Notes under the pieces: generated by a model | Database searches by the model: none | What the model saw: the letters and a program-made list of their open reading frames with translations, nothing else | Told to the model about the DNA's origin: nothing | Shown here: piece by piece, positions 1 through 64,000 of the stretch | How positions within the stretch are numbered: the first letter of the stretch is position 1 | How the letters are laid out: every line of letters starts with the position of its first letter | Assembly: GCA_905479065.1 (NCBI GenBank) | Contig: CAJQLB010000027.1 | Location: 124,001-188,000 of the forward strand | Source: an uncultured Flavobacteriaceae bacterium | Lineage (GTDB): Bacteria > Bacteroidota > Bacteroidia > Flavobacteriales > Flavobacteriaceae | DNA: 64,000 nucleotides | Reading direction: 5' to 3' | Made by a program: the position numbers and the translations under genes

Positions 1-219
1 CAGAACATTGCAATTAGCACAGGTGGTGTGGTAAAAGCAGCAACTTTAAAATCTAAAAATACAGACATCCTTATAACTACCGGAGGAGAAGCTTTCGTGA
101 ATTCAACAGAATCTCTTGATATTAAAATTAGGGCAGGTGGGGACGTTTTTATTTATGGCAAACCTAAAAAGGTTACTAAAAACAAGGTGTTAGGTGGTAG
201 AATAAAATACATGGATTAA
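1..219 (+). CDS. GIN-domain (DUF2807-like) protein, C-terminal fragment
   Basis: The reading frame is open from base 1, so the start lies upstream of the window. The last 72 residues show the repetitive beta-solenoid pattern of the 'putative auto-transporter adhesin head GIN domain': short strands separated by small and Gly-rich turns (STGG, TTGG, RAGGDV), and the family's typical ending in which a GGDVFIYGKP-type strand is followed by a K-rich segment and a last GGRI strand. Such proteins are usually exported by a signal peptide and have no known enzymatic activity. The function is unknown, and only the family assignment is supported. Confidence 0.7.
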   Translation, partial: QNIAISTGGVVKAATLKSKNTDILITTGGEAFVNSTESLDIKIRAGGDVFIYGKPKKVTKNKVLGGRIKYMD

Positions 220-271
220 AGATGTCGCCTTTAGTGTTAAAACTTTAAAATAGAATTTACTTCATATTAGC

Positions 272-940
272 ATGATTGACGATATCCAAGCAGCAATACC
301 TTTAGGGTTTTTCTTATCTTTTATGATTGGACCAGTTTTTTTTGTTTTAATTGAAACAAGTGTTACTAAAGGTTTTAGAGCGGCTGTGGTGTTTGATTTA
401 GGGGTTATTATTGCTGATGTTTTTTTTATTGCTTTAGCTTACTTTAGTAGCTTTCAATTATTAGAAAACCTCAGTAATCAACCTGGGTTATTTGTATTTG
501 GCGGTATGATTATCACAGTCTATGGTATTATAATTTTTTTAAAAAAACCAAAGAAAGCTTCGCAACAAGAGAATGAATATATTTCTGATAAAAAAAACTA
601 CCTAGGAATGTTTATTAAAGGGTTTTTAATAAATTTTATTAACATAGGTGTTCTTGTGTTTTGGCTAGGTATTATTATTATCACAGGCCCTACTTTAGAG
701 AACAATCTCAATAGATTTGTTGTTTTTTTTTCAACGATGATTGGTGTTTATTTTTTTACAGATTTAGTTAAGATTTTATTAGCAAAGCAACTTAAAAAGA
801 AGTTAACACCCACACGTATAGTCAAAGTAAAGAAAATACTAGGATTTATTTTAGTCATCTGTGGTTTGGTTTTAATTATTAAAGGATTTCTTCCGAAAGA
901 CCAATTAAATCCACAAAATTTAATTGAAGATATACGTTAA
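272..940 (+). CDS. LysE-type translocator (amino-acid/metabolite exporter family)
   Basis: A 222-residue inner-membrane protein with about six hydrophobic segments. The N-terminus carries the LysE/RhtB signature (PLGFFLSFMIGPVFFVL, near residues 10-26), in which Gly-Pro sits in the first helix. A charged cytoplasmic loop (KKPKK, near residue 90) separates the two helical halves. Members of the family export amino acids or related small molecules; the substrate here cannot be read from sequence. It stands alone, 52 bp after the GIN-domain gene and just before the terminator that serves the opposing tRNA-Cys gene. Confidence 0.8.
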   Translation: MIDDIQAAIPLGFFLSFMIGPVFFVLIETSVTKGFRAAVVFDLGVIIADVFFIALAYFSSFQLLENLSNQPGLFVFGGMIITVYGIIIFLKKPKKASQQENEYISDKKNYLGMFIKGFLINFINIGVLVFWLGIIIITGPTLENNLNRFVVFFSTMIGVYFFTDLVKILLAKQLKKKLTPTRIVKVKKILGFILVICGLVLIIKGFLPKDQLNPQNLIEDIR

Positions 941-972
941 TAAAAAAAACCTTCAATAAAAATTGAAGGTTT
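941..972 (-). terminator. Rho-independent terminator of tRNA-Cys
   Basis: A perfect 11-bp inverted repeat (947-957 and 962-972, arm AAACCTTCAAT) with a 4-nt loop. Read on the minus strand it is followed by a run of eight T (942-949), so it terminates the tRNA-Cys transcript. It can also form in the lysE-like transcript coming from the other side. Confidence 0.8.
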
Positions 973-975
973 GAG

Positions 976-1046
976 AGGCGTCTAGCGGATTCGAACCGCT
1001 GTAGAAGGTTTTGCAGACCTCTGCCTAGCCACTCGGCCAAGACGCC
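976..1046 (-). tRNA. tRNA-Cys (GCA)
   Basis: A 71-nt cloverleaf on the minus strand. The acceptor stem GGCGTCT pairs with AGACGCC, the D-arm region reads GGCCGAGTGGCTAGGC, the anticodon loop CTGCAAA gives anticodon GCA, and the T-arm contains GGTTCGAATCC. The discriminator base is U, as expected for tRNA-Cys. CCA is not encoded. A TAnnTTTG box lies 11 bp upstream and a terminator follows directly. Confidence 0.97.
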
Positions 1047-1057
1047 ATAATTGGCAG

Positions 1058-1065
1058 CAAATGTA
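1058..1065 (-). promoter_or_regulatory. -7 promoter box for tRNA-Cys
   Basis: TACATTTG on the minus strand matches the Bacteroidota -7 consensus TAnnTTTG. It ends 11 bp before the mature 5' end of tRNA-Cys. No TTG element is seen at the usual 19-21 bp spacing, so only the -7 element supports it. Confidence 0.5.
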
Positions 1066-1095
1066 AAAAAAATTAATCTTTCTTAGCCTGTCAAT

Positions 1096-1461
1096 TTAGA
1101 TTTTTCGTTCTTGTGTCATTTTAATCGTTACCATTTGAACATCACCGCCGATTGGTGGATTTACTTTTGAAACAGCCACAGTAACGACATTTACTCTTGG
1201 ACAATTGTAAAAAATAGCATTAATTATCCGTGATGTAACATGTTCTAATAGCTTTGATGCTGATGCCATTTCTGTGGTGACAATTTTGTTTAGTAACACA
1301 TAGTCTACGGTATCTTCTAAAGCATCTGTTTGAGATGACTTGTTGAGATTTGCATGAACACTTAAGTTTACTAAGTAATCACTTCCTATGATTGTTTCTT
1401 CCTCTAAACAGCCGTGATAAGCGTAAACACGAATTGTATCAAGTGTAATTATAGCCTCCAT
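1096..1461 (-). CDS. folB: Dihydroneopterin aldolase
   Basis: 121 residues, the normal length for FolB. It cleaves 7,8-dihydroneopterin to 6-hydroxymethyl-dihydropterin and glycolaldehyde in cytosolic folate synthesis. Diagnostic residues are AYHG (14-17), the glutamate-rich stretch after it (E20-E22), LLEHV with the pterin-binding Glu73, and the catalytic Lys99 in SKVNPPIGG. Its ATG overlaps the TAA of the upstream Zn-ribbon gene by one base (TAATG), so the two are translationally coupled on one minus-strand transcript. Confidence 0.93.
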   Translation of the reverse strand: MEAIITLDTIRVYAYHGCLEEETIIGSDYLVNLSVHANLNKSSQTDALEDTVDYVLLNKIVTTEMASASKLLEHVTSRIINAIFYNCPRVNVVTVAVSKVNPPIGGDVQMVTIKMTQERKI

Positions 1462-1670
1462 TAATTAGTAAAAAAATCAAAAACATTACTTAACGCACTA
1501 GTTTTTGTCTTAAAAAACTCCGTGTAAGTGCATTGCTTACATGTAACTGACGTGAATTTTTTAGTTTGAATATCAAATAATTTTGAAAAAACACCACCAG
1601 TTGCTCTAATTTGATCTATTTCATATTGTTTATGACCACATTTTTGACAATTATAATTTATCGTATTCAT
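1461..1670 (-). CDS. Small Zn-ribbon protein (PF09855-like)
   Basis: A 69-residue protein with two CxxC knuckles (Cys8/Cys11 and Cys44/Cys47) that should bind one zinc ion. Between them is the motif DQIRATGGVFSKLFDIQTKKF, characteristic of the family annotated as nucleic-acid-binding Zn-ribbon proteins. The biochemical role is not established. It is the first gene of a two-gene unit with folB and overlaps it by one base. No clear -7 box precedes it. Confidence 0.75.
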   Translation of the reverse strand: MNTINYNCQKCGHKQYEIDQIRATGGVFSKLFDIQTKKFTSVTCKQCTYTEFFKTKTSALSNVFDFFTN

Positions 1671-1746
1671 TTTTTATCTTTTTTCTATGTTATATCCAAG
1701 AAACGGGATAATATTATCAATAGCACTAAAATAAGCTGAATTTGTT

Positions 1747-1754
1747 TAATTTTG
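1747..1754 (+). promoter_or_regulatory. -7 promoter box for glnS
   Basis: TAATTTTG matches TAnnTTTG and lies 28 bp before the glnS ATG. No convincing -33 TTG is present. Confidence 0.4.
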
Positions 1755-1782
1755 AAAACATATTAGAAAGAAAAATATTTAG

Positions 1783-3789
1783 ATGTCAGAAGATGTTAAA
1801 GCGCTTAATTTTATTGAGCACATTATAGAAGAAGATTTAGGTTCAAGCCTTCAAAAGAGTCAGTTGCGCTTTCGATTTCCTCCTGAACCAAACGGGTATT
1901 TACATATTGGCCATACAAAGGCAATTGGTATAAGTTTCGGGTTAGGTGAAAAGTATAACGCTCCTGTAAACTTACGTTTCGACGACACTAATCCTATTAA
2001 GGAGGAGCAAGAGTACGTTGACGCGATCAAACGAGATATTTTATGGTTAGGCTATCATTGGGAAAATGAAGTCTATTCTTCTGATTATTTTACGCAATTA
2101 TTTGAGTGGGCAGTTAAAATGATTAAGGAAGGTAAGGCTTATGTAGACTCTCAATCAAGTGAAGATATGGCATCCCAGAAAGGCACTCCAACTCAAGTTG
2201 GTTATAATAGCCCTTTTAGGAGCCGCTCTGTTGATGAAAATTTAGATTTATTTAATCGTATGAAAGATGGTGAATTTTCGTCAGGAGAACACGTCTTAAG
2301 GGCTAAAATTAATATGGAAGACCCTAATATGTTAATGCGAGATCCAATTATGTACCGTGTTATGCATGCTCGTCATCATAGAACAGGAAGTGATTGGTGT
2401 ATATATCCCATGTATGATTGGACTCATGGAGAAAGCGATTATATTGAACAAATTTCTCATTCTTTGTGTTCTTTAGAGTTTAAACCACACCGTAAATTAT
2501 ACGATTGGTTTAAAGATCAAGTTTACCAGTACAGTCAAGATACGCTGCCTCTTATTCCTAAGCAGAGAGAGTTTGCTCGCTTAAATTTAAGTTACACAAT
2601 AATGAGTAAACGTAAACTTTTAAGACTCGTAGATAACAATATTGTGACGGGATGGGATGACCCAAGGATGCCTACAATCTCGGGACTAAGACGACGAGGC
2701 TATACACCAAAAGCAATACGTTCTTTTATTGATAAAGTTGGTGTTGCTAAGCGTGAAAATATTATTGATGTATCCTTACTAGAGTTTTGTATACGCGAGG
2801 ATTTAAATAAGGTAGCTCCAAGAGTTATGGGTGTTTTAAATCCAATCAAAATTATTATTACAAATTATCCCGAGGATAGAGAAGAATGGTTAGAAGCTGA
2901 AAACAACCCTGAGAATATAGATGCTGGCACTCGTAAAGTTCCTTTTTCTAGAGAAATTTTTATTGAAAAGGAGGATTTTAAAGAGTCTGCAGGAAATAAA
3001 TTTTTTAGATTAAAAATAGGTAGTGAGGTGCGATTAAAAAACGCCTACATTATTAAAGCTAATTCCGTTTTAAAAACATCTACTGGAGAAATAGAGGAGG
3101 TTCATTGCACTTATACAAAAGACACTGAAAAAAGAGTTAAAGGAACATTACACTGGGTGTCTATTAAACACGCTTTGAAGGTAGAAGTAAGAGACTACGA
3201 CCGCTTATTCTTGCATGAAGCTCCAGATAATCAAGGAGACCGAAGTTTTATGGATTTTATTAATCCAGAATCTCTTAAAATTATTCAAGGCTACGTTGAA
3301 CCTAGTTTAAAGAATGCTCAACCAGAGGAGCGGTTTCAATTTCAACGTTTGGGATATTTTAATATTGATAAAGACAGTGATACTGAAAGACTGGTGTTTA
3401 ATAAAATCGTTGGTTTGAGAGACTCTTGGATTAAGAAGCAGGCAGCTTCAAACAAGAACCAGTCATTTGCACCACCATTAAATAATCAACAACCAAAAGC
3501 GATTAATGTGCTTCAAAAATTAGGTAAGAAATACACGAAACAATCAAAAGAAAAACAATTACTCATTAAAGATGAGGTGAAGACTCTTACTCAAGATATT
3601 CAATATAGTGACTTAGAGGCACTTTTTAATACATCGGTTAAGAAAGTAGGTACAAGAATAGTTGTAATGATATCCTTGCAGGAAATGCTCAATAAAGGAT
3701 TGACTCGTAATCAATTAATTAACGACTTTATAAGTAAAGCACTAAATGATAACAACGATTTATTAGTTGCTGAGGCAAAGAATTTTTAA
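1783..3789 (+). CDS. glnS: Glutaminyl-tRNA synthetase with C-terminal extension
   Basis: 668 residues. It charges tRNA-Gln with glutamine in the cytosol. The class I signatures are present: PPEPNGYLHIGH at about 33-44 and MSKRK at 274-278, together with the GlnRS-type anticodon-binding beta-barrels. The region equivalent to E. coli GlnRS ends near GLRDSW (residue 544). About 117 residues follow, beginning with a Gln/Asn-rich linker and ending in a predicted helical domain, so the protein is clearly longer than the roughly 550 residues of enterobacterial GlnRS. The gene is monocistronic and convergent with the SPFH gene. Function is firmly supported; the role of the extension is unknown. Confidence 0.97.
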   Translation: MSEDVKALNFIEHIIEEDLGSSLQKSQLRFRFPPEPNGYLHIGHTKAIGISFGLGEKYNAPVNLRFDDTNPIKEEQEYVDAIKRDILWLGYHWENEVYSSDYFTQLFEWAVKMIKEGKAYVDSQSSEDMASQKGTPTQVGYNSPFRSRSVDENLDLFNRMKDGEFSSGEHVLRAKINMEDPNMLMRDPIMYRVMHARHHRTGSDWCIYPMYDWTHGESDYIEQISHSLCSLEFKPHRKLYDWFKDQVYQYSQDTLPLIPKQREFARLNLSYTIMSKRKLLRLVDNNIVTGWDDPRMPTISGLRRRGYTPKAIRSFIDKVGVAKRENIIDVSLLEFCIREDLNKVAPRVMGVLNPIKIIITNYPEDREEWLEAENNPENIDAGTRKVPFSREIFIEKEDFKESAGNKFFRLKIGSEVRLKNAYIIKANSVLKTSTGEIEEVHCTYTKDTEKRVKGTLHWVSIKHALKVEVRDYDRLFLHEAPDNQGDRSFMDFINPESLKIIQGYVEPSLKNAQPEERFQFQRLGYFNIDKDSDTERLVFNKIVGLRDSWIKKQAASNKNQSFAPPLNNQQPKAINVLQKLGKKYTKQSKEKQLLIKDEVKTLTQDIQYSDLEALFNTSVKKVGTRIVVMISLQEMLNKGLTRNQLINDFISKALNDNNDLLVAEAKNF

Positions 3790-3831
3790 AGCTCTAAATC
3801 ACATAAATTCTTTGATTATTTCATGTCTTTA

Positions 3832-4758
3832 TTAGTTTTCTTTTTTCTGATTTGAATTTTTCATTGCCTCACCAATTTGATTACTTGCGGTAAAGCTTGC
3901 AACCATGTCATTTAACATATTACTTCCAGCTTGTGGTGAGTTTGGTAATAAAATCAAATTACTATTAGTTTCACCACCTATTGATTGTAACGTATCGTAA
4001 TGTTGTGTCACAACAATTAATGCAGAGGCTTCTTGTGAATTAATACCAACCTTATTAAGAACCTCTACAGACTCTTCCAAACCACGCGCTATTTCTCTTC
4101 GTTGATCTGCAATACCTTGCCCTTGTAAGCGCTTGCTTTCAGCTTCAGCTTTTGCTTTTTCAACGATTAATATACGTGCTGCATCCCCTTCAAATTGAGC
4201 CGCAATCTTTTCACGTTCTGAAGCATTAATTCTATTCATGGCTTGTTTAACTTGTGCGTCAGGGTCTATGTCTGTGACTAATGTTTTTATTATATCAAAA
4301 CCATATCCTGACATGGCATCATTTAACTCAGCCTTCACCGCTAAGGCGATATCGTCTTTTTTTACAAATACATCATCAAGTTTCATTTTAGGAACTTCAG
4401 CACGAACTACGTCAAAAACGTAGGAGGTAATTTGGTCGTGAGGGTAGTCAAGTTTATAAAACGCGTCATAAACACGGTCTTTAATTACTTTATATTGAAC
4501 AGAAACCTTTAATCGTACAAAAACATCATCTAGTGTTTTAGTTTCTATTATGACGTCTAATTGTTGAATTTTTAAACTTAATCTACCAGAAATTCTATCA
4601 ACAAGCGGTATTTTGATTTGTAAACCAGACTGTCTAATGCTTTGGAATTTTCCAAACCGCTCAACAATAACTGCCGTTTGTTGTTTTACAATAAAAAATG
4701 CAGAAATAATAATTAGTAATGTGAAGAAAATGATTGGAACAATAGTAAAAAGACCCAT
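3832..4758 (-). CDS. SPFH/Band 7 (stomatin/paraslipin-type) membrane protein
   Basis: 308 residues. One N-terminal transmembrane helix (about 4-24) is followed by an SPFH/PHB domain with the expected signature (QQTAVIVERFGKF, then GLQIKIPLVD and LDVIIETKTLDDVFV). A long charged helix (about 175-225, with EREKIAAQFEGDAARI) follows. Proteins of this type form large membrane-associated oligomers and organise membrane microdomains or regulate membrane proteases. The NfeD partner that often accompanies them is not adjacent. A 340-bp gap separates it from gltX upstream on the same strand. Confidence 0.85.
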   Translation of the reverse strand: MGLFTIVPIIFFTLLIIISAFFIVKQQTAVIVERFGKFQSIRQSGLQIKIPLVDRISGRLSLKIQQLDVIIETKTLDDVFVRLKVSVQYKVIKDRVYDAFYKLDYPHDQITSYVFDVVRAEVPKMKLDDVFVKKDDIALAVKAELNDAMSGYGFDIIKTLVTDIDPDAQVKQAMNRINASEREKIAAQFEGDAARILIVEKAKAEAESKRLQGQGIADQRREIARGLEESVEVLNKVGINSQEASALIVVTQHYDTLQSIGGETNSNLILLPNSPQAGSNMLNDMVASFTASNQIGEAMKNSNQKKEN

Positions 4759-5098
4759 AGTGACAGATTTAAATAATTAGAAATTAATTGACACCTAAAT
4801 TAAGCTATATTTGTGTCATTTGACAACATGTTTTATTAAACTTAGTGCTTGTATTTTGTTAGTAGCATGAAAGATGGTTAATGTTACAGTATTACCGACA
4901 CAATTTTTAAAAATTCACAAATACACGGTTTTGAAAACCTCTGTTATGCACTACAATAACTTTGAAACTATTAGTTGAATTCAAAGCGCCTGTAAAACAC
5001 TGCTTACCGTTTGAATTTAATTTACAGTTAACTTTCTGTTCGTGCTTAAAGATTCGTAGTTAATAACCTTAGAAGAGCATTATATTTCGTTGATAAAT
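4759..5098. other. 340-bp gene-free gap
   Basis: Between the SPFH gene and gltX, both on the minus strand, no reading frame with protein-like composition is visible on either strand. A TATATTTG box on the plus strand (4806-4813) has a TTG only 15 bp upstream, which is short for a Bacteroidota promoter. A 13-nt palindrome GGTTTTGAAAACC lies near 4927-4939. Nothing here can be assigned with confidence; a small RNA is possible but unsupported. Confidence 0.4.
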
Positions 5099-6616
5099 CT
5101 ACGTATTTGACTTTGTTATGAACTTATTAATACGATGTATGGTTTTGTCTAGGCCAATCATATAAATAATATCAAATACATCAGGACCTTTTAATGCTCC
5201 TACAAGTGCTAATCTTAATGGCATCATAATGCGTCCAAAACCGATATTTTTTGACAAAATCCAATCTTTTACAGATTGCTCAATAGCTTTTTTTGATCCA
5301 GCATCTGCAGTATTTAAAACAATTAACAAGCTTCTCATTAAATCAAAAGTGTCTTCTTTAAGAGTTTTTTTCAAAGCTTTAGCATCATAAGTGTCTGGGT
5401 TTACAAAAAAGAATGAGCTTAATTCCCAAAAATCAGTAACAAAAGTGGCGCGTTCTTTTATTAGGTCAACAACAGCTTCTATATATTGATTTGACACTTC
5501 GCTTAATTCATCCTGAGAGTTTTTAAACAAAACACCTAAGTGTTGTGTTGATTGCTTTTGCATGTAGTGATGATTAAACCATTTAATTTTTTCTGGATCA
5601 AACCGTGCACCAGATTTATGAACGCGTTCTAAATCAAAAGAGTTAACAAGCTCTGAGAGGGTAAATATTTCTTGTTCTGAACCAGAATTCCAACCGAGTA
5701 ATGCCAGGAAATTTATCATTGACTCTGCAAAGTAGCCGTCTTCTCGGTATCCTCTTGAGGAATTATGAGTGTGTGGGTCTATCCACTCTAAAGGAAATAC
5801 AGGAAAACCAAGCTTATCTCCGTCACGTTTGCTTAATTTTCCTTTCCCTGTTGGTTTTAGGATCAAAGGAAGGTGTGCAAATTTTGGTGTATCCCAATCA
5901 AAAGCGCCGTATAATAAATGATGTAAAGCTAAAGATGGTAACCATTCTTCTCCACGGATAACATGCGTAATATTCATTAAATGATCATCAACCACATTAG
6001 CTAAGTGATAGGTAGGCATGCCGTCACTTTTAAAAAGTATTTTATCGTCTAGGTTAGCTGATTGAATTGTTATCACACCTCTTACAAGGTCTTTAAGCTC
6101 GAGGGTTTCATTGCTAGGGCTGTAAAAGCGAATAACATAATCTTCACCATTAGCTATTTTGTTTGCAACTTCATCAGGGGTGAGAGATAGAGAGTTATTA
6201 AGAGACGTTCGATTACGCCAATTATAAACAAATGTTTCACCTTTTTTTTCTTCTTCTTTTCTTAAATTATTAAGTTCTGTTGTTGAGTCAAACGCGTAAT
6301 ATGCTTTTTTAGTTTCTATAAGTTTTAGGGCGTAGTCTCTATAAATAGATTGACGTTCGCTTTGACGGTAAGGCCCGCAGTTTTCGTTTTTTTCAGGACC
6401 TTCATCGAAAGGAATTCCACACCAATTCAATGCGTTAATAATATAATTTTCCGCCCCTTCTACATAGCGATTTTTATCTGTGTCTTCAATGCGAAGAATG
6501 AATGTTCCGTTGTGCTTTTTTGCAAATAAGTAATTGTATAAAGCGGTCCTTACACCTCCAATGTGAAGCGGTCCTGTTGGGCTTGGTGCAAATCGCACTC
6601 TAACGTTTTGACTCAT
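5099..6616 (-). CDS. gltX: Glutamyl-tRNA synthetase
   Basis: 505 residues, the usual bacterial GluRS length. It attaches glutamate to tRNA-Glu. The N-terminus contains the class I HIGH-type motif (RFAPSPTGPLHIGG, 8-21), and KLSKRDG, the KMSKS equivalent, lies near residue 260. The C-terminal half is the helical anticodon-binding domain. It is transcribed divergently from the DUF4175 gene. A TATATTTG box lies 17 bp upstream, implying a short leader. With glnS also in the window, both glutamine-related synthetases are present 1.3 kb apart. Confidence 0.97.
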   Translation of the reverse strand: MSQNVRVRFAPSPTGPLHIGGVRTALYNYLFAKKHNGTFILRIEDTDKNRYVEGAENYIINALNWCGIPFDEGPEKNENCGPYRQSERQSIYRDYALKLIETKKAYYAFDSTTELNNLRKEEEKKGETFVYNWRNRTSLNNSLSLTPDEVANKIANGEDYVIRFYSPSNETLELKDLVRGVITIQSANLDDKILFKSDGMPTYHLANVVDDHLMNITHVIRGEEWLPSLALHHLLYGAFDWDTPKFAHLPLILKPTGKGKLSKRDGDKLGFPVFPLEWIDPHTHNSSRGYREDGYFAESMINFLALLGWNSGSEQEIFTLSELVNSFDLERVHKSGARFDPEKIKWFNHHYMQKQSTQHLGVLFKNSQDELSEVSNQYIEAVVDLIKERATFVTDFWELSSFFFVNPDTYDAKALKKTLKEDTFDLMRSLLIVLNTADAGSKKAIEQSVKDWILSKNIGFGRIMMPLRLALVGALKGPDVFDIIYMIGLDKTIHRINKFITKSNT

Positions 6617-6632
6617 TTTCTTTGTTTTGAGG

Positions 6633-6640
6633 CAAATATA
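6633..6640 (-). promoter_or_regulatory. -7 promoter box for gltX
   Basis: TATATTTG on the minus strand, 16 nt before the gltX ATG. It is a perfect match to TAnnTTTG, but no -33 TTG is seen at the usual distance. Confidence 0.45.
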
Positions 6641-6843
6641 AAACGATAATTGTGAAAATTAAGGGTCTCTTTGAAAATCATTTTAAAGTGTATTTTACCG
6701 AAGTTGTCGTTAAGCAGGTTTTTTTGAATTGTCTTAATGGCACTCTCTGGTTGGTAATCGATTTTAATGGAATGTTGTGGTTTTCAAAGTAGTCAATTAA
6801 CAATAAAATTGTAATTTTATAAGTTAATTGTATATTATATTTA

Positions 6844-9800
6844 GTGGTAGATAATTTTATAACAGTAAAACTTAAATTAGAAAGGTTCATAAAGAAGTAT
6901 TATGTCAACGAGCTCATTCGTGGCTTAATTTTGTTTGCAGCCATTGGGTTGTTATACTTCTTGTTTACTTTATTGATAGAATACATATTATGGCTTAAAC
7001 CTGTAGCTAGAACATTATTGTTTTGGGTGTTTGTTATCGTTGAATTATCGTTGTTTATTAAGTTAATTATCTCACCGACTTTTAAATTATTGAAGCTAAA
7101 ACAAGGCCTTAACTATATTGAGGCCTCGCGTATTGTTGGAGAATTTTTCCCAGAAGTTAAAGATAAATTGATTAACGTAATTCAACTTCATAACACCAAA
7201 GATAGGTCCGAGTTATTGTTAGCGAGTATTCAGCAAAAATCCTTAGAGCTTAAGCCTGTTCCATTTTCGATAGCGGTGAATTTTAGTCACAACCTAAAGT
7301 ACCTGAAATATCTAGCCATTCCTCTGTTAATAGTTACATTGTCATTTATTTCTGGGCACATGAATTGGTTTAGTGATAGTTATAACCGGGTTGTAAATTA
7401 TCAAACAGCTTATGATCCACCAGCACCTTTTCGTTTTTTAATTACAAATCAGAATTTAAATGCAATAGAAAATAACCCGTTTAAGCTTGTTGTGACGACA
7501 AGCGGGAATGTAGTTCCAGAAGATGTTCAAATTTTTTATCAAGGTGAGGCATATTTCTTGAAGCAATCGCGTACAAATGAGTTTGAGTATGTTTTTTCTA
7601 AACCCCAACAACCTCTTGAATTTATAGTCTCTGCAAATGGTGTTTTTTCTGAGACTTACAGGCTTAATGTGATTGCCGCACCTACAATCCTAGGTTTTGA
7701 AATGGTTTTGAATTATCCTGCATACACGAAGAAAAAAGACGAGTCTTTTTCTAATAATGGTAATGCGTCAGTCCCACAAGGCACAAAAATCACATGGAAT
7801 GTAAGGACAAAATCGACAACACAACTTCGTTTAGTTACTGATGATTCGGTTTTTTCTTTTTTGAATGATAATGATAATTTTAAAACATCTCAGCGCGTTC
7901 ACAATAATTTAAAGTACTTGATAAATACGAGTAATGAGTCTTTAGAAAATTATGAATCATTAGCCTTCTCTATTAATATCCTAAAAGACGAACTTCCACG
8001 ACTTAAGGTAGAAATGAATCGAGATTCTGTAGAGTTGGAGACGCTTTATTTTTATGGCCAAGCGAGTGACGATTATGGACTCAACAAGTTAGAGCTCATA
8101 TATTATCAAACAGACACTCCTGAAAATAAATTTATTAAGTCAATTCCAATTAAACAGACTAATTTTGATGAATTTATTTACATATTTCCTAATAACTTAG
8201 ATCTAGACAACAATGTTAGTTATGAGTTATATTTTAAGATTTATGATAATGACATTATTAATGGTTATAAGAGTGTAAAAAGCGAACTTTTCCGTTACAG
8301 AAAGCGTTCTGTCAAAGAGCTTGCTCTTGAGAAATTAAATAATCAAAAAGCAACTATTACAGATTTAAATAGGTCTTTAAATAATTTTGATAAGCAAGAT
8401 TTAGAATTAAAAAATTTAACAAAAAATCAGAAAGAAAAGTCAAATCTTAGCTTTAGTGATAAGAAAAATTTTAAGGAGTTTTTAAAGAGGCAAAAGAATC
8501 AAGAGAGGTTAATGCAAAACTATAATAAAAACCTGATGAATAATTTAAAGCGTTTTGAAAAGGAAGACGTGCAAAATGATTTCTTTAAGGAGGCGATTGA
8601 AAACCGTTTGAAAGAAAATCAAGAACAATTATTAGAAGACGAAAAGCTCCTAAAAGAGCTAGAGGAATTATCAGATAAGCTTCAAAAAGAGCAGTTGACA
8701 GATAAGCTTGAGCAATTAGCCAAGCAAAACAAGAATAAGAAACGAAGTTTGCAGCAGTTGTTGGAGTTAACCAAGCGTTATTATGTTTCTAAAAAAGCTG
8801 AACAACTCAAGATGCAAATTGAAGAATTAGCAAAGAAGCAACTTCAGCTCTCAGAAGAAGACATGGAGCGTAATACAAAAGACAAGCAAGAGAAGCTTTC
8901 TGACTTGTTTGATACGTTTAAAAAGGACATGCAAGAAATTGACACTGAAAACAAGCAGCTAAAGGATCCGATTGAAGGAATTAAGCGTGACCCAGTTTTA
9001 GAAAAACTCATTGAAAAAGAGCTGAAAAATGCGCTTAATAAATTAGACAAAAAAGAGAATTCTCTTAATAAAAAGGAACAACAAAATGATCACAATAATG
9101 CTCAAAAAAGTCAAAAGAAAGCATCTCAAAAGATGAAAGAAATGGGACAGTTAATGAGTCAAACAGCTATGGGTGGAGGAGGTGATCAAATGTCTGAAGA
9201 TATAGATGTGCTTAGGCAAATTCTTGATAATTTATTATTGTTTTCTTTTAATCAAGAAGCGTTAATGATGCAGTTTAAAAATATTCAGGTTAATCATAAT
9301 AAATATGCTCAATATTTGAAGAGGCAACAAGATCTCAAGGTGCATTTTGAACATGTTGATGATAGCCTCTTCGCGTTATCTTTGCGGCAGCCAATGATTT
9401 CTGAGCGTATTAACAAAGAAATCACTGAGGTGTTTTTTTATATGAACAAAACATTATCACAATTAGAAGACAATAGGTTATATCAAGGTGTTGCTTCCCA
9501 ACAATACACGGTGACATCATCGAATACGTTAGCTAATTTTCTAAGTGATTTATTAGACAATATGGAAAGCCAAATGAACCCTACTCCTGGGCAGGGCGAG
9601 GGTAGTGAGATGCAGTTACCGGATATTATCATGAGTCAGGAACAGCTAAATCAGGAGATGAAACAAGGCTTAAGTGGCTTAAGTCAACAAGAGAATGGTG
9701 ATAAAGAAGGAACTAAGGGATTAAAAGAAGATGGCGAGCCTAGTAATAAAGGCCCTAAAGGGGCGGGAAATAGTTCTGATGAGAGCGAATATATGCAGGG

Positions 9801-10206
9801 ACAGTTATTTAAGGTTTTTCAACAGCAGCAAGTCTTGAGGCAGGCGCTAAAGGATAAGTTAAATCAGATGGGTGTTAATTCAGAGCAAGGAAATAATTTA
9901 TTAAAAGACATGGAGGAAATTGAAACAGATTTGCTGAATGATGGATTTACAGAGCGTTTGTTGCAAAAAATGGCAGATTTAAAACACAATTTATTAAAGT
10001 TAGAAAAAGCAGAATTAAGTCGTGGTGAAGATACAATGCGTCAATCTTCCACTAATAAAGAGCGATATCAAAATAGTGTTAGGGAGCGAATGAAAACAGT
10101 TAAAAATTACTTTAATACGACAGAGATTTTAAATCGTCAGTTGTTACCATTACGCCAAGAATACAAGGATAAAGTAAAAGAATATTTTAGTAAAATAGAT
10201 GATTAG
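6844..10206 (+). CDS. DUF4175 family large membrane protein
   Basis: 1120 residues with a GTG start. Two N-terminal transmembrane helices (about 25-47 and 57-76) and a third near 155-172 anchor it. A periplasmic Ig-like or beta-rich part follows (about 180-500), and then a very long Gln/Lys/Glu-rich coiled-coil region (about 510-800). The C-terminal half contains a Met/Gln-rich segment and Gly-rich linkers. This architecture matches DUF4175, a Bacteroidota family of unknown function. The 3' end overlaps ybeY by 8 bp, suggesting coupled expression. The start is supported by the conserved amphipathic N-terminus beginning at this codon, but there is no ATG nearby. Confidence 0.8.
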   Translation: MVDNFITVKLKLERFIKKYYVNELIRGLILFAAIGLLYFLFTLLIEYILWLKPVARTLLFWVFVIVELSLFIKLIISPTFKLLKLKQGLNYIEASRIVGEFFPEVKDKLINVIQLHNTKDRSELLLASIQQKSLELKPVPFSIAVNFSHNLKYLKYLAIPLLIVTLSFISGHMNWFSDSYNRVVNYQTAYDPPAPFRFLITNQNLNAIENNPFKLVVTTSGNVVPEDVQIFYQGEAYFLKQSRTNEFEYVFSKPQQPLEFIVSANGVFSETYRLNVIAAPTILGFEMVLNYPAYTKKKDESFSNNGNASVPQGTKITWNVRTKSTTQLRLVTDDSVFSFLNDNDNFKTSQRVHNNLKYLINTSNESLENYESLAFSINILKDELPRLKVEMNRDSVELETLYFYGQASDDYGLNKLELIYYQTDTPENKFIKSIPIKQTNFDEFIYIFPNNLDLDNNVSYELYFKIYDNDIINGYKSVKSELFRYRKRSVKELALEKLNNQKATITDLNRSLNNFDKQDLELKNLTKNQKEKSNLSFSDKKNFKEFLKRQKNQERLMQNYNKNLMNNLKRFEKEDVQNDFFKEAIENRLKENQEQLLEDEKLLKELEELSDKLQKEQLTDKLEQLAKQNKNKKRSLQQLLELTKRYYVSKKAEQLKMQIEELAKKQLQLSEEDMERNTKDKQEKLSDLFDTFKKDMQEIDTENKQLKDPIEGIKRDPVLEKLIEKELKNALNKLDKKENSLNKKEQQNDHNNAQKSQKKASQKMKEMGQLMSQTAMGGGGDQMSEDIDVLRQILDNLLLFSFNQEALMMQFKNIQVNHNKYAQYLKRQQDLKVHFEHVDDSLFALSLRQPMISERINKEITEVFFYMNKTLSQLEDNRLYQGVASQQYTVTSSNTLANFLSDLLDNMESQMNPTPGQGEGSEMQLPDIIMSQEQLNQEMKQGLSGLSQQENGDKEGTKGLKEDGEPSNKGPKGAGNSSDESEYMQGQLFKVFQQQQVLRQALKDKLNQMGVNSEQGNNLLKDMEEIETDLLNDGFTERLLQKMADLKHNLLKLEKAELSRGEDTMRQSSTNKERYQNSVRERMKTVKNYFNTTEILNRQLLPLRQEYKDKVKEYFSKIDD

Positions 10207-10618
10207 TTTTAATTACGAAATTACGTTCCAATTGCAGGCTGAAAACATGATTATGCTTTGGTTATCTGAGGTTATAAGACAGGAAAGCTGTAAGGAAGGC
10301 GAAATATGTTACGTGTTTTGTGATGACTCTTATTTACACGGTTTAAATGTGAAGTTTCTTGATCATGACACGTTAACTGATGTCATAAGTTTTGATTATT
10401 GCGTAGGAAAAGAGCTACATGGCGATATATTTATTTCCATTGATCGGGTAAAAGAAAACGCTAATGTTTTTAATGAAAACTTCAATGATGAGTTGTTGCG
10501 GGTTATGGTACACGGACTCCTGCATTTTTGTGGTTATAAGGATAAAACGGACGCTGACGCTAAAATGATGCGTGAAAAAGAGAATTCATGTTTAATGCTA
10601 TTAAAAGATATTCAGTAA
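10199..10618 (+). CDS. ybeY: rRNA maturation endoribonuclease YbeY
   Basis: 139 residues. YbeY is a zinc-dependent endoribonuclease acting in 16S rRNA 3'-end maturation and ribosome quality control. The metal site is recognisable as HGLLHFCGYKD (105-115). His105 and His109 are conserved, but the third ligand position of the classical HGxLHxxGYDH motif is Asp115. The upstream motif DVISFDY (61-67) is also typical. The start overlaps the DUF4175 gene by 8 bp. The mnmG promoter box follows directly downstream. Confidence 0.9.
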   Translation: MISFNYEITFQLQAENMIMLWLSEVIRQESCKEGEICYVFCDDSYLHGLNVKFLDHDTLTDVISFDYCVGKELHGDIFISIDRVKENANVFNENFNDELLRVMVHGLLHFCGYKDKTDADAKMMREKENSCLMLLKDIQ

Positions 10619-10625
10619 TTACCAT

Positions 10626-10633
10626 TATATTTG
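10626..10633 (+). promoter_or_regulatory. -7 promoter box for mnmG
   Basis: TATATTTG, a perfect match to TAnnTTTG. Initiation about 5-8 nt downstream would place the parS site (10659-10674) inside the mnmG 5' leader. No -33 TTG is evident. Confidence 0.5.
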
Positions 10634-10658
10634 CCAAATTTAATTCTTAATTTTTAAT

Positions 10659-10674
10659 TGTTCCACGTGGAACT
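10659..10674. other. parS centromere-like site (ParB binding), copy 1
   Basis: TGTTCCACGTGGAACT matches the bacterial parS consensus TGTTnCACGTGnAACA at every specified position except the last. It contains a perfect 14-bp palindrome, and lies in the leader of mnmG, 8 bp before the ATG. ParB (Spo0J) binds such sites for chromosome segregation. parA and parB are not in this window. Confidence 0.88.
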
Positions 10675-10681
10675 TGTCGCC

Positions 10682-12559
10682 ATGAGTTTGTTTACAGATA
10701 CATATGATGTGATTGTTGTTGGGGCGGGGCATGCTGGTAGTGAAGCCGCCGCTGCCGCCGCTAATATGGGTAGTAAAACGTTATTAATCACCATGAATTT
10801 GCAGAATATCGCACAAATGTCATGTAACCCTGCTATGGGTGGTATTGCGAAAGGTCAGATAGTGAGGGAGATTGATGCCTTGGGCGGTTATAGTGGTATT
10901 GTGAGTGACACCTCTGCTATTCAATTTAAGATGCTTAACAAATCTAAAGGCCCTGCAATGTGGAGTCCTAGGGTTCAGAGTGATCGGATGCGTTTTGCTG
11001 AAGATTGGAGGTTATTGCTTGAGCAAACTCCAAATCTTGATTTTTACCAGGATATGGTTTCTGGATTACTTATAGAGCAAGACTCTGTCGTAGGGGTCAA
11101 AACAAGCCTAGGTCTTTCTATCAAGTCAAAGAGTGTTGTACTAACTAACGGCACTTTCTTAAATGGTTTAATTCATATTGGAGATAAGAATTTCGGTGGC
11201 GGAAGAGCTGGTGAGCGCGCTGTTACAGGTATTACCGAAGAGCTACGAGCTTTAGGTTTTCAGTCTGGTCGTATGAAAACTGGTACACCACCAAGGGTAG
11301 ATGGTCGATCTTTAAATTTTGACGTCATGATTGAGCAGCCAGGTGATGAGCAACCTGAAAAATTCTCGTATTTAGATAGCACTAAACCCCTAAATAAACA
11401 ACGCTCTTGTTTTATGACTTATACAAGCAGTATTGTTCATGACACTTTAAGAGAAGGTTTTGATAGATCACCGATGTTTAATGGTCGTATAAAAAGTTTG
11501 GGTCCGCGCTATTGTCCTTCAATTGAGGATAAAATTAATCGTTTTGCAGACAAAGACAGGCATCAGCTATTTGTTGAGCCGGAAGGATGGAATACTGTTG
11601 AGGTATATGTTAATGGTTTTTCTACGTCACTTCCAGAAGATGTTCAGTATAAGGCATTGAGATCTGTTGTCGGCTTTGAAAACGTCAAGTTTTTTAGACC
11701 TGGTTATGCTATCGAGTATGATTATTTCCAACCAACGCAGCTTAAGCATACTCTGGAAACGAAGCTGGTAAAGAGTCTTTATTTTGCAGGACAAATAAAC
11801 GGTACTACTGGCTATGAAGAGGCAGCGTCGCAAGGTTTAATGGCGGGAATAAACGCAAGTTTAAAGGTGCAAGAAAAGACACCGTTTATTTTAAAGAGAG
11901 ACGAAGCATATATTGGTGTTTTAATAGACGACTTAATTACTAAAGGTACAGAAGAACCATATCGGATGTTTACATCACGTGCTGAATACAGAACATTATT
12001 ACGTCAGGATAACGCTGATCTCAGGTTGACGCCAAAAGGGTATAGTCTTGGTTTAGCATCAGAGAAGCGTTTGAAACGTATGGAAGAAAAGCACGAAAAA
12101 GCCGAAAAGTTTGTGCAGTTTTTTAAGAACACAAGTGTGACAAAAGAAGAAGCTAATCCAGTGCTTAGTTCGAAGAACTCTGCACTTGTAAAACAGCAAG
12201 ACAAAATGTTCAAACTTTTTGCGCGTCCAAATATTACCATTGACGATGTCCGTAGATTTAAATTAGTTGATCAATATATTTCTCAAAACAACTTGGATCA
12301 TGAGGTCATTGAGCAAGCGGAAATCCAAGTCAAGTATTCGGGATATATAAATAAAGAAAGAAATAACGCTGATAAGTTAAGTCGTTTGGAATATGTTAAA
12401 ATACCTGAAAATTTTGATTATTCACAAATCAAATCTATGAGTATGGAGGCGAGAGAGAAGTTAAAGGAAATACAACCAACTTCGATTGCGCAGGCGTCTA
12501 GAATTAGCGGGGTTTCTCCAAATGATATTTCTGTTCTTCTAGTATTTATGGGAAGATAA
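10682..12559 (+). CDS. mnmG: tRNA uridine-5-carboxymethylaminomethyl modification enzyme, FAD subunit
   Basis: 625 residues from the ATG at 10682, close to the usual MnmG length. With MnmE it installs the carboxymethylaminomethyl group on wobble U34 of certain tRNAs, using FAD and methylene-tetrahydrofolate. Visible signatures are the N-terminal FAD-binding GAGHAGSEAA, the CNPAMGGIAKG motif, GRMKTGTPPR, and the C-terminal MnmE-interacting region. An upstream in-frame TTG at 10658 would extend the frame by eight codons through the parS palindrome, and is rejected because conserved sequence begins at MSLFTDTYDV. A parS site lies on each side of the gene. Confidence 0.97.
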   Translation: MSLFTDTYDVIVVGAGHAGSEAAAAAANMGSKTLLITMNLQNIAQMSCNPAMGGIAKGQIVREIDALGGYSGIVSDTSAIQFKMLNKSKGPAMWSPRVQSDRMRFAEDWRLLLEQTPNLDFYQDMVSGLLIEQDSVVGVKTSLGLSIKSKSVVLTNGTFLNGLIHIGDKNFGGGRAGERAVTGITEELRALGFQSGRMKTGTPPRVDGRSLNFDVMIEQPGDEQPEKFSYLDSTKPLNKQRSCFMTYTSSIVHDTLREGFDRSPMFNGRIKSLGPRYCPSIEDKINRFADKDRHQLFVEPEGWNTVEVYVNGFSTSLPEDVQYKALRSVVGFENVKFFRPGYAIEYDYFQPTQLKHTLETKLVKSLYFAGQINGTTGYEEAASQGLMAGINASLKVQEKTPFILKRDEAYIGVLIDDLITKGTEEPYRMFTSRAEYRTLLRQDNADLRLTPKGYSLGLASEKRLKRMEEKHEKAEKFVQFFKNTSVTKEEANPVLSSKNSALVKQQDKMFKLFARPNITIDDVRRFKLVDQYISQNNLDHEVIEQAEIQVKYSGYINKERNNADKLSRLEYVKIPENFDYSQIKSMSMEAREKLKEIQPTSIAQASRISGVSPNDISVLLVFMGR

Positions 12560-12568
12560 TATCTTAAC

Positions 12569-12582
12569 GTTCCACGTGGAAC
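12569..12582. other. parS centromere-like site (ParB binding), copy 2
   Basis: GTTCCACGTGGAAC is the same perfect 14-bp palindrome as the copy before mnmG. Its outer bases are C and C, so the 16-bp consensus is met except at both ends. It sits in the 30-bp gap between mnmG and the methyltransferase gene. Confidence 0.85.
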
Positions 12583-12589
12583 CATTTTT

Positions 12590-13441
12590 ATGATTCATAA
12601 TCAGAGTATATTTAGGGTAAAAGATCACGCTGTTTCAGGTGAATCATTTGAGTTGCATGAGAATAGCCAATACGGATATTTAGAAACAACGCCACAACCA
12701 AATGACGATGTTCTTGGTGATTATTATAATTCTGTTGACTATATCTCTCACACTGATTCTAGTCGAAATTTTTTTGAAAAGTGTTATCAATTTGTTCGAA
12801 AAATCGCTTTAAGAAAAAAAATAACACTTATAAACTCGCTTCCGTTGGAAGGGCGGTGCATACTAGATATTGGTTGTGGTACTGGAGATTTTTTACAACT
12901 AGCCAACAAGCACAATTGGCGCATTAACGGCGTTGAGCCAAATATTGATGCACGCGCAATTGCAAATAAGAAAACCAATAATGCAGTGCATCATATTGCG
13001 CAGTTAGATTATTATAGCGCACAGTGTTTTGATGTGATTACTTTATGGCATGTGTTAGAGCATGTGCCTGATCTTAACAGTTATATTTCACGATTACACA
13101 AATTACTTAAAGATAATGGTAGGCTTATTGTAGCGGTTCCTAACTATAAAAGTTATGATGCTTTTTATTACAAATCTTTTTGGGCTGGTTTTGATGTTCC
13201 AAGACATTTATGGCATTTTGATCAGAATTCTATGTCAAACTTGTTTAATAAAAATAACATGCACTTAGAGGCGATAGCACCCATGAGGTTTGATGCATTT
13301 TATGTCAGTCTACTGTCAGAAAAATACAAGACAGGAAAAATGAATTATTTGAGAGCGCTCTATGTTGGTTTGCTATCAAATTTAAAGGCAAACCGCACAA
13401 AGGAGTTTTCATCACTTATATACACCATAAAAAAAGCCTAA
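12590..13441 (+). CDS. Class I SAM-dependent methyltransferase
   Basis: 283 residues. The Rossmann-type SAM-binding motif LDIGCGTGDFL (92-102) is followed by an acidic strand end GVEP and by LWHVLEHVPD, typical of the Methyltransf_23/11 group. Small-molecule or lipid substrates are most common for this group, but the substrate here cannot be deduced. The start lies 30 bp after mnmG with a parS site between, and it may be cotranscribed with mnmG. A 216-bp gap without a gene follows it. Confidence 0.82.
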   Translation: MIHNQSIFRVKDHAVSGESFELHENSQYGYLETTPQPNDDVLGDYYNSVDYISHTDSSRNFFEKCYQFVRKIALRKKITLINSLPLEGRCILDIGCGTGDFLQLANKHNWRINGVEPNIDARAIANKKTNNAVHHIAQLDYYSAQCFDVITLWHVLEHVPDLNSYISRLHKLLKDNGRLIVAVPNYKSYDAFYYKSFWAGFDVPRHLWHFDQNSMSNLFNKNNMHLEAIAPMRFDAFYVSLLSEKYKTGKMNYLRALYVGLLSNLKANRTKEFSSLIYTIKKA

Positions 13442-13657
13442 AATTCAATTTAAGCCATTTTAAGAGCGCTTAATATGCAATTCTTTACATCCATATAGTC
13501 AATAATTTTGCGGTTTTTAAAAGCCCTTTAAAGCTGTCTTTTTTAATAATAAAAATCAATTAATAGATGAGTTTTAATAAGTTTTTGTTATGACCTTATT
13601 TATTAATATTGTTTTGTGTATCATTGTTTTTCCATTTTTTAAAAACCGATAAAAATT

Positions 13658-14173
13658 ATGAGATCTTTTCTATTCAGTATCATTACTTTTTTTTCTATTA
13701 TTTCCTGTCAACAATCAAATAAAATTGGGTTTGTTGATAATGCTAAACTAATTAACGAATATCAAGAAAAAATTGAGGTCCAGAAGAAGCTTCAAGAAAA
13801 GATTAAGTTGTATGAATTAAAAAGAGATAGCGTTAGACAGTCTTTTCAATTAGAAATTAATGAAGCAGAGTTAAAGTCTCGAAGCATGTCCCAAGCGGAG
13901 CTGCAAAAGTTATCACAAGAGTTGCAACAAAAAGATCAAATCATTAATCAACGTGATCAATTTGATCAGCAACAAATAGCTCAGGAAAGTCAAAGACAAA
14001 ATGATTCTTTAATCAAAAAGGTCAGAAGTTTTGTTGAAAATTATGGTTTGAATCATGGTTACGATTATATTTTAGGGAGTAATGAGGCGGGTAGTGTTAT
14101 GTATGGCAAAAAGTCAAATGATTTAACACAAACCATTTTAGATGCATTGAATGAAAAGTATGCCAAACAATAA
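13658..14173 (+). CDS. OmpH/Skp-like lipoprotein
   Basis: 171 residues. A lipoprotein signal with Cys17 (SIISC) precedes an OmpH/Skp domain: the opening strand KIGFVDNAKLINEY, a long Gln/Glu/Lys-rich coiled coil (about 38-125), and the returning strand segment GYDYILGSNEAGSVMYG near the end. Skp-type proteins chaperone outer-membrane proteins in the periplasm. This copy is predicted to be lipid-anchored, which differs from soluble Skp. No partner such as bamA is adjacent. It is convergent with the lipid kinase gene. Confidence 0.8.
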   Translation: MRSFLFSIITFFSIISCQQSNKIGFVDNAKLINEYQEKIEVQKKLQEKIKLYELKRDSVRQSFQLEINEAELKSRSMSQAELQKLSQELQQKDQIINQRDQFDQQQIAQESQRQNDSLIKKVRSFVENYGLNHGYDYILGSNEAGSVMYGKKSNDLTQTILDALNEKYAKQ

Positions 14174-14217
14174 GTTGTTAAATTTTTTCAATAACGGTAT
14201 CATCATCTAACCGTAGT

Positions 14218-15141
14218 TTAGCAAAAAAATGTCAATGCCTTTGGAATGATAGAAACAGTCATATGTCCTTTCCCAAGAAGTTCTCCATCAGCTTCTATAA
14301 AAGGTAAGTCTTTCGATATCAACTTAATAGCTATTTTTTTTAGTCTATGAGTTTCTACTTTCTGATGCTTTACAATGTTTCCATTATATAAATTTTTTAA
14401 ATTCTTAATAACCTCAAACAGTGTAAGGTTCTTCACAATACTCACATTAAAATATCCATTATTTGGACCATTATAATTGGTTAACTGCATACCGCCCCCC
14501 GAGTATTGGCACAGTCCAATTAAAATCATAAAAGCCCGTGTTTCAAATGTTTTTTTTCCAACAGAAATACTCGCGTTGAATTTACTGAATGAAAACAGGG
14601 AAACGATGGCTGCCAGTAAGTAAGAAACAGGTCCGAGACGTTTGTATAGGGCTATCTTACTAACCACAAAACCATCAAAGCCCACGCCGGCAAGATTGTT
14701 AAAATAAACAATTTGTTTTTGTGGATTATAAAATTCAATTTTTCCAAGATCTTGTTGTAGAACTTGCCCTTTTTTAATGACAGCAATTGCGTGATTAATG
14801 TTTTTAGGTATTTTGTAAGTTTTAACCCAATCGTTTCCTGTTCCCAGAGGAATTATTCCAAGCTTGATTTGATCTCGATTGACACTATTGTGTGTTTGAA
14901 TTCCATTAATAATATTATGCAAGGTACCGTCTCCTCCCACAGAAATTATACGATTAAACCCTTGATTTATAGCGTCATGTGTAATTTTGATACTGTCTTT
15001 TTGATATTTTGTGAATTTAAAATCAAAATCAAAAGATTCTAATTCAAGTTGCGCTTTGATAGTTGGCCATTCGCGTCTCCCTTGCCCACTTCCTGAGGTT
15101 GGATTTATGATGACAAACCAACGTTTTGAATTTACTATCAT
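14218..15141 (-). CDS. Diacylglycerol/lipid kinase family protein
   Basis: 307 residues. It belongs to the DAGK catalytic-domain family (YegS/BmrU-like), which phosphorylates diacylglycerol or related lipids with ATP. Motifs are NPTSGSG (13-19), the nucleotide-binding GGDGT (69-73) and PLGTGNDW (near residue 100). The C-terminal beta-sandwich contains the family's DLPFIEADGE. It overlaps the last base of holB upstream on the same strand, so it is probably translated from the holB transcript. The exact lipid substrate is unknown. Confidence 0.88.
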   Translation of the reverse strand: MIVNSKRWFVIINPTSGSGQGRREWPTIKAQLELESFDFDFKFTKYQKDSIKITHDAINQGFNRIISVGGDGTLHNIINGIQTHNSVNRDQIKLGIIPLGTGNDWVKTYKIPKNINHAIAVIKKGQVLQQDLGKIEFYNPQKQIVYFNNLAGVGFDGFVVSKIALYKRLGPVSYLLAAIVSLFSFSKFNASISVGKKTFETRAFMILIGLCQYSGGGMQLTNYNGPNNGYFNVSIVKNLTLFEVIKNLKNLYNGNIVKHQKVETHRLKKIAIKLISKDLPFIEADGELLGKGHMTVSIIPKALTFFC

Positions 15142-16280
15142 TATGTTTTTTTGTGAAGTAGGCGTGTCAATTTTATTGATAAATCCGTAAAAATTATTTT
15201 TGAATTTCCGTTTCGTTCAATGTGGTATATGGCTTCTTGAGTCTCAGTACTGATATCTTCAATGTTGTTGTGATGAATAAATGGCGCAAATTTTTCTAAT
15301 TTAAAGGATTCCGATTGAGGTTCCATATAAACAAGATCATGTGCTTGATAATTTAAAAGCAACGCTTGCCGAAATAAATCAAGGCAGAAGGTTAAGAATT
15401 TTTTTTGTGTTTCTCTTCCTGTTTTTGCGATAATATCACTCCAGGATATTAAATCGTGTATTGCCGCTTTATTTCCTTTTGCTTTAAAAGCACTTCTTAC
15501 CCAAAGCACAAACCATTCTTCAAATTGTGTGTCCTCACTATCTTGATACATGAGATCACATGCTTTATTATAGTTACCATTTGCTTGATGTGCAATTTTG
15601 GAAGCTTCATTCTGAGGGAGTTGAAAATTTTGGATTAGACTATTTTTAATAACATTTTCAGATAGGGGTGGAATGCGCAATACTTGACATCTCGATTTGA
15701 TGGTTGAGATAATCTGCCCCTCATCTTCCGCAATTAGAATAAATACTGTGTTTTTTGGTGGTTCTTCGAGTAATTTTAAAAGCTTATTTGCACAAGCAAT
15801 GTTCATTCTTTCAACCATCCATATAATCATAACTTTATAGCCACCTTCATAGCTTTTCAAAGATAGCGACTTAGAAATGTCTTTTGCTTCATCTACACCA
15901 ATCTGCCCCTGTTTGTTATCCATTCCTAGTGCACTGTACCAATCAAACAAATTTCCGTATGGCTGTTTCTTAAGCATTGTCCTCCATTCTTCAAGGAACA
16001 TTTTAGAAACAGGATGTGTTTTAACTTTACTTGTTTTCGCTACAGGAAATACAAAATGTAGGTCTGGGTGTGTTAAGTTATTGAATTTTACATGACATGG
16101 TGCCTGCGTATTTTCATTGTCGTTACAAATTATTTGACGCGCATAGGCTACTGCTAAAGGTAAAGCTCCTGAACCTTCTGGACCAATGAATAATTGAGAA
16201 TGAGCATTCCGTTTATTACTAGCACTCTGAATGAGATGATTTTTCAAGTGTTCGTGACCTAGTATATCCTTGAATAGCAT
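15141..16280 (-). CDS. holB: DNA polymerase III subunit delta prime
   Basis: 379 residues. It is a clamp-loader subunit of the replicative polymerase, an AAA+ protein. The P-loop is degenerate (GPEGSGALP, 33-41, with no Lys), as is normal for the ATP-inactive delta prime subunit, while the SRC motif is intact (IKSRCQVLRI). LLEEPPKNTVFIL matches the conserved delta-prime/tau core. Compared with E. coli HolB it carries extra C-terminal sequence. A TAGGTTTG box lies only 4 bp before the ATG, suggesting a nearly leaderless mRNA. The lipid kinase gene follows with a one-base overlap. Confidence 0.9.
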   Translation of the reverse strand: MLFKDILGHEHLKNHLIQSASNKRNAHSQLFIGPEGSGALPLAVAYARQIICNDNENTQAPCHVKFNNLTHPDLHFVFPVAKTSKVKTHPVSKMFLEEWRTMLKKQPYGNLFDWYSALGMDNKQGQIGVDEAKDISKSLSLKSYEGGYKVMIIWMVERMNIACANKLLKLLEEPPKNTVFILIAEDEGQIISTIKSRCQVLRIPPLSENVIKNSLIQNFQLPQNEASKIAHQANGNYNKACDLMYQDSEDTQFEEWFVLWVRSAFKAKGNKAAIHDLISWSDIIAKTGRETQKKFLTFCLDLFRQALLLNYQAHDLVYMEPQSESFKLEKFAPFIHHNNIEDISTETQEAIYHIERNGNSKIIFTDLSIKLTRLLHKKT

Positions 16281-16284
16281 AAAA

Positions 16285-16292
16285 CAAACCTA
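16285..16292 (-). promoter_or_regulatory. -7 promoter box for holB (leaderless candidate)
   Basis: TAGGTTTG on the minus strand matches TAnnTTTG and ends 4 nt before the holB ATG, so initiation should fall at or beside the start codon. No -33 TTG is found. Confidence 0.4.
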
Positions 16293-16372
16293 CTTATTTT
16301 TTTTAGTAAAAAAAATCTAATATTAAAAAATAATCCACACCTAAAAGCTCAATATTTTACAAACTAAAAATT

Positions 16373-16380
16373 TATATTTG
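16373..16380 (+). promoter_or_regulatory. -7 promoter box for pgk
   Basis: TATATTTG, a perfect match to TAnnTTTG, 19 nt before the pgk ATG. There is no clear -33 TTG. Confidence 0.5.
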
Positions 16381-16399
16381 TCAATAAAATTTCTAATCA

Positions 16400-17593
16400 A
16401 TGACCTTAAAAGATTTTAATTTTAATAACAAAAAAGCACTAATACGTGTCGATTTTAATGTGCCACTAAACAGTGCCTACGAAGTAACTGATGCGACACG
16501 AATCTATTGCGCGAAGCCTACTATTATAGATGTTTTAGAGTCTGGAGGAAGTTGTATTCTTATGTCTCACCTCGGGCGGCCAAAGGGTAAAGACGAATCT
16601 TTTTCGTTAAAGCATATTATCGATAAAGTAGAAGATGTCTTGGGTTTAGAAGTTTTATTCATAGATGATTGTATTGGTCCTGATGTTGAAAAAGCTGCCA
16701 ATTCGTTGCTTCCAGGTCAAGTACTGTTACTTGAAAATCTAAGATTTTACAAAGAAGAAAAAGAGGGTAATATTCAATTTGCTCAGCAGCTTTCTCGTTT
16801 GGGTGATATTTATGTCAATGATGCCTTTGGAACTGCTCATCGTGCACACGCTTCTACAGCGGTTATTGCAAAATTTTTTAAAGGAAGAAAGTGTTTTGGA
16901 CAACTGTTATTGAAAGAAATTGAAAGCATAAACAAAGTCATGCAGTCTGGCGAAAAACCTATTACAGCTATTTTAGGCGGAGCAAAGGTGTCATCAAAAA
17001 TTACCATCATTGATCATATTTTAGATAAAATTGATCACCTCATTATTGGAGGCGGAATGACCTTTACTTTTATTAAAGCAGCGGGTGGAAATGTTGGTAA
17101 TTCGTTAGTAGAAAATGATAAACTACAATTAGCTAAGGATATAATGAATCAGGCATCTTCAAAAAACGTAAAAATTCACCTTCCTGTTGATGCTATTATC
17201 GCTAATGATTTCAGTAATGACGCTCAAACAAACACGAGTAATATTGATGAGATACCAGAGGGATGGATGGGATTAGATGTTGGACCTAATACGGAATCAT
17301 TATTTTCTGATATTATCTCTTTATCAAAAACCATATTATGGAATGGCCCTTTGGGAGTTTTTGAAATGCCAAATTTTGCGAAGGGAACAATTGCAATAGG
17401 TCATGCTATTTCAAACGCTACAGAAAATGGTGCTTTTTCTTTGGTTGGAGGAGGTGATTCTGTGGCTGCAGTTAAACAATTTGGATTTGCAGATAAAGTA
17501 AGCTATGTAAGTACAGGAGGAGGCGCAATGTTGGAAAGTCTTGAGGGAAAAATATTACCTGGAATTGCCGCAATTATCAATGACAACGAGTAA
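16400..17593 (+). CDS. pgk: Phosphoglycerate kinase
   Basis: 397 residues, the canonical PGK length. It transfers phosphate between 1,3-bisphosphoglycerate and ADP in glycolysis and gluconeogenesis. The N-terminal substrate motifs RVDFNVPL and SHLGRPKG, the hinge-region GGAKVSSK, and the C-terminal nucleotide-binding GGGDSVAA are all intact. It has its own promoter box 19 nt upstream. The transglycosylase gene follows after 64 bp without an obvious terminator, so read-through is possible. Confidence 0.98.
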   Translation: MTLKDFNFNNKKALIRVDFNVPLNSAYEVTDATRIYCAKPTIIDVLESGGSCILMSHLGRPKGKDESFSLKHIIDKVEDVLGLEVLFIDDCIGPDVEKAANSLLPGQVLLLENLRFYKEEKEGNIQFAQQLSRLGDIYVNDAFGTAHRAHASTAVIAKFFKGRKCFGQLLLKEIESINKVMQSGEKPITAILGGAKVSSKITIIDHILDKIDHLIIGGGMTFTFIKAAGGNVGNSLVENDKLQLAKDIMNQASSKNVKIHLPVDAIIANDFSNDAQTNTSNIDEIPEGWMGLDVGPNTESLFSDIISLSKTILWNGPLGVFEMPNFAKGTIAIGHAISNATENGAFSLVGGGDSVAAVKQFGFADKVSYVSTGGGAMLESLEGKILPGIAAIINDNE

Positions 17594-17657
17594 AATTTCC
17601 CATTTTGAGTAAAATGTGCGATTTTAGCACGTAAGTTGTATAATACGTTTTTAAGTA

Positions 17658-19217
17658 ATGACCGCAAGGCTTTTAATTATTGTTTTAATTACTACGGTAT
17701 CGTTAGTTCATACTCAAAACAATGATTCTATAGTTCAAAATAATAGTATTTTAAAAGACACTATTATTGATGGTCAATCTCGTGTAATAAAAACAATTAA
17801 TCCAATTGAAGACTCTATAGGTAGACAAGGGTTTAAAGATCATAAAATTGCCGCTGAAATGGAAGCTAGATGGCTTAGAGAGCTGTATAGTACGTCTCTA
17901 TATGATACTATTTATCGAGGGATTCGACAAATGAAGTATGATTCCATTTATTATCCTGACTTACCCACTGACACTCTTAAGAAACGGCTGAAAGAACTCA
18001 ATGCAAAAACTCCTTTCAATATAGAATATAATTCCTCTTTAGAAAGCGTTATAAAAAGGTATTTAAAAGACAGAAAAAGACACATCGAAAAATTGATTGC
18101 TTTGAGCGCTTATTATTTTCCAATGTTTGAGCGTGAATTAGATAATTATGATATTCCTTTAGAGGTAAAATATTTAGCCATTGTTGAATCTGCTCTTAAG
18201 CCTAAAGCAAAGTCAAGAGTTGGCGCAACAGGGTTATGGCAATTTATGTTTACTACGGGAAAAATGTATGATTTAAATGTAAGTAGTTATGTCGATGAAC
18301 GAAGTGATCCAATTAAATCAACAGAGGCTGCTTGCAAATATTTAGCCAGTTTATATAAAATTTTTGGTGATTGGGACCTTGCCCTTGCAGCGTATAATTC
18401 TGGTCCAGGAAATGTTAGTAAAGCTATAAGAAGATCTGGAGGATATCAAAACTATTGGAATATCCGCCCTAATTTACCAAGAGAGACCGCAGGATATTTA
18501 CCTGCTTTTTTAGCAACAATGTACATTTTTGAGTATGCCGAGGAACACGGCTTTAATATTAAAACTCCAGATTTTACATATATTGAAACCGACACTATTA
18601 GGGTAAAAGACATGATTGCTCTTGATCAAGTTTCAGAACTTTTAGAAATTCCAATTGAAGAGTTACAATTTTTAAACCCCTCTTATAAATTAGACATTAT
18701 CCCATTTATAAAAGAGGAACATTATACGTTACGTCTACCGAGAGAAAAGGTTGGTCTTTTTGTTTCCAATGAGGATAGCATTTACAAGTTTGTAAGAAAT
18801 GAATTTTCAAAACGAGAAAAGCCATTACCGCAATTTTTTGACAATGACACAAAATTGAGATATCGAGTTCGATCTGGAGATTACCTTGGTAAAATTGCAA
18901 GACGCTACGGGGTGAGGGTTAGTCAAATAAAAAGCTGGAACGGCTTAAGAAATAATAATCTCCGTATTGGACAAAGACTTACAATTTACCCTAGAAAAAT
19001 TTCTTCAAAACAAAACGATAGAAATAAGCAGTCAAAAAGTACAACTAACAGACGAGTTAATAGTACAACTTATAAAGTTGAAAAAGGGGATTCATTATGG
19101 AGTATATCTCAGAAATTTCCAGGAGTTTCAATTCAAAACATTAAAGATTGGAATAACATGAGTAGTTCTAAATTACAAATTGGTATGACTCTTGTTGTTT
19201 CAGTAAAAAATAATTAA
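17658..19217 (+). CDS. Membrane-bound lytic transglycosylase, MltD-like (SLT + 2 LysM)
   Basis: 519 residues. A signal peptide (1-19) is followed by a Ser/Asp-rich region, then an SLT/GEWL lysozyme-like domain with catalytic Glu177 in LAIVESALKP, GATGLWQFM, and LALAAYNSGPGNV. Two LysM peptidoglycan-binding modules end the protein (about 399-445 and 471-516, each with a GD...I...G pattern). It cleaves glycan strands of peptidoglycan in the periplasm. No lipobox is seen, so a soluble periplasmic or signal-anchored form is likely. The DUF4837 lipoprotein starts 5 bp downstream, indicating one operon. Confidence 0.9.
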   Translation: MTARLLIIVLITTVSLVHTQNNDSIVQNNSILKDTIIDGQSRVIKTINPIEDSIGRQGFKDHKIAAEMEARWLRELYSTSLYDTIYRGIRQMKYDSIYYPDLPTDTLKKRLKELNAKTPFNIEYNSSLESVIKRYLKDRKRHIEKLIALSAYYFPMFERELDNYDIPLEVKYLAIVESALKPKAKSRVGATGLWQFMFTTGKMYDLNVSSYVDERSDPIKSTEAACKYLASLYKIFGDWDLALAAYNSGPGNVSKAIRRSGGYQNYWNIRPNLPRETAGYLPAFLATMYIFEYAEEHGFNIKTPDFTYIETDTIRVKDMIALDQVSELLEIPIEELQFLNPSYKLDIIPFIKEEHYTLRLPREKVGLFVSNEDSIYKFVRNEFSKREKPLPQFFDNDTKLRYRVRSGDYLGKIARRYGVRVSQIKSWNGLRNNNLRIGQRLTIYPRKISSKQNDRNKQSKSTTNRRVNSTTYKVEKGDSLWSISQKFPGVSIQNIKDWNNMSSSKLQIGMTLVVSVKNN

Positions 19218-19222
19218 GCTAT

Positions 19223-20194
19223 ATGAAACCAATTATAATTTTAATAATAAGCGCGGTAATACTTTCAGGATGTAACTCAAATAGTAAGGTTGCATTATCT
19301 GCGTCATCAGGGAACATTAATAACTTGTCTGTTGTGATTGATAATAATTTATGGGAAGGAAGTGTTGGCGATAATATTCGTAGTTTAATAGGAGCCTCTC
19401 TTTATGGTCTTCCTCAAGATGAACCATTATTTACTTTACGACAAATGCCTACTTCAATATTTACAGGTTTTGTGAGAAAGAACAGAATTGTGCTCAAAGT
19501 TGTAAAAGGAGAGGAAGCAGGAACTCAATTTTACAAAGATTCATACGCCAAACCTCAGAAAATGGTTGTAGTTAGTGGTTTTACTAACAGTGAGATTATT
19601 GATCAAATTAAAGAAAATGCAGACAAGATTATATCAGTTTTTAAGTTTGAGGAAATAAAGGAAAAGCAACGACGGATATTAAAATCAATAAATAAAAACA
19701 ACAACATAGAAACTGTTTTAGGGGTGACAATGGATTTTCCATCAGCTTATAGAGTAGCGAAAGAGGAAGGTGATTTCTTTTGGTTGAGACGAGATATCCA
19801 AACGGGGACTATCAACTTTTTAGTTTACGAAATCCCATTAAATCAAATTAGACAAAAAGATAATCCAATTAATGAAGTCATTAAGCTGAGAGATTCCATT
19901 GGGAAAGCTCATATACCAGGACCTTTAGAAGGCACTTACATGATTACAGAAGAGGCTTACACTCCTGCTATAAGTAAAACACTAATTGGTGAAAGGAATG
20001 CTTATGAAACAAGAAGCACTTGGCAAGTTAAAAATGCTTTTATGGCCGGCCCTTTTTTAAATTACGTAATTAAGGATGAACAAAAGCAACGGTTTGTAGT
20101 TTTTGAAGGGTTTGTTTTTGCCCCTTCAGTTGGAAAAAGAGATTATATGTTTGAGCTTGAGGCAATTGCAAAGTCCATAAAATTTAAGCCATAA
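19223..20194 (+). CDS. DUF4837 family lipoprotein
   Basis: 323 residues with an SPII signal (LSGC, Cys17). The body matches DUF4837, a Bacteroidota family of unknown function: the segment NLWEGSVGDNIRSLIGASLYGLPQDEPLF comes early, and the family's FLNYVIKDEQKQRFVVFEGFVFAP-type strand comes near the end. It follows the MltD-like gene by 5 bp, so a role in cell-envelope maintenance is a reasonable inference but not shown. A terminator hairpin lies at its 3' end, shared with tatA on the other strand. Confidence 0.8.
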   Translation: MKPIIILIISAVILSGCNSNSKVALSASSGNINNLSVVIDNNLWEGSVGDNIRSLIGASLYGLPQDEPLFTLRQMPTSIFTGFVRKNRIVLKVVKGEEAGTQFYKDSYAKPQKMVVVSGFTNSEIIDQIKENADKIISVFKFEEIKEKQRRILKSINKNNNIETVLGVTMDFPSAYRVAKEEGDFFWLRRDIQTGTINFLVYEIPLNQIRQKDNPINEVIKLRDSIGKAHIPGPLEGTYMITEEAYTPAISKTLIGERNAYETRSTWQVKNAFMAGPFLNYVIKDEQKQRFVVFEGFVFAPSVGKRDYMFELEAIAKSIKFKP

Positions 20195-20223
20195 AAAAAG
20201 CCATCACGGCAAGGTGTTGGCTT
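20195..20223 (-). terminator. Terminator between DUF4837 gene and tatA
   Basis: A stem-loop with about eight paired bases and one internal mismatch (AGCCATCAC versus GTGTTGGCT arms). On the minus strand it is followed by seven T, so it best serves tatA. It lies between two convergent genes and may act in both directions. Confidence 0.65.
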
Positions 20224-20244
20224 CACTTTAGATAAAAGTTAATT

Positions 20245-20427
20245 TTATTCTTTTTTATCTTCTGGTTTCGCTTCTTCTTTACTAGCGTCTTTGAATTCTT
20301 TTATTCCACTTCCAAGACCCCTCATAAGTTCTGGAATTTTTTTACCGCCAAATAATAATAAAACAACCACAACAATTAAGATGATTTGTGGTGCTCCGAT
20401 TGCCAAGGATATCATGTGTAAACTCAT
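20245..20427 (-). CDS. tatA: Twin-arginine translocase subunit TatA/TatE
   Basis: 60 residues. A single transmembrane helix (about 13-27) is followed by the TatA hinge [23 protein letters not shown], an amphipathic helix and a charged tail. TatA oligomers form the passage of the Tat system for folded proteins. tatC is not adjacent. The first ATG was used; an in-frame Met5 is an alternative. A TAACTTTG box lies 19 nt upstream and a terminator follows the gene, so it is a monocistronic unit. Confidence 0.92.
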
Positions 20428-20446
20428 TAGATTTGCATTTATAAAG

Positions 20447-20454
20447 CAAAGTTA
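20447..20454 (-). promoter_or_regulatory. -7 promoter box for tatA
   Basis: TAACTTTG on the minus strand matches TAnnTTTG, 19 nt before the tatA ATG. No -33 TTG is found at 19-21 bp. Confidence 0.4.
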
Positions 20455-20526
20455 ATAATTAAAGTTTAAATAAACCGTTTTACATAAACTTTAGCATAAT
20501 ATAAAAAGCAAAATGCGTATTTTAAT

Positions 20527-20534
20527 TAAATTTG
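20527..20534 (+). promoter_or_regulatory. -7 promoter box for the M23 peptidase gene (leaderless candidate)
   Basis: TAAATTTG matches TAnnTTTG and ends 7 nt before the ATG at 20542. Initiation at the normal distance would give an mRNA with almost no leader. Confidence 0.45.
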
Positions 20535-20541
20535 CAGCTAA

Positions 20542-21411
20542 ATGACATTAAAGAATAAAGCAAAACAACGATTCACTAAAAGGCTTTTACATAAGTACAG
20601 GCTTGTTATTTTGAATGAAGACACCTTTGAAGAACGATTCGCTATTAAATTAACACGCCTTAATGTTTTTGTCATTGCATCGGTATTAACAATACTGCTA
20701 ATTTTAGGAACGACTATTTTAATTGCCTACACACCGCTTAGGGAATATATTCCAGGGTATGCTTCCACATCGCTTAAAAAACAAGCGACTTTTTTAAATT
20801 ACAAAACAGATTCTTTGCTTCAGGCAGTTACTACGAATGAAAAATATCTTCAGTCAATAAAACGTGTGCTTACAGGTGAAATAAGTGCCGTTGAAATTAA
20901 CAAAGACTCTGTTATTAAAGCAGCTGAAAAGAGCATGGACGTTATTGTTCTTGACCCCTCAATTGATGATTTAAAGTTAAGAGAAAAAGTTGATGAAGAG
21001 GACAGATATAGTCTCTTTGAGTCTGCAACTTCAAAGACAAATTTTGTGCTATTTCCGCCAGCTAAAGGCATCATAAGTAATAGGTATAATCTTAAAGAAA
21101 AACACTTCGCTGTTGATATTGTACTTGCTCAAGACACTCCTGTAAAGGCAACTTCAGAGGGGACTGTTATTTTTGCAGAGTGGACAGCTCAAACAGGATA
21201 TGTTTTGATTATTGATCATGGAAACGGCCTCTTATCCGTATATAAACACAACTCATCATTAACAAAAAATCAGGGTGCTTTAGTTAAATCAGGAGAGGTC
21301 ATCGCTATTTCTGGAAATAGCGGAGAGTTAACCACTGGCCCTCATTTACATTTTGAGCTTTGGTACGATGGTTATCCAATTAATCCAACAACCTTTATTG
21401 ATTTTGAATAA
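20542..21411 (+). CDS. M23 family metallopeptidase (murein endopeptidase type)
   Basis: 289 residues. A cytoplasmic basic N-terminus, one transmembrane helix (about 41-63), a short coiled stretch and a C-terminal LytM/M23 domain. The zinc ligands are intact: His188 and Asp192 in HFAVD, and the HLH of TGPHLHFEL near residue 268. It should cut peptide cross-links of peptidoglycan in the periplasm. Its TAA is immediately followed by the ATG of the GH3-family gene, so the two are cotranscribed. Confidence 0.9.
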   Translation: MTLKNKAKQRFTKRLLHKYRLVILNEDTFEERFAIKLTRLNVFVIASVLTILLILGTTILIAYTPLREYIPGYASTSLKKQATFLNYKTDSLLQAVTTNEKYLQSIKRVLTGEISAVEINKDSVIKAAEKSMDVIVLDPSIDDLKLREKVDEEDRYSLFESATSKTNFVLFPPAKGIISNRYNLKEKHFAVDIVLAQDTPVKATSEGTVIFAEWTAQTGYVLIIDHGNGLLSVYKHNSSLTKNQGALVKSGEVIAISGNSGELTTGPHLHFELWYDGYPINPTTFIDFE

Positions 21412-22929
21412 ATGAAGATATCAGAAACCACCTCTTTAAAAGCACTATTGGCTAAGCCCTTTGCAAATCGCATACAGGTGAAAATGCAAAAATGGATGGC
21501 GAAACCTCTTAAGACTCAAAACGCAGTTTTTCAAAATCTTATAAAGCAAGCTAGTTCTACTAGATTTGGAAAAGATCACGAATTTGACACTATTAAGACG
21601 CATGCAGATTTTGTTAAAAAGGTTCCAGTAAGAGACTATGAAGCTCTAAAGCCTTATGTTGAGCTTATAATTCACGGTGAAAAAAATATTCTTTGGAAAG
21701 GAAGACCATTGTATTTCGCGAAGACATCAGGAACGACATCAGGAGCAAAATACATTCCAATTACAGACGTTTCGATTAAAGCTCAAGTACAAGCTTCAAG
21801 GAATGCAATTTTGTGTTATATCAATGAAACAGGTAATACTAAATTTGTTGATGGTAAAATGATTTTTTTACAAGGCTCTCCTATGTTGGAGAAAAAAAAG
21901 GGAATTAAATTTGGGCGTCTTTCAGGAATATCAGCCCACTACATTCCAAGATACCTTCAAAAAAACAGACTTCCTTCATGGGACACTAATTGTATAGAGG
22001 ATTGGGAGACAAAGGTTGAAGCTATAATTAATGAAACTATTGAAGAGAACATGACTATAATCGCTGGTATTCCGTCGTGGGTTCAGATGTATTTTGAAAA
22101 AATTCATCAACACACAGGAAAGACTATAAGCGAAGTTTTTAAAAATTTCAATTTATTCATATATGGAGGTGTGAATTTTGAACCCTATCGATCTAAATTT
22201 GAAAAGCTTATTGGTAAAAAGGTTGATAGTATTGAATTTTACCCAGCAAGTGAAGGTTTTTTTGCTTTTCAAAATAAGCAAAAAGATAAAGGAATGTTAC
22301 TCTTGTTAGATTCTGGTATTTTTTATGAATTTATCAAGGCAGAAGATTTTTTTAATGACAATGCTGCAAGAATTACCTTAAAAGATGTCGTTTTAGGAGT
22401 AAATTATGTAATGATTATTTCAACAAACGCCGGTCTTTGGGCTTACAATGTTGGAGACACTGTTGAGTTTACCTCAATAAATCCTTTTAAAATTATTGTT
22501 ACTGGTCGGATCAAGCATTTTATTTCTGCATTTGGGGAGCACGTTATCAGTAAAGAGGTAGAGCTGGCTATGCGCGAGGTTACAGAGATTTATAATTTTG
22601 GTATCACCGAGTTTAGTGTGGCACCGCAATTAAATCCTGAAAATGGGCTACCATTTCACGAATGGTTTATTGAATTTGAGGAGTTCCCTGATAATATCAA
22701 AGAAATTGAGACGTTTTTAGATAAATCAATGCAAGACCAAAACAGTTACTATTTTGATTTAGTTGCTGGGAAAGTGCTCCAACCTTTAAAAATTCGAGTT
22801 GTTAGAAAGAATGGTTTTAATGATTACATGCGTCATATAGGAAAACTAGGAGGACAAAATAAAATCCCTAAATTATCTAACGACAGGAGTATTGCAGATT
22901 TTTTAATGAGTGTGATTACAGCGAATTAA
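21412..22929 (+). CDS. GH3 auxin-responsive promoter family protein (adenylate-forming enzyme)
   Basis: 505 residues. It resembles the GH3 acyl-acid amido synthetase superfamily: an N-terminal helix-rich segment, the nucleotide-binding loop with TSGTTSGAKYIPIT (near residue 106), FIYGGVNFEPY, and a C-terminal subdomain after VTGRIKHFISAFGEHV. Plant GH3 enzymes couple amino acids to acyl acids through an adenylate. Bacteroidota homologs are common, but their substrates are unknown. It begins directly after the M23 peptidase stop codon and is followed 27 bp later by another conserved gene, forming a three-gene unit. Confidence 0.85.
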   Translation: MKISETTSLKALLAKPFANRIQVKMQKWMAKPLKTQNAVFQNLIKQASSTRFGKDHEFDTIKTHADFVKKVPVRDYEALKPYVELIIHGEKNILWKGRPLYFAKTSGTTSGAKYIPITDVSIKAQVQASRNAILCYINETGNTKFVDGKMIFLQGSPMLEKKKGIKFGRLSGISAHYIPRYLQKNRLPSWDTNCIEDWETKVEAIINETIEENMTIIAGIPSWVQMYFEKIHQHTGKTISEVFKNFNLFIYGGVNFEPYRSKFEKLIGKKVDSIEFYPASEGFFAFQNKQKDKGMLLLLDSGIFYEFIKAEDFFNDNAARITLKDVVLGVNYVMIISTNAGLWAYNVGDTVEFTSINPFKIIVTGRIKHFISAFGEHVISKEVELAMREVTEIYNFGITEFSVAPQLNPENGLPFHEWFIEFEEFPDNIKEIETFLDKSMQDQNSYYFDLVAGKVLQPLKIRVVRKNGFNDYMRHIGKLGGQNKIPKLSNDRSIADFLMSVITAN

Positions 22930-22956
22930 CCTATATTCGCAAGTTAAACAGTGTTG

Positions 22957-24642
22957 ATGACTAAAAAACATACTGGAAGAAATAGAGCACAAGAAAGTTC
23001 AAGCGCCATAGAGCGTATGTATATTACCATGCGTCACCTATTCAATCGAGGCTTTTATAAACCGATGGGAGTTTCTGGTGAAACTTTACGAGAAGCTTTG
23101 TTGTTATTGAGGCCTGAAATTTATGGTTCTATTGCAGAAGAAAAGGCAGAACTTGATGGTTTATTGTATGTCGTTGATCGATTACCACAAGGCATAGAAG
23201 AGTGTCGTTTTATTAACTTAACAAGCGACGAAGGATATGGTAAATCGCATTTTGAACCCATTATCCCACCGAAACGCCGACGAAATTGTTACCGTATCGA
23301 TGAGGAGCAAATGAACATAGAAATTACAAGAGGACGTTCAGAGATATATGATATTTTAACACATTTAACCTTTTTATTCATAGAGTCTCATAAAATTAGC
23401 AAACGAGTTATAATTAACGATAAAGGAGAAACTACACGAGATTGGGATAAGCTTGAAAAAGCAGCGTTATCAAAGACAAAATTAACTTTTAAACAACGCG
23501 AAATTGCGATTACCCATACGGCTAATATCTTAGGACGAACCTTTGAAGAATTAACAGTCATGTATCCTAAATTTGCAAATAAAAAACAACCAGAACGTTT
23601 ACTTCAAATAGTGTATTGGCTTGGTAAACTAGCAATTCAAGAAACCGTTAAGAACACAAAAAGAACGGTAACTTTTAGTCCTGTTTTGAGAGAGCGCTTG
23701 GGGCACCATATTCACGGCGAAATATGGTCTAATAACATTAAGGAGGTCTTAAGTCAATACAATTTATTAGAGCGTCCAATCCATATTATAAGCGCAAACT
23801 TACATAGCGTTATGAATACGTTGCATGCGCCAAGAGCATTAAAATCTTTGGTTGCAAAAAAAGATATTTTCGATGTGTATGAGGCTTTAAGTGATTCAAA
23901 TAATTCACCACTCAGGGATAAAGTTGTCAAATTAGCTGAACTAGACGGAATGATTTTTATCAAGGACACTTCAGGAACCAATATTGATGTTCAAATTTTT
24001 GACACTGCAAAAATTGATGTTTCGTGTTTAGATTTTAAAACCGTTAAAAAATCAAAAGATTCAGAAAATCCCATTATTTTTGTCATGGATTATGCGTTTG
24101 GAGAGCAGGCATACGAAAGTATAGATGAGTTTTTAAAGCCTTACAAAGCAAAACAGGTTAAAACTCATTTAAATATTCAATCAATTTCCATTATGGGAAA
24201 GGCGGGTATTTTAGAAGGAGGTAAAGGTGATATAATGATTCCATCGGCTCATATTTTTGAAGGAACTGCAGATAATTATCCTTTTGAAAACGAATTAAAA
24301 AAGATGGATCTTGAAGGTCATGGAGTTGAAATATACGAAGGCGCGATGGTGACTGTTTTAGGAACCTCACTTCAAAATAAAGAAATCCTTAAGTTCTTTC
24401 ATGATTCAACATGGAATGTCATTGGTTTAGAAATGGAGGGAGCGCATTATCAAAAAGCTATTCAAGCTGCTTCTAAAGTAAGAAATAGCATTAATCGAGA
24501 CGTGAAAGTTAGGTATGCTTATTACGCGAGTGATAACCCTTTAGAAACAGGAAGCACTTTAGCCTCTGGTGGCCTAGGAACAAGTGGCGTAAGGCCAACC
24601 TACTTAATAACAAGAAAAATTTTAGAACAAATACTTAATTAG
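22957..24642 (+). CDS. Conserved Bacteroidota protein with nucleoside-phosphorylase-like C-terminus (probably DUF6909)
   Basis: 561 residues from the ATG at 22957; GTG and TTG codons just upstream are less likely starts. The N-terminal half (about 1-300) is helical and Arg/Lys-rich, with no motif I can name. The C-terminal part resembles purine/uridine phosphorylases and MTA/SAH nucleosidases: SIMGKAGILEGGKGDIMIP (about 411-429), EGAMVTVLGTS, and GLEMEGAHYQKAI, which matches the family's substrate-binding MEGA motif. No signal peptide is seen, so it is cytoplasmic. I believe it is annotated as DUF6909, from memory. The function is unknown. Confidence 0.65.
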   Translation: MTKKHTGRNRAQESSSAIERMYITMRHLFNRGFYKPMGVSGETLREALLLLRPEIYGSIAEEKAELDGLLYVVDRLPQGIEECRFINLTSDEGYGKSHFEPIIPPKRRRNCYRIDEEQMNIEITRGRSEIYDILTHLTFLFIESHKISKRVIINDKGETTRDWDKLEKAALSKTKLTFKQREIAITHTANILGRTFEELTVMYPKFANKKQPERLLQIVYWLGKLAIQETVKNTKRTVTFSPVLRERLGHHIHGEIWSNNIKEVLSQYNLLERPIHIISANLHSVMNTLHAPRALKSLVAKKDIFDVYEALSDSNNSPLRDKVVKLAELDGMIFIKDTSGTNIDVQIFDTAKIDVSCLDFKTVKKSKDSENPIIFVMDYAFGEQAYESIDEFLKPYKAKQVKTHLNIQSISIMGKAGILEGGKGDIMIPSAHIFEGTADNYPFENELKKMDLEGHGVEIYEGAMVTVLGTSLQNKEILKFFHDSTWNVIGLEMEGAHYQKAIQAASKVRNSINRDVKVRYAYYASDNPLETGSTLASGGLGTSGVRPTYLITRKILEQILN

Positions 24643-24650
24643 ATCATCAT

Positions 24651-25742
24651 ATGAGCAAAGAAGTTAAATCACCACAAAATAATTCAGAGGAGATAGATTT
24701 AGGAAAGCTTTTTAATCTTTTCGCTAGATTATTTGAGAGAATCTTTAACCTAATAAGTAAAACAATTAGCACAGTGTTTTTAGCATTTGTTTGGAGTATT
24801 TTCTTTGTTAAAAGGCAGAAAATAAAACTTATTCTAGCGTTATTAGCAGGACTTGCTTTTGGTTATTTTGAAGAAAATAAATTAAACCCAGATTATAAGT
24901 CAACTATGCTTATTCAGCAGAACTATAACACAGGAAAGAGCTTATACAATAGCGTAGATTATTATAATGGATTACTGTCACAATTGGATTTTGAAACTTT
25001 ATCACAAGAGCTAGATATAGACTCTGCTAACGTATCATCTATTGTTTCTTTTGAAATAGAGCCATTTGTATCAGAAAATCAGAGATTAGTAGAATTTAAG
25101 AATTATACAAGACAGCTTGATTCAACAATGATAGCAGAGCTTTTAAGTTTTGATAGTTATCTAGATAATGTAGATGAATCTATTTATAAAATTCAGAAAA
25201 TCACTATTAGCTCTAAAACCGATAATAATTTTAAACCTGTCTTTAATGCAATTGCTAAAAAAATGAATGAAATACCTTTCTTCAAAAGAGAACAAGATAA
25301 GGATATTAGACAATTAGGAAATCGAGAAATAGCAGTTAATAAGGCCATACAAAAATCAGATTCTTTACAAAAAATTTATAAAAAAGTTTTAGAAAACTCA
25401 TTGGAAACTATAGAACCAACAACTAGATCTCAAACATCGGTTACTACTATTTTAGGAGCTGATGACACGAATAAAACAAGAGAATTTGACTTGTACAAGT
25501 CTGATGTAGAACTGAGAAGAGAACTAGTGACAATTGCTCGTGAAAAAGAAAATAAAAAATTTATTGTTGAAGTTTTATCCATAACACCTTCTAAGGGATT
25601 TGTTGATAATTCAATTGAGTTTTTTGGTGCTTCTTTAAGGCCGGTATTATTTTTCCCATTCTTTTTTGCGGTAATTTTGTTTGTTATACTGTGTTTTATC
25701 AATTCATTAAAATTTCTTGAAAAATATAATACTAGTTTTTAA
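24651..25742 (+). CDS. Wzz-like chain-length determinant family membrane protein
   Basis: 363 residues. Two transmembrane helices, near residues 58-75 and 330-352, flank a large extracytoplasmic domain with coiled-coil character, which is the topology of Wzz/PCP proteins that set polysaccharide chain length. The sequence match is weak; topology and position at the head of the polysaccharide locus carry the call. It begins 8 bp after the preceding conserved gene, so it is likely transcribed with it. There is no fused tyrosine-kinase domain. Confidence 0.6.
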   Translation: MSKEVKSPQNNSEEIDLGKLFNLFARLFERIFNLISKTISTVFLAFVWSIFFVKRQKIKLILALLAGLAFGYFEENKLNPDYKSTMLIQQNYNTGKSLYNSVDYYNGLLSQLDFETLSQELDIDSANVSSIVSFEIEPFVSENQRLVEFKNYTRQLDSTMIAELLSFDSYLDNVDESIYKIQKITISSKTDNNFKPVFNAIAKKMNEIPFFKREQDKDIRQLGNREIAVNKAIQKSDSLQKIYKKVLENSLETIEPTTRSQTSVTTILGADDTNKTREFDLYKSDVELRRELVTIAREKENKKFIVEVLSITPSKGFVDNSIEFFGASLRPVLFFPFFFAVILFVILCFINSLKFLEKYNTSF

Positions 25743-25759
25743 AATATAACACACTTCAA

Positions 25760-26302
25760 ATGAAAAGAATTTTTTTAGCGCTATCATTCACTTTGATTAT
25801 TTGTGTCAGTTGCAATAACTCTTCAGAGAAGAAAGAACAAGCAAGTATAAATAATCAAAATACTGAGAAGACGATCCAACAATTAGAAATACATTTTAGT
25901 TTTAAAACAAGTGAAACAGATGTGTTTAAGATAGCAATGAATAACATAAAGGTTGATGAACTACAAAGGAAGCATATTCAAATTTTTGAAACAGTCTCTC
26001 CATCAATAGATTTTGATAACATAATAGCTAAGTTTGATAAGAACAATATGTCTAAGAATATAGTGTTTGGTTTAGGAAACAAGAAGAATAAAGAGGTTAC
26101 TATCAAAAGCATTAATGTTTTTTTTAATTATAAAAATTTAAATATTAATACACCTGAAAAAATGTCTAAATTTTTAAAATTTAATAAATTTATTCAAAGA
26201 GACTCAACAAGCATGATTTTAAAAACAAACATTATTGATGGCAAGCATAGCCCCAGCTTTACTTTGACAAAAAAATTAATTAATAAGCTTAATAAGGATT
26301 AG
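25760..26302 (+). CDS. Small lipoprotein of unknown function
   Basis: 180 residues with an SPII signal peptide (CVSC, Cys18) followed by an Asn/Ser/Glu/Lys-rich spacer. The rest has alternating strand-like segments and no motif I recognise. It lies 17 bp after the Wzz-like gene and before the first sulfotransferase, so it probably belongs to the polysaccharide locus. The coding sequence is very A-rich, like its neighbours. No function is proposed. Confidence 0.7.
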   Translation: MKRIFLALSFTLIICVSCNNSSEKKEQASINNQNTEKTIQQLEIHFSFKTSETDVFKIAMNNIKVDELQRKHIQIFETVSPSIDFDNIIAKFDKNNMSKNIVFGLGNKKNKEVTIKSINVFFNYKNLNINTPEKMSKFLKFNKFIQRDSTSMILKTNIIDGKHSPSFTLTKKLINKLNKD

Positions 26303-26337
26303 TTTTATTACGACGACAAGAACTAACTTTTTTATTT
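26299..26337 (+). terminator. Possible weak terminator in the polysaccharide locus
   Basis: A 6-bp stem (TTAGTT 26299-26304, AACTAA 26321-26326) with a 16-nt loop, followed by CTTTTTTATTT. The long loop makes it weak. It falls in the 110-bp gap before the first sulfotransferase gene. Confidence 0.3.
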
Positions 26338-26412
26338 AAGAGGATTTACTATTTCTTTTTGTGAGAACTATAAACAGAAGAATGACGTTTAAAATTAAAT
26401 TAGATATTCAAT

Positions 26413-27264
26413 ATGACTGATATGAATAACAATAAAATTTTAGTCAACCTTAAAAAAAAAATTATTGAAGTAAGACACGGTCTTCGTCGTCTAACGTTTG
26501 GTAAAAGATTAAAGCCTAGTTTTGTAATTGTAGGTGCTCAAAAAGCGGGGACAACCTCTCTTTACAGATATTTAATTCAACATCCAAATATTAAAAGTTC
26601 ATTATTAAAAGAAATTCACTATTTTGACTTAAACTATAACAAATCATTGTCTTGGTATCATTTGTTTTTTCCGTTAAAAACAAAAAAAAATAATATTACC
26701 GGAGAAGCCTCTCCCTATTACATGTTTCACCCTTTCGCAATTGAAAGAATTGCAAAGGTTAATCCTGATATTAAAATCATTGTGTTATTGAGAGAGCCTG
26801 CCAGTAGGGCAATATCTCATTTTTATCATGAAGTCAGACTTGGAAGAGAGTATTTAAATATGAAAGAAGCAATGGGCAGAGAAAGCCAAAGGCTTGAAGG
26901 AGAGCAAAAAAAGTTTCGACAAAACCCATATTATAAGAGTCACAATTATCAGTATTTTTCATACAGATCACGAGGCCTTTATGTAGACCAGATAAAAGAA
27001 ATAAAGAAATTTTTTAGTGATGATAAAATTATGATAATTGATAGTAATGATTTTTTCAATAAAACGGAAAAAGTTGTAGAAAATGTATTAACCTTTCTTA
27101 ATCAGGAAATAGTATTTGATATACAAACAGAGAAACAATTTAATACTTGGGATAAAAACCAAGATTTGAATGAGGACAGTATTCGTAAAGAGCTGAAGCT
27201 TTTTTATAAAAATCCAAATAAAGAATTGTTTGATTTAATAGATAAAAAATTTGATTGGGATTAA
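26413..27264 (+). CDS. Sulfotransferase (PAPS-dependent, carbohydrate type)
   Basis: 283 residues, cytosolic. The 5'-phosphosulfate loop is GAQKAGTTS (41-49), and the 3'-phosphate motif is REPASRAISHFYHE (127-140), with the Arg and Ser residues that bind PAPS. KEIHYFD (66-72) resembles the substrate-side motif of heparan-sulfate N-sulfotransferase relatives. It should transfer sulfate from PAPS to a sugar of the glycan made by this locus; the acceptor is unknown. PAPS-synthesis genes (cysDNC) are not in the window. An alternative ATG lies three codons downstream. Confidence 0.85.
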   Translation: MTDMNNNKILVNLKKKIIEVRHGLRRLTFGKRLKPSFVIVGAQKAGTTSLYRYLIQHPNIKSSLLKEIHYFDLNYNKSLSWYHLFFPLKTKKNNITGEASPYYMFHPFAIERIAKVNPDIKIIVLLREPASRAISHFYHEVRLGREYLNMKEAMGRESQRLEGEQKKFRQNPYYKSHNYQYFSYRSRGLYVDQIKEIKKFFSDDKIMIIDSNDFFNKTEKVVENVLTFLNQEIVFDIQTEKQFNTWDKNQDLNEDSIRKELKLFYKNPNKELFDLIDKKFDWD

Positions 27265-27282
27265 TCACGTAAGGTTGTTTTA

Positions 27283-28746
27283 ATGGATTTAAAAAAGAAA
27301 ACATTTTCAGGCTTTATTTGGCTATTTGCAGGTAATAGTTCCCAAACGGTTTTTCAGATTTTAGTTACAACTATTTTAGCAAGATTAATTTCTCCAGATG
27401 ATTTTGGAGTTGTTGCAATTGGAACTGTGTTTATTGGTTTTTCTAAAATATTTTCTCAATTAGGCATGGGGGCAGCGATTGTTCAGAGAAGAGAAATATC
27501 GACGTCACATATTAGAACAGCTTTTTCCATATCATTATTCTTAGGCATCTTTTTTTGTCTCTTAACAGTTATGTTGTCTAATCAGGTTGCTCTTTATTTT
27601 GAAATGACAGAACTTTCAACGGTTCTAAAAATGGTGTCTATTATATTTATTATTGATAGTTTCGTATCTGTATCACAAGCGATTATTCAGCGTAAACTTA
27701 AAATGAAGTATTATGCATTGACAGAATTAATATCTTATCTCATAGCGTTTGGTGGTTTAGGAGTAACCTTAGCATTCTTAAATTATGGGATGTATGCTTT
27801 AGTTTATGCATCTATATTACAGGCCATTTTAAGAGCCATTCTGGTGTCTTATTTAGAGCCTCATTCAGTAATTCCCTTTTTTAAAAGAGAAAGTTTTTAT
27901 GATTTATTTTTCTTCGCAAGCGGTCAAACCTTTGCGAAAATAGCTAACTATTTTGCAGGTGAGGGGGATAATTTGGTCGTTGGGAAAATGTTAAGTGCAG
28001 ATGCGTTGGGGAATTATTCGCAGGCCTATAAATTAATGGTTGCACCAGTAAGACTAATTGGGCAGTCATTAAATATAATTTTATTTCCAGTTTTAGCCTC
28101 TGTTCAAAGAGACAAAACTCGAGTAAGAAGAGCTTATTACAGGTCTATTCAATTTGTAGCTTATACTTCTTTGATTATTTCAGTTGTTTTATTTGTTAAT
28201 GCTGAAGAAATTGTTTTGATATTACTTGGTTCAGAATGGTTACAAGTGGTAATTCCTTTTCAAATTTTGGCTATTGGGACAATTTTTAGAATGAGTTATA
28301 AAGTTAGTGATTCTCTTGTAAAGGCACTTGGAGATGTTTACAAAAGAGCAATAATTCAATTTGGTTATGCTATTAGTGTTTTATTATTTTCTTATATCGG
28401 ACATTTTTGGGGGATTGAAGGGGTTGCTATTGGAGTTTTAATATCAATTATGCTTAACTTTATTAGCATGACATACTTAAGTTTATTACAATTTAAAGAT
28501 AATGGAAGGGAGTTTATAAAACTACACTTTAAACCAATATTGCTTGCATTTGTTGTTTTTGTTTTCTCATATTTTGTTTTATACTTTTTAAGGACTCTTA
28601 ATCTAAACTTAATTTTACTAGAAATTATTTATATTGTTTTAGTTTTTGGATTTGTAATGTTTGTAATGATAAAATTTAAAGAACCATTAGGCATTTCAAA
28701 TGAAATTAATGCTATTTTGCAGAAATTAGCCCAGAGAAAAAAATGA
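27283..28746 (+). CDS. Wzx-type lipopolysaccharide/oligosaccharide flippase
   Basis: 487 residues with 12-14 predicted transmembrane helices. The N-terminus (KKTFSGFIWLFAGNSSQ, ILARLISPDDFGVVAI) matches the MOP-superfamily flippases of the WzxC/RfbX group. It should move undecaprenyl-diphosphate-linked repeat units across the inner membrane. It starts 18 bp after the first sulfotransferase, and its end overlaps the second by 4 bp, so the three genes are one translational block. A second flippase gene lies near dut, outside this locus. Confidence 0.88.
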   Translation: MDLKKKTFSGFIWLFAGNSSQTVFQILVTTILARLISPDDFGVVAIGTVFIGFSKIFSQLGMGAAIVQRREISTSHIRTAFSISLFLGIFFCLLTVMLSNQVALYFEMTELSTVLKMVSIIFIIDSFVSVSQAIIQRKLKMKYYALTELISYLIAFGGLGVTLAFLNYGMYALVYASILQAILRAILVSYLEPHSVIPFFKRESFYDLFFFASGQTFAKIANYFAGEGDNLVVGKMLSADALGNYSQAYKLMVAPVRLIGQSLNIILFPVLASVQRDKTRVRRAYYRSIQFVAYTSLIISVVLFVNAEEIVLILLGSEWLQVVIPFQILAIGTIFRMSYKVSDSLVKALGDVYKRAIIQFGYAISVLLFSYIGHFWGIEGVAIGVLISIMLNFISMTYLSLLQFKDNGREFIKLHFKPILLAFVVFVFSYFVLYFLRTLNLNLILLEIIYIVLVFGFVMFVMIKFKEPLGISNEINAILQKLAQRKK

Positions 28747-29678
28747 AGCATGTATTTATAACAGGTTGTCCTAGAAGTGGTACTACCATGCTTGCTAATC
28801 TTATAGGTAGTAATAGGGAATGTAAAGCATCACCTGAATCTGATTTCTTTATTGATTTTGTTTATAAATATTTATCAAAAGAATCTTCAAAAGTTACTCG
28901 ATTAGATTATATAGATTATTTAAATAACAATTATAGGTTTAAACAATGGGGTATAGAAGCTAATAAAATCCCTTTACTTCCAGAGTTAATACGGTATTCA
29001 AATTTTAATGTAGTTATCGAAAAAACTCTTGAATATTTTAAAAATCAAGACTTAAATCCAGGAAGTATAGAGTTTATAAGAATTGATCACACACCGAGTA
29101 GTTTAAAGTATTTTGACATACTCAATGATTTTTTTCCAGAATCAAAATTTATATTTATTATCAGAGATCCTAGAGCTGTTTTTGCCTCAGTTAGAAACCT
29201 TGATTGGGGAGCTAATTCTGCTATGAAATTGAGTGATATTTGGAACGATTATGTTGTTTTATTTTTTGCTTTTCAAAAGCTTTATTCAAATAGAATTTGT
29301 CTAGTGAGATTTGAAGATCTTATAAACGAGAGTTCATCACAATTACAAATATTATGTGACTTTATTGGTATTAAGTATTGTGAATCTATGTTAAAGGAAG
29401 AGGGGTTTAATATTCCTAGCTACACAGCTTCTCAACATGCTTTGGTAGGTAAGGAGTTAGATAAATCCAGAATTACAGGTTGGAAAGATGAGTTAAAAGA
29501 AGAGGATATTTTAATTATTGAATCTCAATGTAGAAACACAATGAGGGCTTTTAATTACCCAGTGACAAAATTTAAAAAATATAGAACAGGGATAAAGAAT
29601 AGAATGAAAATGCTATTTATTGAATCTTTTTTTTATTACAGGAATAAACTTAGAAAAAAAATAAGGGAGAAATATTAA
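28743..29678 (+). CDS. Sulfotransferase family protein
   Basis: 311 residues. The N-terminal PAPS-binding loop is TGCPRSGTT (7-15), and the 3'-phosphate motif is RDPRAVFASVRN (141-152). It differs clearly from the first sulfotransferase of the locus, so the two probably modify different positions or sugars. The ATG lies inside the flippase 3' end (4-bp ATGA overlap). A basic C-terminal tail (KKYRTGIKNRMKM, RNKLRKKIREK) could associate with the membrane. The acceptor is unknown. Confidence 0.82.
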   Translation: MKHVFITGCPRSGTTMLANLIGSNRECKASPESDFFIDFVYKYLSKESSKVTRLDYIDYLNNNYRFKQWGIEANKIPLLPELIRYSNFNVVIEKTLEYFKNQDLNPGSIEFIRIDHTPSSLKYFDILNDFFPESKFIFIIRDPRAVFASVRNLDWGANSAMKLSDIWNDYVVLFFAFQKLYSNRICLVRFEDLINESSSQLQILCDFIGIKYCESMLKEEGFNIPSYTASQHALVGKELDKSRITGWKDELKEEDILIIESQCRNTMRAFNYPVTKFKKYRTGIKNRMKMLFIESFFYYRNKLRKKIREKY

Positions 29679-29681
29679 ATT

Positions 29682-30161
29682 ATGGATAAATATATTTTAA
29701 TTTTTTTGACTTTTTTAACAGCCATGTCATGCAAATCAAAAACAGAACTTTATTTAGAAAGAGGATTGGATATTTTAAGCAATAAAAAGGAGGTAAACTT
29801 TCAATTATTCAAAGATGTCTGGGTTAAAGAAATAGGTGTCATTAGAGATCAAAAACTTGAAAAAAAAACATTAATTCTTAATTTAAAAGACTCTTTAGGT
29901 AAAGCGATGTTTGAAATTGATGATATGATAGGAGTTAGAGTTTGGATAATTGATGATAACAAGGTTAAAAGAGTTGAAAATTGGGATTTTAAACCTCTAA
30001 TAGTTTATCGAAAGGGGTTTAAATATCTTTTAAAAGAGATAAAAATAAAAGAAGATCAAATAAAGAAAATGAAAATTTATTCGTTTAAAGAAATAAATGG
30101 AAAGAAGATTAAATTAGGAGACTCTTTAATGCTTAAAAAAGTAAACACTTATAATGACTGA
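29682..30161 (+). CDS. Small lipoprotein of unknown function
   Basis: 159 residues with an SPII signal (AMSC, Cys17) and a Lys-rich mature part with beta-strand character. No family is recognised. It begins 3 bp after the second sulfotransferase and overlaps the next glycosyltransferase gene by 8 bp, so it is embedded in the biosynthetic operon. It is the second small lipoprotein of the locus; I see no obvious sequence similarity between the two. Confidence 0.7.
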   Translation: MDKYILIFLTFLTAMSCKSKTELYLERGLDILSNKKEVNFQLFKDVWVKEIGVIRDQKLEKKTLILNLKDSLGKAMFEIDDMIGVRVWIIDDNKVKRVENWDFKPLIVYRKGFKYLLKEIKIKEDQIKKMKIYSFKEINGKKIKLGDSLMLKKVNTYND

Positions 30162-31014
30162 TTTTAAACCAAGTATAGCACTCGTAACTCCTTTGAAGGA
30201 CGAAATTGATAATATTGAAAAGTTTTTTAGCAACATAAGCAGTCAGTCTATTCCTATAAAATGTTTAATAATAGTTGAGAATGACAGTTCAGACGGAAGC
30301 AAAGAATATTTAAATAAACTTACTTCTATAAAAAATGTAGAGCACTTTAAACTAATTAATATAAATTTTGAGGACACCTCTTACCGAGTTGGCAAAAAGT
30401 ATGCAACAATTATAAACACAGGATTTCAGTATATTCAAAACACCCCTTTTTATAATACATTAGATTATATTGGCATTTTAGATTGTGATGTCTTTCCAGA
30501 AATTAATTATTATTCTAAATTAACACAATTCTTAAAAAATAACCGAGAAATAGGAATATCTAGTGGCTTAACTTACACAAAAGAAGGGAAGCTGCATATT
30601 GCTGATACTAATTTTGTAAGAGGTAATAGTAGACTTTGGAAAGCCTCATGTTTTAGGGAGTCTGGATATATGATAGCATTTACTGCAGATACTGTCTCAA
30701 TAGCTTTGGCACACTTAAAAGGTTGGAAAACTGAAACTTTAAAGTCTGCAAGAGTAATATCTCGAGAGGTTAATGTTCGGATTGCAAATTCACGCAACAA
30801 AGGATACCATGCTTTTTACAGAGGCCATACATTAACGTATATTTTTTTTAAATCCCTTTTTTTAATAGTTATTAAAGGAAAATTTAAAATGGGGTACGAG
30901 TTCTTTGTTGGTTATGTTAGTAGTTGGGTTAATAGAATGCCAAGAATTGAAAATAAACATTTGCGAAAATATTTCCAATTTTACATGTTTAATAAACTAA
31001 TAAAAAAGTATTAG
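30154..31014 (+). CDS. Glycosyltransferase family 2
   Basis: 286 residues. GT-A fold with an N-terminal nucleotide-binding strand (ALVTPLKDEIDNIEKF), IVENDSSDGSKEY, and a DxD-type metal motif in GILDCDVFPE (near residue 112). The C-terminal part is hydrophobic and basic, suggesting peripheral membrane contact. It should add one sugar to the lipid-linked repeat unit; donor and acceptor are not predictable. It overlaps the lipoprotein gene upstream by 8 bp and the Wzy/WaaL-like gene downstream by one base. Confidence 0.85.
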   Translation: MTDFKPSIALVTPLKDEIDNIEKFFSNISSQSIPIKCLIIVENDSSDGSKEYLNKLTSIKNVEHFKLININFEDTSYRVGKKYATIINTGFQYIQNTPFYNTLDYIGILDCDVFPEINYYSKLTQFLKNNREIGISSGLTYTKEGKLHIADTNFVRGNSRLWKASCFRESGYMIAFTADTVSIALAHLKGWKTETLKSARVISREVNVRIANSRNKGYHAFYRGHTLTYIFFKSLFLIVIKGKFKMGYEFFVGYVSSWVNRMPRIENKHLRKYFQFYMFNKLIKKY

Positions 31015-32156
31015 TGGTGAATATTTTTATAATACTTGTTTGTTTTTTTCTTGCAGGATTTTTTCATCAAGGCCTTTACTTTTTAATCCCTTTTTTAACT
31101 CTTTATTATGTTTCAACTAAAAAAGAATCAAAACTTTTTATAAACCCAATAAGCAAAATTTATTTAAATATTATTCTTATTGTCTTGATGTTTTGTCTCA
31201 TTCAATCAGTATTGAATTTGGAAATAGAAATATTTTCTCTAAAAGGATTGTTGAGATTTGTTGCGTATTTTTTGTTTGCGGTGTTAATTTCTTATGTTAG
31301 AATAAGTGACATTAAAGCGTTTTTCAAACTTATTGTGTTTTATTTTTTGATTACTATTCCTGTTGGTGTATATCAATTTTTAGAATGGGGAAGATATCGA
31401 AACACCTGGGATCACTCTAATCATCTAGCATATGTACTATCAATGTGTATTTATTTTTTTATTTTTCATAAACCCTTTAAGGATCGAAAAATAAATAACA
31501 TATGTGTTTTTGGATTAATAATATCATTATTATTAACAAAATCTACAGGAGGCTTATTAGTTCTTATAGCTTTATTAGGGTACAACGCATTGAGATCAAG
31601 TAAAATATCATTTTTTCAAAAAGTGGTTTTCGCTCTTTTAGCCTTCAGCTCTATTTCGTTATCTGTAAGGTTCTCAGAGAAAATTGCTTTTCAACTCGAA
31701 TCAATTGATTTTCTTACCTCAGATTTCATAAAAGAGCGCGTTGAAATATATACTATTGATGGAGTCAATAGGGCTGGAGGCTATGGGTCTTTTGTTTGGA
31801 GAGTAATTTATTGGTCAAAGTTATTAGCCACTTTTTTTTCTGAATCGTTTGTTACTGTCTTTTTTGGCGTTGGTGTAGATCATTTAACCAAGGGATTTAT
31901 GCCTTATGAATTTATGGATAAGGACCCTCATAATGATTTTATTAAAGTGCTTTTAGAGTATGGCGTATTAGGTTTTATTCTTTTCTTAGGTTTTTTCAGA
32001 CTTATTTATAAAACTCTTAGTAAAAACTTTAATATCATTATATTAATGGTAATTCCTATGTTTTTTGGTAATGCGATAGTTAATTACCCGTTTAATTTAA
32101 CTTTAATAATAATTTTAATGCATGAGTTTAAAAAAAATTATAGCAACGCTCACTAA
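31014..32156 (+). CDS. O-antigen polymerase/ligase-like membrane protein (Wzy/WaaL superfamily) 1
   Basis: 380 residues with about ten transmembrane helices. The large extracytoplasmic loop carries the superfamily motif PHNDFIKVLLEYGVLGF (about 304-320). Earlier, WDHSNHLAYVLSM resembles the conserved loop of Wzy_C proteins. It should either polymerise repeat units or ligate the glycan to lipid A core; sequence alone does not decide which. The start is GTG, with a second GTG directly after it, overlapping the previous stop by one base. The 3' end overlaps the next gene by 35 bp. Confidence 0.75.
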   Translation: MVNIFIILVCFFLAGFFHQGLYFLIPFLTLYYVSTKKESKLFINPISKIYLNIILIVLMFCLIQSVLNLEIEIFSLKGLLRFVAYFLFAVLISYVRISDIKAFFKLIVFYFLITIPVGVYQFLEWGRYRNTWDHSNHLAYVLSMCIYFFIFHKPFKDRKINNICVFGLIISLLLTKSTGGLLVLIALLGYNALRSSKISFFQKVVFALLAFSSISLSVRFSEKIAFQLESIDFLTSDFIKERVEIYTIDGVNRAGGYGSFVWRVIYWSKLLATFFSESFVTVFFGVGVDHLTKGFMPYEFMDKDPHNDFIKVLLEYGVLGFILFLGFFRLIYKTLSKNFNIIILMVIPMFFGNAIVNYPFNLTLIIILMHEFKKNYSNAH

Positions 32157-33315
32157 TTATTTTTTAATAGTATTTGTTTTTTTGACGGTTCTTCCTGTTA
32201 AATTAAACTATAGTAGCATTGTTGTTTTTGTTTTAGTTGGCCTAAGTTTTATCAAGTTGTTTTGTTTTAAAGATAACGCGCTAGTTGTTACTAAGTATTA
32301 TTTACTAATTATATCTACACCTCTAATTGTGTATTTTTTTGGATTAATAAATACACTAAACATGGACTATGGGTACAATTTTTTGGCTAAAAACCTAAGT
32401 TTTATTGCGTTTCCATTCATTTTTTTCGCCATTGGAAAGCATGTTCAAATACGTAATGTATATAAAGCTTATCTAATTGGGCTCTGTTTGACAGATTTAT
32501 TTTTAATGTATCTTTTTTTTTACAATTATAATTTTGGGACTAAATTTTATATGATTGTAACAATTGATATTTATCACGCTACTTACCTCGGCATGTATAA
32601 TCTATTTGCTTTTTGGATTTGCATAAATTATTGGTTGAAAAAGAGAGAATATTTGCTTTCCTTTGGGGCTTTGTTTTTTGTAGTGTCAGCAGTTATGACA
32701 TCATCAAGAACTATTTTTATTCTCGCCTTTTTTTCTTTAATAATTACTTTTTTTATGATTTTTAATTCAGGTGTAAAAAGAATTGTTTCTTTGATTTTAA
32801 TTTTAATTGTTGGTGTTTTGGCAGTTGCATCAATTCCTTCGATTCAACAAAAATTCGACCAGTTTTCAGAAATAAGTAAATTGGAATTTGATAATGATAA
32901 TTATCAAAGCATATCTTCAAGGTTTGGTAAAATTGAGGCAGCTGTAAGTGTTATAAGCGATAATTTATGGATTGGAACAGGAACAGGAGATATAAAAGAT
33001 GTATTAGTTGAGAAATATCAGGAAATGAGGTTTGTTATGGGGTATAAGTACAGGTATAATCCTCACAATCAATTTTTAGATAATCTTGCAAGAAATGGAC
33101 TAATTGGAGGGGGAATTTGCATATTGTCAATTTATTGTTTTCCTATGTTAATTGGAATACGCCAAAAGAATCTGTTATTGGTGTCTTTAATATTAATTTG
33201 CTTTGGTGTAAGCTTGACGGAATCAATACTTGATATTCATAAAGGGATAACCTTTTACGTGTTTTTTGTTTCACTTAACATGAATCGTATAATTCAAAAA
33301 AATCTTAATTCTTAG
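32122..33315 (+). CDS. O-antigen polymerase/ligase-like membrane protein (Wzy/WaaL superfamily) 2
   Basis: 397 residues with about ten to twelve transmembrane helices, and the same loop motif in the form YNPHNQFLDNLARNGLIGG (near residue 312). The ATG lies 35 bp inside the end of the preceding homologous gene, in another frame. Having two members in tandem is consistent with one acting as polymerase and the other as ligase, but this is inference. The WecG-type transferase follows after 8 bp. Confidence 0.72.
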   Translation: MSLKKIIATLTNYFLIVFVFLTVLPVKLNYSSIVVFVLVGLSFIKLFCFKDNALVVTKYYLLIISTPLIVYFFGLINTLNMDYGYNFLAKNLSFIAFPFIFFAIGKHVQIRNVYKAYLIGLCLTDLFLMYLFFYNYNFGTKFYMIVTIDIYHATYLGMYNLFAFWICINYWLKKREYLLSFGALFFVVSAVMTSSRTIFILAFFSLIITFFMIFNSGVKRIVSLILILIVGVLAVASIPSIQQKFDQFSEISKLEFDNDNYQSISSRFGKIEAAVSVISDNLWIGTGTGDIKDVLVEKYQEMRFVMGYKYRYNPHNQFLDNLARNGLIGGGICILSIYCFPMLIGIRQKNLLLVSLILICFGVSLTESILDIHKGITFYVFFVSLNMNRIIQKNLNS

Positions 33316-33323
33316 TATTTATT

Positions 33324-34061
33324 ATGAAAAGATACACTTTTCTTAAAACACATGTTGATAACTTTAGTCTAAAAGAGACACTAACACAAATTAAACAAGC
33401 AATTGATGAAAAAAAACAGTTGCATCACGTGGTCGTTAATGCGTCGAAAATTGTTGATATGCAAACTGACCTATATTTAAGGAAAAGTGTAAACGAGAGT
33501 GACCTTATAAACGCAGATGGTCAAGCTGTTGTATGGGCATCAAAATTGCTTGGAAAACCCTTGAAAGAGAGGGTCTCAGGAATTGATTTGATGATTAATC
33601 TTGTGGAGTTAGCTGCTGAAAATAGTTATAAAATATTTTTTTTAGGAGCAAAAGAAGTAGTTGTTAAAGCAGTGGTCGACAAATATAAAACACAATATTC
33701 TGAAGAAATTATTGCAGGCTATAGAAATGGTTATTTTAGAAAAAATGAAGAGAGTAATATTGCAAGAGAAATCTCAAACAGTGGTGCCAACATGTTGTTT
33801 GTAGCCATAAGTTCTCCAATTAAGGAGAACTTTTTATATAACAACAAATCTTCACTTAAAAAAGTTAACTTTATAATGGGTGTAGGAGGTAGTTTTGATG
33901 TCGTTTCAGGTAAAACAAAACGAGCTCCAAAATGGATGCAAGATTGTGGGTTAGAGTGGTTTTTCCGTTTTATTCAAGAACCAAAACGAATGTGGAAACG
34001 TTATTTATATGGGAACACTAAATTTATTTTTCTAGTATTGCGGGAGTTTTTTATAAAATAA
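33324..34061 (+). CDS. WecG/TagA/CpsF family glycosyltransferase (GT26)
   Basis: 245 residues. Motifs of the family are present: HHVVVNASKIVDMQ, LINADGQAVVWASKLLGKPLKERVSG (with the conserved Asp), and near the C-terminus FDVVSGKTKRAPKWMQDCGLEWFFRF followed by RMWKRYLYGN. Enzymes of this family transfer N-acetylmannosaminuronic acid or N-acetylmannosamine (or another sugar) to a lipid-linked acceptor at the inner membrane face. The donor here is not predictable. A 102-bp gap with a -7 box follows. Confidence 0.88.
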   Translation: MKRYTFLKTHVDNFSLKETLTQIKQAIDEKKQLHHVVVNASKIVDMQTDLYLRKSVNESDLINADGQAVVWASKLLGKPLKERVSGIDLMINLVELAAENSYKIFFLGAKEVVVKAVVDKYKTQYSEEIIAGYRNGYFRKNEESNIAREISNSGANMLFVAISSPIKENFLYNNKSSLKKVNFIMGVGGSFDVVSGKTKRAPKWMQDCGLEWFFRFIQEPKRMWKRYLYGNTKFIFLVLREFFIK

Positions 34062-34118
34062 AATTGATTTTTTGTGAATTTATGAACTTGTTAAACCGCT
34101 TTCTTTAAGATACTTTAT

Positions 34119-34126
34119 TATTTTTG
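34119..34126 (+). promoter_or_regulatory. -7 promoter box for the UDP-glucuronate decarboxylase gene
   Basis: TATTTTTG matches TAnnTTTG, 37 nt before the TTG start. No -33 TTG is found at the usual spacing. It would define a second transcription unit inside the polysaccharide locus. Confidence 0.35.
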
Positions 34127-34163
34127 TTTAGGCCATTTTAAATAATTTTATAATTTACTACAG

Positions 34164-35150
34164 TTGAAGAAAGTATTAATTACAGGTGCCGCGGGTTTTT
34201 TAGGTTCTCATTTATGCGATAAATTTTTAAATGAAGGCTATTATGTAATTGGTATGGATAATTTTATTACTGGAGATGTAAAAAATATTGTTCATTTGAA
34301 AAATAATCCTCAATTTGAGTTTATAGAACATGATGTAACTTGTTTTGTTAATGTTGAAGGAGGGTTAGACTATATTTTACATTTTGCTTCGCCAGCGAGC
34401 CCCATTGATTATTTAAAAATTCCCATTCAAACTTTGAAGGTAGGATCTCTAGGGACTCACAATTTACTTGGTCTAGCTAAATCCAAGAAAGCTAGAATAT
34501 TAATAGCATCTACATCTGAAGTTTATGGAGACCCTTTGATTCACCCACAATCTGAAGAATATTATGGCAATGTAAATACAATTGGTCCAAGAGGAGTTTA
34601 TGACGAAGCCAAGCGTTTTCAAGAGTCTATTACCATGGCTTATCACCGTGTACATGGTCTAGAAACCAGAATTGTACGCATTTTTAATACTTATGGCCCT
34701 AGAATGCGCCTCAACGATGGAAGGGTGATACCTGCTTTTATGGGGCAAGCATTAAGAGGTGAAGATTTAACTATTTTTGGAGACGGCTCACAAACACGAT
34801 CGTTTTGTTATGTTGATGATCAAGTTGAAGGAATTTTTAGGCTACTATTAAGTGACTATGTTTATCCAGTGAATATCGGTAATCCTCACGAAATATCGAT
34901 TCGAGATTTTGCAGAAGAAATCATTAAACTTACGAAGTCATCTCAAAAAGTGATATACAAAGATCTACCTGTTGACGATCCTATGCAGAGGAAACCTGAT
35001 ATTACTTTAGCAAAAAAGTTATTGGATTGGATTCCGTTAGTTTCAAGAAAAGACGGAATGTTGAGGACTTTTAACTATTTTGAGACTTTATCAAATGAAG
35101 AACTTTACAAAAGTGAACATAAAAGTTTCGATAATCACATTCGCAAATAA
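34164..35150 (+). CDS. UDP-glucuronate decarboxylase (UDP-xylose synthase), SDR family
   Basis: 328 residues from a TTG start placed by the N-terminal Rossmann motif [16 protein letters not shown]. The extended-SDR catalytic set is visible: STSEVYG and the YxxxK motif in YDEAKR. The stretch [29 protein letters not shown] and the late [15 protein letters not shown] are characteristic of UXS enzymes rather than of 4-epimerases. It makes UDP-xylose from UDP-glucuronate with bound NAD. The UDP-glucose dehydrogenase that would supply the substrate is not in the window. The sugar transferase ATG follows the stop directly. Confidence 0.88.
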
Positions 35151-36503
35151 ATGGCTTACAAGCAAGGAAGATATTCAATTTACATAAAACCTTTATTTGG
35201 GTTTATTGATTTTGGAATTATAATTTTTACATTTCTGTTTTTTAATATAAATGTCAAAAATATTCCTTTTTTTTTAACGTATGCCTTGTTATCATGGGTA
35301 GTAATTTCTTTAAGTAATCATTTTTATGAAATTCAGAGACATACAAAAATGATTCATATTGCCACTTTGCTTTTAAAGCAAATCATATTTCTTTCTGTTT
35401 TGCTTTATGCATTTATTGGTTTTTTTAAGCAACCTAATATAAGTCGATTGGCCCTAGGGAATTACATCGTAACTGTTTCTTTGTTGTTAATATTATTTAA
35501 GATTTCTTCTTTCTTTTTATTGAAGAGGTATCGCGCTGTTTTAGGGGGTAATAGAAGAAATGTTATTGTTGTTGGTAAAAATGAAAAAACAAGGCAGCTT
35601 ATTGAAACATTTAATAAAAAGTCTGATTTTGGGTATTTTTTTAAAGCTCAATTTGATGTCAACGACAGTGGTTTTTCACTTGAAAAATGTTTCGACTTTA
35701 TTATTAACAACAATATCGATGAAATTTACTTTTCAGCGAGAGAGTTATCAAATAAGCAAATAATTAAACTAATTGATTTTGCAGACAATAACCTTAGAGA
35801 ATTAAAATTTATTCCAGACAATAAGGAAATTTTTTCTAAAAAACTCAAGTATGAATATTATGATTACATTCCAATTTTATCTTTAAGAGAAATCCCTCTT
35901 CAGGAGCCAATTTATAAATTTTTGAAAAGAGTTTTTGATATTATTTTCTCATCATCTGTTATAATTTTTATTTTGTCGTGGTTAACACCATTAGTGGCAA
36001 TATTAATAAAATTAGAATCCAAAGGACCTGTGTTTTTTAAGCAAGCAAGAAACGGTTTTAATTATAAAGAGTTTTATTGTTATAAATTTAGATCCATGAC
36101 TCCAAATAGTGAAGCAAATTTTTATCAGGCGACTCGTGGTGATCAAAGAATAACCAATATTGGAAAATTTATTCGAAAAACTAGTATTGATGAGTTGCCT
36201 CAATTTTTTAATGTGTTATTCGGTGATATGTCTGTTGTCGGGCCAAGACCTCATATGGTAAGTCATACCGACATGTACGCGAAGCGTATAGATAAATTTA
36301 TGGTTAGACATTTTGTAAAACCTGGGATAACAGGGCTTGCTCAAATTAGTGGTTATAGAGGAGAAGTAGAAACAGATAAAGATATCATCGGTAGGGTTAA
36401 ATTTGACATTTTTTATATTGAAAATTGGTCTTTATTGCTGGATTTAAAAATTATTTTTAAAACTGCAATAAACGCTGTCAAAGGAGAGGAAAAAGCCTAT
36501 TAA
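35151..36503 (+). CDS. Initiating sugar transferase (WcaJ/undecaprenyl-phosphate glycosylphosphotransferase type)
   Basis: 450 residues. Four N-terminal transmembrane helices and a CoA-binding-like middle part (NVIVVGKNEKTRQLI) precede a fifth helix and the bacterial sugar transferase domain. The catalytic core is KLESKGPVFFKQARNG, YKFRSMTPN, TSIDELPQFFNVLFGDMSVVGPRPH and KPGITGLAQISG. It transfers a hexose-1-phosphate to undecaprenyl phosphate and so starts repeat-unit assembly. It abuts the decarboxylase gene and is followed 5 bp later by a GT2 gene, all in one operon. Confidence 0.92.
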   Translation: MAYKQGRYSIYIKPLFGFIDFGIIIFTFLFFNINVKNIPFFLTYALLSWVVISLSNHFYEIQRHTKMIHIATLLLKQIIFLSVLLYAFIGFFKQPNISRLALGNYIVTVSLLLILFKISSFFLLKRYRAVLGGNRRNVIVVGKNEKTRQLIETFNKKSDFGYFFKAQFDVNDSGFSLEKCFDFIINNNIDEIYFSARELSNKQIIKLIDFADNNLRELKFIPDNKEIFSKKLKYEYYDYIPILSLREIPLQEPIYKFLKRVFDIIFSSSVIIFILSWLTPLVAILIKLESKGPVFFKQARNGFNYKEFYCYKFRSMTPNSEANFYQATRGDQRITNIGKFIRKTSIDELPQFFNVLFGDMSVVGPRPHMVSHTDMYAKRIDKFMVRHFVKPGITGLAQISGYRGEVETDKDIIGRVKFDIFYIENWSLLLDLKIIFKTAINAVKGEEKAY

Positions 36504-36508
36504 TTTCT

Positions 36509-37267
36509 ATGGTTTCAATAATTACCCCATGCTATAATTCAGAAAAGTACATTGAAACAACAATAAATTCAGTTCTTAATCAAACTTACCAGAATTGGGA
36601 GATGATTATAGTTGATGATGCATCTCAAGATGACACTTATAATATTGTCTCAAGAATCACAGAGATAGACACCCGAATTAAGCTTTTTAGGCATCATATG
36701 AACTTAGGTGCTGGAGCAGCAAGAAATTTCGCTGTAGATATCTCTCGAGGAGATTATATTGCGTTTTTAGACTCAGATGATATTTGGAAACATAATAAGC
36801 TTTCAACACAAATTAATTATATGAAGATGACTAATTCAAGTGTTTGTTTCTCTTCATATGAACTTGTGGATGATAACGGAAATCCGTTAAATAAATTAAT
36901 TGAGGCGTTACCAGATTTAACCTATGATAAACAACTCAAATGTAATTACATTGGGAATCTTACCGGGATGTATGATGTTAGAAGATTGGGAAAGGCTATT
37001 ATTCACGGCATCGAGAAAAGACAAGACTGGATAATGTGGTTAAATTTAATTGAGAAGGCAGGTCATGCAAAAGGTATGAAAGATTCTCTTGCTTATTATA
37101 GAGTAAGAAAAGAGGGTATATCATATAATAAATTCAGTTTAATTAGTTATAACTATAGGGTGTATAGATTTTTTCTTGGATATGGGTTTTTAAAATCTTT
37201 GAGGTATATTTTAATCTTTTTAGTTGAGTATTTCTTTATTAAACCAAGACAAATTAGGAATCTATGA
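36509..37267 (+). CDS. Glycosyltransferase family 2
   Basis: 252 residues. A classical GT-A domain: SIITPCYNSEKYIETTINSV at the N-terminus, IIVDDASQDDT, GAGAARNFAV, and the metal-binding DSDD in AFLDSDDIW (near residue 91). It probably adds a sugar early in repeat-unit assembly, since it follows the initiating transferase. The C-terminal hydrophobic and basic segment may contact the membrane. Its last 6 bp overlap the convergent PaaK-like gene, so no intergenic terminator separates them. Confidence 0.9.
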   Translation: MVSIITPCYNSEKYIETTINSVLNQTYQNWEMIIVDDASQDDTYNIVSRITEIDTRIKLFRHHMNLGAGAARNFAVDISRGDYIAFLDSDDIWKHNKLSTQINYMKMTNSSVCFSSYELVDDNGNPLNKLIEALPDLTYDKQLKCNYIGNLTGMYDVRRLGKAIIHGIEKRQDWIMWLNLIEKAGHAKGMKDSLAYYRVRKEGISYNKFSLISYNYRVYRFFLGYGFLKSLRYILIFLVEYFFIKPRQIRNL

Positions 37268-38563
37268 TTTTATATATGATGTAAATTGTTTTAATTTTCC
37301 TTTGGTTGTTCGTTCAAGTTGGGGTTTTTTTGAGAAGTAAACTCTCACTCCTTTTTCTAAATATTTATTAAGAGCAGTTTTGACTTTCTTTTTTTGTGTA
37401 TTGTTCATTTCGACTTTGGATACATACTCAACCTCAAAGATATCGATGGCATGTTGTTTAATTTTTATTTCTTTAATGGAGCAGTTACTATCCATTATTG
37501 ATTTTGTAACATAGTAGAATGAAAGGCCTGGAGATAATTTACCACTCGGAAGTTTTATATAATCTTCTTTCCTTCCAACAAGATGGTCTAAAAGAAGTTT
37601 CTTTTGATTATTTTTTTTGATGCTACCAACATCTCCTATTTCATATCTAATAAATGGGTGCGCCTTATTATATAAGTCTGTAATAATGATTCTACCTGAT
37701 TGCCCTTCAGGAACAGGGTTTCCTTTGTCATCTAAAACTTCAATGTAAAGATTGACATTGTTTAGATTCCAATGATTATCATTTTCAAGAGCAATTAATC
37801 CAAATTCCGCTGCGCCATATTCATTGATAATTGCAATATTAAATGCCTTTCTCATTTGTTCTCTTTCTGTTTCTGAGCACATTTCAGAAGTGGTAAGACA
37901 GGCTTGAAGCGTAGGACAAACTTTGGATAAAACGATCTGTTTGCTTAATAAATGTTGTGCAAAAGCCACCAAAACAGAGGTGTATCCAGTAATGTAAATA
38001 AATCTTTTATTGTTAAATTTTTTTATCCAATTGTCAAAAGCTCCCTCCGTTAAATCAAATACGTTAAAGCGATATCGGTTAAGCGCCAAGTCTTTTACAC
38101 GCTCTTTGTAGTAAGATTTTTTATCTAACGGAATGCCATAAAACCTTCCTTGTTTTCCATTAAACACAGTGTGCCACCCATACCATTCTTCAAAAATAGC
38201 CCAAGTCAAGGCATGACAAAACTTGTCTTTTGCGAAAGTAAATGGGTCGCCCGATGAGCCTGAAGTTTTATTGATATACACATTGTTAAGGGAATAGCTC
38301 CTAGACAATCGGTTTTTTAATGGTTGTTGTAAATCTCGTTTTGTCATGATTGGTACAGAGGACCAATCAGAGGAATCAATATTTTTTGCTAGGAGTTTGT
38401 AAAATGGAGTGTTGTTGAGGTGATGAGTTAGAATAGTTTTTTTTTGGTCAGAAAGATACGTACTATATTCGGCCTCTGGAATACTTTGTATACTCTTTAA
38501 GAGGTGCTGGGCTTTCTTGATTGGAAAGCCATTAAATCGCATAGAAAGGTCAAATAATTTCAA
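37262..38563 (-). CDS. PaaK/CapK-like adenylate-forming enzyme (phenylacetate-CoA ligase family)
   Basis: About 433 residues. The nucleotide-binding loop is INKTSGSSGDPFTF, followed by EYGAAEFG, the ANL-superfamily Y-G-x-x-E motif, and a C-terminal subdomain after DHLVGRKEDYI. CapK-type members occur in polysaccharide loci and may activate an acyl or amino-acid substituent for attachment to the glycan, but the substrate is unknown. The start is uncertain. I chose the TTG at 38563, giving MKLFDLSMRFNGFPI; an ATG at 38542 and a TTG at 38620 are alternatives. It faces the polysaccharide operon and overlaps its last gene by 6 bp. Confidence 0.8.
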   Translation of the reverse strand: MKLFDLSMRFNGFPIKKAQHLLKSIQSIPEAEYSTYLSDQKKTILTHHLNNTPFYKLLAKNIDSSDWSSVPIMTKRDLQQPLKNRLSRSYSLNNVYINKTSGSSGDPFTFAKDKFCHALTWAIFEEWYGWHTVFNGKQGRFYGIPLDKKSYYKERVKDLALNRYRFNVFDLTEGAFDNWIKKFNNKRFIYITGYTSVLVAFAQHLLSKQIVLSKVCPTLQACLTTSEMCSETEREQMRKAFNIAIINEYGAAEFGLIALENDNHWNLNNVNLYIEVLDDKGNPVPEGQSGRIIITDLYNKAHPFIRYEIGDVGSIKKNNQKKLLLDHLVGRKEDYIKLPSGKLSPGLSFYYVTKSIMDSNCSIKEIKIKQHAIDIFEVEYVSKVEMNNTQKKKVKTALNKYLEKGVRVYFSKKPQLERTTKGKLKQFTSYIKS

Positions 38564-38597
38564 AAGAATAATATGATCATATGTTTTTGTAAAATAA

Positions 38598-38629
38598 TTG
38601 TTTTTTAAACGCAAAAGCAATTATTTTTG
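38598..38629 (+). promoter_or_regulatory. Promoter of purD
   Basis: TTG (38598-38600), a 21-bp spacer and TATTTTTG (38622-38629) match the Bacteroidota -33/-7 consensus, 17 nt before the purD ATG. The -33 element lies in or next to the 5' end of the divergent PaaK-like gene, depending on that gene's start. Confidence 0.65.
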
Positions 38630-38646
38630 TGCAAACAATTCTATAG

Positions 38647-39918
38647 ATGAACATTTTAATTCTTGGTTCGGGAGGAAGAGAACACACTTTTGCTTGGAAA
38701 ATTGCTAAAAGTTCTCGGTGTAACAAGTTATATGTTGCGCCAGGAAATTCAGGAACGGCAGAGATTGCAGAAAATATAAATTTAAAAGTGACCGACTTCG
38801 AGGCTGTCAGAGCAGTTGTCCTTTCTCATCAGATTGATATAGTGGTTGTAGGTCCAGAGGATCCTTTGGTTCAAGGAATTCATGATTATTTTTTGAATCA
38901 TGAAGAACTTAATGGGATTGCTGTGATTGGTCCGCAAAAAGCAGCTGCAGAATTAGAGGGTAGTAAAGAATTTGCTAAGGAATTTATGATGAGACATAAC
39001 ATACCTACAGCAGCTTATAAGAGTTTCACAAGGTACAATGTTGTCGAAGGGTATAAGTTTCTTGAGACATTAAGTCCGCCGTACGTTTTAAAAGCAGATG
39101 GCTTAGCAGCAGGCAAAGGGGTTCTAATTCTTCATGACTTGGATGAGGCCAAATTAGAATTAAAGCAAATGCTTGTTGGTGCCAAATTTGGTGACGCAAG
39201 CACCAAAGTAGTTATAGAAGAATTTCTTGATGGTATAGAGCTAAGCTGTTTTGTATTAACTGACGGGAATAACTATAAAATACTTCCTACGGCAAAAGAC
39301 TATAAGCGCATCGGTGAAGGAGACACAGGTCTAAACACGGGCGGTATGGGGGCTGTATCACCAGTCCCTTTTGCAACACCTGCATTTTTAAATAAAATTG
39401 AAGAAAGAATCGTCAAACCAACGGTATTTGGACTTCAAAAAGATAATTTACCGTATCAAGGATTTATTTTCATTGGGATTATTAAGGTAGGAGACGATCC
39501 TAAAGTTATTGAGTACAATGTTAGAATGGGAGATCCAGAGACAGAGGTGGTTCTTCCTCGTGTTAAAACGGATATGGTAGAAATTTTCGAAGCAATTTCA
39601 AACAAGAGCTTAGATAAAATAAATATCGAAATAGATGATAGAGCAGCAACAACGGTGATGCTGGTTTCGGGGGGCTATCCTGAAGCATATGAAAGAGGAA
39701 AAGAAATTACTGGACTTGAAAATATAAAAGACTCAATACCTTTTCACGCAGGATCCGTTAAAAGTAATGGTGAAATCATTACCTCGGGAGGGCGTGTTAT
39801 GGCAATTACAAGTTATGGCAATACTTACCAAGAGGCTATAAAAAGGTGTTACAAAAATATAAGTAAGTTAAAGTTCGAAAAGATGTGCTATCGCAAAGAT
39901 ATTGGTTTTGATTTATAG
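38647..39918 (+). CDS. purD: Phosphoribosylamine-glycine ligase
   Basis: 423 residues, the usual PurD length. It joins glycine to phosphoribosylamine with ATP in de novo purine synthesis. The start MNILILGSGGREHTFAWK is diagnostic. The ATP-grasp core contains VLKADGLAAGKGV, NTGGMGAVSP and EYNVRMGDPETE. It has its own promoter. Its stop codon overlaps the convergent DUF6341 gene by 6 bp. It marks the return to conserved housekeeping genes after the polysaccharide locus. Confidence 0.97.
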   Translation: MNILILGSGGREHTFAWKIAKSSRCNKLYVAPGNSGTAEIAENINLKVTDFEAVRAVVLSHQIDIVVVGPEDPLVQGIHDYFLNHEELNGIAVIGPQKAAAELEGSKEFAKEFMMRHNIPTAAYKSFTRYNVVEGYKFLETLSPPYVLKADGLAAGKGVLILHDLDEAKLELKQMLVGAKFGDASTKVVIEEFLDGIELSCFVLTDGNNYKILPTAKDYKRIGEGDTGLNTGGMGAVSPVPFATPAFLNKIEERIVKPTVFGLQKDNLPYQGFIFIGIIKVGDDPKVIEYNVRMGDPETEVVLPRVKTDMVEIFEAISNKSLDKINIEIDDRAATTVMLVSGGYPEAYERGKEITGLENIKDSIPFHAGSVKSNGEIITSGGRVMAITSYGNTYQEAIKRCYKNISKLKFEKMCYRKDIGFDL

Positions 39919-40140
39919 ATAAGAGTGGGATGTAACGCTTTTGTCTTCCTCATTATTTTGATCAAATTTTCTTAATTGAAGCATCCAGTAAACAAAAGCA
40001 ACAAGACCTATAATAGTTAATAACCATGTCATCGCATTAGCAATCCACCAATTTTCTAGTTCGATTTGACGTAAACTGTCAAATGGTAAAAATAGAACGT
40101 TTACAAATAAGTCTTGTATAGCGTAAAAAAAATCTTTCAT
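39913..40140 (-). CDS. DUF6341-like small membrane protein
   Basis: 75 residues from the ATG at 40140. Upstream codons in the same frame extend to 40224, but that part is rejected: a promoter (TTG-N20-TATATTTG, 40165-40195) lies there, and the family begins MKDFFYAIQDLF. One strong transmembrane helix (WLLTIIGLVAFVYWMLQL, about 42-59) is followed by a charged tail ending HSYL. I recall this as DUF6341, a small Flavobacteriia protein next to DUF6427; the name is from memory. Function unknown. It is divergent from the DUF6427 gene and overlaps purD by 6 bp. Confidence 0.72.
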   Translation of the reverse strand: MKDFFYAIQDLFVNVLFLPFDSLRQIELENWWIANAMTWLLTIIGLVAFVYWMLQLRKFDQNNEEDKSVTSHSYL

Positions 40141-40164
40141 GTTATTAATATTATATTTACTCTG

Positions 40165-40195
40165 CAAATATACAAACTCATTTAAATGATTACAA
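40165..40195 (-). promoter_or_regulatory. Promoter of the DUF6341-like gene
   Basis: On the minus strand, TTG (40193-40195), a 20-bp spacer and TATATTTG (40165-40172) match the Bacteroidota consensus. It lies 25 nt upstream of the ATG at 40140, and its -33 element is inside the first codons of the divergent DUF6427 gene. Confidence 0.65.
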
Positions 40196-41106
40196 GATTT
40201 TTTAGTACTTCTAAACCAATACACTTGGTGCTTGTTTCTGTTTTTATTTTTTCGCTTTTTATTACGGTGCGATTTGAATATTACTCTGATGGGATAACTA
40301 TATTAGAAGTATTTAGAGAACTTAGCCTATATAGCATTTTAATGCTTTCTATAGTTGTTTTTTCTTTTTTTGTGAGTAAAAATAATTTGACTAAAAAAAA
40401 TAATTTTAAGTTGTTAATTTTTACTTTGTTTTTAGCGTGTATTCCTGAAACCGTGATGCACGGAAAGATGATAATTTCTAACGTCTTTATTCTTTTTGCC
40501 TTAAGAAGAGTCTTAAGTTTGAGATCAAATTTGAAGATTAAAAAGAAGTTGTTTGATGCTGCATTTTGGATAACATTGGCATCATTATTTTACTTTTGGT
40601 CAATCTTATTTTTTATATTAATAATTGCTGCTTTATTCTTTCATGGCATTCATCAACTTAAAAATTTGATAATTCCCTTTACAGGATATTTAACAGTGTT
40701 TTTGATAATTATTAGTTACAGTGTTATGGCCCCAAGCTCAAATACTATTAATTGGTTTCAAATTGACACTGTTAGTTTTGATTTCTCAAATTATTTATTA
40801 AGTCAAGTTGTATCAATAACAGTATTAACCACATTAGGAATTTATTCGATGGTGTTTTATGTTCGTAAAATTGGAGATAAATCTAGCGATTTTAGGTCGT
40901 CTTTTTTGTTGATTTTGATTTCTTTATTTATTGGAGTAGGACTGGTTGTTATTGCGCCTGTAAAAAACACAAGTGAATTATTGTTCCTTTTTGCGCCATT
41001 ATCAATTATCATTACCAATCACATTGAAGCCTTTTCAAATAAATGGTTAGCTGACTTTTATTTAAGTGTATTAGCTGTCACTCCCTTCATACAATTAATG
41101 CTGTAG
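40186..41106 (+). CDS. DUF6427-like polytopic membrane protein
   Basis: 306 residues with about eight to nine transmembrane helices and short basic loops. The start MITRFFSTSKPIHLVLV and the composition match a Flavobacteriia family I recall as DUF6427, usually found between purD and upp. There are no catalytic motifs and no known function. The ATG is 45 bp from the divergent DUF6341-like start, and its first codons contain the -33 element of that gene's promoter. It overlaps upp at the 3' end by 12 bp. Confidence 0.7.
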   Translation: MITRFFSTSKPIHLVLVSVFIFSLFITVRFEYYSDGITILEVFRELSLYSILMLSIVVFSFFVSKNNLTKKNNFKLLIFTLFLACIPETVMHGKMIISNVFILFALRRVLSLRSNLKIKKKLFDAAFWITLASLFYFWSILFFILIIAALFFHGIHQLKNLIIPFTGYLTVFLIIISYSVMAPSSNTINWFQIDTVSFDFSNYLLSQVVSITVLTTLGIYSMVFYVRKIGDKSSDFRSSFLLILISLFIGVGLVVIAPVKNTSELLFLFAPLSIIITNHIEAFSNKWLADFYLSVLAVTPFIQLML

Positions 41107-41751
41107 TTTTATCCCAAATGATAAGTCACCAGCATCTCCTAAACCAGGAACAATGTATCCTTTATCATTTAAATCTTCATCAACACCAGCAATCCAGAGT
41201 TGGGTGTTTTTTGGAAACTTAGAGGCCGCGAAAGTAACACCCTTTTTAGCTCCTAAAACGCTAATAATATGGGTGTTTTTTGGTGTACCATGGCTTAGCA
41301 GTGCCTCATAAGTTGACACTATAGATTGCCCTGTAGCTAACATTGGATCTACCAATATGAGTGTTTTACCTTCTATGCTTGGACTTGCAACATATTCAAC
41401 AACAATTTCAAATTCCGTTTTACTTTTGTGATGCCTGTACGCAGAAATAAAGGCGTTTTCAGCATTATCAAAGTAGTTTAGCACACCATTGTGTAAAGGT
41501 AAACCAGCTCTTAATACAGAACATATAACAAAGTTTTCTGAAGGCTGCATGAGGGACATTTCTCCAAGAGGTGTTTTTAAATAACTCTTTTTAAAGGATA
41601 AGGTTTTACTCATCTCATAACACAATATTTCACCAATGCGCTCAATATTTCTTCGAAAACGCATTCTATCTTTTTGTATTGAAATTGAACGAATTTCTGA
41701 CATGAAATTATTTAAAATTGAATTTTCTTTTGAAAAGTTGTGGATGCGCAT
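41095..41751 (-). CDS. upp: Uracil phosphoribosyltransferase
   Basis: 218 residues. It converts uracil and PRPP to UMP in pyrimidine salvage. The PRPP-binding motif is LILVDPMLATGQS (near residue 130), and the uracil-binding C-terminal part includes WIAGVDEDLNDKGYIVPGLGDAGD. RAGLP near residue 81 is the conserved active-site loop. It overlaps the end of the convergent DUF6427-like gene by 12 bp and is divergent from the DUF4254 gene across 68 bp. Confidence 0.95.
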   Translation of the reverse strand: MRIHNFSKENSILNNFMSEIRSISIQKDRMRFRRNIERIGEILCYEMSKTLSFKKSYLKTPLGEMSLMQPSENFVICSVLRAGLPLHNGVLNYFDNAENAFISAYRHHKSKTEFEIVVEYVASPSIEGKTLILVDPMLATGQSIVSTYEALLSHGTPKNTHIISVLGAKKGVTFAASKFPKNTQLWIAGVDEDLNDKGYIVPGLGDAGDLSFGIKLQH

Positions 41752-41791
41752 CTCGTATTTTCTTTATTGTAGTAAAGTTAACAATTAGAAG

Positions 41792-41799
41792 TATATTTG
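41792..41799 (+). promoter_or_regulatory. -7 promoter box for the DUF4254-GT9 unit
   Basis: TATATTTG, 20 nt before the ATG. A TTG at 41767-41769 gives a 22-bp spacer, slightly longer than usual. Confidence 0.5.
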
Positions 41800-41819
41800 T
41801 ACGCTAAACGATAAGAGAA

Positions 41820-42428
41820 ATGTTTTCAAAAAAAGCTAATAAAATATTCAGTGAGGTAATTGAGAGATATCACGTCATTAATACGGTTGATCAAGTATTT
41901 TTAAATCCATATAAAAAAAACAGCACACTGTTAGAGCATTTATTATATCGAAAATGTTGGATAGATACGGTTCAATGGCATTATGAGGATATCATTCGGG
42001 ATCCTTATATTGACCCAATTGCAGCCTTGAAATTAAAACGTCAAATTGATTCTTCAAATCAAGACAGAACCGACATGGTTGAATATATTGACAGTTATTT
42101 CTTAGAAAAATACAAACATGTATCAGTGAATGATAATGCTTCAATTAATACGGAAAGCCCAGCTTGGGGCATTGATAGACTGTCTATTTTAGCATTGAAA
42201 ATTTATCATATGAATGAAGAAGCTACCCGAACAGATGCTGATCAATCTCATAAAGATGGTTGTCAGAAAAAGCTCGATGTTTTGTTAGAACAGAGAGATG
42301 ATTTATCTTCAGCGATAGACACCTTATTGAAGGATATCGAAAAGGGTGTAAAATACATGAAAGTTTATAAGCAAATGAAAATGTATAATGATAACGAATT
42401 AAATCCAGTGTTACGTTCAAATAAATAA
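41820..42428 (+). CDS. DUF4254 domain protein
   Basis: 202 residues, cytoplasmic, almost entirely helical. The segment LEHLLYRKCWIDTVQWHYEDIIRDP and the later AWGIDRLSILALKIYHM match DUF4254, a family of unknown function commonly paired with a GT9 glycosyltransferase in Bacteroidota. Here the GT9 gene follows after 26 bp. That pairing suggests a role in lipopolysaccharide core assembly, which is inference only. Confidence 0.82.
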   Translation: MFSKKANKIFSEVIERYHVINTVDQVFLNPYKKNSTLLEHLLYRKCWIDTVQWHYEDIIRDPYIDPIAALKLKRQIDSSNQDRTDMVEYIDSYFLEKYKHVSVNDNASINTESPAWGIDRLSILALKIYHMNEEATRTDADQSHKDGCQKKLDVLLEQRDDLSSAIDTLLKDIEKGVKYMKVYKQMKMYNDNELNPVLRSNK

Positions 42429-42454
42429 AGTCTTGGAAGAAAGGTCTAGAGGCA

Positions 42455-43498
42455 ATGACTAAACCTAAAAACATACTCATTATTCGCCTTTCCGCCATGG
42501 GAGATGTGGCCATGACTGTTCCGGTTATTCGAGCATTTTGTCATCAATTTCCTGAAGTAAAAATCACTGTGCTTACTAAGGAGTTTTTTACACCTTTTTT
42601 TAGAGGATTACATAATGTTACTGTTATACACCCTGATCTAAGTGATAAACATAAGGGTGTTCTAGGCTTGTTCCGACTATCAAGGGAGTTAAATCAATGG
42701 AATTTCGATGGTCTCTTGGACTTACACAATGTGTTAAGAAGCAGGATCTTAAAAACCTTTCTATCAATTAATCCTAGCGCGCAAATAAACAAAGGACGAA
42801 AAGAAAAAAGGGCGCTAGTTTTTGGCAGTTCTTTCCATCAGCTAAAGACAACACACCAGCGTTATGCAGACGCTTTCAAGGAACTAGGATACGATGTTAA
42901 TTTAATAAATCCTGAATTCCCTAGGCCTGTTAAGCTTAATACTAAGCTTAAAGTTTTTTTAAAAGGGACAAAAAATAAGCGAATAGGAATAGCTCCTTTT
43001 GCAGCACATAAGGGTAAAATGTATCCATTAACACTAATGAATCAAGTCATTCAAAGTTTAAGTAAAAAACACCTTGTGGTTCTTTTTGGAGGAGGCTTAA
43101 AAGAGGTTAATCAATTAAAAAAAATAGCATCTAATTATAAAAATGTTATTAATACAGCAGGAAGGTTAACTTTAGACGAAGAACTTGATGTCATTTCAAA
43201 TCTAGATCTTATGCTTTCCATGGATTCAGGTAATGGTCATTTAGCTGCCATGCTTGGTATTGACGTAATTACAATTTGGGGAGTGACACATCCTTATGCA
43301 GGATTTTTGCCATTCAATCAATCAATAACGTCCGCTCTAACACTAGACAAATCACGACATCCAAAAGTCCCCACTTCCGTATACGGGAATAAGTATCCAA
43401 AAGAGTATGAACAAGCCATTGGCACTATTTCACCCGAAACTATCATTTCTAAGATAAAAGAGAGACTTGATGAAAATGTGCTTCATACATCATCATAA
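42455..43498 (+). CDS. Glycosyltransferase family 9 (heptosyltransferase-like)
   Basis: 347 residues, GT-B fold. The start NILIIRLSAMGDVAMTVPVI is the GT9 signature, and GIAPFAAHKGKMYPL with the C-terminal SMDSGNGHLAAMLGIDVITIWG forms the nucleotide-sugar site. Family members add heptose or a related sugar to the lipopolysaccharide core. In Bacteroidota the donor may not be ADP-heptose, so the sugar is left open. It is downstream of the DUF4254 gene, and its end overlaps the convergent reductase gene by 16 bp. Confidence 0.9.
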   Translation: MTKPKNILIIRLSAMGDVAMTVPVIRAFCHQFPEVKITVLTKEFFTPFFRGLHNVTVIHPDLSDKHKGVLGLFRLSRELNQWNFDGLLDLHNVLRSRILKTFLSINPSAQINKGRKEKRALVFGSSFHQLKTTHQRYADAFKELGYDVNLINPEFPRPVKLNTKLKVFLKGTKNKRIGIAPFAAHKGKMYPLTLMNQVIQSLSKKHLVVLFGGGLKEVNQLKKIASNYKNVINTAGRLTLDEELDVISNLDLMLSMDSGNGHLAAMLGIDVITIWGVTHPYAGFLPFNQSITSALTLDKSRHPKVPTSVYGNKYPKEYEQAIGTISPETIISKIKERLDENVLHTSS

Positions 43499-44538
43499 TC
43501 AACATAGATACTTGGTGTTGTTGGGTGTGCTTGACAAGTTAAAATTAAACCTTCAGCAACTTCAGAATCTGTTAACACATTATTTTGTGTCATAATTGCT
43601 TTACCTTTTTTTATTCGAGCTAAGCAGCTACTACAAATACCCCCTTGACATGAATATGGTGCATCAATATTTTGAGATAATGCCATGTCTAAAATGTTTT
43701 TTGTTTTTGGCATTAAAAAAGAGGTTTCTTCATCGTCAACCATAACAATAACCTCTGATTGTCCATCAACAATGACAGGATTAACCGAAGACTCTTCAGA
43801 GGGTGCTGTAAATAATTCAAATAAGATTTTAGTCTCAGAAACACCTCTTTCTAAAAGAGTACTTTTTACTTCTTGTATCATTTGTTGAGGGCCACAAAGA
43901 TAAAAGGTGTCAGTGGAGTTGATGTTGGAGTATTCATTTAGAGTCAGATTAACGGTGCTTTTATCGATTCTTCCAAAAACAGCATTTTCTTCATTTGCTT
44001 GGGAATATAAAAGTTGTGTTTGAAATTTTCCTGGGTACGCTTGTTTTAGTTCACTTATTTCTTTTAGAAACATCGCGCTTTCTGGTGTTTTATTTCCATA
44101 AACAAGTAAAAAATCACTTTTAGGTTCTTCCGCTAAAAGCGTTTTCATGATTCCTAATATCGGTGTGATGCCACTTCCGGCAGCGTAAGCAACTAATCTT
44201 CTTGATAACGCTTGGTCAGGTTCAAATGTAAAACGCCCTTTTGGAGGGCTCACTTCCAAAACATCATTTTTTTTTAATTCTTTGTTAGCATAGGTTGAAA
44301 AGACACCGCCATCAACAATTTTTACAGCAACAGAGAGTGTATCACTTGCGGGTGACGAACAAATTGAATAGTCTCGACGAACATCATTCCCATCTAAATT
44401 AATTTTAAACGTTATATACTGCCCAGCTTTAAATTTAAATGTTGCTTTTAATTCATCAGGAATGTCTAAGAACACCTGTACGGAATGGTCTGTTATATTT
44501 TGGATATCTTTAACTGAGAGTTCGTGAAATTGGCTCAT
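43483..44538 (-). CDS. PaaE-like ferredoxin-NAD(P) reductase with C-terminal 2Fe-2S domain
   Basis: 351 residues. The N-terminal flavin domain has the FAD motif RRDYSICSSPA (near residue 54). The middle NAD(P) domain has AAGSGITPILGIMKTLL and FYLCGPQQMI. The C-terminal plant-type ferredoxin domain has CQGGICSSC plus a distant Cys in LILTCQAHP. This order matches PaaE, the reductase of phenylacetyl-CoA epoxidase, but no paaABCD genes are nearby, so a general electron-transfer reductase role is safer. The mRNA leader is short: TATTTTTG lies 12 bp upstream. Confidence 0.85.
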   Translation of the reverse strand: MSQFHELSVKDIQNITDHSVQVFLDIPDELKATFKFKAGQYITFKINLDGNDVRRDYSICSSPASDTLSVAVKIVDGGVFSTYANKELKKNDVLEVSPPKGRFTFEPDQALSRRLVAYAAGSGITPILGIMKTLLAEEPKSDFLLVYGNKTPESAMFLKEISELKQAYPGKFQTQLLYSQANEENAVFGRIDKSTVNLTLNEYSNINSTDTFYLCGPQQMIQEVKSTLLERGVSETKILFELFTAPSEESSVNPVIVDGQSEVIVMVDDEETSFLMPKTKNILDMALSQNIDAPYSCQGGICSSCLARIKKGKAIMTQNNVLTDSEVAEGLILTCQAHPTTPSIYVDYDDV

Positions 44539-44549
44539 AATTTTTTATT

Positions 44550-44557
44550 CAAAAATA
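44550..44557 (-). promoter_or_regulatory. -7 promoter box for the PaaE-like reductase gene
   Basis: TATTTTTG on the minus strand matches TAnnTTTG, 11 nt before the ATG. No -33 TTG is found. Confidence 0.4.
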
Positions 44558-44775
44558 AGAAACTTTAAAGTTAATATTGTGTTATTTTTATTAGGTAAAC
44601 GTATAATTTTATCTGATTGATTTAAAGGTGTTGAAAGAAACGTTTTAATACCTACTTTTAGACCGAATTATGGCGAACGAGTATTTTAAGTCATGAAGAA
44701 AAGGAAGGTTTAAATCATGCCTTAAATACACACTATTTTTACATAAAATGAAAAAAGATAGTTATTTTTACGCTT

Positions 44776-47373
44776 ATGCATAATATATTGCGGTACTTTA
44801 AGTTATTTCATCATCAAATAAGACGAACATTGAAAACATATAACACCTCGATCTTACTGTTTTTTTTATTACTGCTTGTAACAGCCTCATGTTCCCGTAA
44901 AAACGACACTTTCATTAGCAGAAATTATCACGCCGTAACAACGGAATATAATACTCTATATAATGGATTCAATGCTTTAGAGCAAGGAAGACAGACTCTA
45001 AATGATAGTTATTCTGACAACTATTGGGAAATTTTACCAGTTGAACGAATGCAAGTTTCAGATGAGTTGATTCTTCCTGGGCAATCAAAAAATGCAGATT
45101 TTGAGCGTGCAGAGGAAAAAGCAGTGAAGGCTGTACAAAAACACGGGATGAACATTGATGGTAAAGAAAAAAATCCTCAAATCGATGAGGCTTACTTGTT
45201 GTTGGGCAAGGCGCGTTACTTTGATCAACGTTTTGTGCCTGCAATGGAAGCTTTCAATTACATCCTTTACAAATACCCCGCAAGTGATAAAATTAATCAG
45301 GCAAGAATTTGGCGGGAAAAAACAAATTTAAGATTAGAAAATACAGAGTTAGCAGTAGCAAACTTGAAACGATTGTTATACCAAGAAAAGCTGAAAGGTC
45401 AAGATTTTGCTGATGCCACATCGATGTTGGCTGAAGGGTACATCGCTTTAGAGTTTTTGGACAGCGCGATTGTTCAATTAGAATTAGCATCGAATAATAC
45501 AAAAAGTAATGATGAGAGAGGTCGATATCGTTTCATCCAAGGACAATTATATAACGCTTTAGAAAAAAGGGACAGCGCAAATTATGCGTTTGATAGAGTT
45601 ATCGAGCTAAATCGTAAGACGCCAAGAATTTACTTGATAAGTGCTCATATTGAAAAGGCGAAAAATTTCAATTACACGGAGGGTAACAAGTTGGAGTTTT
45701 TAGAGGAACTCACAAAACTTGAAGAAAATAGAGAAAACAGACCTTTCTTAGATAAAATTTATCATCAAATAGCTGAATTTCATTTAACAAACACCTCTGA
45801 TTCTATCGCTGAAGTATACTATAATAAATCTTTAAGAACAGCCTCAAGGGACAGGTTTTTAGTTGCTTTAAATTATCAGAATTTAGGAGATATGAGTTTT
45901 GATAAAACAATCTATAAGCAAGCTGGTTCCTATTACGATAGCACCATGCTCAACTTAAAGAGAAATAGCAGACTGTTTAGAGATATTAGGAAAAAGCGTG
46001 AAAATTTAGACGATGTGATTCGTTTTGAAGACGTCGCTCAGAGAAATGATAGTATTTTATTTTTAATAAATCTTTCAGAAGATCAGCGCCTTGAATATTT
46101 TACTGTATACACAGACAAGTTAAAAAAGGAAGCTCAAGAAGCTAAAGAAAAGGCTGAAATAGCTGAAAAAAACAAGTCTGTTGGATTAAAATCAGTTGAG
46201 AGTAAAATTAATGGCATTGGTCAAAAAGCACCTAATATTAAATCCTTTTATTTTTACAATCCAGTGACGGTTGCTTATGGTAAGAATGAGTTTGTTAAAG
46301 TTTGGGGGAGTCGATCTTTGGAAGATAATTGGAGATGGTCGAATAAAGGAAGTGATGGTCTAGAGCTTTCTTCTTTAGGAGAAGAAGAGGGATTTGCAGA
46401 AATTGAAGACAATGAATTATTTGACCCTCAATTTTATATTTCCAAAATACCAATTGAAAATAAAGCTATAGACAGTTTAAAAAAGGAAAGAAACTTTGCC
46501 TACTATCAATTGGGTCTAATTTATAAGGATAAATTTAAGGAGTACCAATTAGCTAAAAATAAACTTAAGGATTTATTGGAAAGCGCCCCAGAAGAGCGAT
46601 TAATTTTACCTTCAAAATATAATTTACATAAAATATACATCCTTCTTAGTCAATTTGATGAGGCAGAAATAATCAAAAAAGATATTATCGACAACTATTC
46701 CAATTCAAGATATGCTGCTATTTTATTAAATCCAGATACTGATTTAGGTGAAGATGAAAATAGCCCAGAGTATTTGTATGAAAAATTATACGAACAATTC
46801 GAATCCCAAAATTACACTTCAGTAATTTCAGGATGTGATAAATTTATTAATATGTTTGAAGGGGAGGTTATTGTCCCAAAGTTTGAATTTTTAAAAGCAG
46901 TGTCAAGTGCACGGTTATTTGGATTCAAAAGCTACAAAAAAGCAATTAATTTCATAGCCTTAAATTATCCAAACAGTTCAGAAGGAGAAAAGGCCCAAAT
47001 CATGCTTAAAACGAGTATACCTGCTTTAGAAAAAAAAGAGTTTGTAGAAGAGGGTTCTTCTAAAAATTTTAAAGTTTTATATAATTTCACCAATACCAAA
47101 GAGGAGGAAATAAATAAGTTCGTAAAAACATTGAATACTGCAATAGCTGACGTAGCGTATTTTGATCTTTACACGTCTATTGATAAATATGATTTGGAAA
47201 CAACATTTGTTGTCGTTCACGGTTTAACTAGCTTCCAGGGAGCAGAAGGTTTTAAGGATCTTTTAGGCGATAAGAGTAATAAAATTAAGATGGACCATCT
47301 TCCTGTTTCCTCAGAAAACTACGAGGTTATTCAAATTCATAAAAATCTAGACGTATATTTAGAGTCTCAATAA
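44776..47373 (+). CDS. sprE: Gliding motility/T9SS lipoprotein SprE (PorW)
   Basis: 865 residues. An unusually long basic N-terminus leads to an SPII signal with Cys39 (VTASC). The mature part is rich in TPR-like helices (about 120-350 and 560-720). The opening RKNDTFISRNYHAVTTEYNTLYNGFNALEQG and the tandem-repeat layout match SprE/PorW, an outer-membrane-associated component of the type IX secretion system needed for gliding in Flavobacterium. A Lys/Glu-rich coiled segment lies near residues 445-470. The bactofilin gene follows after 9 bp, so it is cotranscribed with the genes ahead of the ATP synthase operon. Confidence 0.88.
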   Translation: MHNILRYFKLFHHQIRRTLKTYNTSILLFFLLLLVTASCSRKNDTFISRNYHAVTTEYNTLYNGFNALEQGRQTLNDSYSDNYWEILPVERMQVSDELILPGQSKNADFERAEEKAVKAVQKHGMNIDGKEKNPQIDEAYLLLGKARYFDQRFVPAMEAFNYILYKYPASDKINQARIWREKTNLRLENTELAVANLKRLLYQEKLKGQDFADATSMLAEGYIALEFLDSAIVQLELASNNTKSNDERGRYRFIQGQLYNALEKRDSANYAFDRVIELNRKTPRIYLISAHIEKAKNFNYTEGNKLEFLEELTKLEENRENRPFLDKIYHQIAEFHLTNTSDSIAEVYYNKSLRTASRDRFLVALNYQNLGDMSFDKTIYKQAGSYYDSTMLNLKRNSRLFRDIRKKRENLDDVIRFEDVAQRNDSILFLINLSEDQRLEYFTVYTDKLKKEAQEAKEKAEIAEKNKSVGLKSVESKINGIGQKAPNIKSFYFYNPVTVAYGKNEFVKVWGSRSLEDNWRWSNKGSDGLELSSLGEEEGFAEIEDNELFDPQFYISKIPIENKAIDSLKKERNFAYYQLGLIYKDKFKEYQLAKNKLKDLLESAPEERLILPSKYNLHKIYILLSQFDEAEIIKKDIIDNYSNSRYAAILLNPDTDLGEDENSPEYLYEKLYEQFESQNYTSVISGCDKFINMFEGEVIVPKFEFLKAVSSARLFGFKSYKKAINFIALNYPNSSEGEKAQIMLKTSIPALEKKEFVEEGSSKNFKVLYNFTNTKEEEINKFVKTLNTAIADVAYFDLYTSIDKYDLETTFVVVHGLTSFQGAEGFKDLLGDKSNKIKMDHLPVSSENYEVIQIHKNLDVYLESQ

Positions 47374-47382
47374 TTAACAAAG

Positions 47383-47805
47383 ATGTTTTCAGACAATAAA
47401 AAAAGTAAAATGGCAACAGAGAGTATATCAACGCAAAATATCATTGCTGCAGACACAAAAATTGTAGGAGATATTGTAAGTAAAGGACCTTTTAGAATCG
47501 ATGGTCAAGTAGAAGGAAATATTAAGACTAGGGACAAAATTGTTGTTGGCAAATCAGGCTTCGTTAACGGCACTATTGACGGTACAAATGCTGATTTTGA
47601 AGGGAGCTTCTCCGGAAAGCTCAAATTGTCTGGGACGCTGTCATTAAAATCTTCAGCTTATGTTCAGGGAGAAGTAGAGGTCGGCAAATTAGCAGTAGAG
47701 CCTGGAGCAACTTTTAATGCAACATGCAGTATGAAAGGAGCTGTAAAAGAACTAAATAAAGGTGGGCAGCAACAATCAAATTCAGAAAAAGAAAGAACGG
47801 CTTAA
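47383..47805 (+). CDS. Bactofilin (polymer-forming cytoskeletal protein)
   Basis: 140 residues. The bactofilin core (about 20-120) shows the repeated beta-helix strands: TKIVGDIVSKGPFRIDGQVEGNI, then DKIVVGKSGFVNGTIDG, then LSGTLSLKSSAYVQGEVEVGKLAVEPGATF. Bactofilins polymerise without nucleotide and act as scaffolds at the inner membrane. An internal Met10 (MATESIST) could be the real start. It follows sprE by 9 bp, and its 3' end overlaps the AtpZ gene by 44 bp. Confidence 0.9.
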   Translation: MFSDNKKSKMATESISTQNIIAADTKIVGDIVSKGPFRIDGQVEGNIKTRDKIVVGKSGFVNGTIDGTNADFEGSFSGKLKLSGTLSLKSSAYVQGEVEVGKLAVEPGATFNATCSMKGAVKELNKGGQQQSNSEKERTA

Positions 47806-48016
47806 TAATTATGCCCGTTTTTCGGGTGTAGGGTTTCAAATGCTTGCTACGATAGGAGTTGGTGTCTGGGGAGGAATAAAACTAGATAATATCTACCCTA
47901 ATAACTATCAAGTGTTTACTGTAATTTGCTCATTAATCTCAATTGGAGTTGCTCTATATCTTGTTATTAAACAAGTCACTAAATTTTCAAATCAAAAAAA
48001 CAACACAAATGACTAA
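47762..48016 (+). CDS. atpZ: AtpZ/AtpI family ATP synthase accessory membrane protein
   Basis: 84 residues with a GTG start lying 44 bp inside the bactofilin gene in another frame. No ATG exists before the conserved region, which begins YARFSGVGFQML. Two transmembrane helices (about 26-42 and 51-72) are separated by a short loop with KLDNIYP. This matches the AtpZ (F0F1-ATPase subunit/AtpI-like) family, proposed to aid assembly or ion supply. It lies directly ahead of the F0 genes, which supports the assignment. Confidence 0.75.
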   Translation: MGSNNQIQKKKERLNNYARFSGVGFQMLATIGVGVWGGIKLDNIYPNNYQVFTVICSLISIGVALYLVIKQVTKFSNQKNNTND

Positions 48017-48392
48017 AGAAACAATAAGTTTCGTTACAAGATTATTATTATTGACAGCTATTCTTTTAGCCGTTCATGTATATATATTAAGTCAATTTTT
48101 TACTGGACACCTATATTTCCCTATTTGGACTATTTATGTCTTTAATGCTGTTTTGGTTTTTATTGTTTATAGTTTTTTAAGATTTAAGGCTAGTCAAGGA
48201 AGTAACAAAATGTATCAGTTGTTTTTGGGATTGACTAGTATAAAGATGGCCTTAGCGATCGTGTTTTTATTACCTCTTTTTTTTGGTAAATCCGAGCACG
48301 CTCAACTCGAGGTTATTAATTTTTTTATTCCATATTTTTTGTTTTTGGCCTTTGAAATTTTCAACCTTAATAAATTTCTTCAAAAAAGCTAA
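48009..48392 (+). CDS. Small membrane protein of the ATP synthase cluster (DUF6168-like)
   Basis: 127 residues from the ATG at 48009, which overlaps the atpZ stop by 8 bp; an in-frame upstream extension to 47943 would run through the second helix region of atpZ and is rejected. Four transmembrane helices (about 9-27, 35-58, 70-90, 97-117) are predicted. The position corresponds to the small AtpI-like protein between atpZ and atpB in Flavobacteriaceae, which I recall as DUF6168. The function is unknown, perhaps F0 assembly. Confidence 0.68.
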   Translation: MTKETISFVTRLLLLTAILLAVHVYILSQFFTGHLYFPIWTIYVFNAVLVFIVYSFLRFKASQGSNKMYQLFLGLTSIKMALAIVFLLPLFFGKSEHAQLEVINFFIPYFLFLAFEIFNLNKFLQKS

Positions 48393-48408
48393 ACATTGTA
48401 AGTTTTAA

Positions 48409-48439
48409 TTTGCAATTTGATTAAATGTACGTACATTTG
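48409..48439 (+). promoter_or_regulatory. Promoter of atpB with overlapping 16-bp palindrome
   Basis: TTTG (48409-48412), a 19-bp spacer and TACATTTG (48432-48439) match the Bacteroidota promoter consensus very well. Initiation would be near 48445, giving a leader of about 30 nt. The perfect palindrome AAATGTACGTACATTT (48423-48438) covers the -7 box and could be an operator. Confidence 0.75.
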
Positions 48440-48476
48440 CACCGAATTTTAGAAGCTATTTTAATTTAAAAAACTG

Positions 48477-49577
48477 ATGCAAATCAACACTTTTAAAACA
48501 CTGTTACTAGGCTTACTTCTTTCACTTTCGTTTGTAGTAAAAGCAAATGAATCAATTGAAGAAAAATCAGACGAAAAAGATTTCAATGTTACTGACATGA
48601 TTATGCATCACATTAAAGATGCTCATGACTTCCATATTATGGACTGGGATGGACATGCTATTTCTTTTCCTTTACCAGTTATTTTGTGGACAAACGATGG
48701 ATTAGTGACTTTTATGTCATCTGAGTTTCACCATAATGATGATGGAACAATTGTTGTAGAAAAAGGAGGTCAGAAATTTATAAAATTCCATGAAGAAATT
48801 TATTATGCTAATGATGAAGCAGATCATGGCTCTTATGTAAGTTTTGATCCTGAACATCATCCCACAAATGTAGCTCCTCTAGACTTTTCTATCACTAAAT
48901 TGGTGTTTTCAATGTTTATGTCAATGATATTATTGTTGTTAATATTTGGTTTTTCTGCGAGAGCGTATAATAGATCGGAAAACGGAGTTCCAACAGGAAT
49001 TGCAAAATTCACAGAACCTTTGATTGTGTTTATTCGTGATGAGGTAGCCATACCCAATATAGGAGAAAAGCATTACAAAAGATTCTTACCATTTTTATTA
49101 ACGTTATTTTTCTTTATTTGGATAAATAATATTATGGGATTAATTCCTTTTTTCCCTTTCAGCGGAAACTTGAGTGGTAATATTGCATTTACAGGAGTAT
49201 TGGCATTAATAACATTTATCATCACAACGTTTGTTGCAAATAAAGATTACTGGAAACACATTTTTTGGATGCCAGGAGTTCCGGTACCAATGAAATTGTT
49301 TTTGGCGCCAATAGAATTTATGGGCATATTTATTAAGCCTATTTCTCTTATGATACGTTTGTTTGCAAACATTTCAGCAGGACACATTATAGTTCTGAGT
49401 TTAATATCATTGATATTTATAGCAAAGAGTATTTGGATTGCGCCAGCATCTGTGATATTCTCGGTATTTATTAGTGTTATTGAAGTATTAGTTGTGGCTA
49501 TACAAGCCTATATTTTCACTATGTTAACTGCTCTATATATTGGTAGCGCCATGGAGGAACACGAACACGAACATTAA
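48477..49577 (+). CDS. atpB: F0F1 ATP synthase subunit a
   Basis: 366 residues, longer than enterobacterial subunit a (about 270), because a signal peptide (1-22) and an acidic/His-rich extracytoplasmic domain (about 25-130) precede the membrane part; this is usual in Bacteroidota. The proton channel helix contains the essential Arg294 in LMIRLFANISAGH. The C-terminus is His/Glu-rich (EEHEHEH). The gene has its own strong promoter and starts the atpBEFHAG series. It forms the stationary half-channels next to the c-ring. Confidence 0.95.
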   Translation: MQINTFKTLLLGLLLSLSFVVKANESIEEKSDEKDFNVTDMIMHHIKDAHDFHIMDWDGHAISFPLPVILWTNDGLVTFMSSEFHHNDDGTIVVEKGGQKFIKFHEEIYYANDEADHGSYVSFDPEHHPTNVAPLDFSITKLVFSMFMSMILLLLIFGFSARAYNRSENGVPTGIAKFTEPLIVFIRDEVAIPNIGEKHYKRFLPFLLTLFFFIWINNIMGLIPFFPFSGNLSGNIAFTGVLALITFIITTFVANKDYWKHIFWMPGVPVPMKLFLAPIEFMGIFIKPISLMIRLFANISAGHIIVLSLISLIFIAKSIWIAPASVIFSVFISVIEVLVVAIQAYIFTMLTALYIGSAMEEHEHEH

Positions 49578-49597
49578 TTAATTTTTAATATTTATAA

Positions 49598-49837
<240 letters not shown>

Positions 49838-49848
49838 AGAAGAAAATG

Positions 49849-49876
49849 GTGCAGCGGTTGGCTGCACTATTTTTTT
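49849..49876 (+). terminator. Intra-operon terminator between atpE and atpF
   Basis: A perfect 7-bp GC-rich stem (GTGCAGC 49849-49855, GCTGCAC 49861-49867), a 5-nt loop, then TATTTTTTT. It has the form of a rho-independent terminator. Since atpF continues the operon 30 bp later with no visible promoter, partial read-through is expected. Confidence 0.75.
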
Positions 49877-49906
49877 AGTATTAAAGATTTTAAAATAAAT
49901 TAAGAA

Positions 49907-50401
49907 ATGGATTTAGTTACTCCAGATGTTGGACTATTGTTTTGGACAGTTATCTCGTTTTTTGTGCTTTTATTTCTATTAAGAAAATTTGCATGGAAAC
50001 CAATTGTAGGTACAGTTAACGATAGAGAAACGTCTATTCGTGAAGCATTAGAATCTGCTGAAAAGGCTCGTCTTGAAATGCAAAACCTCACTGCTGACAA
50101 TGAGCGTATTTTAAAAGAAGCTCGTGTAGAACGCGAAACCATGTTAAAAGAGGCCCGAGAGATAAAAGCAAAGATGATTTCTGATGCAAAAGATGAAGCT
50201 CAAACTCAAGCAAATAAAATGATTGAGCAGGCTCAGATTGCCATTGCCAGTGAGAAAAAATCAGCGATGGCGGAGCTTAAAAATCACGTAGCAGGTTTAT
50301 CAGTTGATATTGCAGAAAAAATGGTAAGAGAAGAATTATCTAACAAGGACAAGCAACTTAAGTTAGTTGAGAATATGTTAGGTGAAGCAAAGTTAAACTA
50401 G
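49907..50401 (+). CDS. atpF: F0F1 ATP synthase subunit b
   Basis: 164 residues. An N-terminal transmembrane helix (about 9-27, GLLFWTVISFFVLLFLL) followed by RKFAWKPI and a long charged helix forming the peripheral stalk (about 40-140). This is the standard subunit b layout, and a single b gene implies a homodimer. It lies between the atpE terminator and atpH (4-bp gap), without a promoter of its own that I can see. Confidence 0.95.
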   Translation: MDLVTPDVGLLFWTVISFFVLLFLLRKFAWKPIVGTVNDRETSIREALESAEKARLEMQNLTADNERILKEARVERETMLKEAREIKAKMISDAKDEAQTQANKMIEQAQIAIASEKKSAMAELKNHVAGLSVDIAEKMVREELSNKDKQLKLVENMLGEAKLN

Positions 50402-50405
50402 AATC

Positions 50406-50942
50406 ATGGCACAAACAAGAGCAGCAATACGATATGCAAAAGCAGTTATGAGTCTTGCAAATGAACAAAACTCTGCTAGCAAACTTAATGACGATATGAA
50501 GTCTATTGTTAATGCTGTTGCAGAAAGTAAAGATTTAAGCGATATGCTTCAAAGCCCTGTGATACATTCAAAGGTAAAAAAGGCAACGCTTTTAGAAGTG
50601 TTTCCTAACATGAATAAGCTCAGCGTTAAACTTATTGATCTACTTGTCGAAAACAAACGTATTGACATAATAGACGTAGTTGCTCAAAAAATAAACATGT
50701 TATTTGATGAATCTCAGGGGACCCAAATAGCAAAAGTAACTACTGCAATTCCTTTAACTAAAGAATTAGAAGCGAAAGTGCTTACAAAAGTAAAAGAGCT
50801 TACAGGGAATGATGCAGAAGTTCAAAACACTGTTGACGAATCTATATTGGGAGGATTTATTCTAAGAGTTGGAGACATACAATACAACGCTAGTATTGCT
50901 AATAAACTAGACAAATTAAAAAGAGAATTTACATTAAACTAA
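50406..50942 (+). CDS. atpH: F0F1 ATP synthase subunit delta
   Basis: 178 residues. The N-terminal six-helix domain starts with RAAIRYAKAVMSLA, and the C-terminal segment VDESILGGFILRVGDIQYNASIANKLDKLKREF carries the conserved OSCP/delta signature. It joins the peripheral stalk to the top of F1. It is 4 bp after atpF and 27 bp before atpA in the same operon. Confidence 0.95.
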   Translation: MAQTRAAIRYAKAVMSLANEQNSASKLNDDMKSIVNAVAESKDLSDMLQSPVIHSKVKKATLLEVFPNMNKLSVKLIDLLVENKRIDIIDVVAQKINMLFDESQGTQIAKVTTAIPLTKELEAKVLTKVKELTGNDAEVQNTVDESILGGFILRVGDIQYNASIANKLDKLKREFTLN

Positions 50943-50969
50943 GATATTTATATCTAAATAAATAATAAG

Positions 50970-52550
50970 ATGGCAGAAGTAAAACCAGCTGAGATATCAG
51001 CAATCTTAAAACAACAATTATCAGGATTTGAAGCATCGGCTTCACTAGACGAAGTTGGATCAGTATTAACCATTGGGGATGGTATTGTACGTGCTTACGG
51101 ATTGTCAAATGCACAATATGGAGAATTAGTAGAATTTGATGGGGGGCTTGAAGGAATTGTTCTTAACTTAGAAGAAGATAACGTTGGTATTGTATTATTA
51201 GGGCATTCAAAAGAAGTAAAAGAAGGTTCAACTGTAAAACGAACTGGACGTATCGCATCTGTTAATGTAGGTGAAGGTATTGTTGGTCGTGTGGTTGATA
51301 CATTAGGAAATCCAATTGACGGTAAAGGACCAATTGCTGGAGAAACATATGAAATGCCATTAGAGCGTAAAGCACCAGGTGTTATCTATAGAGAGCCAGT
51401 AACTGAGCCATTGCAAACAGGAATCAAATCTATTGACGCTATGATTCCAGTTGGACGAGGACAACGTGAATTGGTGATTGGGGATAGGCAAACCGGTAAA
51501 ACGACAGTTTGTATTGATACCATCTTGAATCAAAAAGAATTTTATGACGCAGGTGAACCTGTATATTGTATTTATGTTGCGGTAGGACAAAAGGCATCTA
51601 CAGTAGCAAATATTGCTAAGGTATTAGAGGAAAGAGGTGCTCTTGCTTATACAACGATTGTCGCTGCGAATGCATCAGACCCCGCTCCAATGCAAGTATA
51701 TGCTCCAATGACAGGCGCCGCAATCGGTGAGTATTTCAGAGATACTGGTCGTCCAGCGCTAATAATTTATGATGACCTATCGAAACAAGCAGTTGCTTAT
51801 CGTGAGGTATCATTGTTATTACGTCGTCCACCAGGACGTGAAGCATATCCTGGAGATGTTTTTTACTTACACTCTCGTTTGTTAGAACGTTCGGCAAAAG
51901 TTATTAATGATGATGCTATTGCCAAGGAAATGAATGATCTTCCTGATTCATTAAAACCAATAGTAAAAGGAGGAGGATCTCTAACGGCATTGCCAATTAT
52001 AGAAACTCAAGCAGGGGATGTATCAGCATATATTCCAACAAACGTAATTTCAATTACTGATGGTCAAATTTTCTTAGATGGAGATTTATTCAATTCTGGT
52101 GTTCGTCCAGCAATTAATGTTGGTATATCAGTGTCTCGAGTTGGTGGTAATGCTCAGATTAAGTCAATGAAAAAGGTTTCGGGAACACTAAAGTTAGATC
52201 AAGCACAATTCCGGGAATTAGAGGCTTTTGCAAAATTTGGTTCTGATCTTGATGCGTCAACGCTAAATGTTATTGAAAAAGGAAAGCGTAATGTTGAGAT
52301 ATTAAAACAAGCACAAAATGATCCCTTCACAGTTGAGGATCAAATTGCCATCATCTATGCAGGTTCCAAGAACTTGTTGAAAGATGTTCCAGTTAATAAG
52401 GTAAAAGAATTTGAGCGTGATTATATCGAGTTTTTAAAAGCTAAACACACGGATGCCTTAACTACTTTGAAGTCTGGTAAGCTAACGGATGATGTTACAG
52501 ATATATTAACAAATGTTGCTCAAGATTTGTCAGGGAAATACAAGGCTTAA
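50970..52550 (+). CDS. atpA: F0F1 ATP synthase subunit alpha
   Basis: 526 residues. It has the regulatory nucleotide site on F1, with Walker A GDRQTGKT (about 171-178). The N-terminal beta-barrel contains [16 protein letters not shown], and the conserved [14 protein letters not shown] signature lies near residue 385. It pairs with the beta subunit, whose gene (atpD, with atpC) is not in this cluster; that separation is common in Bacteroidota. The codon usage looks that of a highly expressed gene. Confidence 0.98.
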
Positions 52551-52594
52551 ATTAAGGTTATATTGAATTAGAATTTGTTTAATGTTTTAAAACT

Positions 52595-53455
52595 ATGGCA
52601 AACTTAAAAGAAATACGTAACAGAATATCGTCAGTGTCTTCAACAATGCAGATAACTAGCGCTATGAAAATGGTGTCTGCTGCAAAGTTAAAAAAGGCCC
52701 AAGACGCTATTACAGCGATGCGTCCTTACTCAGATAAGTTGACAGAGTTATTGCAAAGTTTGAGTGCAACGTTAGATGCAGATTCTGGCAGTAAGTTTGC
52801 TCTTGAAAGAGAAGTTAAGCGCGTACTATTAGTTCCTATAACCTCAAATAGAGGTCTCGCTGGGGCATTTAATTCCAACATAATTAAAGAAACATTAAAA
52901 CTGAGCTCTGAAGACTATTTAAGCACTGAAATTAGTTATTTGACTATTGGTAAAAAAGCAAATGATGCCTTCAAAAAAACAAAGCATCTGATAGCGGATC
53001 GAAGTGAAATATTTGATGATTTAACTTATGATAATGCATCCGAAATTGCTCAAATTTTGATGGATACTTTTGTTGATGGAAAAGTTGATAAAGTTGTTCT
53101 TGTTTACAATAAATTTAAAAATGCTGCAACACAAGAAATAATGACGGAGCAATTTTTACCAATTGTCCCAACAAAAGACAATCTTAATTCAAATCTAGAT
53201 TATATATTCGAGCCATCTAAAGCTGAAATTGTTGAACAGCTAATACCTAAATCGTTGAAAACACAATTATTCAAAGCGATTAGAGATTCTTTTGCTAGTG
53301 AACATGGCGCAAGAATGACCGCGATGCATAAAGCAACCGATAACGCTACTGAATTGAGAGATCAATTGAAATTAACCTATAATAAAGCGCGTCAAGCATC
53401 TATTACAAACGAAATATTAGAAATTGTTGGCGGGGCAGAAGCCTTGAATAATTAA
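52595..53455 (+). CDS. atpG: F0F1 ATP synthase subunit gamma
   Basis: 286 residues. The N-terminal coiled-coil half (LKEIRNRISSVSSTMQITSAMKMVSAAKLKKAQ) and the C-terminal half (HGARMTAMHKATDNATELRDQLKLTYNKARQASITNEILEIVGGAEAL) form the rotating central shaft. The central Rossmann-like domain includes SNRGLAGAFN. It is the last gene of this operon and is followed by a clear terminator, so beta and epsilon subunits must be supplied from another locus. Confidence 0.97.
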   Translation: MANLKEIRNRISSVSSTMQITSAMKMVSAAKLKKAQDAITAMRPYSDKLTELLQSLSATLDADSGSKFALEREVKRVLLVPITSNRGLAGAFNSNIIKETLKLSSEDYLSTEISYLTIGKKANDAFKKTKHLIADRSEIFDDLTYDNASEIAQILMDTFVDGKVDKVVLVYNKFKNAATQEIMTEQFLPIVPTKDNLNSNLDYIFEPSKAEIVEQLIPKSLKTQLFKAIRDSFASEHGARMTAMHKATDNATELRDQLKLTYNKARQASITNEILEIVGGAEALNN

Positions 53456-53476
53456 TTCTAATTTATAAAATGTAAT

Positions 53477-53508
53477 AAAGCTAAACGTTCTTGTTTAGCT
53501 TTTGTCGT
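53477..53508 (+). terminator. Terminator of the atp operon
   Basis: A perfect 10-bp stem (AAAGCTAAAC 53477-53486, GTTTAGCTTT 53493-53502) with a 6-nt loop and a short T-rich tail, 21 bp after the atpG stop. Confidence 0.75.
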
Positions 53509-53528
53509 TTATTAGATTGTCGCGAACA

Positions 53529-53536
53529 TAATTTTG
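53529..53536 (+). promoter_or_regulatory. -7 promoter box for the T9SS-secreted propeller protein
   Basis: TAATTTTG matches TAnnTTTG, 82 nt before the ATG. A TTTG at 53501-53504 would give a spacer of 24 bp, longer than usual. Confidence 0.35.
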
Positions 53537-53618
53537 TTTAACGAAAAGCGATTATAATTAAACAGTAATTGAAAAAATAGTCTTAATTTAGAACATTATT
53601 TAAAAATAAACACTAAAA

Positions 53619-56600
53619 ATGAAAACACTAAAACACTTATTGCTTGGTGCTTTGTTATGTTTTGTGGTTGTTACAGCCATTATAACTAATTGGCACAATC
53701 AAAAAACAGATGTTTTAATGTCACCCAACGACATTACAAAAATTCATGAAGATAATTTAAAAAACAGTCCTTTCAAAGAATCGTTGTTATTAGATAAAGA
53801 GCAGCGTAAAGATGCAGGTTTGCCTCCAAACAAGTATTATGAGGAAGAATATGAATTAACTATGAATCCGGTGTTGGGCCGACCTACATTCGAAAACCTT
53901 CCAGAGATTAGAAATCAAATAAAGTCGTTTGAAGGATTGAGAACTCCTGGAGACGGTATTGATGAAGATTGGGTTTCAAGAGGTCCTGATAATCTTGGAG
54001 GAAGAACTAGAGCTGTGATGTTTGATCCAAATGATAATTCAAATGAAACTGTTTTTGCAGGCGGTGTTAGTGGTGGATTATGGAAGAACACAGGTATATC
54101 TGATGCAAATACTGTATGGTCAAGAGTCAATATTCCGAGCAATCTAAATGTTTCTGTTTTGACTTACGATCCGAATGATTTTAACATATTTTATGCAGGA
54201 ACAGGTGAATCATATACAAGTGGCGATGTAAACGGTGACGGTGTATGGATGTCTGAAGATGCTGGGGAAACATGGAAAAACGTCTTTGGTGGAATTTCTG
54301 GACCTACAACGTTTCAATCTGCCTCAGATATTACCATTAATGCTCCAGGAGATATTGCAGGAGATTATTTATCAACACCGACTACTGCCTTTGGATCTAC
54401 AATCACTTCAGTTATAACTGCTGATTTAGTATTAGCTAATGACACATCCATAGCACCAGCGGAGGGTTGTGAAGAGTTTGGTGCTGAAGTCTCAGGTAAA
54501 ATAGCTTTGATTAGGAGAGGGTCTTGTAACTTTACCGTTAAGGTTAAAAATGCTCAAGATGAAGGAGCTGTTGCAGCTATCATTATGAATAATATTCCTG
54601 GCTCCCCTATTAGTATGGGAGGTGAAGATGCTTCAATTACAATACCGGCAGTGATGATTTCCAAAGCAGACGGAGATTTAATCGAAGCAGCATTAGCTGA
54701 AGGAGATGTTAATGTTTCTATGAATCCTTTATCAGGAGATTTTACTGGTAATCTTGTTCCAGGAATTCAGCATATTAATGACATAAAAATTAAAGATAAT
54801 AATGGAATCTCAGAGGTCTATGTGGCCGCAGGCGAATCATTTTATGGTGATGCTAACTCGACAACATATTTGGGAGGTCCAGAATTAGGCCTCTATAAAT
54901 CAATTGATCAAGGAGATTCATGGACTGAATTAAACATGCCATTGACGGCATCAGGAAAGAAACACGAGCCAAATGACATTGAAGTGGGAGCTGATGGAAA
55001 AATTTGGGTTTCTACAATTTCGAGCTCTATTTATGGAGAGGGTGGAGGAAAGGTATTTTCATCTGAAGATGGAGAAACGTTTACAAATGCATACACTTTA
55101 GAAGGCGCTAACAGGACTCAAATAGCAGTTTCTTCACAAGATGCAGATAAAGTTTATATACTCGCACAAATCTCAGAAGGTGTAGCGATGGAAGTTACAA
55201 CAGATGGATTTGCTACAGGAACTTCGGATATGGCACTCCCGAACGATGCTGATACGGGAATTAGTGCAACAGATTTTACAAGAGGTCAAGCTTTCTATGA
55301 TTTAATGTTAGAAGTTGATCCTACAGATGATGACGTTATCTATAGTGGAGGAATTGATTTATTTAAGTCAGAAAATTCTGGGACTTCTTGGAACCAATTT
55401 ACGCATTGGTATGCCGGTTTTGGTTATCAATATGCACATGCGGATCAGCACGGAATGACATTTTCTAATTCAGATCCTAATACAGTTTTATTTGGGAATG
55501 ATGGAGGCGTGTTTTATTCTAACAACGGCGGGACAAATACCTTAGAGAGAAATAAAGGCTTTATTACGTCTCAATTTTATACTGTCGGCGTTGCCCCAAC
55601 TACCGCGTTTGATGGTGCTGAATACTTTGTGGGAGGCCTCCAAGACAATGGGACACATTTATTTTCAAATGCAGACCCTGGTATCAATAGCTCTGTTGAA
55701 ACCTATGGAGGAGATGGAGCTTACAGCTTTTTTGATCAAGACGGAACAGACCAATACTACATAAGAAACTATGTTTATAATAATGGTATTAATTTGTATA
55801 ATTTATCGAATAATCAAAGTATCACGATAAATAGTGAGAGTAGTAGTATAGGATCGTTTATTAATCCGCAAGGATTAGATTCAAACTTGGATATTTTATA
55901 CTCTAATTATTCCTCGGGTTCAGATGCTGCAATTAGAAGATATGCGGGAATAAAATCTCAAGGAACTATAGAAAAAACAAGTTTAACAAGTACAGAACTT
56001 GTTAGTAGACCAACGGCATTTACCGTATCACCTTACACAACTTCTTCTTCAACCTTGTTAGTTGGAACTGTTTTGGGTGATATTATTAAATTAGAAAATG
56101 CTGAAGCAACTCCGACATGGACTAATATCGAAACATTAAATATTATTGTTGGAAGTATATCAGATATTGAGTATGGCGCATCAGAAAATGATATTTTTGT
56201 GACTGTTCATAATTATGGCGTACAGAGTATATGGTACACTAATGATGGAGGGGCCAATTGGTATGGAAAAGAAGGAGATTTACCCGACATGCCAGTTAAA
56301 GCAATATTACAGAGTCCATTAAATCCGGAAGAGGTCATTGTTGGAACAGAATTAGGCGTGTGGTATACCACTAACTTTTTGTCTACAAACCCAAACTGGC
56401 TGCCTGCTTTTAATGGAATGTCAAATGCAAAAGTCATGGATTTAGATTTGAGAGATGATAATGCAATATACGCAGCTACTTACGGTAGAGGTATTTTTTC
56501 TGGACAATTTATTATAGATCCAAATGGTGATGATGATGGAGATGGTGTTCCTAACGGGACAGATAATTGTCCGAATACAGCAAATCCAGATCAAGCAGAT

Positions 56601-57596
56601 ACTGATGGCAATGGTATCGGAGATGCCTGTCAAGATACGGATGGAGATAGTGTCATCGATACAGAAGATAATTGTGTTGAAACCCCTAATGTTGATCAAT
56701 TAGACACAGATGGAAATGGTGTGGGTGATGCTTGCCAAGATTCGGATGGAGATTCCGTTTTTGACAATGAAGATAATTGTATAGATACACCAAATCCCGA
56801 TCAGTTAGACACCAATGGAAATGGCGTAGGAGATATTTGTGATACAAGCTATGAAAACACAGACAACATCATTCTGGAAGTTATTTCGGAGTCATGTGAA
56901 AATCAAGATAATGGTATCATTAATATAACGGTTACTGAAACATATGTTTCATACACGGTTACTGTTACAGGAGACGGAACTGATGAAAATGAAACAATGA
57001 CATCAGACTCAATAAGTTTTGATAACCTATCGGTTGGAGCTTACACTGTTTGTGTAAATGTTGACGGAAGAGATTTTGAGCAATGTTTTGAAATAAATAT
57101 TGACGCGGCAGTTCCTTTAGACGGTATATTTGGCTTGGTAGATGATAGTAATGGTGACAGCGACGTAGAAACCACAATGGTTAACATCAATTCGGGAACA
57201 CCTCCGTTCACAGTAATGTTTAATAACGATATCATTTTAATTACAAATGAAAAAATCTTTGAGGTTGAAACAATGGGCTCTGGTTTATTAGAGATTAAAT
57301 CCGGAAAAGCTTGTGAAGGAATAATGAGTAGAGCAATGGAAGGCAGTAATATTTTAAATTTTGTTGCAAGCCCTAATCCGGTAATCGATGTTTTAAAAAT
57401 CACATTGCCTGAAATATCACAAAATGCAGTCTATACAGAAATCTTTGATATTAATGGGAAATTGATTTATAAGAGTGAAATTCAAGTATATAATTCTAAA
57501 AGTATTAATATCCCATTCAGCAGTTTTAGTAGTGGTCTTTACTTTGTAAAGCTTTCGTTGAATGAGCCTAAAACTATTAAAATCATAAAAAAATAA
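53619..57596 (+). CDS. T9SS-secreted propeller protein with PA domain, TSP3 repeats and type A sorting domain
   Basis: 1325 residues. A signal peptide (about 1-24) is followed by sortilin/BNR-like propeller repeats in two parts (about 105-240 and 390-955), with GGLWKNTG, VWMSEDAGETWK and FKSENSGTSWN as repeat signatures. Between the parts sits a protease-associated (PA) domain (about 270-362, with GKIALIRRGSCNFTVKV). Three thrombospondin type 3 calcium-binding repeats (966-1075, DxDGDxxxDxxDNC) follow, and the C-terminus (1247-1325, ASPNPVIDVLKI to LYFVKLSLNE) is a type A T9SS sorting domain. No protease domain is visible. It is probably displayed at the cell surface, perhaps binding polymers. 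Confidence 0.88.
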   Translation: MKTLKHLLLGALLCFVVVTAIITNWHNQKTDVLMSPNDITKIHEDNLKNSPFKESLLLDKEQRKDAGLPPNKYYEEEYELTMNPVLGRPTFENLPEIRNQIKSFEGLRTPGDGIDEDWVSRGPDNLGGRTRAVMFDPNDNSNETVFAGGVSGGLWKNTGISDANTVWSRVNIPSNLNVSVLTYDPNDFNIFYAGTGESYTSGDVNGDGVWMSEDAGETWKNVFGGISGPTTFQSASDITINAPGDIAGDYLSTPTTAFGSTITSVITADLVLANDTSIAPAEGCEEFGAEVSGKIALIRRGSCNFTVKVKNAQDEGAVAAIIMNNIPGSPISMGGEDASITIPAVMISKADGDLIEAALAEGDVNVSMNPLSGDFTGNLVPGIQHINDIKIKDNNGISEVYVAAGESFYGDANSTTYLGGPELGLYKSIDQGDSWTELNMPLTASGKKHEPNDIEVGADGKIWVSTISSSIYGEGGGKVFSSEDGETFTNAYTLEGANRTQIAVSSQDADKVYILAQISEGVAMEVTTDGFATGTSDMALPNDADTGISATDFTRGQAFYDLMLEVDPTDDDVIYSGGIDLFKSENSGTSWNQFTHWYAGFGYQYAHADQHGMTFSNSDPNTVLFGNDGGVFYSNNGGTNTLERNKGFITSQFYTVGVAPTTAFDGAEYFVGGLQDNGTHLFSNADPGINSSVETYGGDGAYSFFDQDGTDQYYIRNYVYNNGINLYNLSNNQSITINSESSSIGSFINPQGLDSNLDILYSNYSSGSDAAIRRYAGIKSQGTIEKTSLTSTELVSRPTAFTVSPYTTSSSTLLVGTVLGDIIKLENAEATPTWTNIETLNIIVGSISDIEYGASENDIFVTVHNYGVQSIWYTNDGGANWYGKEGDLPDMPVKAILQSPLNPEEVIVGTELGVWYTTNFLSTNPNWLPAFNGMSNAKVMDLDLRDDNAIYAATYGRGIFSGQFIIDPNGDDDGDGVPNGTDNCPNTANPDQADTDGNGIGDACQDTDGDSVIDTEDNCVETPNVDQLDTDGNGVGDACQDSDGDSVFDNEDNCIDTPNPDQLDTNGNGVGDICDTSYENTDNIILEVISESCENQDNGIINITVTETYVSYTVTVTGDGTDENETMTSDSISFDNLSVGAYTVCVNVDGRDFEQCFEINIDAAVPLDGIFGLVDDSNGDSDVETTMVNINSGTPPFTVMFNNDIILITNEKIFEVETMGSGLLEIKSGKACEGIMSRAMEGSNILNFVASPNPVIDVLKITLPEISQNAVYTEIFDINGKLIYKSEIQVYNSKSINIPFSSFSSGLYFVKLSLNEPKTIKIIKK

Positions 57597-57601
57597 TTAT
57601 T

Positions 57602-58321
57602 ATGAAAAAAGCGATAACCTTGTATTTATCCTTAGCAGTATTATGTATTGCTGGATCCTGCAGTAGTGGAGGTGACGATGACAGCCCAGGTCCAACTCCT
57701 CCTCCACCAGCCGAGAATAATAACCCTACAGCAGTTTCACAATTAATATATCCGTCGTCAGATTTACTTTGTATCGAAAGCACGATAATATTTGAATGGG
57801 GAGCAGCCTCAGATGTTGATGGCGATCCAATCAGTTATATTCTTGTTGTTGCCGAAGATAGAAACTTTACTAACATTGTCGAACAGCGAACAGTTTCAAC
57901 GACTAGTCTTTCAATAACTCTGCAACCAGGTGTTGCATATTATTGGAAAGTAACAGCCATTGATAATCAAGGTGGTGAATCAGATTCTTCAGCGACTTTT
58001 GCTTTTTTCACAGAAGGTGTGGGCATTTCAAATCATGCTCCGTTTAGCGCAGCTTTAAATGCTCCAGATGATGAAGGTTTTGTAAGTGAGGGAAGCGTGA
58101 ACTTAAACTGGACAGGTAGTGATTCTGACTCTGGAGATGTATTGACATATGATTTGTTTTTTGGAGAATTAGATCCAGCTGAACTTATTGAGACAGACTT
58201 ATCAGAAGACAATTTTGATGTCACTGTAATTTCTGGTAAAACATATTATTGGAAAGTAGATACTACAGATGATTCAGGTTTAAAAACAATAGGTCAAACT
58301 TGGATGTTTACGGTAAACTAG
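57602..58321 (+). CDS. Surface-type lipoprotein with two fibronectin III-like repeats
   Basis: 239 residues. SPII signal with Cys20 (AGSC), followed by SSGGDDDS, which resembles the acidic lipoprotein export signal that sends Bacteroidota lipoproteins to the cell surface, and a Pro-rich linker. Two beta-sandwich repeats of about 95 residues each end in YYWKVTAIDNQGGES and YYWKVDTTDDSGLKT, a fibronectin III-like pattern. It starts 5 bp after the propeller protein and is closed by a terminator, so the two secreted proteins form one operon and may work together outside the cell. Confidence 0.8.
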   Translation: MKKAITLYLSLAVLCIAGSCSSGGDDDSPGPTPPPPAENNNPTAVSQLIYPSSDLLCIESTIIFEWGAASDVDGDPISYILVVAEDRNFTNIVEQRTVSTTSLSITLQPGVAYYWKVTAIDNQGGESDSSATFAFFTEGVGISNHAPFSAALNAPDDEGFVSEGSVNLNWTGSDSDSGDVLTYDLFFGELDPAELIETDLSEDNFDVTVISGKTYYWKVDTTDDSGLKTIGQTWMFTVN

Positions 58322-58344
58322 GCAGGTAATTTTAAAAGTAAGCT

Positions 58345-58386
58345 AATGAGCACTTTAATTTTATTTTAGTGCTCATTTTTTATTTA
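58345..58386 (+). terminator. Terminator after the surface lipoprotein gene
   Basis: A perfect 10-bp stem (AATGAGCACT 58345-58354, AGTGCTCATT 58368-58377) with a 13-nt loop, followed by TTTTTATTT. Confidence 0.8.
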
Positions 58387-58460
58387 AATAGCTAGAGATC
58401 TGAACCCTTCATTTTTGGCATGGCTATTGTTTAATATTAGTAATATTAACCTTTGAGTAA

Positions 58461-58973
58461 ATGAAGACAATGTATAAACTATTTAATTTATTGATGTTAA
58501 TAGTTGTGGTAATTAGTTGTTCACACTGTTCCAGTACTAATGATTTGCAGAAAAACCCTCCTTTTGATCTTGAAAAGGTCTATTATGAGTATTGGACTTC
58601 TGGTGTATCAGGTGGTGGATCTGGAATAAATGTGTTTATTGAATTGAAAAAAGAGTTCGTACAATTAGACAGTATTTATTTTAGGGGGAAGGTTGTAAGC
58701 CTCGAGGTTAAACCAGGCAATAAGAAATTGTTTATCGGAAGAATTTTGTATCCGCCGTCAAATAAATTCGATAGGAAACTTAGTAAGGAGTCTTTAAATG
58801 AGTATAATAATAAAGCACCAATTATTGAAATAAATACTTTTTATAATTTAGAGCAAGACGAGTGCGTCGTAACCTACGAGTCAAGGGGTGAAATTAAGTA
58901 TTACAAGATTACCAATATGGTTGAAAAAAGAAGACATGATGTTCCAATGACTTCCATGGCTACAAAGAACTAA
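58461..58973 (+). CDS. Small conserved-looking lipoprotein, function unknown
   Basis: 170 residues with an SPII signal (VISC, Cys20). The mature part contains VYYEYWTSGVSGGGSGINVFIEL, a Gly-rich motif seen in a Flavobacteriia lipoprotein family without known function, then alternating strands suggesting a small beta-sandwich. It stands alone between a terminator and the flippase gene, with a 49-bp gap to the latter. No partner or substrate can be proposed. Confidence 0.7.
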   Translation: MKTMYKLFNLLMLIVVVISCSHCSSTNDLQKNPPFDLEKVYYEYWTSGVSGGGSGINVFIELKKEFVQLDSIYFRGKVVSLEVKPGNKKLFIGRILYPPSNKFDRKLSKESLNEYNNKAPIIEINTFYNLEQDECVVTYESRGEIKYYKITNMVEKRRHDVPMTSMATKN

Positions 58974-59025
58974 TGTTGCAAAACGTTTCACAATAGCGTA
59001 CTTTTAAAATTCATAATTATTATTG

Positions 59026-60504
59026 TTGAGTACATTTCAAAATCTTTTTAAACAGACATTTGTCTATGGGCTAGCGACGGTGCTCCCCCGGATGCTAACT
59101 TTTTTATTGGTTCCATTGTATACAGAAGTTTTGGCCGTTGGAGTGTATGGTAAAGTTTCTATAATTTTTTCTTGGTTTGCTATTTTTAATGTCATTTTAG
59201 CTTATGGAATGGAAACGGCATTTTTTAGATTTTTTAATAAGGAATCTGATAAGGAGTTTGTAACAAGTACTTCAGCTCTTTCAATAATTTTTACATCCAT
59301 AACAATTTTTTTAGCAGCATTATTTTTTAAAACCCAGTTAGCTTCTTTAATTGACATTAAAGTAGAATATCTCAATTTTGTATTATGGATCTTATTTTTA
59401 GATGCGTTAGTAATTATTCCATTTGCTTGGCTTCGAGCTAAAGAGCAGCCAACTCGATATGCTGTTATCAAGATTACAAATGTTGTTGTAAATATCAGTT
59501 TTAATTTATTTTTCTTACTTTTTTTAGAAGATTTCGCTTCAGAAAACTCACTGTTTAATACCTTGTATAAATCTAATTATGAAATTAATTACATTCTTGT
59601 TTCGACATTAGTTGCGAGTGTGGTTACATTAATGTTGATGTTTCCTTTTTACAAAAGGATCAACTATACATTTAATGTTGCTCTGTGGAGAAAAATGTTA
59701 GAGTATGCTTTTCCGGTACTAATTGCAGGGCTTGCTTATACAATTAATGAGACATTCAATAGAATTCTTTTAGACAGTAGTTTATCTACAGCATTAGATT
59801 CAGAACGTGAGGTGGGAATGTTTTCAGCTTGTTATAAATTAGCTTTATTTATGACATTATTTGCCACAGCTTTTAGACTAGGTATTGAGCCATACTTCTT
59901 TAGTCACTCTAACAGTCGTAATCCTCAAAAGAATTATGCTAAAATTTTAGAATATTTTGTTATTCTTGGAAGTGTTATTTTAGTAACCGTTGTTGTGTTC
60001 GCAGATATTATAAAGGTATTGATTATTAGAGATGAGGCCTTTTGGGAGGCCATGTGGATTGTCCCAATAATTTTAATTGCCAGTTTTTGTTTAGGAATAT
60101 ATCATAATCTTTCTGTTTGGTATAAAATTACTGATAGAACAAAGTTTGGAGCATATATATCAATGTTTGGAGCAATGATTACTTTAGGGTTAAACGTATG
60201 GTTAATCCCAATAATGGGATATAAAGGCTCTGCATTGGCTACACTCGCAGCCTATTCTAGCATGGTTTTATTGTCTTATGTTTTTAGTAGAAAATATTAT
60301 CCTATACCATATAATCTAAATAAAATTGGGGCATATCTTTTTTTCTCCATTTCAATGTCTGTTATTGTATTCTATTATTTCAGGGAGAACTATCTAATAA
60401 CGGTACCTTTACTTTGTGTATTTATTATTGCGATATTCCTCTTAGAAAAGAATGAATGGGAGCAATTGATTAATTCAGAAAAGAATAAGAATTCTAATAT
60501 TTAA
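59026..60504 (+). CDS. Oligosaccharide flippase family membrane protein
   Basis: 493 residues or one fewer, with 12-14 predicted transmembrane helices of the MOP superfamily. The conserved beginning is FQNLFKQTFVYGLATVLPRMLTFLLVPLYT. There is no ATG before it; TTG at 59026 gives M-STFQ and is chosen over the TTG at 59023. This gene next to dut is a recurrent arrangement in Flavobacteriia and is not tied to the variable polysaccharide locus, so its lipid-linked substrate may be a core envelope component. The dut gene follows after 35 bp. Confidence 0.85.
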   Translation: MSTFQNLFKQTFVYGLATVLPRMLTFLLVPLYTEVLAVGVYGKVSIIFSWFAIFNVILAYGMETAFFRFFNKESDKEFVTSTSALSIIFTSITIFLAALFFKTQLASLIDIKVEYLNFVLWILFLDALVIIPFAWLRAKEQPTRYAVIKITNVVVNISFNLFFLLFLEDFASENSLFNTLYKSNYEINYILVSTLVASVVTLMLMFPFYKRINYTFNVALWRKMLEYAFPVLIAGLAYTINETFNRILLDSSLSTALDSEREVGMFSACYKLALFMTLFATAFRLGIEPYFFSHSNSRNPQKNYAKILEYFVILGSVILVTVVVFADIIKVLIIRDEAFWEAMWIVPIILIASFCLGIYHNLSVWYKITDRTKFGAYISMFGAMITLGLNVWLIPIMGYKGSALATLAAYSSMVLLSYVFSRKYYPIPYNLNKIGAYLFFSISMSVIVFYYFRENYLITVPLLCVFIIAIFLLEKNEWEQLINSEKNKNSNI

Positions 60505-60539
60505 TTCCAGAAATAGAACATTAATTTTAAACACAAATC

Positions 60540-60974
60540 ATGACTATAAAAATTATAAATAAATCTAATCATGAATTACCTTCTTATGAGACCATAGCTT
60601 CTGCTGGTTTAGACTTGAGGGCTAACATATCCGAGACTATTGAATTGAAGCCTTTAGAGAGATGCATTGTTGGAACGGGTCTATTTATAGAATTGCCTGT
60701 GGGTGTTGAAGCACAAGTTCGTTCGAGGAGTGGCCTTGCTGTTAAAAATGGTGTATGTGTACTTAACTCGCCAGGAACTATAGATGCAGATTATCGAGGT
60801 GAAATTGGGGTTGTTTTAGTGAACTTATCTAAAGAAGATTTTAGTATTATAAATGGTGAGCGTATTGCTCAACTCGTTATATCTCGTCATGAAAGAGCTG
60901 TATGGCAAGAGGTTGAAAAGCTTTCTGTTACCGAACGAGGTGAAGGAGGCTTTGGGAGTACCGGAACTTTATGA
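60540..60974 (+). CDS. dut: dUTP diphosphatase
   Basis: 144 residues, trimeric dUTPase type. It hydrolyses dUTP to dUMP and keeps uracil out of DNA. All five family motifs are visible: [27 protein letters not shown] with the nucleophile-positioning Asp, RIAQLV, and the C-terminal [10 protein letters not shown] arm. It lies in a row with the flippase, TPR, DUF4292 and EnvC-like genes and is probably cotranscribed with them. Confidence 0.97.
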
Positions 60975-61024
60975 AAAGTGTATAATCAAAAATTTAAAAT
61001 TTATATTGGTTCTCAAAATTGAAC

Positions 61025-62386
61025 ATGAATTTCACAAATATGTTTAGAGGTTTGTTTTTAGGGATGGTATTAATTCCTAAGATAGCTATCACTCAAGTTG
61101 ATTTCAATAAGACACCTGAGGATAATTCTATTGATTCTACAGAGAAATTTCAAGAATACTTTTTTGAAGCTCTTAAGCAGAAAGGAATTGAAAACTATGA
61201 TAGAGCTGTAGTATCTTTATTAAAATGTGTCGAATTAGATGACACAGAGGCTGCAGTATACTTTGAATTAGGAAAAAGTTACATTCAGCTCAAAAATTTT
61301 GGTGCTGCTGAAAACTCTTTAAAATTAGCCATAGATAAAAATCCTAATAATGAATGGTACCTAAATAAGTTATATGGTGTTTATGAGCAAATAGATGATT
61401 ATGACAATGCTCTTAAAATAATAAAATTATTAATTAAATATCATCCTGATTACGAAGAGAATTTAGCAAATTTATACGCAAAACACGATAAATCTAGACA
61501 AGCTTTAAAGGTTTTAGACGATATGGATAATAAGTATGGATACTCAAAATCTCGAGATTATTTGAGAAATAAAATTTACAATGCCAAAGGGGACGACCAA
61601 GGGCGTATTGAAAATTTAAAACGACGGATTGATCTTAATCCACAAGATGAACAAAATTACTTAGTGTTAATTTATAGGTATAGTGAACAAAACAATAAAA
61701 AAGAAGCTTTTAAAACGGCCCAAAAGCTTTTAAAAAATATTCCTTCATCAATATTAGTTCACTTAGCATTGTATAAATTTTATTTGGAAGATAATGATAC
61801 CGAGAAAGCAATTAATTCAATGAGTATTGTTTTAAAAAGCGTTAAGGTGAAGCCCGAAGCAAAAAATAGAGTATTAAATGACTTTATAAAATTCACACAA
61901 GATCATCCAGAGTATGAAAACAGATTATTAGAAATTACAACAGAAATTTCTGCCGATAGCTCATTAAAATCAACCTCTGAGATGGCTCAATACCACTTAC
62001 AGGCAGGTAATAAAACAGAGGCTTTAAGCTTATTTAAAACTAGTTTAAAAAGTAATCCTAATGATTTTAAGTCAATTAAAAATGTAGTTCTGATACAGAT
62101 CGATTTGGAGATGTTTGTAGAGGCAATCGAATTTAGTTCTAAAATGCTTGAACGATACCCTAATCAACCAATTTTGTATTTAGCGAACGGTGTTGCTAAT
62201 AACTATATGCAATTGTATCAAGAGGCGGTAAATGCTTTGGAGATTGGAATAGATTATGTCGTTGATAATAAAATGATGGAAATAGATTTCTATAAACAAT
62301 TAAGTCTTTCACATAAAAATTTAAATAATATACGACAATCTCAATCGTTTTTAAAAAAAGCAGAGATATTATTAAATGGACAGTAA
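61025..62386 (+). CDS. Tetratricopeptide repeat protein, exported
   Basis: 453 residues from the ATG at 61025; a TTG two codons upstream is less likely. A signal peptide (MNFTNMFRGLFLGMVLIPKIAIT) is followed by TPR motifs along most of the length, clearest at about 40-110 (AVVSLLKCVELDDTEAAVYFELGKSYIQLKNF) and near 325-450. It probably acts as a periplasmic scaffold. Its 3' end overlaps the DUF4292 gene by 11 bp. No enzymatic domain is seen. Confidence 0.82.
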   Translation: MNFTNMFRGLFLGMVLIPKIAITQVDFNKTPEDNSIDSTEKFQEYFFEALKQKGIENYDRAVVSLLKCVELDDTEAAVYFELGKSYIQLKNFGAAENSLKLAIDKNPNNEWYLNKLYGVYEQIDDYDNALKIIKLLIKYHPDYEENLANLYAKHDKSRQALKVLDDMDNKYGYSKSRDYLRNKIYNAKGDDQGRIENLKRRIDLNPQDEQNYLVLIYRYSEQNNKKEAFKTAQKLLKNIPSSILVHLALYKFYLEDNDTEKAINSMSIVLKSVKVKPEAKNRVLNDFIKFTQDHPEYENRLLEITTEISADSSLKSTSEMAQYHLQAGNKTEALSLFKTSLKSNPNDFKSIKNVVLIQIDLEMFVEAIEFSSKMLERYPNQPILYLANGVANNYMQLYQEAVNALEIGIDYVVDNKMMEIDFYKQLSLSHKNLNNIRQSQSFLKKAEILLNGQ

Positions 62387-63167
62387 ACTACATACACATA
62401 TAATTAGCAAACTCTTTTTGGTACTGCTTGTCATTAATTTTGTGGGATGTAAGTCTGTGAAAAATGTTGTGTTAAACAACGATATCAATACGAGTCTTAC
62501 AACGAAGCAGATTATTAAAGAACATTATAAAAAAGACCCTCAGTTTAAAACACTCCAATCGCGAGTGAAAGTTGAGTTTGCTCAAGGAGAAAATTCACAA
62601 TCTTATTCAGTGAATCTACGTGTAGAAAAAAATAAAACAATATGGTTAAGTGCTACTTTGGGGATAGTTAGAGTAAAAATTACCCCTTTAAAAGTACAAT
62701 TCTATAATAAGTTAGATAATACATATTTTGACGGAAACTTTTCAATTATAAATAGCTTATTTGGGACAGAGCTAGATTTTAAAAATGTACAAAACATATT
62801 GTTAGGTAATGCCATTTATGGCTTAAAAGATGGCAAATATAATCATGCGATTTATGAAGATTCATTTGTACTATCACCGAAGAGACAAAGAGCATTGTTT
62901 GAAATTTTTTATCTTCTAAATCCTAAAAATTTCAAGATGAATTCTCAGCAATTTTCACAGCCAGAAGCACGTCGAATGTTACAAATAGATTATAAAAAAT
63001 ACCAAGAAATTGATTCGAAATTAATACCTCAATTCTTAAAGATAATTGTACTTGAAAGGGATGAAGAGACTACTCTCAAAATGGAATTTAAATCTGTAAC
63101 TATGAATACAGATTTAAGATTTCCTTTTAGAATACCTCAAGGATTTAAAGAAATTATGATAAAATGA
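62376..63167 (+). CDS. DUF4292 family lipoprotein
   Basis: 263 residues with an SPII signal (FVGC, Cys25). The mature part resembles LolB/LolA-like incomplete beta-barrels of family DUF4292: YKKDPQFKTLQSRVKVEF, KTIWLSATLGIVRVKITP, then YFDGNFSIINSLFGTELDFKNVQNILLGN. A role in moving lipids or lipoproteins is suggested by fold analogy only. It overlaps the TPR gene by 11 bp and the EnvC-like gene by 4 bp (ATGA), so the three are tightly coupled. Confidence 0.8.
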   Translation: MDSKLHTHIISKLFLVLLVINFVGCKSVKNVVLNNDINTSLTTKQIIKEHYKKDPQFKTLQSRVKVEFAQGENSQSYSVNLRVEKNKTIWLSATLGIVRVKITPLKVQFYNKLDNTYFDGNFSIINSLFGTELDFKNVQNILLGNAIYGLKDGKYNHAIYEDSFVLSPKRQRALFEIFYLLNPKNFKMNSQQFSQPEARRMLQIDYKKYQEIDSKLIPQFLKIIVLERDEETTLKMEFKSVTMNTDLRFPFRIPQGFKEIMIK

Positions 63168-64000
63168 CATTTTTCAAAAGTAACTTTTTAAAAATATTTC
63201 TTCTTTTAACTGTCTGTTTTTCTTATTCTCAAAACTCAAAACAACAGGAGTTGGAGAGAAAGAGGCAAGAATATCTTCGTCAAATAAAAAAAATAGAAAC
63301 ACTATTATTTCAAGGGAATAAAGAAAAAACCTCGGTAGTTTCTTTGGTTGAAAACCTAAGTTTTAAGGTGACAGTAAGAAAAAATTTGATTGCAATTACA
63401 AATCAGCAGGCAAACCTTTTGACCAGAGAAATAAATAACAATCAGAAAACAATCACAAAATTGAGAGATCGGTTAACAATTTTAAAGGAAGAATATGCTT
63501 CTATGATTGTTAAGTCCTACAAGAGCAAATCCGAACAAAGCAAGGTGATGTTTTTATTGTCATCAAGTAACTTTCAGCAGGCTTATCGAAGACTTGAGTA
63601 TATAAAACAATATGCGCTTTATCAAAAAAAACAAGGTGAACAAATTAAGTCTAAAACAATTGAATTACAAGCTTTAAACCAAAATTTACTATACCAAAAA
63701 AAGGACAAAGAGGCACTTATTAAAGAAAATAAATTAGAAAAAAATAGACTGGAAATTGAGATCGAAGAACAAGAAGCTTTGGTGAGCTCTATTAAAAATG
63801 ACCTAAGGAAATACACATCCCAAATCAAATTAAAACAGCAAGAGATAAGTAAGATTGATAGACAAATAGCAAAAATCATTCGTGATGCGATGGCTGCTTC
63901 TAATGTGAAAGCGGGTAAATCCAAAGGCTCTAAAACCTTTGTTCTAACGCCAGAAGATAAGCAACTTGCTGCAAGTTTTACAGCGAACAAAGGAAAGTTA
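63164..64000 (+). CDS. EnvC-like murein hydrolase activator, 5' part
   Basis: 279 codons to the window end with no stop, so the gene continues beyond. A signal peptide (1-22, ending CFSYSQ) precedes a long coiled coil (about 24-240) rich in Gln/Lys/Glu, with the EnvC-family stretch MIVKSYKSKSEQSKVMFLLSSSNFQQAYRRLEYIKQY. The last visible segment, TPEDKQLAASFTANKGKL, is the conserved linker into the C-terminal M23 domain, which should start just past base 64000. EnvC proteins activate amidases for septal peptidoglycan cleavage. The ATG is in an ATGA overlap with the DUF4292 gene. Confidence 0.88.
   Translation, partial: MTFFKSNFLKIFLLLTVCFSYSQNSKQQELERKRQEYLRQIKKIETLLFQGNKEKTSVVSLVENLSFKVTVRKNLIAITNQQANLLTREINNNQKTITKLRDRLTILKEEYASMIVKSYKSKSEQSKVMFLLSSSNFQQAYRRLEYIKQYALYQKKQGEQIKSKTIELQALNQNLLYQKKDKEALIKENKLEKNRLEIEIEEQEALVSSIKNDLRKYTSQIKLKQQEISKIDRQIAKIIRDAMAASNVKAGKSKGSKTFVLTPEDKQLAASFTANKGKL

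Follow-up and report, generated by a model that had tools for sequence, protein, structure and literature searches.

The c ring of the ATP synthase contains about ten c subunits. How bacteria reach this number from an operon with a single gene per subunit is a long-standing stoichiometry problem, which E. coli solves mainly at translation. Shine-Dalgarno sequences are rarely used in Bacteroidia, so a solution at the level of the transcript would be of general interest. The hairpin described here follows the gene for subunit c, atpE. The E. coli rplL-rpoBC attenuator is a partial terminator that follows the gene for a multi-copy subunit and precedes genes for subunits needed in fewer copies. 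Its placement is similar to that of the atpE hairpin, the genes are unrelated, and we know of no conserved pentaloop in it. The Rhodobacter puf operon, on which Chen et al. reportedly published in 1988, is said to have an intercistronic stem-loop that keeps the upstream segment of the polycistronic mRNA in excess. That stem-loop would share its intercistronic position with the atpE hairpin; the genes differ, and to our knowledge its loop is not fixed across a class.

In the F-type ATPase operon of Clostridium (Ruminiclostridium) cellulolyticum (Ccel_0265-0273), the gene for subunit c is flanked on either side by a processing site and ends in a 3' stem-loop, and its transcript is 3-5 times as abundant as those of its neighbors; 28 of the 33 selective RNA processing and stabilization stem-loops in this organism lack a U-run (PMC4423207). 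In another operon of this species, stem-loops are both cleavage signals and stabilizers (PMC10311766). Our locus resembles the C. cellulolyticum operon in that a stem-loop follows the gene for subunit c directly and the stoichiometry problem is the same. It differs in belonging to another phylum and in that the U-run is mostly absent there, with no conserved loop mentioned in the accessible text, whereas most hairpins here have a T-rich flank. For stabilization of a 3' end, which an initial annotation of our locus had also raised, the C. cellulolyticum c-subunit gene is an experimental precedent. Subunit ratios in an archaeon are adjusted by terminators inside operons; the ATP-synthase operon has none, and one that was inserted harmed growth (PMC10450193). 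Both observations on that operon count against the explanation that we favor below. A constraint on loop sequence like the one described here does not appear in the accessible text of these three papers (PMC4423207, PMC10311766, PMC10450193).

Two further descriptions concern structured RNAs in general. The L17 downstream element (RF01708; Weinberg et al. 2010, PMC2864571) is, like the atpE hairpin, a structured RNA 3' of one gene, and feedback was suggested for it. Unlike the atpE hairpin, which has no Rfam match, it occurs in Lactobacillales and Listeria, at a ribosomal gene, and has G-U pairs and GNRA loops. The category "Terminator stem candidate" (PMC11109978) consists, like the element here, of a single strong covarying hairpin followed by U residues, and many of the atpE hairpins would fall under its definition. 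Unlike the element here, it needs five or more U, and a fixed loop is not mentioned in the accessible text; the strings Bacteroid- and Flavobacter- are absent from the main text of that paper (PMC11109978).

The window that we analyzed, a stretch of 64,000 nucleotides from an uncultured Flavobacteriaceae bacterium, contains an atp operon with the following features.

48409 to 48439, plus strand: putative operon promoter, TTTG-N19-TACATTTG, upstream of atpB (pattern match in an apt position)
48477 to 49577, plus strand: atpB (subunit a), an open reading frame named from gene order and known features
49601 to 49837, plus strand: atpE (subunit c), an open reading frame
49840 to 49855, plus strand: 5' arm of the hairpin, with an A-rich base and a GC-rich top (fold and scan; covariation in relatives)
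49856 to 49860, plus strand: GGTTG pentaloop (conserved loop; fold)
49861 to 49876, plus strand: 3' arm of the hairpin, with the T-tract at its end (fold; sequence)
49907 to 50401, plus strand: atpF (subunit b), the first gene 3' of the hairpin, named from gene order
50406 to 53455, plus strand: atpH, atpA and atpG, open reading frames named from gene order and known features
53477 to 53502, plus strand: hairpin 3' of atpG (simple terminator scan), with a loop that differs from that of the atpE hairpin

The names atpB, atpH, atpA and atpG are presumptive.

The initial annotation had described a 7-bp stem with a T-tract right after atpE. Both are present: GTGCAGC at 49849-49855 pairs with GCTGCAC at 49861-49867 around the GGTTG loop (49856-49860), and the T-tract TATTTTTTT follows at 49868-49876. 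Pairing continues between the T-tract and the A-rich 5' flank, which extends the full stem to 16 bp rather than 7 (49840-49855 with 49861-49876). Only 2 nt separate the atpE stop codon (49837) from the base of this stem, and atpF starts at 49907. The 41-nt hairpin segment folds at -21.9 kcal/mol (z = -6.99), and none of 200 shuffles was equally stable. The hairpin therefore has the stable, GC-containing stem of at least five pairs that is expected of an intrinsic terminator. The T-tract after the GC part of the stem, likewise expected, is present in the window (TATTTTTTT) and is variable in relatives. A simple terminator scan listed the atpE hairpin on the minus strand only. Its omission on the plus strand is probably due to the T-tract being taken as part of the stem there, and the listing is thus no strong evidence either way. 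The same scan listed the hairpin after atpG on both strands, with weak T-tails, and this hairpin is probably a two-way terminator at the end of the operon.

No promoter was seen before atpF, in agreement with the initial annotation: the gap holds no sigma-70-like match, and the sole plus-strand match to TTTG-N17-22-TANNTTTG within the operon is the one at 48409-48439, upstream of atpB. There were six matches to this pattern in the window against a chance mean of 6.2, which is no excess, and it is the position alone that speaks for a putative promoter at 48409-48439. A search for promoters of the known Bacteroidetes type 3' of the hairpin in other loci found TAnnTTTG in 1 of 97 spacers and the looser TAnnTTT in 16 of 97, so that an obvious promoter is usually absent there.

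The most important feature of the hairpin, its conserved loop, was missed by the initial annotation. We compared 140 loci (set 1: 30 relatives, 80 named records and 30 further relatives), a set that is enriched for close relatives and includes the window itself (L001), at least one apparent duplicate (L002/L063) and four or more loci whose records carry the label of another phylum (among them L034, L085, L094 and L109). An AtpE homologue was found in all 60 relatives. By folding, 95 of the 140 loci have a GRTTG pentaloop (GGTTG or GATTG) after atpE. Conservation in relatives, which the initial annotation had named as a point to check, is therefore borne out, and it reaches far beyond close relatives. 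A stem scan of set 1 gave a loop of the form RNTWG in 98 of the 140 loci, 88 of them GGTTG; one of the 98, L066 (AATTG), is probably a chance match. Variant loops (ATTAG, GTTAG, GATAG, GGTAG and GTTTG) occurred in a few loci. The consensus of 159 pentaloops from strong spacer hairpins was R-N-U-W-G, mostly GGUUG, and the apical pairs favor A-R-C/G-Y-U. The loop starts 14-51 nt past the atpE stop codon (quartiles 23-30 nt), and the next ATG follows the hairpin at a rather uniform spacing (quartiles 30-40 nt, n = 138).

We analyzed covariation in an alignment built from the 98 RNTWG loci. From these, 69 representatives were chosen by similarity, six were omitted by hand to leave 63 aligned sequences, and L058 and L059 were dropped because aligning them needed gaps, which gave an ungapped alignment of 61 distinct hairpin sequences. 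There were changes on both sides at all 14 of the 14 pairs, and 306 cells with two-sided changes compared to 85 in shuffles. The fraction of paired cells was 94.8%, against 58.3% in shuffled and 35-46% in slid alignments. None of 500 shuffles reached the observed value for paired cells, for changed cells or for the covariation score; the number of pairs with change is a weaker measure when taken alone, as 14 pairs were reached in 11 of the 500 shuffles. Identity fell from 96% for the loop columns to 76% for the three apical pairs and 37% for the outer stem; 26% is expected from composition. The stem has thus been rewritten with its pairing kept while the loop stayed constant, which indicates selection on the RNA hairpin and, separately, on the loop sequence.

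The loop is widespread in Bacteroidia. We assembled a class-wide set of 80 further loci (79 outside the window's family). Sixty of them represent, by a single genome each, the families beyond the window's order in which atpE was matched, and 20 were chosen by hand. GRTTG was present in 45 of these 80 loci. Among the 60 families of Bacteroidia represented by one genome each, 32 have GRTTG and 37 a pentaloop of the form RNNNG; 28 lack GRTTG. Outside the class, none of 20 families of the phylum with an atpE match (one locus each) had a hairpin with a GRTTG pentaloop, and one of them (L355) had a related hexaloop, GGTTGA. We also searched with a covariance model, which scored a subset of preselected candidates (118 per genome for the relatives and 24 per genome for the phylum), so that copies elsewhere may be missed. 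At E values up to 1, it matched 46 of the 60 relatives, adjoining atpE by coordinates in 45, with a single match only in 38 of the 46. In the sparser search of the phylum, 47 of 296 genomes had a match with an E value of at most 0.1. The relative and phylum model searches added 57 loci, and in 55 of them atpE has the hairpin. Five model matches outside the class (L289-L293) were discarded; atpE is in none of these loci.

There was no GRTTG in the loci of Prevotella, Xylanibacter, Bacteroides, Phocaeicola and Paludibacter, in some reduced genomes with short spacers, or in the records labelled as other phyla. The same stoichiometry should be needed in Bacteroides, Phocaeicola, Prevotella and Paludibacter and in the reduced genomes, many of these loci having short spacers; their lack of the element, like that of GRTTG in 28 of the 60 families, argues against a role in dosage.

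Some individual loci depart from the common arrangement. L135 and L139, from the window's own family, have no pentaloop, and the hairpin after atpE has the loop AGCT or TGGT. In L244 (family f98), atpE is not followed by atpF: when ATG-started open reading frames of 110 aa or more are considered, the next one is a lipoprotein-like gene; a strong hairpin is kept after atpE, with the loop GCTTG and a strong T-run. L131 and L274 were considered as exceptions to the atpE-atpF order and rejected, since by eye they have atpF with a TTG or GTG start.

Among the sites examined, the element is nearly exclusive to atpE. In set 1 plus the window (both strands, 2.4 Mb, the window being present additionally as L001), GGTTG loops were found in 80 of the 89 strong hairpins in atpE-atpF spacers and in none of the 438 strong hairpins elsewhere; for RNTWG loops the numbers were 87 of 89 and 3 of 438. 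The hairpins after atpG served as a control. We found atpG in 97 of the 140 loci, and in 91 of these there was a hairpin of at least 8 pairs shortly 3' of the gene. None of these 91 hairpins has GRTTG and there are 69 different loops among them; 59 of the same 91 loci have GRTTG after atpE. In the window's genome, RCGGTTGGY occurs at 36 sites and is not enriched relative to a reversed control pattern (39 sites), and of 30 sites examined only the one at atpE is a hairpin. The search of the 60 relatives with the covariance model also gave eleven matches away from atpE. Seven of these overlap open reading frames, one (L173) is a hairpin with another loop, and three are hairpins with a GGTTG or GATTG loop. 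The three, each from a single relative, are 3' of an alcohol-dehydrogenase-like gene (L171), 3' of ftsH (L172; both genes named by eye) and in an intergenic gap (L176), so that the loop is not strictly tied to atpE.

To compare T-tracts, we counted T in the 9 nt from the outermost G-C pair. The hairpins after atpG had a mean of 5.7, the two atpE sets means of 5.3 and 5.1. Strong tails, with at least 7 T among the 9 positions, were found in 29 of 140 motif hairpins compared to 42 of 91 after atpG, and poor tails (3 or fewer) were about equally frequent (17 of 140 and 15 of 91). The T-poor atpE cases are therefore weaker evidence than they appear. At least 4 T of 9 were present in 123 of the 140 motif hairpins. 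In most species the T-tails are compatible with leaky termination, and hairpins with a poor T-tract retain the loop as well. The initial annotation had called the hairpin an intrinsic terminator, and the T-rich flank and the place between atpE and atpF speak for this. As the whole story it is not supported: the T-tract varies and is weaker than that after atpG, so termination alone is not enough to explain the hairpin, and the loop is nearly invariant. The loop of an intrinsic terminator should be unconstrained in sequence, whereas GRTTG is present in 140 of the 220 loci of both sets combined, against GGTTG in none of the 438 hairpins elsewhere and GRTTG in none of the 91 after atpG. Such a constraint does not exclude terminator activity. 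As in selective RNA processing and stabilization, the stem-loop is found at the 3' end of an operon-internal gene, and the operon encodes a complex of uneven stoichiometry.

No match above the gathering threshold was found in Rfam 15, either for window positions 46500-54500 (E up to 10) or for 20 loci (E up to 0.5). The lone sub-threshold match over the window's hairpin, to STnc40, scored 21.9 bits (E 3.6) where the cut-off is 45, and the 20 loci gave three sub-threshold matches, none near the cut-off. A 2017 study reportedly presented 224 candidate structured RNAs. We found no description of the element in the main texts of open-license papers. A list of 104 RNA motifs from 2010 includes Bacteroidetes motifs, none of which is tied to atp genes in the accessible text (PMC2864571), and "ATP synthase" is absent from the main texts of transcriptome papers on F. 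psychrophilum (PMC9723704) and B. thetaiotaomicron (PMC7366714). Intercistronic stem-loops that set subunit ratios are known; a stem-loop of this kind whose loop is fixed across a class has, as far as we searched, no earlier description. Hfq is unlikely as a reader of the loop: PF17209, the sole RNA-binding family examined, was found in 0 of 60 relatives, in a search whose control detected Hfq in 5 of 14 known genomes. With five loop bases kept and the stem rewritten across many families, the pattern points to an RNA reader yet to be discovered.

On balance, we think it somewhat more likely than not that the hairpin is a conserved cis-acting 3' RNA element of the atpBE message that is read through its loop and gives extra atpE mRNA. 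The hairpin would make or protect a 3' end after atpE: it would block 3' exonucleases in any case and, given a good T-tract, would also act as a leaky intrinsic terminator. The result would be more atpE mRNA than atpFHAG mRNA, matching the need of the c ring, an effect that we infer. The GRUUG pentaloop may be read by a sequence-specific factor that would set the fraction of 3' ends formed or kept; with less assurance, we suggest a protein as the most likely candidate. More tentatively, in a version that we consider less likely than not, this class-wide motif, for which we propose the name "atpE downstream element", would be bound through its RNUWG pentaloop by a dedicated Bacteroidia protein. 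The protein would set, and perhaps regulate, the share of atp transcripts that end after atpE, which would couple c-ring supply to the energy state or to ATP-synthase assembly.

Two other explanations compete with this one. The hairpin could be a pure processing or stability element, with an endonuclease cutting near it and the atpBE fragment shielded without any termination. We consider this rather unlikely, although several points speak for it: there is the precedent at the C. cellulolyticum c-subunit gene in a species with 28 of 33 such stem-loops lacking a U-run (PMC4423207), ATP synthases are among the predicted operons of the same kind in Clostridium in the accessible text of another paper (PMC8219983), T-poor members exist in Bacteroidia, and the distance from hairpin to ATG is narrow. 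However, T-rich tails are the rule in Bacteroidia, unlike in Clostridium, and no Bacteroidia cleavage site was found in the literature examined. A plain leaky intrinsic terminator, with a loop kept for fast or stable folding and no reader, seems to us rather improbable, even though the T-rich flank is usual, the place 3' of atpE is right and no promoter was seen before atpF. A loop that favors folding should recur, yet GGTTG is absent from the 438 other hairpins and from the 91 after atpG. The loop is also kept in the 17 T-poor motif hairpins, an argument that is blunted by the similar fraction of T-poor hairpins after atpG.

The remaining explanations concern what the loop might contact. Control by assembly or feedback, in which an ATP-synthase subunit or assembly factor would bind the loop and adjust readthrough into atpFHAG, is improbable. 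The hairpin is tied to one gene in nearly all examined loci, and conservation of the loop is what might be expected at a protein-binding site, but the ATP synthase is also present where the element is missing. We give very little credence to a pseudoknot in which the loop pairs with the CAR-CC codons that encode a conserved RQP motif of atpE. GGUUG could pair with CAACC and, if wobble is allowed, with CAGCC; CAACC is present in the RQP codons in 57 of 88 GGTTG loci, and the 50-nt bins richest in CAACC are at these codons (43 and 17 of 85 loci). However, these codons recur because the protein sequence demands them, which makes their recurrence uninformative, and GATTG, GATAG, GTTAG and ATTAG break the pairing without compensation while U3 and G5 are kept. 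We rejected the pairing on these two grounds. Moreover, a loop of five bases is hardly able to pair along its whole length. Elsewhere in the operon, CCAACC, CAACCG and CCAACCG showed no strong positional cluster (at most 7 of 85 loci per 50-nt bin, in the RQP bin). Least credible of all is a DNA-level element such as a protein-binding palindrome or an uptake sequence. It would account for an inverted repeat with a fixed center, but the outer stem letters are near random among species while pairing is kept, a covariation that nearly refutes it, and only 1 of the 30 loop-motif sites examined in the window's genome is a hairpin.

The operon and its surroundings also contain other sequences of note. 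Among 61 loci with full context, 21 strong and often AT-rich palindromic hairpins, whose sequences and loops differ, were seen about 2.6-3.0 kb after atpE. They are in the atpA-atpG spacer, about 2.75 kb past the atpE stop codon (for example in L032, L037, L042, L043 and L124), and look like mobile or repeat palindromes. Past the atp operon of the window, at 53619-57596, there is an open reading frame of 1325 aa with repeated DxDGDG-type stretches, and its end, judged by eye, resembles a type IX secretion sorting domain.
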